Positions 1 through 44,025 of a stretch of DNA of 44,025 bases are shown piece by piece. The notes beneath the pieces were generated by a model that saw only the letters and a list, made by a program, of their open reading frames with translations, ran no database searches and was not told the origin of the DNA. Source of the stretch: Anaerolineae bacterium (GTDB taxonomy: Bacteria > Chloroflexota > Anaerolineae > Anaerolineales > E44-bin32); the NCBI GenBank assembly GCA_011174845.1, contig DUEW01000014.1:22058-66082 (forward strand). The letters run 5' to 3'. Position numbers and translations under genes: made by a program. The number at the start of each line of letters is the position of its first letter. The stretch's first letter is position 1.

Positions 1-551
1 GTCGAATTGAGCACACCACGAAACGATCGAAGTCTAGCAGCCGGTAAGACTTCCTGCCAGAGGGAAAAGATCGGAGCGCCATCCATGACGGTTGATTCGT
101 ATAAGAAACGCACGCCATTCGCTCGAGCTAACCCAGTCAACCTTTGAAATGCATGCACCACTGGCCCTTTATTCGCCGTGATGGCATGCATGCCCGCTTC
201 GAGTGCAGCGTAGATGTGATCGATAGCTGGTTGACCGTTTTGATAGTTAACAGGTGTATTCTCAAACAAGACCTCAGCACCGCTCGCGCGCACGAAGGCA
301 ACACCATCCATAGCGGCGCGTTCGGGAGCAAGAGAGGAAAGATCTTTATCAGCCTCCGCGAGTGACAACGCACCCACCAGGTCAAGACCTTCCGGATTGA
401 GCACGCTACCGTGGCGTCGTGTGGCAATTCCTACCACACGCCAATCGATCCGGTATTGCTCTCGTAACAGATCGCGTTTAGCGAGCAGAAGTTGAGCAAG
501 GGCGCGACCGACGTTGCCGAATCCGAGGAACGCTAGTTTTATATTTTTCAT
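1..551 (-). CDS. hom: Homoserine dehydrogenase, 3' part missing (cut by left edge)
   Basis: This NAD(P)-dependent enzyme reduces aspartate semialdehyde to homoserine in the threonine and methionine pathway (family knowledge). Reading the minus strand from the ATG at 551 gives about 183 residues in one open frame to the window edge. It opens with a Rossmann motif, LAFLGFGNVGRAL, followed by a stretch containing EAGMHAITANKGPVV and ESTVMDGAPIF, both typical of the family around the catalytic and substrate-binding core. The C-terminal part lies outside the window, so an ACT domain cannot be assessed. It starts 35 bp after the SCO1664-like gene and is probably the last visible member of the minus-strand run that begins with rarA. 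Confidence 0.92.
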   Translation of the reverse strand, partial: MKNIKLAFLGFGNVGRALAQLLLAKRDLLREQYRIDWRVVGIATRRHGSVLNPEGLDLVGALSLAEADKDLSSLAPERAAMDGVAFVRASGAEVLFENTPVNYQNGQPAIDHIYAALEAGMHAITANKGPVVHAFQRLTGLARANGVRFLYESTVMDGAPIFSLWQEVLPAARLRSFRGVLNS

Positions 552-586
552 GGCCTCTCCTGGGAAGATGGGAAAGCGATCTCGGG

Positions 587-1318
587 TCACACCAATGGCC
601 AAGGGTATGGTCTGACACCATCGGGTTCAGGGAAGCGACCCTCTGTGATCAGTTGCTCAGCACGCACAGTCATGGCTTCGATCTCACCTTGAGATAGCAA
701 TTCCGCAAAGGCGGAGGCAAGTTCATCATTCGATGTCAAATGGTTACGGAACGCCCTAAGATCTTTAAGGATGTCCTGAGGGATGGGTTGTCCAACAAAG
801 TCCCAAACGACAGTGCGTAATTTATGATCTCGATGGAAGCAGATGCCGTGGTCGATCAACCACAGATGATCGTCTGATCCCAACAGGATGTGTCCGCTTT
901 TTCGATCTGCGTTGTTGATCAGGACATCGAAAGCGACCACGGGTCGAAGACGCTGGCGCTCCTCATCGCTGAAATTAAAATAATGACGTTCCGGATCAAT
1001 GTCCAGATATAGTTGGAGTGAGCCCGGACCAGCCGGACCGTCCTCCCGCAGTACGGTTGGCGGGACCAGATCCCACCCCAAGGCTCTTGAGGTTAAATAA
1101 GCAGCGACCTCTCGGGCAGCAAGAGAACCGGGTGGAAAATCCCACAAGGGTCGTTCACCGCGTAATGGTTTATAAACCGCCAGTAAGGATTCCCCCTGAG
1201 TCTCCACTTTGGCCAGGAACGTATAATTCGAGCCCCACATGAACTGACCGGCAACTTGGACCGTGCCGTTCTGAAGGATTTGAAGGTTATGATCTCGTGG
1301 GTTGTCGACCATAGTCAT
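587..1318 (-). CDS. SCO1664-family (PI3/4-kinase-like) protein
   Basis: This 243-residue protein matches the SCO1664 family, described mainly from Actinobacteria and some Chloroflexota and distantly related to phosphatidylinositol 3/4-kinases and HipA-type kinases. No substrate is established. The kinase-like core is visible: YKPLRGERPLWDFPPGS near residue 50, a catalytic-loop-like DVLINNADRKSGHIL near 130-145, and a metal-binding-like WLIDHGICFH near 153-162. It lies 87 bp after the DUF3090 gene; the two families usually occur together. A second ATG six bases into the frame (1312) is an equally possible start, and no strong ribosome-binding site is seen. The family call is firm from motifs and neighbours; kinase activity is unproven. 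Confidence 0.85.
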   Translation of the reverse strand: MTMVDNPRDHNLQILQNGTVQVAGQFMWGSNYTFLAKVETQGESLLAVYKPLRGERPLWDFPPGSLAAREVAAYLTSRALGWDLVPPTVLREDGPAGPGSLQLYLDIDPERHYFNFSDEERQRLRPVVAFDVLINNADRKSGHILLGSDDHLWLIDHGICFHRDHKLRTVVWDFVGQPIPQDILKDLRAFRNHLTSNDELASAFAELLSQGEIEAMTVRAEQLITEGRFPEPDGVRPYPWPLV

Positions 1319-1405
1319 TTGAAGTGGAATAACTGAAAACGGGTATCGGGTTTCCCCCTTTGGCCCTGGAATGTTACCAGTTGGGAGCGAGCTTCTTTTA
1401 AATCA

Positions 1406-1933
1406 TTACCTCTTATGACCGTTGCTCTTCGGGCAGAAGTGGCCTTCCGGATCGATGGGCTCTCCGCAGTTGCCGCAAATGGGACGACCTCGGTCAGCTA
1501 CTTCAATACCCCATTGACACATGATTCGTAATTGGGAACGTGTACACCAGATACGGGCAATGGAGGTAGTCTGTTCATCGTCATCGGACGTCTCAATTTC
1601 GCGCGCTACTAGAACCAAGAGATCGTCCCCTTCATCATACCCAAGGCCCAGGAAACCAACTCGGAAAGCAGGATCGATTGGTTGTACAAGGGCCATGTCC
1701 TGTTCTTTGTAATCCAAGGAAGCTTCAGGAAGATCGGGATGTTGCTCCTGTAATTCGGCAAGATATTCTTCAACTTTTGAGGCCAGTAGCTGCACCTGTT
1801 GTTTTTCGACGATCAAAGTGACAAGTTGATCATCCGTTTGAGCTTGAAGGTAGAAAACGCGTTTTCCGGGCGGTCCGATCGCCCCGGTCGTTAGTTTAGT
1901 GACAGGCTTAAGATTGTATTCAGTCGGTGGCAT
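1406..1933 (-). CDS. DUF3090-family protein with C-terminal zinc-ribbon-like tail
   Basis: This 175-residue protein of unknown function belongs to the DUF3090 family. Its features are an N-terminal beta-rich segment (VFYLQAQTDDQLVTLIVEKQQV), a central VGFLGLGYDEGDDLLVLVA block, and a C-terminal segment with paired cysteines, CGNCGEPIDPEGHFCP, that resembles half of a zinc ribbon. Two more cysteines lie just upstream (IWCTRSQLRIMCQWG). The ATG at 1933 follows a CGGAG-type ribosome-binding site on the minus strand. In Actinobacteria this family is encoded next to the SCO1664-like protein and a histidine phosphatase, and the same order is kept here, so a shared but unknown job is likely. Confidence 0.85.
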   Translation of the reverse strand: MPPTEYNLKPVTKLTTGAIGPPGKRVFYLQAQTDDQLVTLIVEKQQVQLLASKVEEYLAELQEQHPDLPEASLDYKEQDMALVQPIDPAFRVGFLGLGYDEGDDLLVLVAREIETSDDDEQTTSIARIWCTRSQLRIMCQWGIEVADRGRPICGNCGEPIDPEGHFCPKSNGHKR

Positions 1934-2010
1934 TCCGGGCTCCGAGGTTGATGCAACTTGAAGTCGAGGGAACTCACCACATTGTGAAGTATATCATCCC
2001 TGACTCCATT

Positions 2011-2098
2011 GAAAAAAGGTCAGCCGCGAGGAGAGGGCCGGTATATGTGGGAGTGTGGGTGCAGCCCGCACCCACACATATACCCTTCTTACTCCTCG
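2011..2098 (-). terminator. Long hairpin followed by T run (minus strand)
   Basis: Between the phosphatase and DUF3090 genes there is a nested inverted repeat. The inner 10-bp arms are GTGTGGGTGC (2053-2062) and GCACCCACAC (2068-2077). GTATAT/ATATAC arms lie outside these (2041-2046 and 2078-2083), then CGAGGAG/CTCCTCG (2027-2033 and 2092-2098). Read on the minus strand, a run of six T follows about 10 bases after the stem (2012-2017 on the plus strand). It may be a terminator or attenuator that lowers expression of the downstream genes, or an RNA-stabilising stem. Confidence 0.5.
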
Positions 2099-2120
2099 AG
2101 GGTAATTTTATTCAATGCAC

Positions 2121-2744
2121 TCATCTCTCAAAGGGTTGACGTCTGGCCTGGGTGTCATTGAGGCAAATCAGGCGAGCGTGTCCTTGGCCGATGAAAAGGA
2201 TGTTGATCGATGCCGGTTCAACGGTCAAGCGTTGAAACAAGTCCAATGGGAGGCCGAGGTAGTGTGCGACGGCAAGTTTGATGGTGTCGGAGTGAGATAC
2301 ACAAACAATCTTACTTTTGGGTTGCTTGTGTTTGGTCCGCAGGCTCTCGAGTTCCGCGACAACCCGTGCTTGAGTCTCACTGAAAGACTCGCCCTCTGGG
2401 AACCTGGCCAGAGAGGGGCTGTGTACGACGATGGGCCACAGCTTGCGACGCCGCAAAACTTTCAGGGTCTGTCCTTGCCATCGGCCATAGCGGACCTCAC
2501 CTAAAGCAGGTCGGGGTATAACCTGAAGACCTTGTCGGTGGGCGATCGGTTCGGCTGTCTCCATCGCCCGTTCGAGTGGGCTGGCGTAAATGGCCTGAAA
2601 ACGTATCCCTGCCAGCTTCTCTGCCAATGCCTCGGCCTGAGCAGCTCCTCGATCGTTGAGATGTACCCCGGGGAGCCATCCGGCAAGTTTTTCTTTGCCT
2701 AAGTAATCGTTTTCAGCGTGTCGGATGAGGTAGATTATGGTCAT
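2121..2744 (-). CDS. Histidine phosphatase family protein (phosphoglycerate mutase-like)
   Basis: This is a 207-residue branch-1 histidine phosphatase. The N-terminal YLIRHAEND holds the phospho-accepting His9 (the RHG motif reads RHA). YASPLERAMETAEPIA contains the usual acid/base glutamate, and CVSHSDTIKLAVAHYLGLP carries the second catalytic histidine. Its substrate is unknown; such proteins act on small phosphorylated metabolites. It is the third member of the SCO1664/DUF3090/phosphatase trio and resembles the MSMEG_4193-type phosphatases found with those genes in Actinobacteria. It begins 10 bp after rarA ends, so the two are probably co-transcribed. GAGGAG lies two bases before the ATG. 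Confidence 0.88.
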   Translation of the reverse strand: MTIIYLIRHAENDYLGKEKLAGWLPGVHLNDRGAAQAEALAEKLAGIRFQAIYASPLERAMETAEPIAHRQGLQVIPRPALGEVRYGRWQGQTLKVLRRRKLWPIVVHSPSLARFPEGESFSETQARVVAELESLRTKHKQPKSKIVCVSHSDTIKLAVAHYLGLPLDLFQRLTVEPASINILFIGQGHARLICLNDTQARRQPFER

Positions 2745-2754
2745 CGCTCCTCTT

Positions 2755-4179
2755 TTATGTCCTTCCAGACCCGCGGCGAGTGTGACGCTGTTTGATGGTG
2801 TCGATCTCCTCCTGAGTCAAATCAGGCAATTCCTCGCCCTCAGTGATACCAAGAGCTTCCCGTTGAGCACGGCGCCATCGAGCGAGTCGATCCTTGATCT
2901 GCGCTTCGTGGCCTTGGTCCGAAGGACGGTAGAAAGACGTCCCAAGCAACGCGCTCGGCAGGTACTGCTGACCGATGTGATGATCAGGGTGTTCATGTGG
3001 GTATTCGTAACCCTCGCCGTGTCCTAACGCGGCAGCGTCTCGGTGGCTATCTTGCAGGTGTTTTGGGACCTCGACAATCCCTCGTTCCTCGAGCAATTTG
3101 TACGCTTTGAAATATGAGCCTGAGGTGTTGGATTTTGGGGCGGTGGTCAAGTAGAGTGTGGCCTCTACGAGCGGGTACACACCCTCCGGGAGACCCACGA
3201 ATTCAAAGGACTGCGCCGCGGCTGCCGCGACGACCATCCCTATCGGATCGGCCAGACCGATATCCTCTGAGGCGAGGATTAAAAGGCGGCGAAGGATGAA
3301 GCGTGGATCTTCGCCTGCATAGAGCATCTTGGCCAACCAGTAGAGGGCTGCATCTGGGTCAGATCCGCGCACTGACTTGATGAAAGCCGAGATGGTGTCG
3401 TAATGAGCGTCACCGTCCTTGTCGTAGAGTACTGCCCTGCGCTGAATGGATTCCTGGGCTACCTCAAGCGTGATATGAACCCTCCCTTGGGAGTCTGGTG
3501 GCGTGCTCTCGACGGCTAATTCTAAAGCGTTGAGCGCGTTGCGCGCGTCACCTCCAGCGACGCGGACGAGATGAGCGAGTGCATCGCCGTCGATTATCAC
3601 CGAACGTTTTCCGTACCCTCGCTCCTCATCCCGAAGAGCATTTTCAATGACACGCTCCACCTCGACATCTGCAAGAGGGCGGAGCTGAAAAATTCTTGAG
3701 CGGGAGACGAGAGCTCCGATTACCTCGAAATAGGGATTCTCCGTCGTCGCGCCGATGAGCGTGATCGTGCCATTCTCAACGTGTGGAAGAAGAGCGTCTT
3801 GCTGTGCTTTATTCCAACGGTGGACTTCATCGACGAAAAGGATCGTTCTCTTCTGGTAGAGTTTGCGGCGTTCTTGTGCTTCCTTGATCACGCGCCGAAG
3901 CTCTGGTTTGCCTGCCAACACGGCAGAGATGGTTTCAAAGTGGGATTGTGTGGTATTGGCGATGATCATCGCTAAGCTTGTTTTGCCTGTGCCCGGCGGT
4001 CCCCAAAGGATGATGGAAGAGAAAAGACGGTCGGATTCGATAGCGCGCCGTAATAGACGTCCCTCCCCGACGATATCCTCCTGCCCGACGAATTCCTCCA
4101 GCGTGCGGGGTCGCATGCGAGCAGCGAGAGGGGCTTCCTTCGCCATCCGTTTCTGGTGAGCGTGATCGAAGAGATCCAT
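2755..4179 (-). CDS. rarA: Replication-associated recombination protein A (AAA+ ATPase)
   Basis: RarA/MgsA is an AAA+ clamp-loader-like ATPase that acts at stalled replication forks (family knowledge). The 474-residue product has Walker A GPPGTGKT at residues 60-67 and Walker B ILFVDEVH ending at residue 120. Sensor-1 follows in [13 protein letters not shown], an arginine-finger region in SRSRIF, and the C-terminal tetramerisation region contains [29 protein letters not shown]. The family is usually about 430-450 residues; the extra length is a polar C-terminal tail (from about residue 435). No clear ribosome-binding site precedes the ATG at 4179. It heads the minus-strand gene run and is transcribed away from the kinase at 4669. 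Confidence 0.95.
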
Positions 4180-4668
4180 ATGTTCGTTTATTTTACCAAT
4201 GAGTGCTGGGTTTGAGGTGAATCCCTCTATAATGATAGGGCACCGAAGAAGGAAGATATTTTATCCAACCCTCATTATTTTCTTACTCAGAATCATGTTA
4301 GTATGTTCCTCCGTGGTGTCAACTCTTCACGTTCAACAAGCGCTGTGTGAAGGATTCCACTGGGCTTAAGGCCTAGACCATGTTCTTTCAACCAGCTAGA
4401 GCATCCTTGGTGTATGGGAGGTCATTTCCCATTCGTATGTAGTTCTCACAAGAAGTCAAGGATGTAGAGAACAAAATGTCTGCTGATCGTCACATCAAGG
4501 ATTGCTGAGTCGCGAAATGGATCTTTTCTATCGTGGTGGATGTACGAAGCATTGCCAAGGCAGCATGGGAAGTGTTATTTGTATAGGGTCAGGGTCAGGT
4601 GGAAAGTGTGAAGGACGTCAGCAAGCAAATCCACAGAGTGCATGAAGCGACAGGGTAGGAGGACCATC
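4180..4668. other. Intergenic region between divergent rarA and kinase gene
   Basis: This 489-bp stretch must hold the promoters for both rarA (minus) and the sensor kinase operon (plus). A TATAAT hexamer occurs at 4228-4233, but no convincing -35 box lies at the right distance, so no promoter is called. No RNA gene or strong hairpin was recognised. Long untranslated leader space before the kinase gene is possible. Confidence 0.4.
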
Positions 4669-7600
4669 ATGCTACCTAGAATCCGTTGGGGAGGCCTGAG
4701 GAATAAGATCATTGCTTGGTCCTTTGTCCCTACTGTGATTATCTTGGTCGCGGTAGCCGTGGTCATGTTCTACGCCTATCAGGATGTGACACAAGATCTG
4801 GTGATTGAAAGGAATATGGAACTGACTCGATTAAAGGCTGATAAGTTCATGGCCGAATTGATGGAGTTTACCGATCTCCTAAGTGCCGAGGCACGCTCAC
4901 CGGTGATCTATGAAAATGACCCAATTGCGCAACGTGATGCTCTTAAAGCAGCCAGTAATCGTTTGGCACCTTTTGACGCTGGGGTGCTCATCCTCGACAC
5001 CTTCGGCATCGTCGAAGCTGTTGAACCAGAGCGAAAAGAGATCGTCGGGGAGGATTGGTCCGACCGTAGTTATTATCTCCAATTGCTTCGATCCCAAATA
5101 TTCGGTTCGATAGATCTGATCATTTCGGATGTTGTGACCGACGGGCCGGATGGGGAGGAGGTCATCGTCATCGCAGTGCCTATTTTGGGTTCTCAATCAG
5201 AATTCCTGGGCACGCTCGTTGGTATGTTTGGTGTTGATATGACTACAGCGAGCGCATTCTATGACGATATCGTAAAACTTCGTCTTGCGGAGAGTGGAAG
5301 CGCATACATCGTGGATGGGAACGGGAAAGTGATCTACCATTCTGATCCTGGTTATATTGGAGAAGATTTTTCCTTGCAAGATGTAGTACAGCTTGTCATG
5401 GGAGGAGAAATAGGGGCGGTGCGCATTCGCGCCCTGGATGGTCAGGAGATTGTTGCTAGCTACGCGCCGATCCCCAATACCTCATGGGGTCTGGTTACAC
5501 AGGAAAATTGGACCTCCTTGCTCAAATCCAGTCAGGGCTACAGGCAATTTCTCTTTCTCTTGCTTGCCTTGGGGGTAGTCATACCGGCTCTGGTTGTCGC
5601 CTTCGGGGTGAGGCGGATCACGAAACCTATCACAGAACTGATCATTGCCGCTCAAAAAGTGGCAGGGGGTGATTTCGACCAGAGGATTAGGGCGCAAACC
5701 GGTGATGAAATTGAGGAGCTGGCTGAACAATTTAGCCTCATGTCGGCTCAACTTCAAGAATCGTACGCTCAATTGGAGCGAAGAGTAGCCGCTCGAACCG
5801 AAGAGCTATCGGCTCTCAACGAGATTGCTACTGTGGTGAGCCAATCCCTCGATTTGGATGAGATTTTATACAGTGCATTAGATGAGACACTGGAAGTGAT
5901 GGAGATCGAAGCTGGGGGAATCTATCTCCTGAATGAAAGAACGAACGTGTTGAACTTAGTTGCTCAGCGAGGTTTTACCCCCGAATTTGTAGCTGAAGTC
6001 GATAATTTGACACTCGGTGAGGGTTTCTCTGGTCGAGTAGCTCAGTCCGGTCAGCCCTTGGTCGTAAAGGACATCTCTACCGATCCGAGATTGACCAGGA
6101 AGGCGGTACGTGAGGAGGGGCTCCGCTCCATGGCCAGTGTTCCCTTGAGTGTCAAGGGGAGAGTATTAGGAACTCTCTTCGCGATAACTCGTGGAGATCG
6201 CGAGTTCACGGATCAAGACATCCAATTGCTCACCTCCATTGGCCATCAGATCGGTGTGGCCATAGAAAACGGAAACTTATACAACGCTGCCAAGCGGCGA
6301 GCAGACCAATTTCGTGTAATCAGCGAGTTGGGGCGACGTCTCACATCCATCTTGGCCATTGATGAGTTACTGGGCCAGGTGGTCAGCCTCATTCAACAGG
6401 CTTTTAAATATGATGTCGTCGAGATCGGTCTGATTGAGAAGGATGAGTTGGTCTTCAAGCGTCGGACGAAACGATATACCGATGCACCGTTGTCAAGCTT
6501 CAGCCTCAAGATCGGAGAACAAGGCATCACCGGGAAGGTAGCCGCAACTGGGGAACCACTTCTCGTGCCCGATGTGAGCAAGGACCCACGATATATCAAC
6601 ATCGATGACGATGAAACCCACTCCGAGCTAGCTGTCCCTATCAGGAGCAAAGGGAAGGTTATCGGTGTGCTTAATATTCAAAGCCAGGAACTCGATGCGT
6701 TTGACGAAAGTGACCTGGTACTGACCCAATCCTTGGCCGATCAGGTGGCCATCGCCATTGAGAACGCTCGGCTTTTTAACGAAGAGCAGCGACGGGCGGA
6801 TCAATTTCGCGTGATCAGTGAGGTGGGAGGACAGATCACTTCGATCTTAGATGTCAATGTGTTACTGGAGGAGATGGCCCGGCTAATCCGAGATGCTTTC
6901 GATTATTACCATGTGGCCTTTGGGTTGATCGAGGGAGATGAAGTCGTTTATAAAGCCGGATCTGGGGAACTTTCGGATATTCCTGGTTTTGAATTTAAAC
7001 CCTCAAGGCTCAAGATTGGCCTTGAGGGGATCACAGGGTGGGTGGCTGCGACTGGTGAGTCGCTCTACACGCCCGATGTGAGCAAGGAGTCGCGCTACGT
7101 TGAAATGCGAGGTAGTAAGACCCGCTCTGAGTTGACTGTGCCGATTACTGCTAGGGGGAAGGTCCTTGGGATCCTCGATGTACAGAGTGACCAATTGAAT
7201 GCTTTTGATGAATCTGACATGAACGTTCTCCAGTCTCTGGCGTATCAGGCAGGTGTGGCGATCGAAAATGCGACCCTCTTCAAAGCTGAACAGAAACGCG
7301 CGGAGCACTTCCGCCTCATCAGCGACGTGGGACAACGCATCATCACAATCCTTGCTGTTGACGAATTGCTTGAACAGATGGCCAGGTTGATCAAAGAGTC
7401 ATTCAACTACTATCATGTTGGTTTCGGTTTAGTCGAAGGGGATAAAGTCATCTCCAAGGCTGAGGTCGGTCCCATGAGAGAGGCATACCAATCTGTGAGT
7501 CTGACAATTGGTCAAGAGGGTATCTGGGGTCGCGTCGCTCAGAGTGGTGAGCCATTGTTGGTCCCCGACGTTAGTCAGGATCCAGGATACTATGCCGCAC

Positions 7601-8436
7601 AAGACACCAAGGTCTGCTCGGAACTTTGTGTGCCGCTCATTTCGAAAGGTGAAGTTATTGGTGTATTGGACGCCGAGAGCGATCGACTAGACTCATTTGA
7701 TGAAAATGACCTTGTGATTCTGCAAACCCTGGCAAATCAAGCGGCCGTCGCGATCGAGAACGCGCGATTATTCGAACAGACTCATCAGTTGGCTGCCATG
7801 GAAGAGCGTAACCGGCTTGCGCGCGACCTCCATGACGCTGTCACCCAAACACTCTTTTCGTCCAGTCTTCTCGCTGAAGCATTACCGGCGTTATGGGAGA
7901 AAGATCAAACCGAGGGACGGAAACTCTTGAAAGAAATCCGGCAATTGTGTCGAGGTGCACTGGCTGAAATGCGCACTTTGTTGATGGAATTACGACCAGC
8001 GTCATTGATCGAGGCGAGCCTGGATGAACTGCTTCGCCAGCTTGGTGATTCCGTAACCGGAAGGACAGGTGTGCCCGTCACGGTCTCAATTGAAGGTCCT
8101 CATCAGCTACCTTCGGATGTCCATACTGCATTCTACCGCATCGCTCAGGAGGCGTTGAATAATATTGTTAAATACGCTCAAGCCAATCAGGTATCGGTTA
8201 ATTTGCGCTGTGTCTCCCTAAAAGATGAAGGTGCACGAAAAGTTGAACTGAGTGTGATGGATGACGGCATTGGATTTGATCCGAGTAACATCCCATCTGA
8301 GAGTTTGGGTATAGGGATCATGCGCGAGCGTGCGAAGGCGATCGGAGCGACGCTGGAAATTGAAAGCGAGATCGAACACGGAACTGAAATTAGGGTTTTC
8401 TGGCAGGGTGTTCAGGAGGCCACGCAAGATGTCTAG
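4669..8436 (+). CDS. Cache-HAMP-4xGAF sensor histidine kinase (NarX/LiaS-type)
   Basis: This is a membrane-bound sensor kinase of about 1255 residues. The ATG at 4669 is preferred over an in-frame ATG at 4642 because GGTAGGAGG precedes it at ideal spacing. In order: a first membrane helix at about 14-36; an outer Cache-like sensor domain at about 40-290; a second helix at about 293-313; HAMP at about 317-366; and GAF domains at about 383-534, 548-705, 713-871 and 880-1036. A HisKA_3 dimerisation domain follows, with MEERNRLARDLHDAV and phospho-acceptor His1055, then an HATPase domain at about 1156-1253 with NNIVKYAQ, DDGIGFD and LGIGIMRERA. GAF 2-4 are close tandem copies. The binding protein and response regulator downstream are its likely partners. 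Confidence 0.95.
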   Translation: MLPRIRWGGLRNKIIAWSFVPTVIILVAVAVVMFYAYQDVTQDLVIERNMELTRLKADKFMAELMEFTDLLSAEARSPVIYENDPIAQRDALKAASNRLAPFDAGVLILDTFGIVEAVEPERKEIVGEDWSDRSYYLQLLRSQIFGSIDLIISDVVTDGPDGEEVIVIAVPILGSQSEFLGTLVGMFGVDMTTASAFYDDIVKLRLAESGSAYIVDGNGKVIYHSDPGYIGEDFSLQDVVQLVMGGEIGAVRIRALDGQEIVASYAPIPNTSWGLVTQENWTSLLKSSQGYRQFLFLLLALGVVIPALVVAFGVRRITKPITELIIAAQKVAGGDFDQRIRAQTGDEIEELAEQFSLMSAQLQESYAQLERRVAARTEELSALNEIATVVSQSLDLDEILYSALDETLEVMEIEAGGIYLLNERTNVLNLVAQRGFTPEFVAEVDNLTLGEGFSGRVAQSGQPLVVKDISTDPRLTRKAVREEGLRSMASVPLSVKGRVLGTLFAITRGDREFTDQDIQLLTSIGHQIGVAIENGNLYNAAKRRADQFRVISELGRRLTSILAIDELLGQVVSLIQQAFKYDVVEIGLIEKDELVFKRRTKRYTDAPLSSFSLKIGEQGITGKVAATGEPLLVPDVSKDPRYINIDDDETHSELAVPIRSKGKVIGVLNIQSQELDAFDESDLVLTQSLADQVAIAIENARLFNEEQRRADQFRVISEVGGQITSILDVNVLLEEMARLIRDAFDYYHVAFGLIEGDEVVYKAGSGELSDIPGFEFKPSRLKIGLEGITGWVAATGESLYTPDVSKESRYVEMRGSKTRSELTVPITARGKVLGILDVQSDQLNAFDESDMNVLQSLAYQAGVAIENATLFKAEQKRAEHFRLISDVGQRIITILAVDELLEQMARLIKESFNYYHVGFGLVEGDKVISKAEVGPMREAYQSVSLTIGQEGIWGRVAQSGEPLLVPDVSQDPGYYAAQDTKVCSELCVPLISKGEVIGVLDAESDRLDSFDENDLVILQTLANQAAVAIENARLFEQTHQLAAMEERNRLARDLHDAVTQTLFSSSLLAEALPALWEKDQTEGRKLLKEIRQLCRGALAEMRTLLMELRPASLIEASLDELLRQLGDSVTGRTGVPVTVSIEGPHQLPSDVHTAFYRIAQEALNNIVKYAQANQVSVNLRCVSLKDEGARKVELSVMDDGIGFDPSNIPSESLGIGIMRERAKAIGATLEIESEIEHGTEIRVFWQGVQEATQDV

Positions 8437-8488
8437 CTATAGCAACTCAGTTTCCATGAGCGCGACAATCAGCCGGTTAGGAGAGAAA

Positions 8489-10168
8489 ATGAAAGGCTTT
8501 TCCCTCAAGCGAACCGTCGCGGTCACCGTCACCCTTTTAGCTCTACTCATGGGCGCCTGTTCTCAGCCTATTTCTCTACCCGAAGTAACCCCCCCTGTCA
8601 TTGAGGCCACCCCGATACCAACACCCGAGGTTCAAACCATCGTCGTGGCGCTGGTTGAAGCGCCTACCTCTTTGGACCCTGGTGACTACCGCGAACGTCA
8701 ATCTGAAACTGTAATCCGGAATATGTTCGACGGCTTGGTAACACGGGATATCCGCAGTGGTGTCTATCTCGAGTTAGCGGAAGTGTTAACTTTTCTGGAT
8801 CAGCAGACATTGGAGATTAGACTTCGAAAGGGAGTACTATTTCATGATGGCGTAGAAATGACCGCGGATGATGTGGTATTTACCTTCGAACGCATCATCC
8901 ATGAAGATGCTATTGAGTATCCGGAACCTCACACTTCCTTACGAAAGGGACTCATCACACCCTTAGAATCGATCGAGAAGATCGATGACTATACCGTGGT
9001 GATGCATTTCAGCAATCCCTGGCCACCGGTTATGCAAATGCTTGTTCACCAACAAATTGTGCCCAAGCATTATATGGAGCAGGTCGGAACCCAAGGGTTC
9101 ATTGAGCATCCCATAGGGACTGGACCGTTTAAATTTGTGTCTGCTACTCAGGATTTAAAAGAGATCGTCATGGAGCGTTTTGATGATTACTACGGAGGCG
9201 CACCAGGTTTGCCCCCAGTTGGACCTGCGTGTATTGAGCGAGTTATCTTTCGAGTGATCCCAGATGCCATGACCCGAGCTGCGGCGTTGAAGGCCGGCGA
9301 GGTTGACATCATCCAGGAAGTACCTCTCGACTTGATTGAGGTCTTAACTGAAGACCCAAATATTTCAATACGAACGGCACCTGGCACTCGGCCGGTATGG
9401 CTGGATTTGAATGTCAATCAGTCCCCCTTTTCTAATGTGCGAGTCCGGCAGGCGCTTAATTATGCGGTGGACAAAGAAGAGATCATTAGGGAGGTATTCT
9501 TCGGTCGGGCTGTTGCCTTACCTGGACCGCTCTCACCCTATAATAACTTTGTCAATAAAGACTTGGAGCCGTACCCCTATGATCCTGAGAGGGCCTTGTC
9601 CCTTTTGACCCAAGCCGGTTGGATAGATATGAACGGTGATGGCTTTCCAGATAGAGAAGGCGAGCCATTCGAACTTACCATCGATACATTGGAAAGGTGG
9701 CGTCCGCTCGCCGAGAATATCGCTACCCAGCTGCAGAGGATTGGTATCCGGGTTACAGTCCGTTATTGGGAACGCTCAGTCATCCTCCCTTATTTATTAG
9801 CCGGAGAGCGAATGGCATTCCTTGAAGGCTGGGGGGATTCTGCCTTTGATCCAGTTGGGCACTTTGAGGCTAAATGGCACACGTATATCGAGGATCAGAG
9901 CTATGGCCGTGGGAATTATTCGGGTTATAGTAATGAAAGAGTTGATAGTCTCATTCGAATGGGCGAGATAACACCCTGGCAAGCAGAGAGGGAGAGAATC
10001 TACAACGAAGCCCAGATGATCCTTTATGTGGACGCGCCAGCGGTGTTTTTAATCCTCCCCGAGGAGATAGGAGCGGCAACGATCCGTATCATGAACTGGG
10101 AACTGGCTTCGGATGGACGCATCAACCTACACGATGTTTGTGTCATGCCTGAAACGGTGGAGGAATAA
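8489..10168 (+). CDS. Family-5 solute-binding lipoprotein in a two-component operon
   Basis: This is a peptide/nickel-type extracytoplasmic binding protein (SBP_bac_5) of 559 residues. The start at 8489 is chosen because TTAGGAG precedes it and a lipoprotein signal follows directly: KGFSLKRT, a hydrophobic stretch, then LMGAC with the lipidated Cys24. Family signatures are [38 protein letters not shown] and [15 protein letters not shown]. Such proteins normally feed an ABC importer, but no permease genes adjoin it. It begins 52 bp after the sensor kinase and ends 58 bp before the response regulator. A sensing role, presenting a ligand to the kinase's Cache domain, is a reasonable inference; supplying a distant importer is the alternative. 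Confidence 0.93.
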
Positions 10169-10226
10169 GCGAAGATTCTACCCATTTCTACGTCCTTCAT
10201 GCGATAATTCTGATAAGGAAGAGCTA

Positions 10227-10868
10227 ATGACCGAAACGGAACCCATTCGAGTGATGATCGTTGACGAGCATGATATGGTCCGTCGAGGACTGGTAACATT
10301 TCTAAAAGTCAAGCCTGACTTAGAATCCGTCGCTGAAGCAAGAAATGGAGAGGAAGCCATCCAAATTTGTGAGGAAGTGATACCGGATGTCATTTTGATG
10401 GATCTTAAGATGCCTGTCATGGATGGTGTAACAGCAACCAGAATCATCAGAGAACGATGGCCTGAAGTAAAAGTTATCGCTTTAACGAGCTTCCAGGAGA
10501 AGGAATTGGTGCAGGAGGTGCTCCAAGCCGGCGCGATCAGCTACCTGTTGAAAAACGTTACGGTTGACGAACTCGCCGAGGCGATCAGGGCAGCCTACGC
10601 AGGAAAATCCACCTTAGCCCCAGAGGCGACCCAGGTGTTAATCCAGGCCACTCGACAGGATATATCACCGGGCCACGATCTAACCCCACGCGAGCGTGAG
10701 GTTCTTGTATGCATGGTTGAAGGGCTGAGCAACCCGGAGATTGCCGAGCGGCTGACTATCAGTCGCTCTACAGCCAGGGCGCATGTCAGCAACATCCTTT
10801 CAAAATTAGGCGTCTCCAACCGTGCAGAAGCCATTGCATTAGCACTGCGCCAAAAATTAGTCACCTGA
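10227..10868 (+). CDS. NarL/FixJ-family response regulator
   Basis: This is a DNA-binding response regulator of 213 residues. The ATG at 10227 follows AAGGAAGAG and opens directly onto the receiver domain, [14 protein letters not shown], with phospho-acceptor Asp59 in ILMDLKMP and the conserved lysine in YLLKN. The C-terminal LuxR-type helix-turn-helix reads [20 protein letters not shown] then [19 protein letters not shown]. It is the third gene of the kinase/binding-protein/regulator operon and should be the kinase's output. A strong terminator follows 40 bp downstream. Target promoters cannot be deduced, though the ABC-2 genes downstream are candidates. Confidence 0.95.
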
Positions 10869-10884
10869 TCACAATGAAGAAATA

Positions 10885-10940
10885 GGACACCTGTCCAATA
10901 GGAGAATCCCCCAGATGTCTGATGTATCTGGGGTTTTTTT
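10885..10940 (+). terminator. Composite element copy 1: palindrome plus rho-independent terminator
   Basis: A terminator hairpin with arms CCCCAGAT (10909-10916) and ATCTGGGG (10926-10933) is followed by seven T. About 12 bases upstream lies the palindrome GGACACCTGTCC (10885-10896). The same two-part arrangement, with matching bases even in the loop, recurs at 16926-16980. It closes the kinase/binding-protein/regulator operon. Confidence 0.85.
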
Positions 10941-10994
10941 GATTCATACTGATCCCAGAATGAGATGTAGAAATTAAAACAAAAGGTGGTGTGA

Positions 10995-11357
10995 ATGCGG
11001 ATTTTACTTGCGGATGGTCGATCAAAGGTGCGTTATGCGCTGCGTGTTTTGTTGGAGGGACAGCAAGGGTTGGAGGTGGTCGCAGAGGCAGTGAATGCGG
11101 AGGATTTAATCGTCAAGGTGAGAGAATCATGCCCTGACGTTGTGCTAATTGATTGGGATTTACCAGGTCTGAATAGGACGAGGACGTTGGAAAACTTACG
11201 TAAGGACCATCCAGGAATCCGAGTGATCGCGATGAGCGGGAGACCTGAAGCTGGTCAAGCAGCCCTGGATGCTGGTGTCGATAGTTTTATTCATAAGACA
11301 AGCCCACCAGATCTTTTACTTGCAGTTATAAACAAGTGGGAACAGGTTTCAAAGTGA
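10995..11357 (+). CDS. Stand-alone receiver-domain protein (CheY-like)
   Basis: This 120-residue protein consists of a receiver domain only, with no output domain. The probable phospho-acceptor is Asp53 in VVLIDWDLPG, the conserved switch serine/threonine position is VIAMSG, and the conserved lysine is in FIHKTS. The acidic pair near the N-terminus is incomplete: LLADGR has only Asp7, where most receivers have two acidic residues, so magnesium binding or phosphorylation may be altered. An AAGGTGG ribosome-binding site precedes the ATG. It starts 54 bp after the terminator of the preceding operon and 25 bp before a small membrane protein gene. It could be a phosphate sink or a partner-switching regulator. 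Confidence 0.85.
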   Translation: MRILLADGRSKVRYALRVLLEGQQGLEVVAEAVNAEDLIVKVRESCPDVVLIDWDLPGLNRTRTLENLRKDHPGIRVIAMSGRPEAGQAALDAGVDSFIHKTSPPDLLLAVINKWEQVSK

Positions 11358-11382
11358 CTGCATAGAAAGATAAGGAGACGAG

Positions 11383-11652
11383 ATGATGCAATTCCCTCCC
11401 GAGCAGGTAATAAAGCTTGCTGATGAATATATCAAAGACGCGTTGATCAAGGTTGAAGAAGCAAAATCTATCAAGGAAGCTGAAGCCTGTATGGAAAGAG
11501 GGGGATCGTTGCTGAAAATTGCCGTCGTTCTCAGTGCGCTGACGGCTTCCGTCGTTCTGATAAAGAGCTCGTCGATTGAGTATCATCTCGAGCAGCATGT
11601 TCTTGAGAGTGAGAATACATCCCCTTCGTTCGTCGAGGGACAAATTGCATAG
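11383..11652 (+). CDS. Small protein with one predicted membrane helix, unknown function
   Basis: The product is 89 residues and matches no family I recognise. Residues about 5-40 are charged and likely helical (VIKLADEYIKDALIKVEEAK, then KEAEACMERGG). A hydrophobic segment, LLKIAVVLSALTASVVLI, at about 43-60 could be a membrane helix, and the tail is polar. AAGGAGACGAG before the ATG is a good ribosome-binding site. It lies 25 bp after the receiver gene, so the two are probably co-transcribed. A role tied to the receiver protein is possible but not shown. Confidence 0.6.
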   Translation: MMQFPPEQVIKLADEYIKDALIKVEEAKSIKEAEACMERGGSLLKIAVVLSALTASVVLIKSSSIEYHLEQHVLESENTSPSFVEGQIA

Positions 11653-11776
11653 GAGAAGGCAGGAATCCTACTCTCGCAATGTGTAAAACCATCCTTGAAG
11701 ATCGTGTCTTTCCCTGTGATTCGCGACATGCTATGAAGACGTGAGAGCATGTTCATGTGGATCGATGGAGGAAAAA

Positions 11777-12079
11777 ATGTGGTTATTAACTTTGGGTCCA
11801 GGAAAAGCTCGTCAGGAGGAGTTTTTGCGGGAGGTTGAGAGATGGCGCCATTATAACGAGGCGAGGGCGTATCTTTCTCATCGGTGCGAGCCGAACCTAA
11901 ATGTGTTTCAGAATCTTCAGACCGTACCCGATTTGAAGCTGGGAAACGCAGTTGGTATGAACCTGGAAGCGTATAAGCAGTCAGTCTCTGCTCCCCCTCG
12001 GTTCGAAGAGGTGAGCGTAGGTTCAGATGAGAAAAACCCTCCTATGCAGGTATGCCGTCGTACACCTCCAAGATGGTGA
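11777..12079 (+). CDS. Small hypothetical protein
   Basis: This is a 100-residue ORF of unknown function. The ATG at 11777 is preferred over an upstream in-frame start at 11741 because GGAGG lies five bases before it. The N-terminal half is charged and likely helical (KARQEEFLREVERWRHYNEA); the C-terminal half is low in structure and ends in basic, Pro-rich residues (VCRRTPPRW). No family was recognised. It may be a genuine small gene of the receiver cluster, but the composition of the C-terminal half leaves room for a spurious ORF. Confidence 0.4.
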   Translation: MWLLTLGPGKARQEEFLREVERWRHYNEARAYLSHRCEPNLNVFQNLQTVPDLKLGNAVGMNLEAYKQSVSAPPRFEEVSVGSDEKNPPMQVCRRTPPRW

Positions 12080-12702
12080 CCGATAAGTACTGACTGGGAG
12101 GAATCACGAGGCGCTGATTTGATGGAAGTATCGGAAGGAACTTTATTAAGGGCATGGTTTGAGAAATGTTTGGTTGATATCCCAGTGGTAGCCCCCTTTG
12201 AGCGGGAGGGCTCCTCCTCTTTATGGAGACGAGGGGGCGTTTACAACAACGCCCCCTCCTCCACAAAACTGCTCAGATCTCATGGATCGATAAAAATGTG
12301 CTCAAGAAACATTCACCAAGTACCCAGGATCTTGGACTGGTTGCCCATGTGTGCCTCGGTCGATGACAATGTCAGTTTTAACGATTATCTCTGGAAAGTC
12401 ACCTCCCTATCGTCAGCGATTTGGTAGGAAATTAGGATCAGATCGAGCAATGATAGGATTGTGTTTTCAACAGCCTGATGGGAAATTTGCAGCTCTTGCT
12501 TCATCTTCTGAAAGATTCCATGACTGTTTTATTAGAGTTAATCGGTTTGACGAAAGAGGAAATGGTAATCCAAGGTTCTTCGATTAGTCGACTTGCGTTA
12601 TAGATGAAAGTTGTTTCGTCCGATACAAAACGCGAAATTATTAACAGCGGTGGCCATCAACGGGTTGCATCCACCGCTTGATGGGAAAGAAAGGATAACG
12701 AG
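12080..12702. other. 623-bp region without a convincing gene
   Basis: Several short ORFs occur on both strands, but none has a ribosome-binding site plus a plausible protein. The most striking feature is the 11-bp hairpin at 12231-12258. The promoter of the ABC-2 operon starting at 12703 should lie here; no clear -35/-10 pair was identified. Confidence 0.4.
12231..12258. repeat. Perfect 11-bp inverted repeat (hairpin)
   Basis: Arms GAGGGGGCGTT (12231-12241) and AACGCCCCCTC (12248-12258) enclose a six-base loop. No T run follows on either strand, so it is not a standard terminator. It could be a transcript-end stem, an operator or a repeat element. Confidence 0.6.
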
Positions 12703-13599
12703 ATGAATCCAATTGAGGTGTCCCACATCGTGAAATCGTTCGGCGCCACGCAAGCTGTAGCCGACGTGTCTTTTGCTGTCCAGCGCGGCGAAATTTTCGG
12801 ATTGCTCGGCCCCAACGGAGCCGGTAAGACCACAACCATTCGGCTCATCTTGGACATCTTCAAGCCTGAAAGGGGTACCGTGTCTATTTTGGGTGGATCC
12901 ATGACTGAGGCGAAAAAAGACCGCATCGGATACATGCCAGAGGATCGTGGTCTTTATCAGGACATTGCCCTTGAGCGTTGCCTGATGTACCTGGCCACGC
13001 TGAAAGGCTTATCTAAGGTCGAAGCACATAAACGTTTAGAGGATTACTTAGAGCGCTTCGATCTGTCCGCTCACCGGAAGAAAAAGGTTAAGGAACTCAG
13101 CAAGGGTATGCAACAAAAGGCGCAGATCATCAACACCGTCCTTCACCATCCAGAGTTGATCATCATTGATGAGCCGTTCACCGCCCTTGATCCGATTAAC
13201 ACTCAATTAGTGAAAGATCTGATGCAGGAGCTGCGCAATCAGGGAACAACCATCATCATGTCAACACATCAGATGCACCAGGTCGAAGAGCTGTGCGATC
13301 GTATTGTGCTAATCGATGAGGGGAGGGATGTGCTTTACGGAAATTTGGAGGAAATCCGCCGTCAATATTCTGGCAATGCTGTATTGGTGCGCGTCGTTGG
13401 CACACTTCCATCCTTGGCAGGGGTTGAGACCATCAGCTATCACAATGGCACAACAAAATTAATGTTGATGAAGGATACCAGCCCCCAAGATGTGTTGAAT
13501 ACTTTAGTGGCCGAAAACGTGATCCTTGAGAAGTTTGAAATTGCGATCCCATCCGTGAGCGAGATTTTCATCCGCGTGGTGGAAGAAGGAGACAGGTGA
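12703..13599 (+). CDS. ABC-2 type exporter, ATP-binding subunit (NatA-like)
   Basis: This 298-residue ABC ATPase energises the two permeases encoded next. It has Walker A GPNGAGKTT at residues 36-44, a Q-loop region near IGYMPEDRGLYQD, the signature LSKGMQQK (in place of the usual LSGGQ), Walker B LIIIDEPFTALDP and the H-loop STHQMHQVEELCD. A C-terminal extension of about 80 residues resembles DUF4162, common in NatA-type ATPases. GGATAACGAG precedes the ATG. Its stop codon overlaps the start of the first permease. NatA-type systems export sodium, lipids, drugs or peptides; the substrate here is not evident. Confidence 0.93.
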   Translation: MNPIEVSHIVKSFGATQAVADVSFAVQRGEIFGLLGPNGAGKTTTIRLILDIFKPERGTVSILGGSMTEAKKDRIGYMPEDRGLYQDIALERCLMYLATLKGLSKVEAHKRLEDYLERFDLSAHRKKKVKELSKGMQQKAQIINTVLHHPELIIIDEPFTALDPINTQLVKDLMQELRNQGTTIIMSTHQMHQVEELCDRIVLIDEGRDVLYGNLEEIRRQYSGNAVLVRVVGTLPSLAGVETISYHNGTTKLMLMKDTSPQDVLNTLVAENVILEKFEIAIPSVSEIFIRVVEEGDR

Positions 13600-14831
13600 T
13601 GTCCAAGCTCTGGCTTGTCGCTCTGGATGACTTCCAACGAAATGTCTTCAAGAAAAGTTTCATCCTCGCGCTTTTAAGCGTTCCGCTATTTATTGGCTTT
13701 ACCGTCGGGCTGGGTGCCATCATGAGTTCATTGAAGAAGAACAACGCGCCAGTCGGTTACATCGATCATGCCGGTCTACTGGCGGATCCCTTGCCCGCGC
13801 ATGTGAACCCTTCTGAGAAGCCGATTGAGTTCCTTCCCTTTCAGACGGAGGGGGAAGCGCGCCAGGCGTTGGAGAGCAAAGATATTCAGGCTTATTATGT
13901 GCTGGCTCCCGATTATTATGAAACCAGCAAGATCGAATTGGTCTACCTCAAGGAACCAGGGACAAATGCCACCCGCCAATTCTACAATTTCATCCAGATC
14001 AATCTGCTGCGGGATCAGCCACCCGAAATTGCCAAGCGGGCTACGGCTGGAAGCAACGTGACCCTACGATCGCCAGATGGAAGCCTTGAATTTCCCACTG
14101 GTGGACCGACGATTGGTCAAATCATACCGATTATCCTCAGTGTTGCCTTTGTTTTCCTTCTCATGATGAGTTCAGGATCACTTATGAGCGGAGTGGTTGA
14201 GGAGAAGCAAAACCGTACCATGGAAGTGTTGATGACCTCCTTATCACCAACACAGCTTATCGGCGGTAAGGTGTTGAGCATCGTCGGCATGAGTCTTCTC
14301 CAATTAGTTACTTGGATCCTGGTTGGATTGCTAGCTGTAGCAATAGCTGGAAATGTCCTGGGTATCGAATGGTTTCAGAATCCAAGCATGGAGTGGGGGA
14401 CCGTCTTGATAGTGCTGGCAATCGCTGTCCCTTCCTTTGTGCTGTCGTCTGCCTTGATGTTCGCACTAGGCTCTACCGTAGCTGAAGCCCAGGAAGCCCA
14501 ATCGGTGGGAGCCCTCTTTTTCATGCTCCACATCATTCCTATCTATATGATTGTGGCACTGGTGGAGGCACCCAATGGCATCTTATCGGTAGTGTTAAGC
14601 CTTTTACCCTTCACGTCGCTGATAACCGTTGGTTTTCGCAGCATATTTTCGGTGGTCCCTCTTTGGCAGGTTGCCGGAAGTGTCGCGATCCAAACCCTTT
14701 GCGCTTTAGGAGCCCTATGGCTAGCCTCCCGCGCATTCAGATTGGGAATGCTTCGCTATGGTCAACGTTTACGCTTCAGTGAGATTCTTGGTAAGGCGAA
14801 GGCAGTGTCCACGAAAGTGAGTCTGTCATGA
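13599..14831 (+). CDS. ABC-2 type exporter permease (NatB-like), first
   Basis: This is a 410-residue membrane subunit. One helix near the N-terminus (SFILALLSVPLFIGFTVGLG) is followed by a large external domain of about 130 residues, then a block of five or six helices from about residue 170, the NatB/ABC-2 architecture. EEKQNRTMEVLMTSLSPTQL between helices is the conserved cytoplasmic coupling motif. The ATG at 13599 overlaps the ATPase stop as ATGA; a GTG three bases upstream is an alternative. Its 3' end overlaps the second permease by four bases. The two different permeases probably form a heterodimer. Confidence 0.92.
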   Translation: MSKLWLVALDDFQRNVFKKSFILALLSVPLFIGFTVGLGAIMSSLKKNNAPVGYIDHAGLLADPLPAHVNPSEKPIEFLPFQTEGEARQALESKDIQAYYVLAPDYYETSKIELVYLKEPGTNATRQFYNFIQINLLRDQPPEIAKRATAGSNVTLRSPDGSLEFPTGGPTIGQIIPIILSVAFVFLLMMSSGSLMSGVVEEKQNRTMEVLMTSLSPTQLIGGKVLSIVGMSLLQLVTWILVGLLAVAIAGNVLGIEWFQNPSMEWGTVLIVLAIAVPSFVLSSALMFALGSTVAEAQEAQSVGALFFMLHIIPIYMIVALVEAPNGILSVVLSLLPFTSLITVGFRSIFSVVPLWQVAGSVAIQTLCALGALWLASRAFRLGMLRYGQRLRFSEILGKAKAVSTKVSLS

Positions 14832-16111
14832 GTAAAACCCTCCACGTCCTTCGTTACGAACTGATCACAACTCTCAGCCGCAGGTCGTTCCTGCTGGTGT
14901 CTTTCGGTATCCCGCTGCTAATAATCTTGATTTTCTTCGTCATCTCGATCATGAAAAGTGACACATCTAGCACGATCGATGTTTCGTCAAACACAACACA
15001 AACGATCGAACTAGAGATTGAAGGCTACGTTGATCAAGCCGGGTTAATTCGTGTTATTCCGGAACAGATCCCCTCCGACCATCTGTTGCCCTACCTCGAT
15101 GAGGAGCACGCGTATCGGGCGTTAGAAACAGGTGAGATCGCTGCCTTTTACATCATCCCAGAAAATTACGTGGAAACGGGAGAGTTTATTTATGTTCACC
15201 CGACCTTAACCCCATCCTCGTCAGATGGTCAGGACTGGGTGATGCGTCGGACGTTGTTGGTTAACCTGCTAGATGGTGACGCCATGTTAGCGGACAAGCT
15301 TTGGAATCCGATGGACTTAAAGGTAACCAATCTGGCCCCAATGCCGCAGTATGACCGATACGCGGAGGAGGATTGCTCAACGCCTGGACCGGCTTGTGAG
15401 TCCAACGCATTGGTGCAATATATACCGTTCATCATGGCGGTGCTCTTCTATATGTTCATCACGATGGGATCCAGCCTTCTGATCAGGAATGTAAGCAGCG
15501 AGAAGGAAAACATGGTGATGGAGATCTTGATGCTCTCGGTCCATCCACGTCAAATGCTGACCGGCAAACTCGTGGGTCTTGGGATAGCCAGTTTGCTTCC
15601 AACCATCGCTTATTTGGGCGCAGGATACATCGTACTTCGTTTAGGTGGAGGCGTGCTCAACCTGCCAAGCGAACTCACCATTCCGCCCTCGCTTTTGGTA
15701 TGGGGGATAGTGTTTTTTGTCCTTGGCTATGCTGTATATGCGAGCCTGATGGCCGGCGCAGGAGCACTTCTACCCAACATGAAGGAGATCACACAGGCCA
15801 CCTGGGTGGTCATGATCCCGTTGTTTGTCGGTTATATGGTTGCACTGATGGCGTCTGGTGAGGCTCCTCATGGCGCTCTGCCAACTGCATTGAGCCTTTT
15901 CCCGCTGACCGCGCCGATTGTGATGATCATGCGTTTGACCATCGGTGGTGTGCCTCTATGGCAAATTTTGCTGGCAGTGGGATTGATGATGCTCACAGCT
16001 GTTTTCGTGGTACGGGCTGTCGCGAGGATGTTCCGTGCCCAGGTGCTGCTCTCAGGTCAACCATTCAGCGCCAGGCGATATACCAGGGCACTACTGTTCG
16101 GTCGAATGTAG
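14828..16111 (+). CDS. ABC-2 type exporter permease (NatB-like), second
   Basis: This is a 427-residue membrane subunit with the same layout as its neighbour: an N-terminal helix (SFLLVSFGIPLLIILIFFVI), an external domain to about residue 190 containing DCSTPGPACESN, and a C-terminal helix bundle with the coupling motif SSEKENMVMEILMLSVHPRQ. The start overlaps the previous stop as ATGA, a sign of translational coupling. The two cysteines in the external loop could form a disulfide. It is followed 53 bp downstream by the zinc-ribbon repeat protein, probably in the same transcript. Confidence 0.92.
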   Translation: MSKTLHVLRYELITTLSRRSFLLVSFGIPLLIILIFFVISIMKSDTSSTIDVSSNTTQTIELEIEGYVDQAGLIRVIPEQIPSDHLLPYLDEEHAYRALETGEIAAFYIIPENYVETGEFIYVHPTLTPSSSDGQDWVMRRTLLVNLLDGDAMLADKLWNPMDLKVTNLAPMPQYDRYAEEDCSTPGPACESNALVQYIPFIMAVLFYMFITMGSSLLIRNVSSEKENMVMEILMLSVHPRQMLTGKLVGLGIASLLPTIAYLGAGYIVLRLGGGVLNLPSELTIPPSLLVWGIVFFVLGYAVYASLMAGAGALLPNMKEITQATWVVMIPLFVGYMVALMASGEAPHGALPTALSLFPLTAPIVMIMRLTIGGVPLWQILLAVGLMMLTAVFVVRAVARMFRAQVLLSGQPFSARRYTRALLFGRM

Positions 16112-16164
16112 ATGGGGATCGGTTAATTCAACTTACCCGAAGACTTTGAATAAGGAGAACGAAA

Positions 16165-16782
16165 ATGTATTGCCCGAACTGTCGATGTGAATTCGAGGGA
16201 TGGGTTGGTAGGTGTCCCAATTGTAAGACGCCGTTAATAGATGAATCGCCTCACGTTCAAGAGGACGTAAGCAAACCGATTTCCTACGAGACGATGGTTG
16301 ATCTGGTGAGAGAAAATGGTGGGCAATGGAGTATTGATCTATCAACTACGGATGTTGGTACGCAGAAAAAATGGGGATTTCCGTATTATGGCTATCGATT
16401 TGCGTGGGTGAAACGAATGCAAGGGACCATTGATGAAATCTCAGTTGATTTGTCGACCACGGAAGTTGGCACGGAAAAGAGATGGACATTCCCGTATTTT
16501 GGATATGGATACGCTTGGGAGAAGAGAATGGAGGGGAATATTGGTGGAAATATGATTTCTTTAGCAGCCACAAATGTTCGGAGAGAAAGAAAATGGCGTT
16601 TCCCTTATTCAGGCTATGGATATGCATGGACGCAAGAGCTGTCCGGTGAATGTGGTGCCGAATTAAGGGCAACGCTGATAGCCACGGATGTCAGCAGAAA
16701 ACAGGGATGGCGTTTCCCCTATTTTGGTTATGGATCTGCCTGGACGCAGAAGGGGATTCTCACATTGACAGCAAATGAATAA
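16165..16782 (+). CDS. Zinc-ribbon protein with four FPYxGY repeats, unknown function
   Basis: This 205-residue protein matches no family I can name. It begins with a zinc-ribbon pair, CPNC at residues 3-6 and CPNC at 17-20. After a linker come four tandem repeats of about 37 residues, with FPY at residues 72, 109, 146 and 184. The consensus is T-[DEN]-V-x4-[KR]-W-x-FPY-x-GY-[GR]-x-AW, with short beta-prone segments between (SIDLSTTDVG, SVDLSTTEVG, ISLAATNV). The repeats suggest a beta-propeller-like or beta-solenoid fold rich in exposed aromatics. AAGGAG precedes the ATG at good spacing. Its position directly after two ABC-2 permeases suggests a cytoplasmic partner or regulator of that exporter. 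Confidence 0.85.
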   Translation: MYCPNCRCEFEGWVGRCPNCKTPLIDESPHVQEDVSKPISYETMVDLVRENGGQWSIDLSTTDVGTQKKWGFPYYGYRFAWVKRMQGTIDEISVDLSTTEVGTEKRWTFPYFGYGYAWEKRMEGNIGGNMISLAATNVRRERKWRFPYSGYGYAWTQELSGECGAELRATLIATDVSRKQGWRFPYFGYGSAWTQKGILTLTANE

Positions 16783-17134
16783 TTCTGGATCCTTTCACCA
16801 TTCTCCTATATTGACTGATTTTTACCTCCTCCAGCTAAAGAGAATCCTGGACAAGGAATAATCCTCAGCGAACATTTTTCCATAATGCCGCTCGTCCTAA
16901 CGTCTACGATTAAAATATTAAATAAAATTGGACACTTGACCAATTCGAAAACCCCCCAGATGTCGGATGAAACTGGGGGGTGAATGTTTTATCTTATTTC
17001 TAGGCTGGAAATCCGTTTGTGGCGATAAGGACCGTAAATCTAAATCCAAGGAATGGGGATTATGATATTTATTTTGTTGCACCGACGACCTAGCGATTTT
17101 TCTGAACGATGTTCTTACGATAGATAAGGGAAGC
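16783..17134. other. 352-bp intergenic region holding composite element copy 2
   Basis: The region separates the first exporter operon from the second. Apart from the palindrome/hairpin pair at 16926-16980 it is AT-rich and without a recognisable gene. The promoter for the downstream ATPase gene probably lies between 16981 and 17120; none is assigned. Confidence 0.5.
16926..16980 (+). terminator. Composite element copy 2: palindrome plus C-rich hairpin
   Basis: Palindrome arms AATTGG (16926-16931) and CCAATT (16940-16945) are followed six bases later by a hairpin with arms CCCCCCAG (16952-16959) and CTGGGGGG (16973-16980). Both the palindrome core (GGACAC.TG.CC) and the hairpin loop (ATGTC.GATG) match copy 1 at 10885-10940. 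Only a weak T-rich tail follows, so termination is less certain than for copy 1. Confidence 0.65.
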
Positions 17135-18109
17135 ATGAAAATGGAAATGTCTGACAATTGGGTCATCAATACACACAGTCTAAGTAAGTCCTATAAGGAC
17201 GTGGAGGCTCTCAAGTCACTCGACTTGAAGGTTGCCAAGAATTCAATTTTCGGTTTCTTGGGACCGAACGGCGCTGGAAAAACTACGACGATCAAACTTT
17301 TATTGGGCTTGATAAGACCTACCAGCGGTGGCGGGAGCGTCTTTGGTCACGATATTCTCCGTGACAACGTGGAGATCCGTAAGCGTATCGGGTACCTGGC
17401 CCAGAACCCGAGTTATTACAAGCATATGACAGCCCGTGAGACCCTCCGCTTTAGAGCTCGTTTCTTCTATACAGGGCCGAAGGATGCATTGGAGAATCGT
17501 ATCGCCGAAACGCTCGAAATGGCCGGGTTGACGAATAAAGCCGATCGACCAATCAAAGGTTTCTCCGGAGGTGAGCTTCAACGGTTAGGGATTGCCCAAG
17601 CCCAGGTTAATCATCCCGACTTGCTCATCTTAGACGAGCCTGCGGCTAACCTCGATCCGGGGGGGCGTAGGGACGTGCTGGAGGTGATGGAGCGGCTGCG
17701 GAAGTATACCACCATTTTCTACTCCACACACATCCTGGACGATGTCCAGCAGGTTAGCGATACCGTCGCCATTCTCAATCACGGCGAACTCGTCGCACAA
17801 GCGCCCATGGAGGAATTGTTAGCTGGGAACGACGGAACGATTTATACCGTGGTCATGGAAGGTGATCCCAGTGGGGCACAGGCTCGAGTCACCCGAAGGG
17901 AATGGGTGTCGAGTATCGATACTACTTCGATGAATGGTCGGATCACCTGGCGAGTTCATGTGACGGATGAGGAGGTTGCTAAATCGGATTTGCTGCGTTT
18001 GATCCTGGCTGATGAAGATATCAAGGTGATTGAGTTTGGGCGTAAACAGTACGAACTCGAAGAGGTGTTTTTACGCATTGTGGAAGGGGAAGAAAATGTC
18101 CAGTATTAG
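17135..18109 (+). CDS. ABC-2 type exporter, ATP-binding subunit, second system
   Basis: This is a 324-residue ABC ATPase with Walker A GPNGAGKT at residues 43-50, Q-loop region YLAQNPSYYKHM, signature FSGGELQR, Walker B LLILDEPAANLDPGGRRDV and H-loop YSTHILDDVQQV. A long C-terminal extension follows. AAGGG precedes the ATG at 17135 by four bases; in-frame ATGs at 17141 and 17147 are alternatives. The 3' end overlaps the permease gene by 14 bases, so the two are coupled. The arrangement resembles NosF/CcmA-type ATPase plus ABC-2 permease pairs; the substrate is unknown. It is clearly a separate system from the one at 12703. Confidence 0.92.
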   Translation: MKMEMSDNWVINTHSLSKSYKDVEALKSLDLKVAKNSIFGFLGPNGAGKTTTIKLLLGLIRPTSGGGSVFGHDILRDNVEIRKRIGYLAQNPSYYKHMTARETLRFRARFFYTGPKDALENRIAETLEMAGLTNKADRPIKGFSGGELQRLGIAQAQVNHPDLLILDEPAANLDPGGRRDVLEVMERLRKYTTIFYSTHILDDVQQVSDTVAILNHGELVAQAPMEELLAGNDGTIYTVVMEGDPSGAQARVTRREWVSSIDTTSMNGRITWRVHVTDEEVAKSDLLRLILADEDIKVIEFGRKQYELEEVFLRIVEGEENVQY

Positions 18110-18893
18110 CTCGCTTCAAATCGTCAATGAGTCTCCCTGGCGCAGCGGCTTCATGAACATGGTACGCAAGGAGAATAGCTTGTGGTGGGGTACCCGTAAA
18201 TGGTGGGTGCAGAGCTTGATTTGGTTCCTGATCTTGAATGGAATAGTCGTCCTCCTTCTCTGGATCGTGCCTGCCGTGGATAAGGAAGAAGCTCCGAGAG
18301 CATCAGAAGTCCTTGGTGTCTTTTTCGGTTTTTTTGGAGCCCTTAGCACCTTTGGCGTGATGATCCTCATGCAAAGCGCGATCGTGGGTGAAAAAAATTC
18401 AGGAACGGCGGCATGGATCATGTCAAACCCGGTTTCTCGTGGGGCCTTCATCTTAGCCAAGCTTATCGCCAACGGGATCGCAATTCTAACCATCATCGTT
18501 GTATTGCAGGGCCTCATCGGCTACATGCAATTTTTCCTGCATGGAGAAATCGTTCTGCGACCGATACCTTTCATGGCTGCACTTGGTCTACAGGGTCTTC
18601 ATCTGATGTTCTACCTTACCCTGGCATTGGTGCTCGGTACCTTTTTCAACGGTAGAGGGCCCGTGATCGGGATATCGATCGCCGTCCTCATCGGACAGGA
18701 TTTGCTAGGGCAATTAATTGCGATGAAATTTCCATGGTTTCCTACGCTGATGCCGATGCGGTTGGTAGATATGGCATTGCCTTTAGCTCAAGGTGGGACG
18801 CTATCTTCATATACCCCTGTGATCGCCACCACACTGATGTCGCTGTCGTTCCTTTTGCTGGCGATATGGCGTTTCAGGCGGGAGGAATTCTGA
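18096..18893 (+). CDS. ABC-2 type exporter permease, second system
   Basis: This is a 265-residue integral membrane protein. The start at 18096 is preferred over an in-frame start at 18030 because GGAAGGGGAAG precedes it and because it gives a normal overlap with the ATPase gene. Six hydrophobic segments are seen, including SLIWFLILNGIVVLLLWIV, FFGFFGALSTFGVMILM and ILTIIVVLQGLIGYMQFF. EKNSGTAAWIMSNPVSRGAF is the cytoplasmic coupling motif of ABC-2 permeases of the NosY kind. There is no large external domain, unlike the permeases at 13599 and 14828. It pairs with the ATPase encoded just upstream. Confidence 0.9.
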   Translation: MSSISSLQIVNESPWRSGFMNMVRKENSLWWGTRKWWVQSLIWFLILNGIVVLLLWIVPAVDKEEAPRASEVLGVFFGFFGALSTFGVMILMQSAIVGEKNSGTAAWIMSNPVSRGAFILAKLIANGIAILTIIVVLQGLIGYMQFFLHGEIVLRPIPFMAALGLQGLHLMFYLTLALVLGTFFNGRGPVIGISIAVLIGQDLLGQLIAMKFPWFPTLMPMRLVDMALPLAQGGTLSSYTPVIATTLMSLSFLLLAIWRFRREEF

Positions 18894-19251
18894 GGTTTGC
18901 TTATTAAGTGAGAGGGAATAGCAGAGAGGTTGTAGCGGAGGTACAGCCATGATTGTTCAAAAAGAACGCTTAAGAGGTATCCCTAAGAACATGTTAAGGT
19001 TGCGACTGAGGATTAAGGGAATAAAAGGATATTCGTACGTCGGACATGAAGTGAGTGACAAAGTACGGCACGTTGAACCTGTTGACATCATGGTTCAGCG
19101 CTTACGCCTTGGTCATTCTTGACCAAGGATATGCTTTGAAGAAAGGTCGCACTGATGAGGAGAATTGAGACGACCGGCTCCAATGACAGGTCAAGTGGTA
19201 TCTCCTCATATGAGCGCTTGCTAATTGGTTGCTGCTAGTTGGGAGAGAGAC
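18894..19251. other. Intergenic region between exporter and patatin gene, with one small ORF
   Basis: No hairpin terminator is seen after the permease gene. The stretch holds the 57-codon ORF at 18949-19122 described separately. Nothing else was recognised in it. Confidence 0.4.
18949..19122 (+). CDS. Possible small basic protein (57 aa)
   Basis: ATG at 18949 is preceded by GCGGAGG at seven-base spacing, a strong ribosome-binding site. The 57-residue product is basic (MIVQKERLRGIPKNMLRLRL at the N-terminus) and contains IKGYSYVGHEVSDKVRHVEP further on. There is no membrane helix or signal peptide. No family is recognised. It lies between the second exporter operon and the patatin gene. Support comes from the ribosome-binding site only, so it may be spurious. 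Confidence 0.4.
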   Translation: MIVQKERLRGIPKNMLRLRLRIKGIKGYSYVGHEVSDKVRHVEPVDIMVQRLRLGHS

Positions 19252-20130
19252 ATGAGCAGGAAATTACGACGTCCAGTGGTAGGGCTCGCATTAAGCGGGG
19301 GTGGCGCACGAGGGCTGGCGCACATCGGTGTGCTCAAAGTGCTGGAACGCGAGGGTATCCCGATCGATTGTCTCGCCGGTTCGAGCATGGGGGGCATCAT
19401 CGCTGCGGTGTACGCGGCTGGCGTCTCGCTAACGGAGCTGGAGGCGGAAGCAAATCGCATGGCCAGGCTTCGCGAGCTCGTAAAACTTGTGGATCTTCTA
19501 CCCCCTCGCCGGGGTTTGTTGGCCGGGAATCGCCTGCGTGCATTCCTTTCGAGGTTCGTTGATCCAAGTCTTACCTTTCACGACCTCCATTTGCCGCTGG
19601 CCCTTACAGCGGTTGATCTCCTGAGTGGGGAGGAGATCCGTCTTGACGAGGGACCCGTGATCGATGCGATCCTTGCCACATGTGCGTTTCCTGGGGTTTT
19701 GCCACCTGTGGCATCGAACGGTCATTGGTTGGTGGATGGTGGATTGTTGAACAATCTGCCGGTAGATGTAGTACGTAATCTTGGTGCCGAGGTCGTGATT
19801 GCCAGCAATGTCACACCGGATTCGGTGCAAGAAAATCCTCTTGAGGCCCCAGAAACACTGCGCTTACTGCCGGATTTCTTATGGGATTCCTATCGAGCCA
19901 TCACGCTGCTTGGCAGAGCACTAACCCGGATGAGGATTGTCGACGCAAGGCCGGAGGTTCTTATCCAGCCACCTCTTCCATCTGATATTGGGATCTTTTC
20001 CAGCTTTCCCCGAGCTGGCGAGATCATTGAAACCGGTGAGCGAGAAGCTAACAGATGCTTACCCCGGCTGATCGAAGCCACACGCCCCGGGGTGGATTCG
20101 ATGATTCCTGTCGCCATCGGAGGAAGGTGA
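19252..20130 (+). CDS. Patatin-like phospholipase family protein
   Basis: This is a 292-residue serine lipase/acyl hydrolase of the patatin (RssA-like) family. The oxyanion-hole motif GGGARG is at residues 16-21, nucleophile Ser45 lies in GSSMG, and catalytic Asp162 is in VDGGLLNNLPVDV, so the Ser-Asp dyad is intact. The ATG at 19252 is chosen because GGGAGAGAG precedes it and the protein then begins just before the conserved core; an upstream TTG at 19225 is less likely. There is no signal peptide, so a cytoplasmic or inner-membrane-face location is expected. It sits among exporter and membrane-protease genes, suggesting lipid turnover at the membrane. Confidence 0.93.
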   Translation: MSRKLRRPVVGLALSGGGARGLAHIGVLKVLEREGIPIDCLAGSSMGGIIAAVYAAGVSLTELEAEANRMARLRELVKLVDLLPPRRGLLAGNRLRAFLSRFVDPSLTFHDLHLPLALTAVDLLSGEEIRLDEGPVIDAILATCAFPGVLPPVASNGHWLVDGGLLNNLPVDVVRNLGAEVVIASNVTPDSVQENPLEAPETLRLLPDFLWDSYRAITLLGRALTRMRIVDARPEVLIQPPLPSDIGIFSSFPRAGEIIETGEREANRCLPRLIEATRPGVDSMIPVAIGGR

Positions 20131-20261
20131 TTTCTTTATGGCAATAGAGTCATACGTTGAATGGCCCGGTTTACCTCAAAGGTGATGCTCGTAACTTTAT
20201 ACGCAAGATGGGTTGCTTATTGTAAATTATAAAGCTGCGCTTCGTGCAAGGGGTCTAGATC

Positions 20262-20963
20262 ATGAAAACACAAAGTATTGTCAAGCCCATGAGATTCTGG
20301 CAGTCGTTGCTTTTCTTTATGATCCCCGGGCTGTATGGCCTTTTTGCACAGTACGTTCTCCTTCCTTCTATAGTGCGACTTGGAATCTCAGAGGAGAACG
20401 CGTATAACGCGGTGCACCTTACAGTATTCATTGGATTGTTCTTGGCTACAATCCTTGCCTTGCGAGTGGAAGGATGGCCTCTTAGGTGGACATCGATTAA
20501 GGAACGCCTTCGTATTAAACGCATGGATTCCACTGCTTGGAAATGGACACTCCCCTTCTTGGTTCTCTACCTCGTTCTGGGATTTCTCCTCAATATGCTT
20601 GCCCAGTTCGTGTACGAGCAGCTGGGTTTCTGGCCTCCGGATGCGGATATCCCACTCACAAATATCCCCTATCTTTTGATCGTGTTCGTGGCCAATATCT
20701 TCAGCGAAGAGCTCTGGTGGCGTGGTTACATTCTCCCTCGTCAGGAGCTGGAACATGGAAAATCTGCCTGGATCGTGAATGGGGTGCTTTGGTCGTTATT
20801 TCACTTGTTCAAGTGGTGGGCAGTGCCTTTTATGCTCGTCAAACACTGGATGTTACCCTTCGTTGTCCAACGCACAAAGAACACCACTCCTGCAATTGTG
20901 ATTCACTTTGTTTCGAACGGAATTGGCATATTGCTCAGCATCTTGCCCTTGTTGACTGGGTAG
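20262..20963 (+). CDS. CPBP-family intramembrane metalloprotease
   Basis: This is a 233-residue multi-pass membrane protein of the CPBP (CAAX protease / bacteriocin-processing, Abi) family. The active-site motif EExxxR is present as SEELWWRGYILP (Glu149, Glu150, Arg154). It is followed by His181 in WSLFHLFKW and His215 in VIHFVSNGIG, so the catalytic set looks complete. Hydrophobic segments lie at about 12-35, 50-68, 95-117, 135-150, 170-195 and 215-230. AAGGGG precedes the ATG. Relatives process peptides or give immunity to bacteriocins; no target is identified here. It lies between the patatin gene and a small one-helix protein. Confidence 0.92.
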   Translation: MKTQSIVKPMRFWQSLLFFMIPGLYGLFAQYVLLPSIVRLGISEENAYNAVHLTVFIGLFLATILALRVEGWPLRWTSIKERLRIKRMDSTAWKWTLPFLVLYLVLGFLLNMLAQFVYEQLGFWPPDADIPLTNIPYLLIVFVANIFSEELWWRGYILPRQELEHGKSAWIVNGVLWSLFHLFKWWAVPFMLVKHWMLPFVVQRTKNTTPAIVIHFVSNGIGILLSILPLLTG

Positions 20964-21219
20964 CTGAGGTTGTAAGCGCGTTCATTATGAGTAGGGTCTT
21001 CTCAGACTCAGAGGAATAATCATAAAGTAAATTGGTATCTCGCTGCCCCGTAAAGTACGTGGAACTTACGAGAGCGGTCGTAGCCTCAGCTCTTAACCAT
21101 TGTCAGCTTGCCCGTAAGGGTTATCTAATAAATTCTCAATCTATGGTGGAAGTATAAGAGTTAAATCCGAATATGATAAGCCATTGAGTAAGTTGGGTTA
21201 TTAAGGGAGGACCTTAGAT

Positions 21220-21408
21220 ATGCTTAAGTCGCCTCGTCACACTGGAGGATATCTTCTAGCAGCTGCCCTCGGTGCATTCGTAGGTGGTGCCGTTGCGCTT
21301 GTAGTCAGCAGAGTGCTTCCCAAGATGTTGTCACAGATGATGTCCGGTATGATGCACAATATGAAGGAGCAAATGGGCGAGGAAGGCTACAATCCCGAGG
21401 ATATTTGA
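21220..21408 (+). CDS. Small Met-rich protein with one membrane helix
   Basis: This 62-residue protein has good start signals (AAGGGAGG before the ATG). Residues about 9-33 form one membrane helix, with GGYLLAAALGAFVGGAVALV at its core. After it comes a Met-rich amphipathic stretch, LPKMLSQMMSGMMHNMKEQM, then an acidic tail (GEEGYNPEDI). The family is unknown. The Met spacing could make a hydrophobic helix face or a soft-metal (copper) site; neither is established. It stands alone before a repeat-filled convergent region. Confidence 0.75.
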   Translation: MLKSPRHTGGYLLAAALGAFVGGAVALVVSRVLPKMLSQMMSGMMHNMKEQMGEEGYNPEDI

Positions 21409-21486
21409 CGTCAAATGATGGCAGGCTTCGTGGAAGCTTAGCTGTAGTTCAACGGAAAAAATCGCCTGTTGCTTTTTGTATCAAAT

Positions 21487-21779
21487 GTAGCCGCACCCTT
21501 CAGGGTGCGCAGATGTGCGGGCTAGTACCTGTGGCCAGAGATAAATGCTGAGGAGATTGTTTTGCTGTAGCCGCACCCTTCAGGGTGCGCAGATGTGCGG
21601 GCTAATACCTGTGGCCAGAGATAAATGCTGAGGAGATTGTTTTGCTGTAGCCGCACCCTTCAGGGTGCGCAGATGTGCGGGCTAGTACCTGTGGCCACAG
21701 ATAAGTGCTGAGAGGATTGTTTTGCTGTAGTCGCACCCTTTAGTGTGCGCAGATGCGCAGGCTGAAGCCTGCGGCTACA
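21487..21779. repeat. 80-bp tandem repeat, about 3.6 copies, each with a palindromic core
   Basis: Units begin with GTAGCCGCACCC at 21487, 21567 and 21647 and with the variant GTAGTCGCACCC at 21727, an exact 80-bp period. Each has a small hairpin, CGCACCC/GGGTGCG in the first. The last, partial copy (21726-21779) keeps closed ends (TGTAG...CTACA) and a second hairpin, GCAGGCT/AGCCTGC. This suggests it is nearest the original interspersed element, and the other copies arose by tandem duplication of an element plus about 27 bp of flank. Confidence 0.92.
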
Positions 21780-21837
21780 TATAACAATCTGGAATGAGTG
21801 TGGGAGGGATATGCGCTATCCCCATGTGAAAAACACT

Positions 21838-21865
21838 GTAGGGGCGCACAGCCGTGCGCCCCTAC
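21838..21865. repeat. Palindrome of the GTAGGGGC family
   Basis: Perfect 12-bp arms GTAGGGGCGCAC (21838-21849) and GTGCGCCCCTAC (21854-21865) flank a four-base loop. Elements ending in GTAGGGGC/GCCCCTAC recur at 32251 and 38403, which marks this as an interspersed repeat family. Confidence 0.9.
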
Positions 21866-22043
21866 GATGATCCTGGGTTACATGTACCTTCTTGGTGAGG
21901 TGATATCAATTGAAAGTGTGTTCTTTAAAGTGGGCTTTTCTGAGATAGGCTTATAAAAAGGGGGATTTGAGAACGACATTTTTATGCCTGGAAGGTTAAT
22001 TGGTATGTATTGGCATAGGTTATCCAGAGGGACTCCTCAAATT

Positions 22044-22697
22044 TTATCCCCGTCTCACAATCCCCTTTTGCCAAGCATAAACGGCCGCTTGAGTGCGGTC
22101 AGCAAGTTGTAGCTTGCTCAAGATATTGCTCACGTGGCCTTTGACCGTATTTTCGCTGATCACCAACCGCTCAGCGATCGAGCTGTTGTTCAAACCATTC
22201 GCGATTAACTTAAGAACCTCTATCTCGCGTAAGGTCAATTGGGTATAAGGATTCATGCCCCTGTTGTTCGATCCGTGGACTTCCTGGATCACACGTGCGG
22301 CTACCCGCGGATGTAATGTAGCTTCCCCTCTGGCTGCTCGACGAGTAGCATCGGCGAGTTCCTGCATATTAACGTCTTTGAGGAGGTAAGAGATCGCTCC
22401 AGCTTGTATGGCTGGGAAGATGTGTTCATCTTGGTGGTAGGAGGTCAAGACCACGATTTGTGTACGAGGGCTCGCGTCCTTCACACGTCTGGTTGCTTCA
22501 ACGCCGTCCATACCCGACATGACGAGGTCCATCAAAACCACATCGGGGACATATTCTAACGCTAGTTCAACGGATTCTTTACCACAACCAGCCTCAGCGA
22601 TCACGGTGATATCGGGCTGTGCATCCAAGAAGGCCTTAACACCTTGCCGTACAACCTCATGATCATCTACGACGAGCACAGTTATTTGCCCGCTCAT
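22044..22697 (-). CDS. NarL/LiaR-family response regulator, second system
   Basis: This is a 217-residue regulator. The receiver domain begins VLVVDDHEVVRQGVKAFL with a complete acidic pair (Asp11, Asp12), phospho-acceptor Asp57 in VVLMDLVMSGMDG and the conserved lysine in YLLKDV. The C-terminal LuxR-type helix-turn-helix reads LTLREIEVLKLIANGLNNSS, then AERLVISENTVKGHVSNIL. Its ATG overlaps the kinase stop codon as ATGA, so kinase and regulator are translationally coupled. Similarity to the regulator at 10227 suggests a shared ancestor. Kinases and regulators of this kind often respond to cell-envelope stress in Gram-positive relatives (LiaRS, VraSR); that is inference here. Confidence 0.95.
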   Translation of the reverse strand: MSGQITVLVVDDHEVVRQGVKAFLDAQPDITVIAEAGCGKESVELALEYVPDVVLMDLVMSGMDGVEATRRVKDASPRTQIVVLTSYHQDEHIFPAIQAGAISYLLKDVNMQELADATRRAARGEATLHPRVAARVIQEVHGSNNRGMNPYTQLTLREIEVLKLIANGLNNSSIAERLVISENTVKGHVSNILSKLQLADRTQAAVYAWQKGIVRRG

Positions 22698-24310
22698 GCT
22701 GCCACTCTGGTCCGACTGGGCTCTTTATCGTTGTGGTAGGCGCTTTTAATGCTGACCTTAGTGCCTCTTCCAGGTGCACTCTCGACAAGAAGCTTCCCTT
22801 GGATCATCTCTGCCCGTTCGTATATCGAACGTAGTCCTAATCCGTGATGCTGTTTGGTGAAGTCAAACCCCCGTCCGTTATCGGAAATCGTGAGCGTGAG
22901 CTCCTCCATCCCATATACCAACCGGATCTCGGCACGATCTGCCTGGCTGTGCCTCACGACATTGGCTAGTGCACCTTGAACGATGCGGAACAATGCTTGT
23001 TCGATCTCCAATGAGAGCGGCCGTTCATTTTGGATACGGACATTGATGTCGATACCGCTTTGATTCGAGCAGTCGAGAGCATACTCTCGCACTGCCGTTG
23101 CCAGTCCCCTGCCTTGCAGGGCGAAGGGACGTAATTCTCGTATCAAGTCAGTCAACTCTTGGCGTACTTCATAGAGCAGCTTCTCAGCCTCGACGAGATT
23201 CTCCTCAGCCTCATCTGGATCAGGGTGGAAATGTGCCCGAGCGGCGCCAAGTTGGGCTGAAGCAGCGAATGCCTGTTGCTTTACGCTATCGTGAAGATCA
23301 CGCGCAAGCCGGTTACGCTCCTCCATCACGGACATCTGCTGGCGTTCTTCGAGCAAGTTTTCCAATTGAGCTGCCATATGGTTCAGACCTTGAGCAAGTC
23401 GACCCAGCTCATCACCCGATGGGTCATCAACGAAGATAGAAAAGTTGCCCTGGCTCCAAGCATCGGCGGATACAAATAATTTTTTCAATCGCCACACAAG
23501 TCCCCTTGCGGTTAGCGAGCCAATAATGGTCCCCAATACAGCAGCAAAGACGGTGATGAACAAAAGACTGATACCAACCTGTCTTGCGATTTCAGAGAAT
23601 GTCCAGACCTCGCCAACCCCCATTTTACGCATGAACGCTACAGTACCTAAAACTTGATCCTGATCACTTTCGTTGAGAATCGGTGCCACCTCATTAACAA
23701 CTCGATACTTCTCCCTAATTATAGGTACCGCGCCGACCATTCTGTTGTTGGCGCTAAAGGTATACAGGTTGTTGTAGTCGGTCTCACCCGAGAGAGCCAG
23801 CTCTAGAGGTACCTCCAAACCTGGAATCTCACTGACATTGAAGTTTTCCCCGACGTGGGTGTTTTCAAGGAATCCATGAGGCAAGGTGTCGATCAACTCC
23901 CCATCCGCGTCGAGGAAAATCACGTACGTAATGTTGGTGGTAAACGCTCCGAGAAAGAAATTGCCCAACATGATAGGCTCGGTATCCGTTGAGTTCGCCT
24001 TATATTCCCCAAGATGCTCGCGTAAACCTTGAACATCCGGGGGAATCTTCGAGAGATAAGAGCTGACCAACGGTGTGTATTCTGAATGTAAATCCTCAAA
24101 AACCAACTCCGGCTTAACTTTGGTCTCCTTTGCCAGATTGACGGCCAGCCCAATAATGAAAGCGATTTCTAGGACAAGTAAAGCTGCGACGGTGACCAAG
24201 GTATAGCTCAATGTCAACTTCCATCGAAGTTGACGAAGACGACAGCTCAAGAGTGCAAAGAGTTTTTGCAAAGCTTCACGTGTAATGGTCAAACCTTCTC
24301 CCGCGTCCAA
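22694..24310 (-). CDS. NarX/LiaS-type sensor histidine kinase, second system
   Basis: This sensor kinase has about 538 residues. Helices at about 33-54 and 254-277 bracket an outer domain of about 200 residues, which matches no family I recognise. HAMP follows at about 278-325. The HisKA_3 segment MEERNRLARDLHDSVKQQAF has phospho-acceptor His340, and the HATPase domain at about 437-527 has LANVVRHSQ, SDNGRGFD and GLGLRSIYERAEM. The start is uncertain: TTG at 24310 follows GAGGAG by two bases, the same spacing as the histidine phosphatase ATG at 2744; a later TTG at 24292 is possible. It lacks the GAF domains of the kinase at 4669. Confidence 0.93.
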   Translation of the reverse strand: MDAGEGLTITREALQKLFALLSCRLRQLRWKLTLSYTLVTVAALLVLEIAFIIGLAVNLAKETKVKPELVFEDLHSEYTPLVSSYLSKIPPDVQGLREHLGEYKANSTDTEPIMLGNFFLGAFTTNITYVIFLDADGELIDTLPHGFLENTHVGENFNVSEIPGLEVPLELALSGETDYNNLYTFSANNRMVGAVPIIREKYRVVNEVAPILNESDQDQVLGTVAFMRKMGVGEVWTFSEIARQVGISLLFITVFAAVLGTIIGSLTARGLVWRLKKLFVSADAWSQGNFSIFVDDPSGDELGRLAQGLNHMAAQLENLLEERQQMSVMEERNRLARDLHDSVKQQAFAASAQLGAARAHFHPDPDEAEENLVEAEKLLYEVRQELTDLIRELRPFALQGRGLATAVREYALDCSNQSGIDINVRIQNERPLSLEIEQALFRIVQGALANVVRHSQADRAEIRLVYGMEELTLTISDNGRGFDFTKQHHGLGLRSIYERAEMIQGKLLVESAPGRGTKVSIKSAYHNDKEPSRTRVAA

Positions 24311-24863
24311 CGCTCCTCGGCTACATATTTAACAACTGTGCGGGAGATTTAGTTCAACCGATTTTCTAACAAGTGTTAACGCATCAATCATAAGGCCAGC
24401 TTCAAGGAGAGGCATGGGCACAGAGGATGGTTCTCTACCACCCTTGGGAGGGGTATAAAACTGTCCTGTGGGCTCGTGTATTCGATTACGGCTTAACTTA
24501 TGATGTAGCGGCGGGGAATTGACTGAAACCCTGTAATCTTGAAGTGGAGGTCAGTGATTGTCATTTCACGATGTGAGCAAATCAATAAGGTTGTTCAGTT
24601 TGATCATCGAATAGGTTCATGGCCGCTTCTGATATCGGATAGATAGTGGAAAAGGAAGACGCCCCGGTGGCCGCCGAGGCGTCGTCTGGAAAGCCCGTTT
24701 AGCCCTAATGGAACTAGTAGAGACTTTCCTGTGATTAACAATACTCGATTTTCCTCTCGAACTCAACATTCCTGGCATGTGAGGAAGCGCTCCATCGTAA
24801 GAAGAATCCAAGCGGATGGCCCCTTTTGAAGTTTTTTTCCTTCGTAATTGAGGAGGTTTACCG
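24311..24863. other. 553-bp region between divergent genes, one hairpin
   Basis: This region lies between the minus-strand kinase and the plus-strand ParB-like gene, so it must contain promoters for both. The only structure seen is an imperfect hairpin at 24658-24683 (arms GACGCC/GGCGTC and CGG/CCG). No RNA gene or convincing ORF was recognised. Confidence 0.4.
24658..24683. repeat. Imperfect hairpin, GACGCC/GGCGTC arms
   Basis: Outer 6-bp arms (24658-24663 and 24678-24683), a one-base mismatch, then CGG/CCG and a six-base loop. A pyrimidine-rich tail follows on the minus strand only, where no gene is present to terminate. Its role is unclear. Confidence 0.45.
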
Positions 24864-25520
24864 GTGCATTTAACAAAACCGCATCTTTATCACAAGGCAG
24901 TTCGAGAGTGTCTTTGGTCCTTAACAGAACCTGATGATCCCGCATTACCTAGGGCATTGGAATTGTATTGGAAAGCCCGTATTCGAGGCCGGCTAAGGAA
25001 GGTATGGTCTTCCTTCACCGGTAGTGATCATGCATTGATTGATTTGAATTCGATCAAGACCGAGAAATTTGTATATAGCTGGCGGTATGTCGGGGTACGA
25101 GAGGTGCAGATTAATAAAATCGTGGGCAGTGAAGGGCTATGCAATACCTTCGATAGAGCTTTCTATCCGCTGCGATCTCAAGATGAGGCTCGCTGGTTGA
25201 GCGTTGCAGTCTCCAAGTTGAACGGCAGTCAAACACCTCCGATCGATCTTGTTCAAATTGCCTCGAGATACTTTGTCCAGAATGGTCAGTATCACATTTC
25301 AGTAGCCCGTGCGATGGGAAAGAAAGTGATCAAAGCATATGTGACTCGATGGGATGTCTCAGAGAGATCGGTTGGTCATCGGTTGAAGGTTAGCTATGTA
25401 AGGTCAACTGAATGTATTCCCGATGACTTTACCGGCCAGCGAAAAATTCAGCCCACGATTACATCACCATTCTTTGAAAAGGTGGGTGAAGGAGTTGAAT
25501 ACGTTACAGAAAAAGTGTGA
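24864..25520 (+). CDS. Degenerate ParB/Srx-like domain protein
   Basis: The 218-residue product starts at a GTG preceded by AGGAGG at seven-base spacing. The segment PPIDLVQIASRYFVQNGQYH, followed by ISVARAMGKKVIKAYVTRW (residues about 128-165), matches the ParB/sulfiredoxin-like fold found in many stand-alone Chloroflexota proteins. The usual phosphate-binding D-G-x-H-R signature is changed to N-G-Q-Y-H, which may abolish nucleotide binding. The N-terminal 90 residues, with several Trp and basic residues, are of no known family. Chromosome partitioning is unlikely, since no ParA is near. It overlaps the following small ORF and lies upstream of the peptide importer. Confidence 0.7.
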   Translation: MHLTKPHLYHKAVRECLWSLTEPDDPALPRALELYWKARIRGRLRKVWSSFTGSDHALIDLNSIKTEKFVYSWRYVGVREVQINKIVGSEGLCNTFDRAFYPLRSQDEARWLSVAVSKLNGSQTPPIDLVQIASRYFVQNGQYHISVARAMGKKVIKAYVTRWDVSERSVGHRLKVSYVRSTECIPDDFTGQRKIQPTITSPFFEKVGEGVEYVTEKV

Positions 25521-25722
25521 TTTCCTGGGAGCGGTCATCAACTGGGTTGATCGGCAGTTTCGTGGTGTCCAGGGGGTGACGGATGATTGGGATAGCTATT
25601 TACATCTTGTAATGAAGGAATATGCGTCTACATATGAACCGCCCTCGGAACTGTGGGCAGAGATTAGAGTAAAAGTTCAACGAGAGGTGGCCTTAAATCA
25701 AATTCAATCCTACGTGCCATAG
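25486..25722 (+). CDS. Small hypothetical protein overlapping the ParB-like gene
   Basis: This 78-residue ORF, if begun at the GTG at 25486, overlaps the previous gene by 35 bp. AAAGG lies just upstream. Alternatives are ATG at 25423 (99 residues, longer overlap) and TTG at 25495. The product is polar, with VINWVDRQFRGVQGVTDDWD and a C-terminal helix-like WAEIRVKVQREVALNQI. No family was recognised. The close overlap suggests co-translation with the ParB-like protein. A frameshifted extension of that protein is an alternative I consider less likely, since both ORFs have plausible starts or ends. Confidence 0.5.
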   Translation: MKELNTLQKKCDFLGAVINWVDRQFRGVQGVTDDWDSYLHLVMKEYASTYEPPSELWAEIRVKVQREVALNQIQSYVP

Positions 25723-25765
25723 GGAAACCTGAGAAAAGGAGGTGATGTTTTCGAAAGTAAATGAT

Positions 25766-25786
25766 CGAAATGGTCGGATCATTTCG
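25766..25786. repeat. Small hairpin in the leader of the binding-protein gene
   Basis: Arms CGAAATG (25766-25772) and CATTTCG (25780-25786) flank a seven-base loop, about 30 bases before the start codon. A strong AAGGAGGTG sequence (25736-25744) precedes it but is too far from the start to serve it. It may be a leader structure affecting translation. Confidence 0.35.
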
Positions 25787-25817
25787 CAAATGAATAATGA
25801 AGGACGAGGAGAAGATA

Positions 25818-27827
25818 ATGAAGTGCAGAAAGATTTTTACTCTACTCAGTTGGGGGATGGTGGTGCTGATGCTGTGTGCCTCCTGCCAAGCCGCAAAAGA
25901 GACAGAAGTCGCTCCTGCTGAGGCTCCTGCAGCGGAAAGCAAAGCGGAGGAGCCAGCAGCCGCGGCACCCTCGGAGGAACCGGCAGCGGAAGCACCTGCG
26001 GAGGAAGCAGCGGTCATTGACGCGTATCGCATCGCGATCCTGGCTGACATAACGAGCTCCAATGTATGGAATCTCTTCGGTCCGGGCGCCTCTGCATACA
26101 ACTATGTAGTGCAGGTGGGTTACTGGCCTGGCCTATTCACATTATCTGACCATCGATTTGACTTTGTGCCTCAGGTGGCCGCGGATTTTAGTTCGGCTTT
26201 GGAGCAGGAAGGTGATCTATGGGTCTCCACGATCCCTCTTAAGGAAGGATTCCTGTGGAGTGATGGATCGGAAATCACCGCTGCGGACATGGTTTTCACT
26301 GCTCAAGTCGTGATGGATTTTGATCTCAGCGGCAACTGGGATTACGCAACAAGCAACATAGATCATGTCGAAGCCATTGATCCCAGAACGGTTAAGTTCT
26401 ACTACACTGAAAAACCCGGTCTTGCGGTGCACGAATACGGTGTTCTGCAAAACCCTATCGTCCAGAAAGCCTTCTGGGAGCCGAAGCTGGCTGAAGCTTA
26501 TGCGGCTCTGGAAGCCATTGCAAATTTCGATCCTGAGACCGAGGAGTACCTTGCAGGCCTTGCTGAGGCGCAGCAAGTTTTGTACGGAGTCGAAGCTGAA
26601 GGTGAACCGATCTATGGGGCCTATAAGTTTGATAAGTGGGAAGTGGGAGCCTTTGTTGAAAATGATGCCAACGATTCGTACTTCTACAATGGGATGACCA
26701 TTGAGGAGTACGCAAGCGGGGGGTACCACGAAAACCTGGAAGGGGTCCAAGACTTCGAAGCCTATGGCGACGTCTCGGGCGAACCCGAGCTGTCTTACGT
26801 CAATGGTCCGCATGCCAATTCCGTGGTCTACAGCATCTACAGCCAGGATGCCGCTGTGCTGGCTTTACTGAACGGCGACGTGGATTACATCTACAACCCA
26901 AGTGGCTACGGACCGGGGCTTCAAGCTCAACTTGAAGGAAACCCCGATGTGACGATCGCAGAAAACCCTCGCAATGGCTGGCGTTTCTTGGCCTTTAACT
27001 TCAGGGTCCCACCGCTGGACGATATCGCTGTACGACAGGCTATTACCTGCATGATCGATAAGGAGTTCTTGACCAGCAATATCTTGCAGGGTGCGGCCTT
27101 CCCCGCGTACACCCCCGTCCCTGAGGGGCTCTCTTTCTGGTACAACCCTGACGTAACCCGCATTTGCTACGGTCTCTCTGAGCAAGAGCGCATGGTCTGG
27201 GCCGTAGAGCGGTTGCGAGAGGCCGGCTACAGTTGGGATGTCGAGCCTATCTGGAACGAGGATCGAGGTGGTTCCATCGATTGGGGCGAAGGGCTGAAGA
27301 TGCCCGACGGAACAGAAGTACCAGAATTGCTGCTTCTTGCTCCAAGCCCTGGTTACGATCCCTTGAGGGCCACCAGTGGTGTTCTGATCGAGCAGTGGGC
27401 TGGCATGTTAGGCTTCCCCGTTAGGGCACAGCTAACCAACTTCAACAACATCCTCAACGAGACGCTGGGAGGCGGTGGGAATTGGGACATGGTAGTCGTG
27501 GGCTGGAACTTGACGACCTTCCCGGATCACATGTGCGATTTCTTCCTCGAAGAATACGGTGGACCATTTGCTTTCACAGGCTATGCCGGGGAAGAACTCG
27601 TCCAGATGTGCTTGGAATTCAAAGCTAGCACCAACCTAGAAGAAGCCCGTCTACTTGGTTTCAAGATGCAGGAGCTTCTAGCTACCGAGTTGGCCTACAC
27701 CTACCTCTTTGCCAACCCGGTGAAGGATGCTTACAACCTGACCTATGTCGACTACCCGTTCACCGATGTTCTCGACGGCATTGAAGGTCTTTATGGTCAG
27801 CAAAATCTCGTCGTTGCACCCGAGTGA
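25818..27827 (+). CDS. Peptide/nickel-type ABC importer, solute-binding lipoprotein
   Basis: This is a 669-residue family-5 binding protein exported as a lipoprotein. The ATG at 25818 follows GAGGAGAAG; an in-frame ATG at 25797 is less likely. The signal has KCRK, a hydrophobic core, and LCASC with Cys23 as lipid site (Cys at position -3 is slightly atypical). A linker of about 45 residues rich in Ala, Glu and Pro tethers the domain. Family motifs include WSDGSEITAADMVFTAQVVM and DIAVRQAITCMIDKEFL. It is the first gene of a complete importer operon (dppB, C, D, F follow). The ligand is probably a peptide or similar small solute; the sequence does not identify it. Confidence 0.94.
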   Translation: MKCRKIFTLLSWGMVVLMLCASCQAAKETEVAPAEAPAAESKAEEPAAAAPSEEPAAEAPAEEAAVIDAYRIAILADITSSNVWNLFGPGASAYNYVVQVGYWPGLFTLSDHRFDFVPQVAADFSSALEQEGDLWVSTIPLKEGFLWSDGSEITAADMVFTAQVVMDFDLSGNWDYATSNIDHVEAIDPRTVKFYYTEKPGLAVHEYGVLQNPIVQKAFWEPKLAEAYAALEAIANFDPETEEYLAGLAEAQQVLYGVEAEGEPIYGAYKFDKWEVGAFVENDANDSYFYNGMTIEEYASGGYHENLEGVQDFEAYGDVSGEPELSYVNGPHANSVVYSIYSQDAAVLALLNGDVDYIYNPSGYGPGLQAQLEGNPDVTIAENPRNGWRFLAFNFRVPPLDDIAVRQAITCMIDKEFLTSNILQGAAFPAYTPVPEGLSFWYNPDVTRICYGLSEQERMVWAVERLREAGYSWDVEPIWNEDRGGSIDWGEGLKMPDGTEVPELLLLAPSPGYDPLRATSGVLIEQWAGMLGFPVRAQLTNFNNILNETLGGGGNWDMVVVGWNLTTFPDHMCDFFLEEYGGPFAFTGYAGEELVQMCLEFKASTNLEEARLLGFKMQELLATELAYTYLFANPVKDAYNLTYVDYPFTDVLDGIEGLYGQQNLVVAPE

Positions 27828-27857
27828 GAGCGTGTAGAACCCTCGCTCCTCCTACGA

Positions 27858-27889
27858 AGAGGGGGGTGGAAACAGTGCCACCCCCCTCT
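27858..27889 (+). promoter_or_regulatory. Strong 12-bp stem-loop between binding protein and permease genes
   Basis: Perfect arms AGAGGGGGGTGG (27858-27869) and CCACCCCCCTCT (27878-27889) with an eight-base loop lie in the 95-bp gap after the binding-protein gene. There is no T run, so it is more likely a 3'-end stabiliser or partial attenuator. Such stems commonly raise binding-protein levels above permease levels in importer operons (established for several systems; inferred here). Confidence 0.6.
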
Positions 27890-27922
27890 CCTCCTTGCAT
27901 TTCTTCAATGAGGTAGTAGACC

Positions 27923-29074
27923 ATGGGCAACTACATCCTGCGACGTTTGTTCCAAATCATCCTTACCCTGGTGATTTTTCAGACCTTATTATTTTTAATC
28001 CTCGATGCCCAGCCAGGTGACATCACGCTTCAATACCTTACCGATCCTAGGGTCACCCCAGAGATACGCGATCAGATGCGGATCGCCCTCGGGTTGAACA
28101 AGCCACCCATCGAGCGTTACTTACAGTGGTTGAGGAACTTTACAACAGGAAATTTAGGGATTTCTTTCAGCCATTATCCACGTCCCGTGTTGGACATCAT
28201 TCTCGAGCGTGCTCCTCGCACGATTGTGCTCTTCCTGACCTCAACATTGGTTTCCTTTTTTGTCGGATTTGTCTTAGGCAAGCAATTGGCTTGGCGTAGA
28301 GGTGGTAGTTTTGAATACTCGATGACGATGGTGGGTGTGGTCTTGTACACCATCTTCACGCCTTGGTTCGCACTGATATTGATTTATCTGCTGGGCTTGC
28401 GTTTAGGTTGGTTGCCGGTGGGAAAGTTCCTGGATCCGATCTTGTGGCGGGACGCTCCCGTTGATGCCAACTATGTCTTTGCTCGTTTGGGATTTACCGG
28501 TTTTGTATTAGGCGTACTGGTTGCTTTCATGTGGCTAAGTACGGCGGGATTGAGCCCTGTAAGGCGAAGAAGCCTGAGAATTGTGGGTCTGTTGGTGATC
28601 ATTGGAACGCCTCTTGGCTTGTGGGCTCTTTCTGATGTTGGGTATTTAGCGGGGGACATGCTTGAGCACATGATATTGCCGGTTGCTGTCGCCACCTTGG
28701 TCTCCTTCGCCGGCACAATGCTCATGATGCGTAATACCATGCTTGAGACCCTGAGAGAAGACTTCGTCATGGCCTCGCGCGCCAAAGGCTTGTCTGAAGC
28801 GGAAGTGCGCGATAAACACGCCGCGCGTAATGCATTCCTCCCGGTATTCACCAACTTGATCATCAGCATTCCTTTCGTGCTCAGTGGCGGGATCATCACG
28901 GAGACCGTCTTTTCGTGGCCCGGTATGGGTCTTACGCTGTTACAAGCAGTGCAAAACGAAGATATCCCATTGGCGATGGGCGCGATGACGTGCGTCGGAG
29001 TTCTAGCCTTGTTTGCTCACCTTTTTGCTGATGTGACCTACGCGTTCCTCGATCCGCGCATTCGATACCAATAG
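27923..29074 (+). CDS. dppB: Peptide/nickel ABC importer permease (DppB-type)
   Basis: This 383-residue membrane permease opens with the family hallmark YILRRLFQIILTLVIFQTLL and has the conserved N-terminal segment LRNFTTGNLGISFSHYPRPV. The coupling (EAA) loop is MASRAKGLSEAEVRDKHAAR, near residue 285. A longer than usual central segment (about 170-240) contains extra hydrophobic stretches (FTGFVLGVLVAFMWLSTAG and RIVGLLVIIGTPLGLWAL), so it exceeds the typical 310-340 residues. GAGGTAG precedes the ATG. It pairs with the DppC-type permease 9 bp downstream. Confidence 0.94.
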   Translation: MGNYILRRLFQIILTLVIFQTLLFLILDAQPGDITLQYLTDPRVTPEIRDQMRIALGLNKPPIERYLQWLRNFTTGNLGISFSHYPRPVLDIILERAPRTIVLFLTSTLVSFFVGFVLGKQLAWRRGGSFEYSMTMVGVVLYTIFTPWFALILIYLLGLRLGWLPVGKFLDPILWRDAPVDANYVFARLGFTGFVLGVLVAFMWLSTAGLSPVRRRSLRIVGLLVIIGTPLGLWALSDVGYLAGDMLEHMILPVAVATLVSFAGTMLMMRNTMLETLREDFVMASRAKGLSEAEVRDKHAARNAFLPVFTNLIISIPFVLSGGIITETVFSWPGMGLTLLQAVQNEDIPLAMGAMTCVGVLALFAHLFADVTYAFLDPRIRYQ

Positions 29075-29083
29075 AAGGCAGCG

Positions 29084-30040
29084 ATGGCAGAGATAACAAA
29101 ATCACAATTGTCCGGCCTCACTGAACCGATCTGGCGTATCCGTCTTCGATTATTAAGGCGCAGCTTCATCGAGAACTGGAGGTTGTTCAGGGAATACCCA
29201 ATCGGCATGATCGGTTTGGGGATCATCGCGGTTTTTGGTTTGATGGCGGTGGCGCATCCGATCTTGATGGAGTATGTCTGGGAACCTCGCGTCTATGATC
29301 CTGTGATCGGGTACGACATCTCCATTCTCGCTCATCCATCACAACCTTCTTCGACGCATATTCTGGGAACGGATCCGCTAGGTCGTGATGTACTCAGCCA
29401 GTTGCTGTACGGCACACGTTTTGGTTTCAGTCTGGGTATTTCGGCGGCGCTTGTTTCGGTCATCGTTTCGACCAGCATCGGAGCGTTGTCGGCTTACTAC
29501 GGCGGCATCGTTGATGTCTTCTTCATGCGATTGGCTGACGTGGTGATCATGCTACCCTTTATCGCAATATTAATCGTCTTGAGTGCACTCATCGAATTCA
29601 ACGGTTTATCGCTGGCATTGGTTTACGGTATCCTTGTGGGTTTCGGGGGACAGACGATCGTTATCAAATCACAGGCTCTCAGCATCAAGGTGAAGCCGTA
29701 TATCGAGGCCGCTCGAGCTGCAGGTGGTAGCGACGGGCATATCATCTTCACCCATCTGATCCCCAATCTGATGCCGCTTTCCTTTCTCTACATGATGTTC
29801 ACTGTAACCGGAGCAGTCTTCGCTGAAGCAGCACTGTCTTTCTTCGGTCTGCTTAACATTCGTATGAGTTGGGGCATCATGATCAACACCGCTCAAGCGG
29901 CCGGATACTTGTTGGCTGGTCCGGAGTATCTCCACCTGATGCTTCCTGCTGGATTGGCGATCACCATGCTATGTTCATCTTTTTACATGGTCGGTCGGGC
30001 GCTGGACGAGGTCGTCAACCCCCGCTTGCGCCAACGTTAG
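29084..30040 (+). CDS. dppC: Peptide/nickel ABC importer permease (DppC-type)
   Basis: This is a 318-residue permease. The N-terminal cytoplasmic segment WRLFREYPIGMIGLGIIAVF is typical of DppC/OppC. HILGTDPLGRDVLSQLLYGT matches the family signature just before the core, and the EAA-type coupling loop is YIEAARAAGGSDGHIIFTHL. Six membrane segments are expected, at about 40-60, 110-135, 145-165, 180-200, 235-260 and 285-305. AAGGCAG precedes the ATG. It lies 9 bp after dppB and 15 bp before dppD, so all are probably one transcript. Confidence 0.95.
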   Translation: MAEITKSQLSGLTEPIWRIRLRLLRRSFIENWRLFREYPIGMIGLGIIAVFGLMAVAHPILMEYVWEPRVYDPVIGYDISILAHPSQPSSTHILGTDPLGRDVLSQLLYGTRFGFSLGISAALVSVIVSTSIGALSAYYGGIVDVFFMRLADVVIMLPFIAILIVLSALIEFNGLSLALVYGILVGFGGQTIVIKSQALSIKVKPYIEAARAAGGSDGHIIFTHLIPNLMPLSFLYMMFTVTGAVFAEAALSFFGLLNIRMSWGIMINTAQAAGYLLAGPEYLHLMLPAGLAITMLCSSFYMVGRALDEVVNPRLRQR

Positions 30041-30055
30041 GGGACTGAGTTGCCA

Positions 30056-31036
30056 ATGAAAGACAAGAACATTCTCTCCGTTCAAAATCTGACCATGCAC
30101 TATCGCACTCGCAAAGGAGACGTATCTGCGGTGGATGATGTCTCCTTTGATCTTGCACGAGGTCAATCGCTCGGATTGGTTGGAGAGTCGGGATGCGGAA
30201 AGACATCGATAGCCTTTTCGCTTCTTCGCTTACTTCCAGAGAACGCTCAATTGCTCAGCGGGAATGTGTACCTTGATGGTTGTGATGTCCTCGCGTTGGA
30301 CGAGAAAGAGGTTCGAAAGATACGCTGGCGAGGTATTTCGATGGTCTTTCAGGCAGCGATGAACGCCCTCGATCCTGTGTATCGGGTTGGAGACCAGATC
30401 ATAGAAGCGCTTCAAACTCACTTCAGAGGCCTCAGTGAAGCCGAGGCCCGGGAGCGGGTGCGAGAGTTGTTCCCCCTCGTGGGATTGGACCCTGGCCTGA
30501 TGGACCGCTACCCACACGAGTTCAGTGGCGGTATGCGTCAACGTGCGATTATCGCAATGGCGCTCTCTTGCGAGCCGAGAGTGATCATCGCCGATGAGCC
30601 GACTACCGCGCTCGATGTGATCGTACAAGATCGCATTCTAGGAGAATTGCGAGCGATCCAGCAGAAGATGGATATGAGTATGATCTACATTACGCATGAT
30701 ATCGCTGTTATCGCTGAGGTAAGTGATCGAATTGGTGTGATGTACGCTGGGCGGATGGCAGAATTGGCGTCTGCAGTAGATGTCTTTGAAAAGCCTCTTC
30801 ACCCTTACACCCATGCTCTTATGAATGCTTTCCCCAGTATTGAGGGGGAGAAGCAAGAGTTGAAGGCTTTACCCGGCGAACCGCCTGATTTGTTGTCTCC
30901 CCCCAGTGGGTGTCGCTTCCATCCACGTTGTTCTCGGACGATTGAAAAATGTATGGGGCTCCAGCCTCCTTTCGAGGAGATGGGGGCCGGTCACTTCGTG
31001 GCCTGCTGGAACCCTCTCGAGGTGGGTAATGGGTGA
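30056..31036 (+). CDS. dppD: Peptide/nickel ABC importer, ATP-binding subunit (DppD-type)
   Basis: This is a 326-residue ATPase with Walker A GESGCGKTS near residue 42, signature FSGGMRQR, Walker B VIIADEPTTALDV and H-loop YITHDIAVIAEV. The C-terminal oligopeptide-transporter extension has the cysteine cluster CRFHPRCSRTIEKC, which in relatives may bind an iron-sulfur cluster. ATG at 30056 is used; a TTG at 30050 lies at better spacing from AGGGG and would add two residues. The 3' end overlaps dppF by eight bases. With dppF it energises the two permeases. Confidence 0.94.
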   Translation: MKDKNILSVQNLTMHYRTRKGDVSAVDDVSFDLARGQSLGLVGESGCGKTSIAFSLLRLLPENAQLLSGNVYLDGCDVLALDEKEVRKIRWRGISMVFQAAMNALDPVYRVGDQIIEALQTHFRGLSEAEARERVRELFPLVGLDPGLMDRYPHEFSGGMRQRAIIAMALSCEPRVIIADEPTTALDVIVQDRILGELRAIQQKMDMSMIYITHDIAVIAEVSDRIGVMYAGRMAELASAVDVFEKPLHPYTHALMNAFPSIEGEKQELKALPGEPPDLLSPPSGCRFHPRCSRTIEKCMGLQPPFEEMGAGHFVACWNPLEVGNG

Positions 31037-32024
31037 GAACAGCACGCTGGTGAACGTGGTTGGATTAGAGAAGCGATTCCCGGTATCCGCAGGGGTTTTC
31101 GGTCGCTTGAGAGGGCACATCCATGCTGTGGATGAAATCAGCTTCGAAATCCCTTCAGGGCGATCCTTAGGACTTGTGGGTGAATCTGGCTGTGGAAAAA
31201 CGACAACCGGGAAGCTTCTCGCCCGCTTGCTGGATCCCACGGATGGCCACATATATCTCAACGATGAGGAGTTGGGAAAGATTGATCTGGCGGAAATTCG
31301 AGGCCAGGAACTCAAGACCTTCCGCAGACGGGTGCAAATTATCTTTCAGGATCCTTATGAATCACTCAACCCTCGCCGGACGATCTATGACACGGTGGAA
31401 GAACCGTTAAGGGTTCAGGGGATCGGGGGCATGGCGGAAAGAGAAGCGAGGGTCGTCAAACTGCTCGAATTGGTCGGATTGACTCCGGCTTCAAGCTTCT
31501 TGTTCCGATTTCCCCACGAGTTATCGGGAGGTCAACGTCAACGGGTGGCGATCGCACGTGCCTTGGTTGTCAACCCCGTTTTTGTGATCGCGGATGAACC
31601 GACTTCTATGTTGGATGTTTCCATTCGTATTGGGGTGATGCAGTTGATGACCGAGTTGGCGGAGCGATTAAATGTCAGCTATCTTTATATCACCCACGAT
31701 CTTGCGGTCGCGCGGTACATGTGTCAAGAGATCGCAGTGATGTATTTGGGAAAGATCGTCGAGCAGGGTGAGACGGAAGAGATGATCCGACATCCGCAAC
31801 ATCCTTATACCCGAGCACTCTTTTCGGCAGTTCCAGTTCCCAACCCTCGGAGAAACCGGATTGCAATAGAGATCAAAGGTGGAGTTCCTACACCGATTGA
31901 TCCGCCACAACGCTGTCGCTTTTATGATCGTTGTCTGAGTGGGGATGATTTCTGCCTGAATAATGATCACCCACCTCTGGACGATAAGGGAGCTGGACAT
32001 CGGGTGGCGTGTTATAAGGTGTAA
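31029..32024 (+). CDS. dppF: Peptide/nickel ABC importer, ATP-binding subunit (DppF-type)
   Basis: This is a 331-residue ATPase with Walker A GESGCGKTT, signature LSGGQRQRVAIARAL, Walker B FVIADEPTSMLDVS and H-loop YITHDLAVARYM. The C-terminal cysteine region CRFYDRCLSGDDFC parallels that of dppD. The ATG at 31029, with GAGGTGGG before it and overlapping the dppD stop, is preferred over an in-frame upstream ATG at 30906, which would add 41 residues translated from dppD sequence. It is the last gene of the importer operon; no strong terminator hairpin follows. Confidence 0.95.
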   Translation: MGENSTLVNVVGLEKRFPVSAGVFGRLRGHIHAVDEISFEIPSGRSLGLVGESGCGKTTTGKLLARLLDPTDGHIYLNDEELGKIDLAEIRGQELKTFRRRVQIIFQDPYESLNPRRTIYDTVEEPLRVQGIGGMAEREARVVKLLELVGLTPASSFLFRFPHELSGGQRQRVAIARALVVNPVFVIADEPTSMLDVSIRIGVMQLMTELAERLNVSYLYITHDLAVARYMCQEIAVMYLGKIVEQGETEEMIRHPQHPYTRALFSAVPVPNPRRNRIAIEIKGGVPTPIDPPQRCRFYDRCLSGDDFCLNNDHPPLDDKGAGHRVACYKV

Positions 32025-32692
32025 CTCAAAATTTTATTCGTATAGGGGCTGGACAAGTCTGTTCAAATCTGTAACTTAGTTTTAAGCTCTTGAGCGTCTC
32101 TACTGAGATTGTTGTTCTCCATGTTTTTATAGACAAGCCTAAGTCAGGGGCTCATCTGAATCTCATTATGAGATGATCTAAGCATCTGCGTCTAGTCACT
32201 CAAGCTTCGATTGATCTTTTATGATTTAGCCGGAAATTCAGAGTTGTGAACGTAGGGGCAATTCATGAATTGCCCCTACGCGAGGTAGATGATCCTGTCC
32301 CATTGGGACGAGACGACCCCGTCTACGCGGGGCGAACGGCCCCAGCCCGCCGGGGTGAGACGGCCGGTCCGTCGGCTGAAGGTATCGAGTGTTCTTCTCG
32401 GCGGTTCGCGGTACGAACGGTGAATTGCCTCTACATATCTGGCAATTGTACGTATTAGGGACCGGAACGGTCTCGTCTAAGCCGGCTGCTCGAGTCACTT
32501 TGATACCGCTACCGGATCGTTGTTCCTCAAACTCGAAGTTGCTAAATTCTTTCACGTATATGTTCTGGTTTTGTAATGTTAGACCAACAGCCACTTAGAT
32601 CTGAGACCTCCCCAGACGTACTCCCACCTTGAGACCTTGCTTAAATCGAAGGTTGAGAAGAGAATAATCCTATCCGTAGTATGGAGATAGCT
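32025..32692. other. 668-bp intergenic region with a palindromic element
   Basis: Between the importer operon and the aminotransferase gene. Its main feature is the repeat element at 32251-32434. The remaining sequence shows no RNA gene or credible ORF; short ORFs that overlap the repeat on either strand read through palindromes and are not considered real. Confidence 0.5.
32251..32434. repeat. GTAGGGGC-family palindromic element, compound copy
   Basis: A perfect 30-bp palindrome (32251-32280) with arm CGTAGGGGCAATTCA opens the element. A GC-rich middle with CCCCGTCTACGCGGGG and other short hairpins follows. A slightly altered right end, TGAATTGCCTCTAC, lies at 32421-32434. The same end sequences and similar interior occur at 38401-38478, so this is probably two nested or adjacent copies of one non-autonomous element. 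Confidence 0.85.
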
Positions 32693-33922
32693 ATGAGCGA
32701 TTTGGAACCGATCATCACCAAGGTTGAGGACATCGGCTGGGATGCCAGGTTGGCAAAGCGAACGCACGGAATGAAGAGTTCTGTTATCCGCGAGTTGCTG
32801 AAGGTGACCTTGCAACCAGACATGATCTCCTTCGCTGGTGGTTTACCTGCGCCAGATTTATTCCCTCTCCGCGAGTTCGAAGAAGCATGTCAATATGTCC
32901 TACAACATCAGGGCGAAGTGGCATTGCAGTATGGTCCTACCGAAGGCTATTCACCTCTGAAAGAATTTCTTGCCGAGAAGATGTCAAAATATGGCATCTT
33001 GGTCGAATTGGAAAATATCTTGATCACCAATGGCTCGCAACAGGGGTTGGATTTGATTGGCAAGGTCTTTGTTGACCCAGAGGCCTGCGTCATTTGTAGT
33101 CGTCCAACCTATCTGGGGGCGTTACAGGCTTGGGATGCTTATGAAGCTCGTTATTGCACAGTACCTCTTGATGATGAAGGAATGTGCATCGATGAGTTGC
33201 CAGCCATTCTCGATGCTGACCATCATCATCGCTTTATCTACGTCCTGCCGAATTTTCACAACCCGGCCGGAACCACCCTTCCGCTGGAGCGCCGAAAGCA
33301 GTTAGTCGAGATCGCGCGTCAGCATGATCTCGTGATCATCGAAGATGATCCTTACGGCGAGCTTCGCTACGAGGGCGAGGACATCACACCCATCTTTCGT
33401 TTGGCTCCGGAGAGAACCCTTTACTTAAGCACATTTTCGAAGACGCTAGCCCCAGGGATTCGGCTCGCTTGGGTTGTCGCACCTAAACCGATCATCGCCA
33501 AGCTGGTACAGGCGAAACAGGGGGCTGATTTACACACTGGTACGTTTGTTCAGATGGTGGCCAATGATATCTGTCAGCGCGGTTTTCTCCGTCAACATGT
33601 GAAACGGTTATGCGAAATTTATCATAAACGACGTGACGCGATGCTGGATGCCCTGGCGGAACATATGCCCGAAGAGGTCTCATGGACACGTCCCCAGGGA
33701 GGTTTGTTCCTATGGGCACGCACATGCGATCGCATCAACACGCGCGATTTTCTCGATAAGGCTACCGCGGCCAAGGTCGCCTATGTCCCGGGTTTCGCTT
33801 TCTACCCAGGCGAGAGCGGTGGTTTCCATTCCATGAGGCTAAATTTTTCCTACTGCAAGGAAGAGCTCATTAATGAGGGCATTTACCGTCTTGGGATAGC
33901 GATGAAGGAAGAACTGGCTTGA
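32693..33922 (+). CDS. PLP-dependent aminotransferase (2-aminoadipate/LysN-like, class I/II)
   Basis: This is a 409-residue aminotransferase of fold type I. The start at 32693 follows GGAGATAG; an in-frame ATG at 32681 lacks one. Features are DMISFAGGLPAPDLFP near the N-terminus (typical of the LysN/MocR-like group), YGPTEGYSPLKEFLA, LPNFHNPAGTTLP, IEDDPYGELRYEG, and the PLP lysine Lys250 in STFSKTLAPGIRLAW. The arginine that binds the substrate carboxylate is likely in MRLNFSYCKEE. Relatives transaminate 2-aminoadipate, aromatic or branched-chain amino acids; the exact substrate cannot be told. There is no DNA-binding domain, so it is an enzyme and not a MocR regulator. Confidence 0.92.
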   Translation: MSDLEPIITKVEDIGWDARLAKRTHGMKSSVIRELLKVTLQPDMISFAGGLPAPDLFPLREFEEACQYVLQHQGEVALQYGPTEGYSPLKEFLAEKMSKYGILVELENILITNGSQQGLDLIGKVFVDPEACVICSRPTYLGALQAWDAYEARYCTVPLDDEGMCIDELPAILDADHHHRFIYVLPNFHNPAGTTLPLERRKQLVEIARQHDLVIIEDDPYGELRYEGEDITPIFRLAPERTLYLSTFSKTLAPGIRLAWVVAPKPIIAKLVQAKQGADLHTGTFVQMVANDICQRGFLRQHVKRLCEIYHKRRDAMLDALAEHMPEEVSWTRPQGGLFLWARTCDRINTRDFLDKATAAKVAYVPGFAFYPGESGGFHSMRLNFSYCKEELINEGIYRLGIAMKEELA

Positions 33923-33930
33923 AGTCTGGC

Positions 33931-33986
33931 TGCGAGCTACAAGTCGCAGGTCACAAGCATCAAGTCTCAAGCCACAAGCTTTAAGC
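33931..33986. repeat. Degenerate simple repeat (ACAAGYY-like)
   Basis: Short near-repeats such as CTACAAGTC, TCACAAGCA, TCAAGTCTC and CCACAAGCT follow one another just after the aminotransferase stop codon. The sequence has no coding signal and looks like slippage-derived low-complexity DNA. Confidence 0.6.
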
Positions 33987-33993
33987 TATAAAA

Positions 33994-34032
33994 ACACCTC
34001 CCGGCGATCTTTACTAACTCGTTGGGAGGTGT
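33994..34032. terminator. Hairpin with 9-bp arms, possible terminator
   Basis: Arms ACACCTCCC (33994-34002) and GGGAGGTGT (34024-34032) enclose a 21-base loop. On the plus strand only a weak CCTTTG follows; on the minus strand five T follow directly. It is placed to end the aminotransferase transcript, but the T run faces the other way. Confidence 0.4.
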
Positions 34033-34077
34033 CCTTTGAATGCCCTTATAGTTTGAAACTATTCTGGAACCGGAGCC

Positions 34078-34120
34078 TTTAGCCTGCGCATCAATGCGCA
34101 CACTAAATGGTGTGGCTAAA
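34078..34120. repeat. Cruciform-like palindromic element
   Basis: Outer arms TTTAGCC (34078-34084) and GGCTAAA (34114-34120) enclose two smaller hairpins, TGCGCA/TGCGCA (34085-34090, 34095-34100) and CACAC/GTGTG. Its three-armed layout resembles the last unit of the array at 21726-21779, with different bases. Confidence 0.6.
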
Positions 34121-34294
34121 GCCATTAAGCTGTCTAGATCAGAGACCTCCAATGAATGGATAAAAACTCTCTCCCGCTGGGTCCGCGCCCTTGCTGTGGA
34201 GTGAGTTAGGCTCCTATGTTAGAATCCTCACCCGACAGCTTTATGATGTAGTATCGACAAGTAAACCTGTTTGTTCGGAGCGATCAAGCTAGCG

Positions 34295-34972
34295 ATGTCG
34301 ACGGAGTCTGAAGCAACCACATTCATTCTTGCATCCGCTTCACCTCGTCGGAAGGATTTATTAAAGCTCACGGGGTGGGGAGCCATCATGTGTCCGGTTG
34401 AGGTGGACGAGCTTCCCCAGCACGACGAAACCGCTGAAGAGTTGGTGAAGAGGTTGGCGTTGACGAAGGTAAGAACAGCGGCCATGGATCACGATACATC
34501 AAGCATCCTCCTTGCTGCAGACACGGTGGTTGTTGATGGTCGCCGTCTTCTGGGAAAACCCTCGGACGGGGTTGAAGCGAGGGAGATGCTCTGGGATTTG
34601 CGCGGACGAAGACATCGCGTACTAACCACCCTCGCTCTCCTTGACCAGCGCACCAATCTCGAGGTCCTTGAAACGTGTGAGCCTTCCGTTCCGATGCGTG
34701 AATATACGATGGATGAAGTGGACGCCTACATCACTTCAGGTGGACCGATGGACAAGGCAGGGGGTTATGGCATTCAAGACACCTTCAGCCCTGTAGCGAT
34801 GGAGGACTTTCGCGGTTGTTATGCGAACGTAATGGGTCTACCGCTGTGTCACCTTGTCAGGGCCATGCGTCGTCTTGGTCAATTTCCTTCCATCCATGTG
34901 CCTGAAGCCTGCCAGGCAAATCTCGGGTATGATTGTTTCATTCACCGAGAGATCCTGGGAGATCAAGTGTGA
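34295..34972 (+). CDS. maf: Maf family nucleotide pyrophosphatase
   Basis: Maf proteins hydrolyse non-canonical or canonical nucleoside triphosphates to monophosphates, limiting misincorporation (family knowledge). The 225-residue product has the N-terminal signature ILASASPRRKDLL, the metal/catalytic region LLAADTVVVDGRRLLGKPSD, and the conserved DKAGGYGIQD and NVMGLPL blocks. The ATG at 34295 is used although its ribosome-binding site is weak; a TTG at 34271 is possible. A tail of about 25 residues beyond the usual end (CQANLGYDCFIHREILGDQV) is unusual. Its stop overlaps the start of the penicillin-binding protein gene. Confidence 0.93.
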   Translation: MSTESEATTFILASASPRRKDLLKLTGWGAIMCPVEVDELPQHDETAEELVKRLALTKVRTAAMDHDTSSILLAADTVVVDGRRLLGKPSDGVEAREMLWDLRGRRHRVLTTLALLDQRTNLEVLETCEPSVPMREYTMDEVDAYITSGGPMDKAGGYGIQDTFSPVAMEDFRGCYANVMGLPLCHLVRAMRRLGQFPSIHVPEACQANLGYDCFIHREILGDQV

Positions 34973-37239
34973 AACGACTAACGAGTTTAATCCTGCTTAG
35001 CCTGCTCGTGTGTGCATGTTCATTATTTAACCCGAGTTCGCCCACCTTGGATGTGACCCCGAATTTGCCAGATCCCGGGGTGACGACGATACCAGCGCCC
35101 GATCCGGATATAGCCGCCCGTGTTTTCTTAGACGCATGGAAAAGCAGTGATTACCCTGTGATGTATGGGATGCTTACTTCATTAGCTCAGGATGGGCTTA
35201 GCTTGGAGGCATTCACCTCACGCTATGAGGAGATACACCGTGCTGCCGCGCTTACCGATGTTGACAGTCAGATCATTTCCTCGCTGGTGATGAGTCCAGG
35301 GCAAGCCGAAGTTCGATACCGTGCGGTCCTCCATAGTGCAGTCGTTGGTGACGTCACCCGTGAGAATCGGATGGATCTCAGACGTGAGAACGGCGATTGG
35401 AAGGTCGCGTGGACAGAGGCCATGATTTTGCCCGAGTTGCAGGGGGACAATGGCTTACGCCTGTATCAATACACGCCCACGCGGGCGAACATCTATGATC
35501 ACAATGGCTTAGCGTTAGCGGCTCAAACCGATGCTGTAGCGCTGTGGATCGTTCCCAACCAGATCGGCAATGAAGATGCGGAAGAGGCCATGCTCAGCAT
35601 ACTTCGTAGATTGCTCGATGTTCCCACAAACGATGATATCCGTAATCTGTACGATTCCTTCCGCGATACGGACTACTATATTCCAGTGGGTGAGGTGGCA
35701 CTAGAAGATTTCCAACAGGTCCAAGGTACACTTACATCGCTGGGTGGCGTGCAGTGGGAGAGATACAGCACTCGCTTTTATCCTGGCGGAGGCCTAACGC
35801 CCTTTGGGGGTGGTCTGGCGTCTCATGCGGTGGGATATGTGAGTTGGGTCCAGGAAGAGGTGCTGGAGGATTACCTCGGGCTAGGCTACCAGGGCGATGA
35901 GTATGTCGGTCAGATGGGTCTTGAATTTGCTTATGAACCGGAACTGCGAGGTCAACCAGGTGGCACCCTCTACCTTATTGACCCCAACGGGAAAGAGATC
36001 GAAGTTCTAGCCTCCAAGGACTCCGAACCCCCCTATGCGGTCTACACGACTCTTGATCGTGAGCTACAGCTCTATGCACAACAGGCGATCGAGAATTTCA
36101 ATGGGGCGGTGGTCGTCCTCGAACGTGACACAGGTGCGCTTCTAGCGATCGCCTCCTCACCTGGGTTCGACCCGAATCTGTTTGATACCAACAATCGAAA
36201 TTCCAGCTACGGTCTACGTGAATTAATTGAAGACCCCAACCGGGCTTTACTCAATCGGTCAACCTCCGGCATTTACCCTCTAGGATCGGTCTTTAAAATC
36301 ATCACCATGGCGGCGGCGCTTGAATCAGGATATTACGAGCCGGATACGATATACAACTGCACTTTGGAATTTCGAGAGTTGCCAGGGTGGATTGGTTACG
36401 ATTGGCGATACGAGAAGGAACTCCCAGCTGCCGGCGAGATTACCTTGATGCAGGGTTTGGAGAAATCTTGCAACCCCTATTTCTGGCACATCGGCTTTGA
36501 CCTGTATAACAAAGGGCTCGAAACGGCTCTCCCCGATATGGCCAGAGGATTCGGTTTGGGCCAGTTGACGGGAATCGAGATCGACGAGGACGCAGGATTG
36601 GTCCCAGACCCTGAGAGCAAAGTAGAGCTATTTGGCGAGGACTGGGCGGATAACGATGCGGTACAGTTAGCGATCGGCCAGAACTTCTTGCAGGTCACGC
36701 CGGTACAAGTGGCGCGTTTCATCGCAGCCGTGGGCAACGGAGGTACGATTTATCGTCCGCAGATCGTCCAAAGTATTCAGAATGCCGAGGGCGAGATCTT
36801 GCACGAGTTTCAGCCCGAGGTTCAGGGTCAACTCCCCGTGAGCTCTGAGAACCTGGAGGCCATCCGTCAAGCGATGGTGAATGTGATCCGAGATCCTCAT
36901 GCGACGGCCTATCGGCGATTTATCAATTTCTCGATCAATGTCGCCGGGAAGACGGGGACCGCCACCTCCGGTGAGTACACAGAACCTCACGCCTGGTTCG
37001 CTGGGTACACCTATGAGAACCGTGAGGATCTCCCGGATATCGCAATCGTTGTTCTCGTGGAATATCAGGGTGAGGGATCGGATTGGGCGGCGCCGATTTT
37101 CCTCCGTATCGTGGAGGCTTACTTCAAGGGTCGCCCCCTATCTCTCTATCCCTGGGAATCTCGCATTCGCGTCGACAAGACCCCAACCCCCACACCGGGT
37201 CCCGAAGATATCGAGACCGAGAGCACCCCCACACCTTGA
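34969..37239 (+). CDS. Class B penicillin-binding protein, lipoprotein (MecA_N/NTF2-like + transpeptidase)
   Basis: This 756-residue transpeptidase cross-links peptidoglycan. The GTG start at 34969 overlaps the maf stop and follows GGGAG. The signal KRLTSLILLSLLVCACS suggests a lipoprotein anchored at Cys17, not the usual transmembrane anchor. An NTF2-like domain (about 40-150, DIAARVFLDAWKSSDYPVMY) and a PBP dimerisation domain (about 165-350) precede the transpeptidase. Its active-site motifs are complete: Ser440-V-F-Lys443, Ser500-C-Asn502 and Lys661-T-G-T. A Pro/Thr-rich tail (TPTPTPGPED) ends the protein. The layout is like low-affinity PBP2a/PBP3-type enzymes, but beta-lactam resistance cannot be read from it. 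rsgA follows after three bases. Confidence 0.94.
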   Translation: MKRLTSLILLSLLVCACSLFNPSSPTLDVTPNLPDPGVTTIPAPDPDIAARVFLDAWKSSDYPVMYGMLTSLAQDGLSLEAFTSRYEEIHRAAALTDVDSQIISSLVMSPGQAEVRYRAVLHSAVVGDVTRENRMDLRRENGDWKVAWTEAMILPELQGDNGLRLYQYTPTRANIYDHNGLALAAQTDAVALWIVPNQIGNEDAEEAMLSILRRLLDVPTNDDIRNLYDSFRDTDYYIPVGEVALEDFQQVQGTLTSLGGVQWERYSTRFYPGGGLTPFGGGLASHAVGYVSWVQEEVLEDYLGLGYQGDEYVGQMGLEFAYEPELRGQPGGTLYLIDPNGKEIEVLASKDSEPPYAVYTTLDRELQLYAQQAIENFNGAVVVLERDTGALLAIASSPGFDPNLFDTNNRNSSYGLRELIEDPNRALLNRSTSGIYPLGSVFKIITMAAALESGYYEPDTIYNCTLEFRELPGWIGYDWRYEKELPAAGEITLMQGLEKSCNPYFWHIGFDLYNKGLETALPDMARGFGLGQLTGIEIDEDAGLVPDPESKVELFGEDWADNDAVQLAIGQNFLQVTPVQVARFIAAVGNGGTIYRPQIVQSIQNAEGEILHEFQPEVQGQLPVSSENLEAIRQAMVNVIRDPHATAYRRFINFSINVAGKTGTATSGEYTEPHAWFAGYTYENREDLPDIAIVVLVEYQGEGSDWAAPIFLRIVEAYFKGRPLSLYPWESRIRVDKTPTPTPGPEDIETESTPTP

Positions 37240-37242
37240 ACG

Positions 37243-38157
37243 ATGACTGAGTTCGAGCTTATTCCTGGCCTTATCGTCCGAGCCCAATCCGGCTTTTTTG
37301 GCGTTCAGACAGAGGCAGGTCTCGTGGTGGCTCAATTGCGCGGGATACACACCCGAGGTCCTCAGGAAACCGATGCTGCGGCCCTGGGTGATAGGGTCAA
37401 GATCCTGTTGTTGGAGGACGGGACAGGAGTTATCGAAGAGATCGAGGAACGGGAGCGTGTTCTCTCTCGACAAGCACCTGGACGACAAGAGATCGAGCAG
37501 GTGCTCGTGGCCAATCCTGACCAGGCGGTGTTCGTTTTCGCCTGTGCCGATCCGGATCCTAACTTCCGCATGCTTGATCGTCTCCTCGTGGTCGCAGAGC
37601 GAGAGGATATCCCGGCCATGATTTGCGCGAACAAGATCGATCTTGTGGTGCCACGTGCTGCAAAAGCTGAATTTAATGAGTATGCTCGACTTGGATATGG
37701 CGTGATCTATACCTCGGCGAAGACGGGCAAAGGAGTACGGGCGTTACGCAAGGCTTTGCGAGGTAAAATCTCTGTGTTCGCGGGTCCCTCCGGTACGGGT
37801 AAATCGAGCTTGCTAAACCGGGTTCAACCGGGTTTAGGATTGCGAGTTAAAGAAATAAGCAAGGCAACCGGAAAAGGTCAACATGCGACCGTGTTTCCTG
37901 AACTGATCCCTTTGGATGTCGGAGGCTACGTCGCTGACACACCCGGACTGAAGGCTTTTGCGCTTTGGGACATCGAACCCGATGAGTTGGATGCTTATTT
38001 CCCGGAAATGCGTCACTTAGTCGCAGATTGTGAGTTTAGCGATTGCACCCACTTACATGAACCGGGTTGCGCTGTAATCGCAGCTGTTGAAAAAGGGGAA
38101 ATCAGCCCTGAGCGCTACGATTCCTACCAACGCATTCGGTCGGGTGACACCGAATGA
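37243..38157 (+). CDS. rsgA: Ribosome small-subunit assembly GTPase RsgA (YjeQ)
   Basis: This circularly permuted GTPase helps late 30S maturation (family knowledge). The 304-residue product has an N-terminal OB-fold (about 5-70), then G4 ANKIDLV, G5 YTSAKTGKGV, G1 FAGPSGTGKSSLLN and G3 DTPGLKAF in the permuted order. The C-terminal zinc-binding segment is CEFSDCTHLHEPGCAV (Cys, Cys, His, Cys all present). It starts three bases after the penicillin-binding protein stop codon with a weak ribosome-binding site, implying translational coupling. It is the last gene before a hairpin-rich convergent region. Confidence 0.96.
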   Translation: MTEFELIPGLIVRAQSGFFGVQTEAGLVVAQLRGIHTRGPQETDAAALGDRVKILLLEDGTGVIEEIEERERVLSRQAPGRQEIEQVLVANPDQAVFVFACADPDPNFRMLDRLLVVAEREDIPAMICANKIDLVVPRAAKAEFNEYARLGYGVIYTSAKTGKGVRALRKALRGKISVFAGPSGTGKSSLLNRVQPGLGLRVKEISKATGKGQHATVFPELIPLDVGGYVADTPGLKAFALWDIEPDELDAYFPEMRHLVADCEFSDCTHLHEPGCAVIAAVEKGEISPERYDSYQRIRSGDTE

Positions 38158-38214
38158 GCGGTTGTTTCTGAATATTACACCACACCTCACCCTTGTGTGA
38201 TTACCATCTCTGGC

Positions 38215-38241
38215 TTCCCGGGAGCTCTAAGCTCCCGGGAA
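38215..38241. terminator. Strong hairpin between convergent genes
   Basis: Perfect 12-bp arms TTCCCGGGAGCT (38215-38226) and AGCTCCCGGGAA (38230-38241) with a three-base loop, 57 bp after rsgA. No T run follows on the plus strand, so intrinsic termination is uncertain. It may be a bidirectional end structure or a repeat. Confidence 0.55.
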
Positions 38242-38309
38242 ACTGTCATGATGCAAAATGATAGTGGCAATTCATGTCGTCTCGCACCCGTTTGGGCCGC
38301 GAGCCCCAT

Positions 38310-38355
38310 CTACGCGGGGTGAACGACCCCGTCTACGCGGGGTGAACGACCCCGT
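38310..38355. repeat. 23-bp direct tandem duplication
   Basis: Two exact copies lie at 38310-38332 and 38333-38355, each with the inner palindrome-like GCGGGGTGAACGACCCCGT. A third, truncated CTAC start follows. The same CCCCGTCTACGCGGGG motif occurs in the element at 32251-32434. Confidence 0.85.
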
Positions 38356-38400
38356 CTACACCGAGAATAGCAGCCGAAAGACGTATCTCCTATGTGAAAT

Positions 38401-38478
38401 GTCGTAGGGGCAATTCACCGTTCGTGCCACGACACCGGCGGCACGCCGGTGCGAGACGGCATGAATTGCCCCTACGAC
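38401..38478. repeat. GTAGGGGC-family inverted-repeat element (78 bp)
   Basis: Perfect 17-bp ends GTCGTAGGGGCAATTCA (38401-38417) and TGAATTGCCCCTACGAC (38462-38478) flank a 44-bp interior with its own hairpin, CACCGGCG/CGCCGGTG (38433-38440, 38444-38451). It has the look of a small non-autonomous element or REP-like palindrome. Confidence 0.9.
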
Positions 38479-38544
38479 AAGAAATCGAAAGAAAGAGATG
38501 CCAGCCCGTGGATCTTCTAGGTACTAACAGGCTGCTAGATGCGT

Positions 38545-38558
38545 TGAATTGCCCCTAC
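38545..38558. repeat. Solo end of the GTAGGGGC family
   Basis: TGAATTGCCCCTAC matches the right end of the element at 38401-38478 exactly over 14 bases, without a left partner in reach apart from that element. Confidence 0.6.
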
Positions 38559-38610
38559 AGTCCCCAGATTGTATAGCCCAGCTAAATGAATTGTGTACTT
38601 GCTAAAGAGT

Positions 38611-39744
38611 TTATATCGGTCGTAGGATCCGATCTTCCCTAAGGCGCTTAAACCATAGTGAAGCGCCGCGGGGCATGGACTCGACCGCTGCCTCCTGCCA
38701 GGCCCGAACTCCCAAGCCTTGAACCGTTTGAGGCCGATAACCGACATCACGCCATGCGAGGGTGTGTTTCGCCAGATAGGGTGGAAGAAATAGCAATGAG
38801 GCCTCACTTTGTAGTTCCATGGAGGCGGTTTCAACGGCGTTCATCAGTGCCGGTATCGCTTGTTCGAGTGGCAAATCCTTTTCAAAATAAAGCTCATCGA
38901 TACGTGTGATCAGATTCTCCACCTGCCAACCAGCTATCCCGGCGACTTTTCCATCGCGTTCGATCAACAAGTAAGCTTTCTCGCCAAAAGCAGCCATTAC
39001 GTCAGGGCGTTCCATCCGGCGTTTGCCCTGGGTTATACGGGTAATGAATTGACCAATTTTTTCGGCATCGCGAGGTGTGCCACGTCGCACTCGGAGCTCG
39101 CCCGGACGCACTGCTGGGGGAGCAGGCAGGAGGGGTTCCTCGGGCTTCGGTAATTTCGCCCAGGCATCTTGCACCTGCTCCCAGGTGTTTTCGAAGGAAC
39201 CGTTATTCTTGATGACGACATTGGCGGCACGTAATTTTAAGGCTTGGGGGGACTGGCTTTCAATCCGCTGTCGAGATGCCGCCTCGGTCATTCCACGTTT
39301 TTGCATCAGGCGAGAGATTTGAAGCTCGTTCGGAGAGTCGACGACCCAAAAGGAGTCGCAGCCGGCGGCAAGGTCAGATTCGAGGAGTTTGATGGCTTCG
39401 ATCACAACCAAACTTTGCTTCGCTCTTCGGATGAGTAGGTCAACAGCGTGTGTCACCAACGGGAATACGATCGCCTCAAGCTGTTCTAAGGCCTCGGGAT
39501 CTGAAAAGACGATCTTCGCCAACTTGGTGCGGTTAATTTGGACCTCATCGTCAAGAATCCATTCTCCAAAGGTTCTAATCACCATTGTGTAGCCAGGTGC
39601 ACCTTTAGCCATCGTTCGGTGTGCGAGTGCATCAGCGTCGATGCCATATGCCCCCAAGTGCTCCAGCATCTTGCGTACCACGCTTTTGCCCGTGGCGATG
39701 TTACCCGTTAATCCGATGACATACTTCCCTGGCCAACGACTCAC
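38611..39744 (-). CDS. coaE: Dephospho-CoA kinase fused to a GNAT-like domain
   Basis: CoaE phosphorylates dephospho-CoA, the last step of coenzyme A synthesis. The 377-residue product has an N-terminal CoaE domain (about 1-200) with P-loop GLTGNIATGKS at residues 11-21, YGIDADALAHRTM and the lid region LMQKRGMTEAASRQRIESQ. A Pro-rich linker (KPEEPLLPAPPAVRPG) leads to a second domain (about 215-377). That domain begins RVRRGTPRDAEKIGQFITRI and includes AYLLIERDGKVAGIAGWQVE, a GNAT acetyltransferase-like pattern. Ordinary CoaE is about 200 residues, so the C-terminal domain is an addition; its activity is unknown. It is convergent with rsgA. Confidence 0.9.
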   Translation of the reverse strand: MSRWPGKYVIGLTGNIATGKSVVRKMLEHLGAYGIDADALAHRTMAKGAPGYTMVIRTFGEWILDDEVQINRTKLAKIVFSDPEALEQLEAIVFPLVTHAVDLLIRRAKQSLVVIEAIKLLESDLAAGCDSFWVVDSPNELQISRLMQKRGMTEAASRQRIESQSPQALKLRAANVVIKNNGSFENTWEQVQDAWAKLPKPEEPLLPAPPAVRPGELRVRRGTPRDAEKIGQFITRITQGKRRMERPDVMAAFGEKAYLLIERDGKVAGIAGWQVENLITRIDELYFEKDLPLEQAIPALMNAVETASMELQSEASLLFLPPYLAKHTLAWRDVGYRPQTVQGLGVRAWQEAAVESMPRGASLWFKRLREDRILRPI

Positions 39745-39955
39745 GTGCCGGACTCCTTGCTTGGTTTCACGCTTTCGATTCTAACCTCTGCAACTAGATG
39801 ATGTCAAAGGGCGTATTTCAAGAAATGACACAATGCTTCGCCATGTGGAAGAATATGGAGTTGTTGGGTGGTGAAAGCCGCCCCATAATTTCCTCTGCTC
39901 AACTTTCGCTGAGATGTTACGACCATAGATGAAATCCACCCAGTCGCAGGTGATC

Positions 39956-42091
39956 TCAGCGTTGGGGCTGAGCATGATAAACAAGATCACCGACAGCCAG
40001 GAATAAATCGTTGGGGGGTCCAAGCGTTAGAGCTGTGATCTCCCCCTCAAAAGCTTCCATGGCAAAATATTGTCCCTGGTAAACCAATCGCATGCTGTAG
40101 TGGAATACACTGTTGCTGAGAGAGTCCAGGAAGAAGAGTGACGGTTCGGGAGGAGCTGAATAAGCCATAGCAACCGGCACAGCCCCTGGGATGTGTGTCG
40201 TTGCCTCACGGCCTGGACGATCGTCCTCAAACTTCAACTCGACGTCGCATTCCACTCGAATGCGGGACTTGCCCTCCATGTCGGGTTCGAATGTGCGGCG
40301 GCAACGATCGAGTTTTCCATCAGCGTATAGAATGATTAACTCATCTTGGGCCATGGCCAGATCGATCGCGCCACCTAAATCGCGAACCTCCTCTACAAAG
40401 TATAGTTCGGGATTTCCGCTAAATAAGCCCCCAGCGGCGTCATAGATATAGACTGCGTTCCTCTCCGAATCCATGACGTATAGGCTTCCGCTGAAGACAT
40501 CGATAGCCTGGATCAGTCCCCAACCAATATCGGGTGGTGTAAGTTGAGCAAGCGCAGGTTGGCGATCAGGAGCGCAGTAGAGCAAGGTGCCATCCTGGTC
40601 GACCGCGACCAATCCCTCCACCCCTAGAGCCCCGGGTTGTGTCTGGATAACGATGTCCACCGGAGTGGTCATCTCAGGAAAGCTATCAGGTCCATTGAGA
40701 CAATTGAAATTCTTGTCGATCTCATACCCTCGTTCGGGGGCTCCCCACGCGTGTCGAATGATCTGGTGCCTTGCATCCAGCACGTAGAGATCGGTCGCGG
40801 AGGCGGCCAGAGCTGTGATGTGCGCATCTGGTCCGAATCCACCACTAACCACGGTTCGGAAATCGAGACGAACCACTAAGTTGATTGAATCGAGGGCGCC
40901 TTGGACCAATTCGCGCAGATCATCGGCTTCCTGACTGTGGCCGTATTTCTCAGCCATGTCGAGTAAACGTGATGCTTCCACCCAATCATCAAGCGCCTGA
41001 TTAGGATCTGGCTTTGTTTGTGCGGTCAACACCGCGGTGTACGCTTGTCCATAATAGTCTTGGAACTGCTCGCTTCGTCCTCGACCGAAATACGCCACTG
41101 CTGCGATCGTGACGACCAATAGCGGAACTGCGACGGCCGTTGCAGCCAGTAGTCCGGGCTGGAATGCGCCTACCTGTGGAGGTTCAGCCAAACCTGGCGC
41201 CAGTCGTGCAATTATGGTCATGACAGCATTAGATAAAGAAGTGAACCATTCCCCTACTATGCGTCTCGCGGAGGAGAGGAATTGATTTGTTGATTCGAAC
41301 GTGCGTCGGGTGATCGCTTCCGAAGGCGTACGTCTAATGGAGGGTGCAGCTTGAGGGGACCGTTCGACCTCAGCCCTTGAAGGGCGACGAATAGGGGGTC
41401 TTTGAACTGCATCGGTTGCTTTCCCATAAGGAACAATGCGCGCAAGCAAGCCAGTTAAATCGTGACCGCTGGCTGCGACAAGACGGTCGATTGCTTGTGC
41501 TGGATCAAGAGAAGAAAGTCCTGAGAGAGTGGCATCAGACCAAATGGGTGGTGGTGAGGTGGTCAGGATGAGAAGATCTCCTGCGTTGACTTCGAGATGG
41601 GAATATTTGACATAGGGGGCGAGGGATGAACCGAGCGATCGCGTCGCGGCTTCTTCGGAGCTCAAACGCGTGACCTGACCAGGTCGCACAAGGATCGCTT
41701 GACCGATTCCGCATTGGGCTATATATAAGTCCCTCCCTCGGAGCACGCCTGCCATCATATGACCTTGGAGATACATGATTTCATCTTCACCCTCGTTTGC
41801 ATCGAGGATGTGGTCATTAAAAATGGCGGCCGCCTCTCGTAGTGCGTAGGTGACAGAACCCGGTGTGCCGAAGTACGCCTGCGCTGTCAATCGCGCCAGA
41901 TGATCGACCAACCCTGGAGGGGATGACCTCGGAGAGATCAGACCCAGGGTGATAAATAGCATGTCCTCCCGTCGACCTCTGGCGGCTCGACGAGGGGCTA
42001 TCTCAGCAAGCGTGCCGGGCGGTGGGGTGACACGTGCGCCTCCGCCTGCAACATGGAGCAGGGCAATATCTGCCTCAAGGGTTTGTGCCAT
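39956..42091 (-). CDS. Membrane protein: degenerate PP2C-like domain, one helix, propeller-like C-terminus
   Basis: The product has about 711 residues. ATG at 42091 is preferred over an upstream in-frame start at 42139, as the protein then begins MAQTLEADIALLHVAGGG. The first 240 residues resemble a PP2C-type phosphatase: LYIAQCGIGQAILVRPGQVT matches the usual LYIAxVGDSRAYLLRxGxxx block and GDLLILTTSPPPIW the GDxLLLCSDGLW block, but the metal-binding aspartates are missing. A Ser/Arg-rich linker precedes a helix at about 312-335 (LLAATAVAVPLLVVTIAAVA). The outer part (about 340-711) has repeated short beta segments such as DLYVLDARHQ, SLYVMDSERNAVYIYD and LFFLDSLSNSV, suggesting a beta-propeller. 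Function unknown. Confidence 0.75.
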   Translation of the reverse strand: MAQTLEADIALLHVAGGGARVTPPPGTLAEIAPRRAARGRREDMLFITLGLISPRSSPPGLVDHLARLTAQAYFGTPGSVTYALREAAAIFNDHILDANEGEDEIMYLQGHMMAGVLRGRDLYIAQCGIGQAILVRPGQVTRLSSEEAATRSLGSSLAPYVKYSHLEVNAGDLLILTTSPPPIWSDATLSGLSSLDPAQAIDRLVAASGHDLTGLLARIVPYGKATDAVQRPPIRRPSRAEVERSPQAAPSIRRTPSEAITRRTFESTNQFLSSARRIVGEWFTSLSNAVMTIIARLAPGLAEPPQVGAFQPGLLAATAVAVPLLVVTIAAVAYFGRGRSEQFQDYYGQAYTAVLTAQTKPDPNQALDDWVEASRLLDMAEKYGHSQEADDLRELVQGALDSINLVVRLDFRTVVSGGFGPDAHITALAASATDLYVLDARHQIIRHAWGAPERGYEIDKNFNCLNGPDSFPEMTTPVDIVIQTQPGALGVEGLVAVDQDGTLLYCAPDRQPALAQLTPPDIGWGLIQAIDVFSGSLYVMDSERNAVYIYDAAGGLFSGNPELYFVEEVRDLGGAIDLAMAQDELIILYADGKLDRCRRTFEPDMEGKSRIRVECDVELKFEDDRPGREATTHIPGAVPVAMAYSAPPEPSLFFLDSLSNSVFHYSMRLVYQGQYFAMEAFEGEITALTLGPPNDLFLAVGDLVYHAQPQR

Positions 42092-42192
42092 AGCAGTTAT
42101 TGTACAGAAAGGTCTAAACGTCTGCAATTGAGGATGCAAGAAACTTGCCTAGGCTGGTAGAATGAGCGGTGGATACAGGTAAAAGGTGTGAC

Positions 42193-43218
42193 ATGCAAAT
42201 CACTTTCATCCGAGACGCAGCCGAATTGGACGCCTTATCCAAGGACTGGAACAATTTACTAGCTCGAGCGGTAAGCGATGTCCCCTTTCTGAGGCATGAA
42301 TTCCAAAGCACTTGGTGGTCCACGCTCGGTGGTGGAGAGTGGGAGCATGGAGAGTTATGGATCGGGGTTGGACGGGATGAACGTGGTGAGTTGATCGGTT
42401 TGGCACCTCTATTCCTGACCCAGACCCTCGATAAGCAACTAGGTTTGATGTTTGTGGGGAGTATTGAGATCTCCGATTACCTCGATTTCATCGTGACCAA
42501 TGAAACCGTCGAACCTTTTGTAGAGGCACTTCTTACAGCGTTAGAGCAGAACGGTCCAAGGGAATGGCAGGTGCTTGATCTATACAATATTCCCCAGACC
42601 TCACCCAGTTTACAAATGCTCAAGGAAGCTGCCGACCGAAGGTCGTGGGCGGTAACACAAGAGCGGTTACAGCCCTGCCCGGTTCTTACGCTTGATGGAA
42701 CCTGGGAGGAATACCTCACGAGTTTGGACAAAAAGCAACGGCAAGAGTTGAGACGCAAGATGCGAAGGGCTACACGCGATCCCTCCGGTGTAAAGTGGAA
42801 CCTCATTAGCTCCGAGGGCGATTCTGTATCGGCGGCAAAGGAGTTTCTAGAATTGATGACGACCGACTTGAGGAAGGTTGAATTTCTCACACCAGCAATG
42901 CGTGTTCAGTTCCAACGTCTAATTCAAACAGCGCATGAAAACGGGTGGCTTCACTTATCTTTTCTCGATGTAGGTAGCAAGCGAGCGGCAGGTTATCTGA
43001 GCTTCGATTATGGCAATCGGCTTTGGGTCTACAACTCCGGTGTGAATGCTGCATACTTGTCGCTCTCACCTGGTTGGGTGTTGCTTGGTAATATGATCCG
43101 CTGGGCGATTGAGAACGGCAGGCATGAGTTTGACTTCCTTCGCGGTGACGAGAGCTACAAATACCAGCTAGGAGGTCAAGAAAGGTACATCTACCGATTA
43201 GCAATCGCCCGAGGATGA
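42193..43218 (+). CDS. GNAT/BioF2-like acetyltransferase (FemAB-related)
   Basis: This 341-residue protein belongs to the BioF2-like/CelD acyltransferase group, which is related to FemAB aminoacyl transferases. Typical blocks are DVPFLRHEFQSTWWSTLG, GELIGLAPLFL, LDKKQRQELRRKMRRA, then WLHLSFLDVGSKRAAGYLSF, LSLSPGWVLLGNMIRWAIENG and FDFLRGDESYKYQLGG. The ATG at 42193 follows AAGGTGTG; an in-frame start at 42169 is less likely. No signal or membrane helix is present, so it is cytoplasmic. Relatives act in exopolysaccharide, cell-wall or lipid modification; the substrate is not evident. It is divergent from the PP2C-like gene, sharing a gap of about 100 bp. Confidence 0.88.
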   Translation: MQITFIRDAAELDALSKDWNNLLARAVSDVPFLRHEFQSTWWSTLGGGEWEHGELWIGVGRDERGELIGLAPLFLTQTLDKQLGLMFVGSIEISDYLDFIVTNETVEPFVEALLTALEQNGPREWQVLDLYNIPQTSPSLQMLKEAADRRSWAVTQERLQPCPVLTLDGTWEEYLTSLDKKQRQELRRKMRRATRDPSGVKWNLISSEGDSVSAAKEFLELMTTDLRKVEFLTPAMRVQFQRLIQTAHENGWLHLSFLDVGSKRAAGYLSFDYGNRLWVYNSGVNAAYLSLSPGWVLLGNMIRWAIENGRHEFDFLRGDESYKYQLGGQERYIYRLAIARG

Positions 43219-43236
43219 TCTCCATCCATGTGGGCG

Positions 43237-43269
43237 ACTCTTCATGTGCTTTAACATGAAGAAGAGGTC
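43237..43269 (+). terminator. Hairpin after the acetyltransferase gene, possible terminator
   Basis: Arms CTTCATGT (43240-43247) and ACATGAAG (43254-43261) with a six-base loop lie 21 bp after the stop codon, and flanking bases extend the pairing with bulges. There is no T run, so termination is tentative. Confidence 0.35.
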
Positions 43270-43476
43270 GGATCTCATAAATGAATGTTACCCCAAGTGC
43301 TTGTCTCGATCGTCGTGAGCGATATCCTTCCTGTCCTAAGCTCAAAGGGTTTCCAAGGAAGCTGACTAAAAGATTGTCGAGGGGAGCATTACTGAAGGAC
43401 GTCGAAGGATAAGGCCGCTATACAGATTGCCCCCCTCTGACTCTTCGGTGTACTCAAGCAATCACGGATGGAATAG

Positions 43477-44025
43477 GTGAGAAGATTTAATACCTATTGC
43501 GGTTTAGCGTTGGCGGTAATCTTCTGGGGCTCTTCTTTTGTTGCCACGAAGATCGTATTGAGGGAACTCAATCCCGCGACGATTATAACGGTCCGCTTTG
43601 GTATGGGGGTGTTGGTCCTCACAATCGCCAGTTATCGGAAGGGCTTTCGACCCATACGTCGGGAAGCCTTACCCAGGTTGGCTTTGCTAGGATTTCTGGG
43701 TATCACATTTCATGCCTGGCTCCAAGCCACTGGATTGAAGACGGTGGCTGCGACTGTTACAGCGTGGGTGGTCGCCACGATTCCGGTATTTGTTGCGCTT
43801 CTGGGATGGATCATTCTAGGCGAACGGTTGGCTCTCCTCAGAGTTGTAGGCATTGTCTCTGCCGCATTGGGTGCTGTGACAGTAGTCAGTGGTGGGGACC
43901 TAAGAGCATTGTTATCCGGTCAGGTGGGAACTGTAGGCGATATCCTGATAGGGATCAGCGCATTGAACTGGGCGTTCTTCACTGTATTCAGCAAGCATGT
44001 TCTCAAAACGGAAGCGCATCATCGG
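43477..44025 (+). CDS. EamA-family (drug/metabolite) transporter, 3' part cut by right edge
   Basis: The frame is open from the GTG at 43477 to the window edge (183 residues). Hydrophobic segments include YCGLALAVIFWGSSFVATKI (a hallmark EamA first helix), TIITVRFGMGVLVLTIASY, LALLGFLGITFHAWLQATGL, TAWVVATIPVFVALLGWIIL and VVGIVSAALGAVTVVSGG, matching one EamA domain of five helices. The start of the second domain follows (GDILIGISALNWAFFTVFSK). GLKTVAATVTAWVVATIPVF is the typical family core. The start lacks a strong ribosome-binding site. Such proteins export amino acids or other metabolites; the substrate cannot be assigned. Confidence 0.9.
   Translation, partial: MRRFNTYCGLALAVIFWGSSFVATKIVLRELNPATIITVRFGMGVLVLTIASYRKGFRPIRREALPRLALLGFLGITFHAWLQATGLKTVAATVTAWVVATIPVFVALLGWIILGERLALLRVVGIVSAALGAVTVVSGGDLRALLSGQVGTVGDILIGISALNWAFFTVFSKHVLKTEAHHR

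Follow-up and report, generated by a model that had tools for sequence, protein, structure and literature searches.

A zinc-ribbon protein from Anaerolineae with four FPYxG repeats that probably fold into an eight-stranded beta-barrel

Directly downstream of two ABC-2 permease genes in an Anaerolineae genome lies a gene whose product combines a short cysteine-rich N-terminus with four regularly spaced aromatic repeats, which raises the question of what kind of protein this is and whether it has anything to do with the exporter at its side. The window analysed here is a stretch of 44,025 nucleotides of contig DUEW01000014.1, and the gene occupies positions 16165..16782 on its + strand, encoding a protein of 205 aa with an N-terminal zinc ribbon, a short helix and four repeats of about 37 aa.

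The gene and the parts of its product

A ribosome-binding site (AGGAG) is located close 5' of the open reading frame, and the homologues reveal dN/dS values of 0.08-0.18 where measurable, i.e., purifying selection; thus, the product is a real, selected protein. Downstream of the gene, CCCCCCAG...CTGGGGGG at 16951..16981 (+) may form a hairpin (RNA fold -18.8 kcal/mol, z -1.7), which faintly suggests a possible intrinsic terminator; a pattern scan for promoters and terminators found no sites above shuffles and did not flag this hairpin. The zinc ribbon is itself the N-terminus, with no leader or signal peptide ahead of it, and the protein has no hydrophobic segment, its highest 19-residue Kyte-Doolittle mean being 0.83.

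Judged by its cysteine pattern, C3xxC6xC8 ... C17PxC20, the N-terminal segment (residues 1-25, 16165..16239, +) resembles a short rubredoxin/RadA-type zinc ribbon. The CPNC...CPNC ribbon claimed by the sequence-only reading is indeed present, and C3, C6, C8, C17, and C20 are invariant in all ten full-length homologues, which share the pattern CxxCxC-EF-x-GW-xxx-CPxC. Both CxxC knuckles (C3/C6 and C17/C20), by which rubredoxin/RadA-type ribbons are recognised, are kept in these homologues. The zinc ribbons of RadA/Sms, LapB, and NF049953 are alike in their CxxC...CPxC spacing and give weak profile matches over the first ~20-35 residues, but the rest of those proteins is unmatched, and they do not share the extra invariant Cys8 of the window family. 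No curated cut-off of Pfam or NCBIfam was reached by the ribbon: the best NCBIfam match, NF049953 (E 4e-4, residues 1-34), scored 20.4 bits where the model's cut-off lies at 130, and Pfam zinc ribbons stayed sub-threshold on the window protein with at most 12.2 bits. Residue 8 (window 16186-16188) is the fifth invariant cysteine, and NF049953 carries the family name "(seleno)protein DG"; due to this name, the ribbon may have redox relatives. A conserved helix leading into the repeats is predicted by the structure models at about residues 40-52 (16282..16320, +; SYETMVDLVRENG), spanning residues 41-50 in the model of the window protein and 7-16 in that of a homologous domain.

The four repeats follow at 16324..16434 (residues 54-90), 16435..16545 (residues 91-127), 16546..16656 (residues 128-164), and 16660..16770 (residues 166-202), all on the + strand, the fourth being the most diverged. 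Their regular spacing, as noticed at first sight, is beyond doubt: the FPY cores (FPYxGYGxAW) stand at residues 72, 109, 146, and 184, at distances of 37, 37, and 38, and pairwise BLOSUM62 scores lie at 75-143, whereas 1000 shuffles never exceeded 49. Across 46 repeats, the consensus reads [VI]-x-L-x-[AT]-T-x-V-G-[RK]-x-K-K-W-x-F-P-Y-x-G-[FY]-G-[YF]-A-W-x-K-x-M-x-G. The core originally given as KW-x-FPY-x-GY-x-x-AW stood up in part, as repeat positions G23 and W28 are invariant in 46/46 repeats but the tryptophan of the KW ahead of FPY is found in only 24, making it common rather than constant. The repeat domain is basic, with a pI of 9.0-10.2 in all nine proteins measured. Across lineages, repeats resemble each other more when they hold the same position (49%) than when they hold different ones (37%), which indicates that the duplication is older than the spread of the family.

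An undescribed family in Chloroflexota

Neither a PDB sequence nor any family of Pfam, NCBIfam, PHROGs, or PADLOC matches the repeats, and a Pfam scan of 12 members with E values up to 10 returned weak ribbons and scattered single matches alone. A profile of 37 columns built from the repeat and run over 298 genomes of the class recovered just two family members, besides short single matches (E 0.005-0.04); among the matches inspected were a serine-hydrolase-like and a glucosidase-like protein or frames with stops, and they were taken as chance, not as the repeat in other proteins. Within the source genome, no second copy of the repeat was detected, the gene at 16165-16782 alone carrying it. 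The literature searches turned up no mention of the motif FPYFGYG, and nothing on the family under the ribbon or DUF3224. The description as apparently undescribed thus holds, and the searches support a real and new family. Zero matches were obtained when phages, plasmids, and viral contigs were searched, so these data lend no support to a mobile or viral origin.

In total, 12 copies were found in 11 genomes, all of Chloroflexota: three genomes of the window's genus, three of a second genus of the same family, three of one genus of family f14, and one each of families f13 and f56, the latter a family of another order than that of the window. With the window's own genome included, draws of genomes found the family in 10/400 genomes of the order, 2/396 of the class, and 1/400 of the phylum, so that it is sparse and patchy. 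The restriction to Chloroflexota holds for what was searched; beyond that it is only weakly tested, because the GTDB genome-contig scan relied on exact short peptides, its two relatives, both from Chloroflexota, being already among the 12 copies. The copy from f56, though from another order, is closer to that of the window (55% identity) than the same-order copies of f13 (49%) and f14 (45-53%), which hints at acquisition by transfer, while the tree leaves the placement of f56 open. Genome G025 holds two differing, mutually similar partial copies at contig ends, L029:1-543 (G025:C274) and L030:4582-5070 (G025:C227), possibly a tandem duplicate or the product of a mixed assembly.

The predicted fold and its known counterparts

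AlphaFold2 reached a pLDDT of 67.5 for the window protein (8 rows) and of 87.7, with a pTM of 0.79, for the G587 homologue's repeat domain (12 rows). The latter, confident model displays one helix and eight antiparallel strands of 15-18 residues in meander order, each repeat forming one beta-hairpin with FPYxG at the turn; eight antiparallel strands in meander order are also predicted for the window protein. As each repeat corresponds to one two-stranded hairpin and there are four of them, the repeat domain is probably an up-and-down eight-stranded beta-barrel. This is at odds with the small propeller or solenoid first envisaged: the two strands per repeat in the G587 model do not fit a propeller with one four-stranded blade per repeat, and the hairpin-by-repeat meander of the G587 model contradicts a solenoid.

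The best structural match of both models is 2q03, an uncharacterised eight-stranded barrel from Shewanella denitrificans (window model: Z 8.1, 120 residues, 4.1 A; homologue model: Z 7.4, 117 residues, 4.1 A), which differs in its 6-7% identity, its shorter chain (131-133 residues), and its absence from all sequence searches. AbyU was matched at Z ~6 and 6.3 by the window and homologue models, respectively, and OmpX at Z 6.7 by the window model only. Together with PyrI4, allene oxide cyclase, and dirigent proteins (Z about 4-6), AbyU represents barrels that are likewise soluble, eight-stranded, and antiparallel; we know of no zinc ribbon in these matched chains. The barrel is taken to be closed because both models matched closed-barrel structures at Z 6-8, a range in which common arrangements arise without kinship. 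Plain Foldseek against the PDB gave nothing at E 0.001 for either model, and no sequence, profile, or PDB-sequence match connects the repeats with the AbyU, PyrI4, allene oxide cyclase, dirigent, or 2q03 families; the modelled likeness therefore speaks to fold class and not to ancestry. A viral fold library also yielded nothing at E 0.001, its top rows (TM < 0.3) not being credited.

The two faces of the strands differ in hydrophobicity (0.38 versus -0.41), one of them carrying V/I, L, F/Y, W, and M at conserved positions. Origin of a barrel via repetition of one hairpin has been discussed mostly for outer-membrane barrels (PMC6340704, PMC6193526). OmpA and OmpX are eight-stranded barrels from repeated beta-hairpins, as predicted for the window family (PMC6340704); compared with them, the window protein has no leader peptide, its N-terminus is cysteine-rich, and its hydrophobic face is probably inside.

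Possible roles and the exporter question

Our tentative first choice, to which we give clearly less than an even chance, is a binding barrel in the cytosol that is tethered through the zinc ribbon and turns a basic, aromatic rim towards an anionic partner. The ribbon would be joined through the helix to a closed, cytosolic barrel built from four copies of one hairpin, which would act as a binding module. The conserved strand face would form its packed inside, while the four FPYxG turns, each after a basic stretch (R/K-x-K-K), would give one end an aromatic, basic rim. The rim would most likely bind an anionic partner, such as a nucleic acid, a phosphorylated metabolite, or a membrane headgroup, and the ribbon might provide a further contact with a protein or a nucleic acid. 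The basic pI and the aromatic turns are only suggestive of such rim binding.

Second to binding of a nucleic acid or another anionic partner, we would rank a barrel, or even an enzyme, with a small or hydrophobic ligand inside, in the manner of allene-oxide-cyclase, AbyU, or lipocalin-type barrels. The nearest solved folds include such proteins, and Trp, Tyr, Phe, and Met would abound on the inside face; yet no sequence kinship to them was found, the inside may be packed full, and a conserved catalytic polar set is not evident, leaving this a possible but somewhat unlikely role. A more specific form of the rim reading, in which the protein would be the soluble counterpart of the hairpin-amplified outer-membrane barrels, a zinc-ribbon-fused cytosolic barrel binding a polyanion such as nucleic acid through its four-fold rim of aromatic and basic residues, we regard as rather unlikely.

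The position of the gene had also suggested a functional link to the exporter, and this holds no further than an operon-like gene order in one genus and a single copy next to an unrelated exporter. An ABC ATPase and two ABC-2 permeases (12703..16111, +; Pfam ABC_tran, DrrA1-3_C, and ABC2_membrane_3) lie immediately 5' of the gene in all three genomes of genus g1 that carry it, loci L008 and L021 having the same order as the window, with operon-like gaps of about 40-53 bp. One G025 copy is also preceded by an ABC gene and two permeases, but the latter do not align with those of the window and form an unrelated set; in G578, an ABC ATPase and a permease are several genes off. The expectation that homologues always adjoin ABC-2 exporters failed, and homologues lacking an exporter link, which the sequence-only reading had named as grounds for its refutation, do exist: seven copies (G024, G026, the second copy of G025, G203, G575, G587, and G675) lack an ABC-2 gene next to them, being found instead near genes for a metallo-beta-lactamase fold and DUF2807, for MFS and DUF4037, for pyruvate-dehydrogenase-like proteins (named by eye from sequence) and SfLAP, and for adenine deaminase. 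Conversely, five genomes of the window's family (G011, G012, G015, G018, and G021) contain permeases 49-55% identical to those of the window while the gene is absent, a different gene sitting 3' of the permeases in G011 and G012. The source genome has 25 ABC2_membrane_3 matches, so chance adjacency is not rare. The constant neighbourhood expected of an ABC-2 exporter component is thus not seen across the copies; due to the seven copies without such a neighbour and the permease relatives without the gene, the link is local to one genus and not family-wide. In genus g1, the protein may be co-produced with the exporter, but would not be a general part of such exporters, and a co-expressed accessory or regulator of the adjoining exporter appears improbable.

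Directly 3' of the gene (window 17135-18893) lie genes for another ABC ATPase and a permease-like protein, both named by eye, in whose place G004 (L021) has other genes; a patatin-like phospholipase gene stands 3' of the exporter genes (window 19225-20130). The G025 ABC-2 permeases adjoin a protein in which an ABC ATPase domain is joined to a LytTR domain for DNA binding (L029:4855-5847).

In genus g13 (L026:7780-11438, L027:877-4501), the gene has a DUF2807 lipoprotein on one side and a gene of the metallo-beta-lactamase fold on the other, and a LiaF-like gene lies close by, a neighbourhood that looks envelope-stress-like. A role as an envelope-stress factor would agree with the DUF2807 lipoprotein 5' and the LiaF-like protein near the G026 copy, with the same order in G024 and part of it in G025; both kinds of neighbours are absent beside copies outside g13, which makes this role a long shot. 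Least credible by far is a membrane-inserted barrel of the OmpA/OmpX kind: the fold matches include OmpX, OmpA, and NspA, and the strands are long and of alternating polarity, but the zinc ribbon leaves no space for an N-terminal signal peptide, a metal site rich in cysteines would be expected to be cytosolic, and Anaerolineae are generally held to be without a Gram-negative outer membrane.

Being rare, restricted to Chloroflexota in the searched data, and without an assigned function, the family is of limited practical importance. Its fold class is already known; what is new is the family, a small and unnamed domain family missed by current profile libraries, in which four hairpins probably make up an eight-stranded barrel. 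It would offer an example of a beta-barrel, probably soluble, in which descent from one repeated hairpin is still legible in the sequence.
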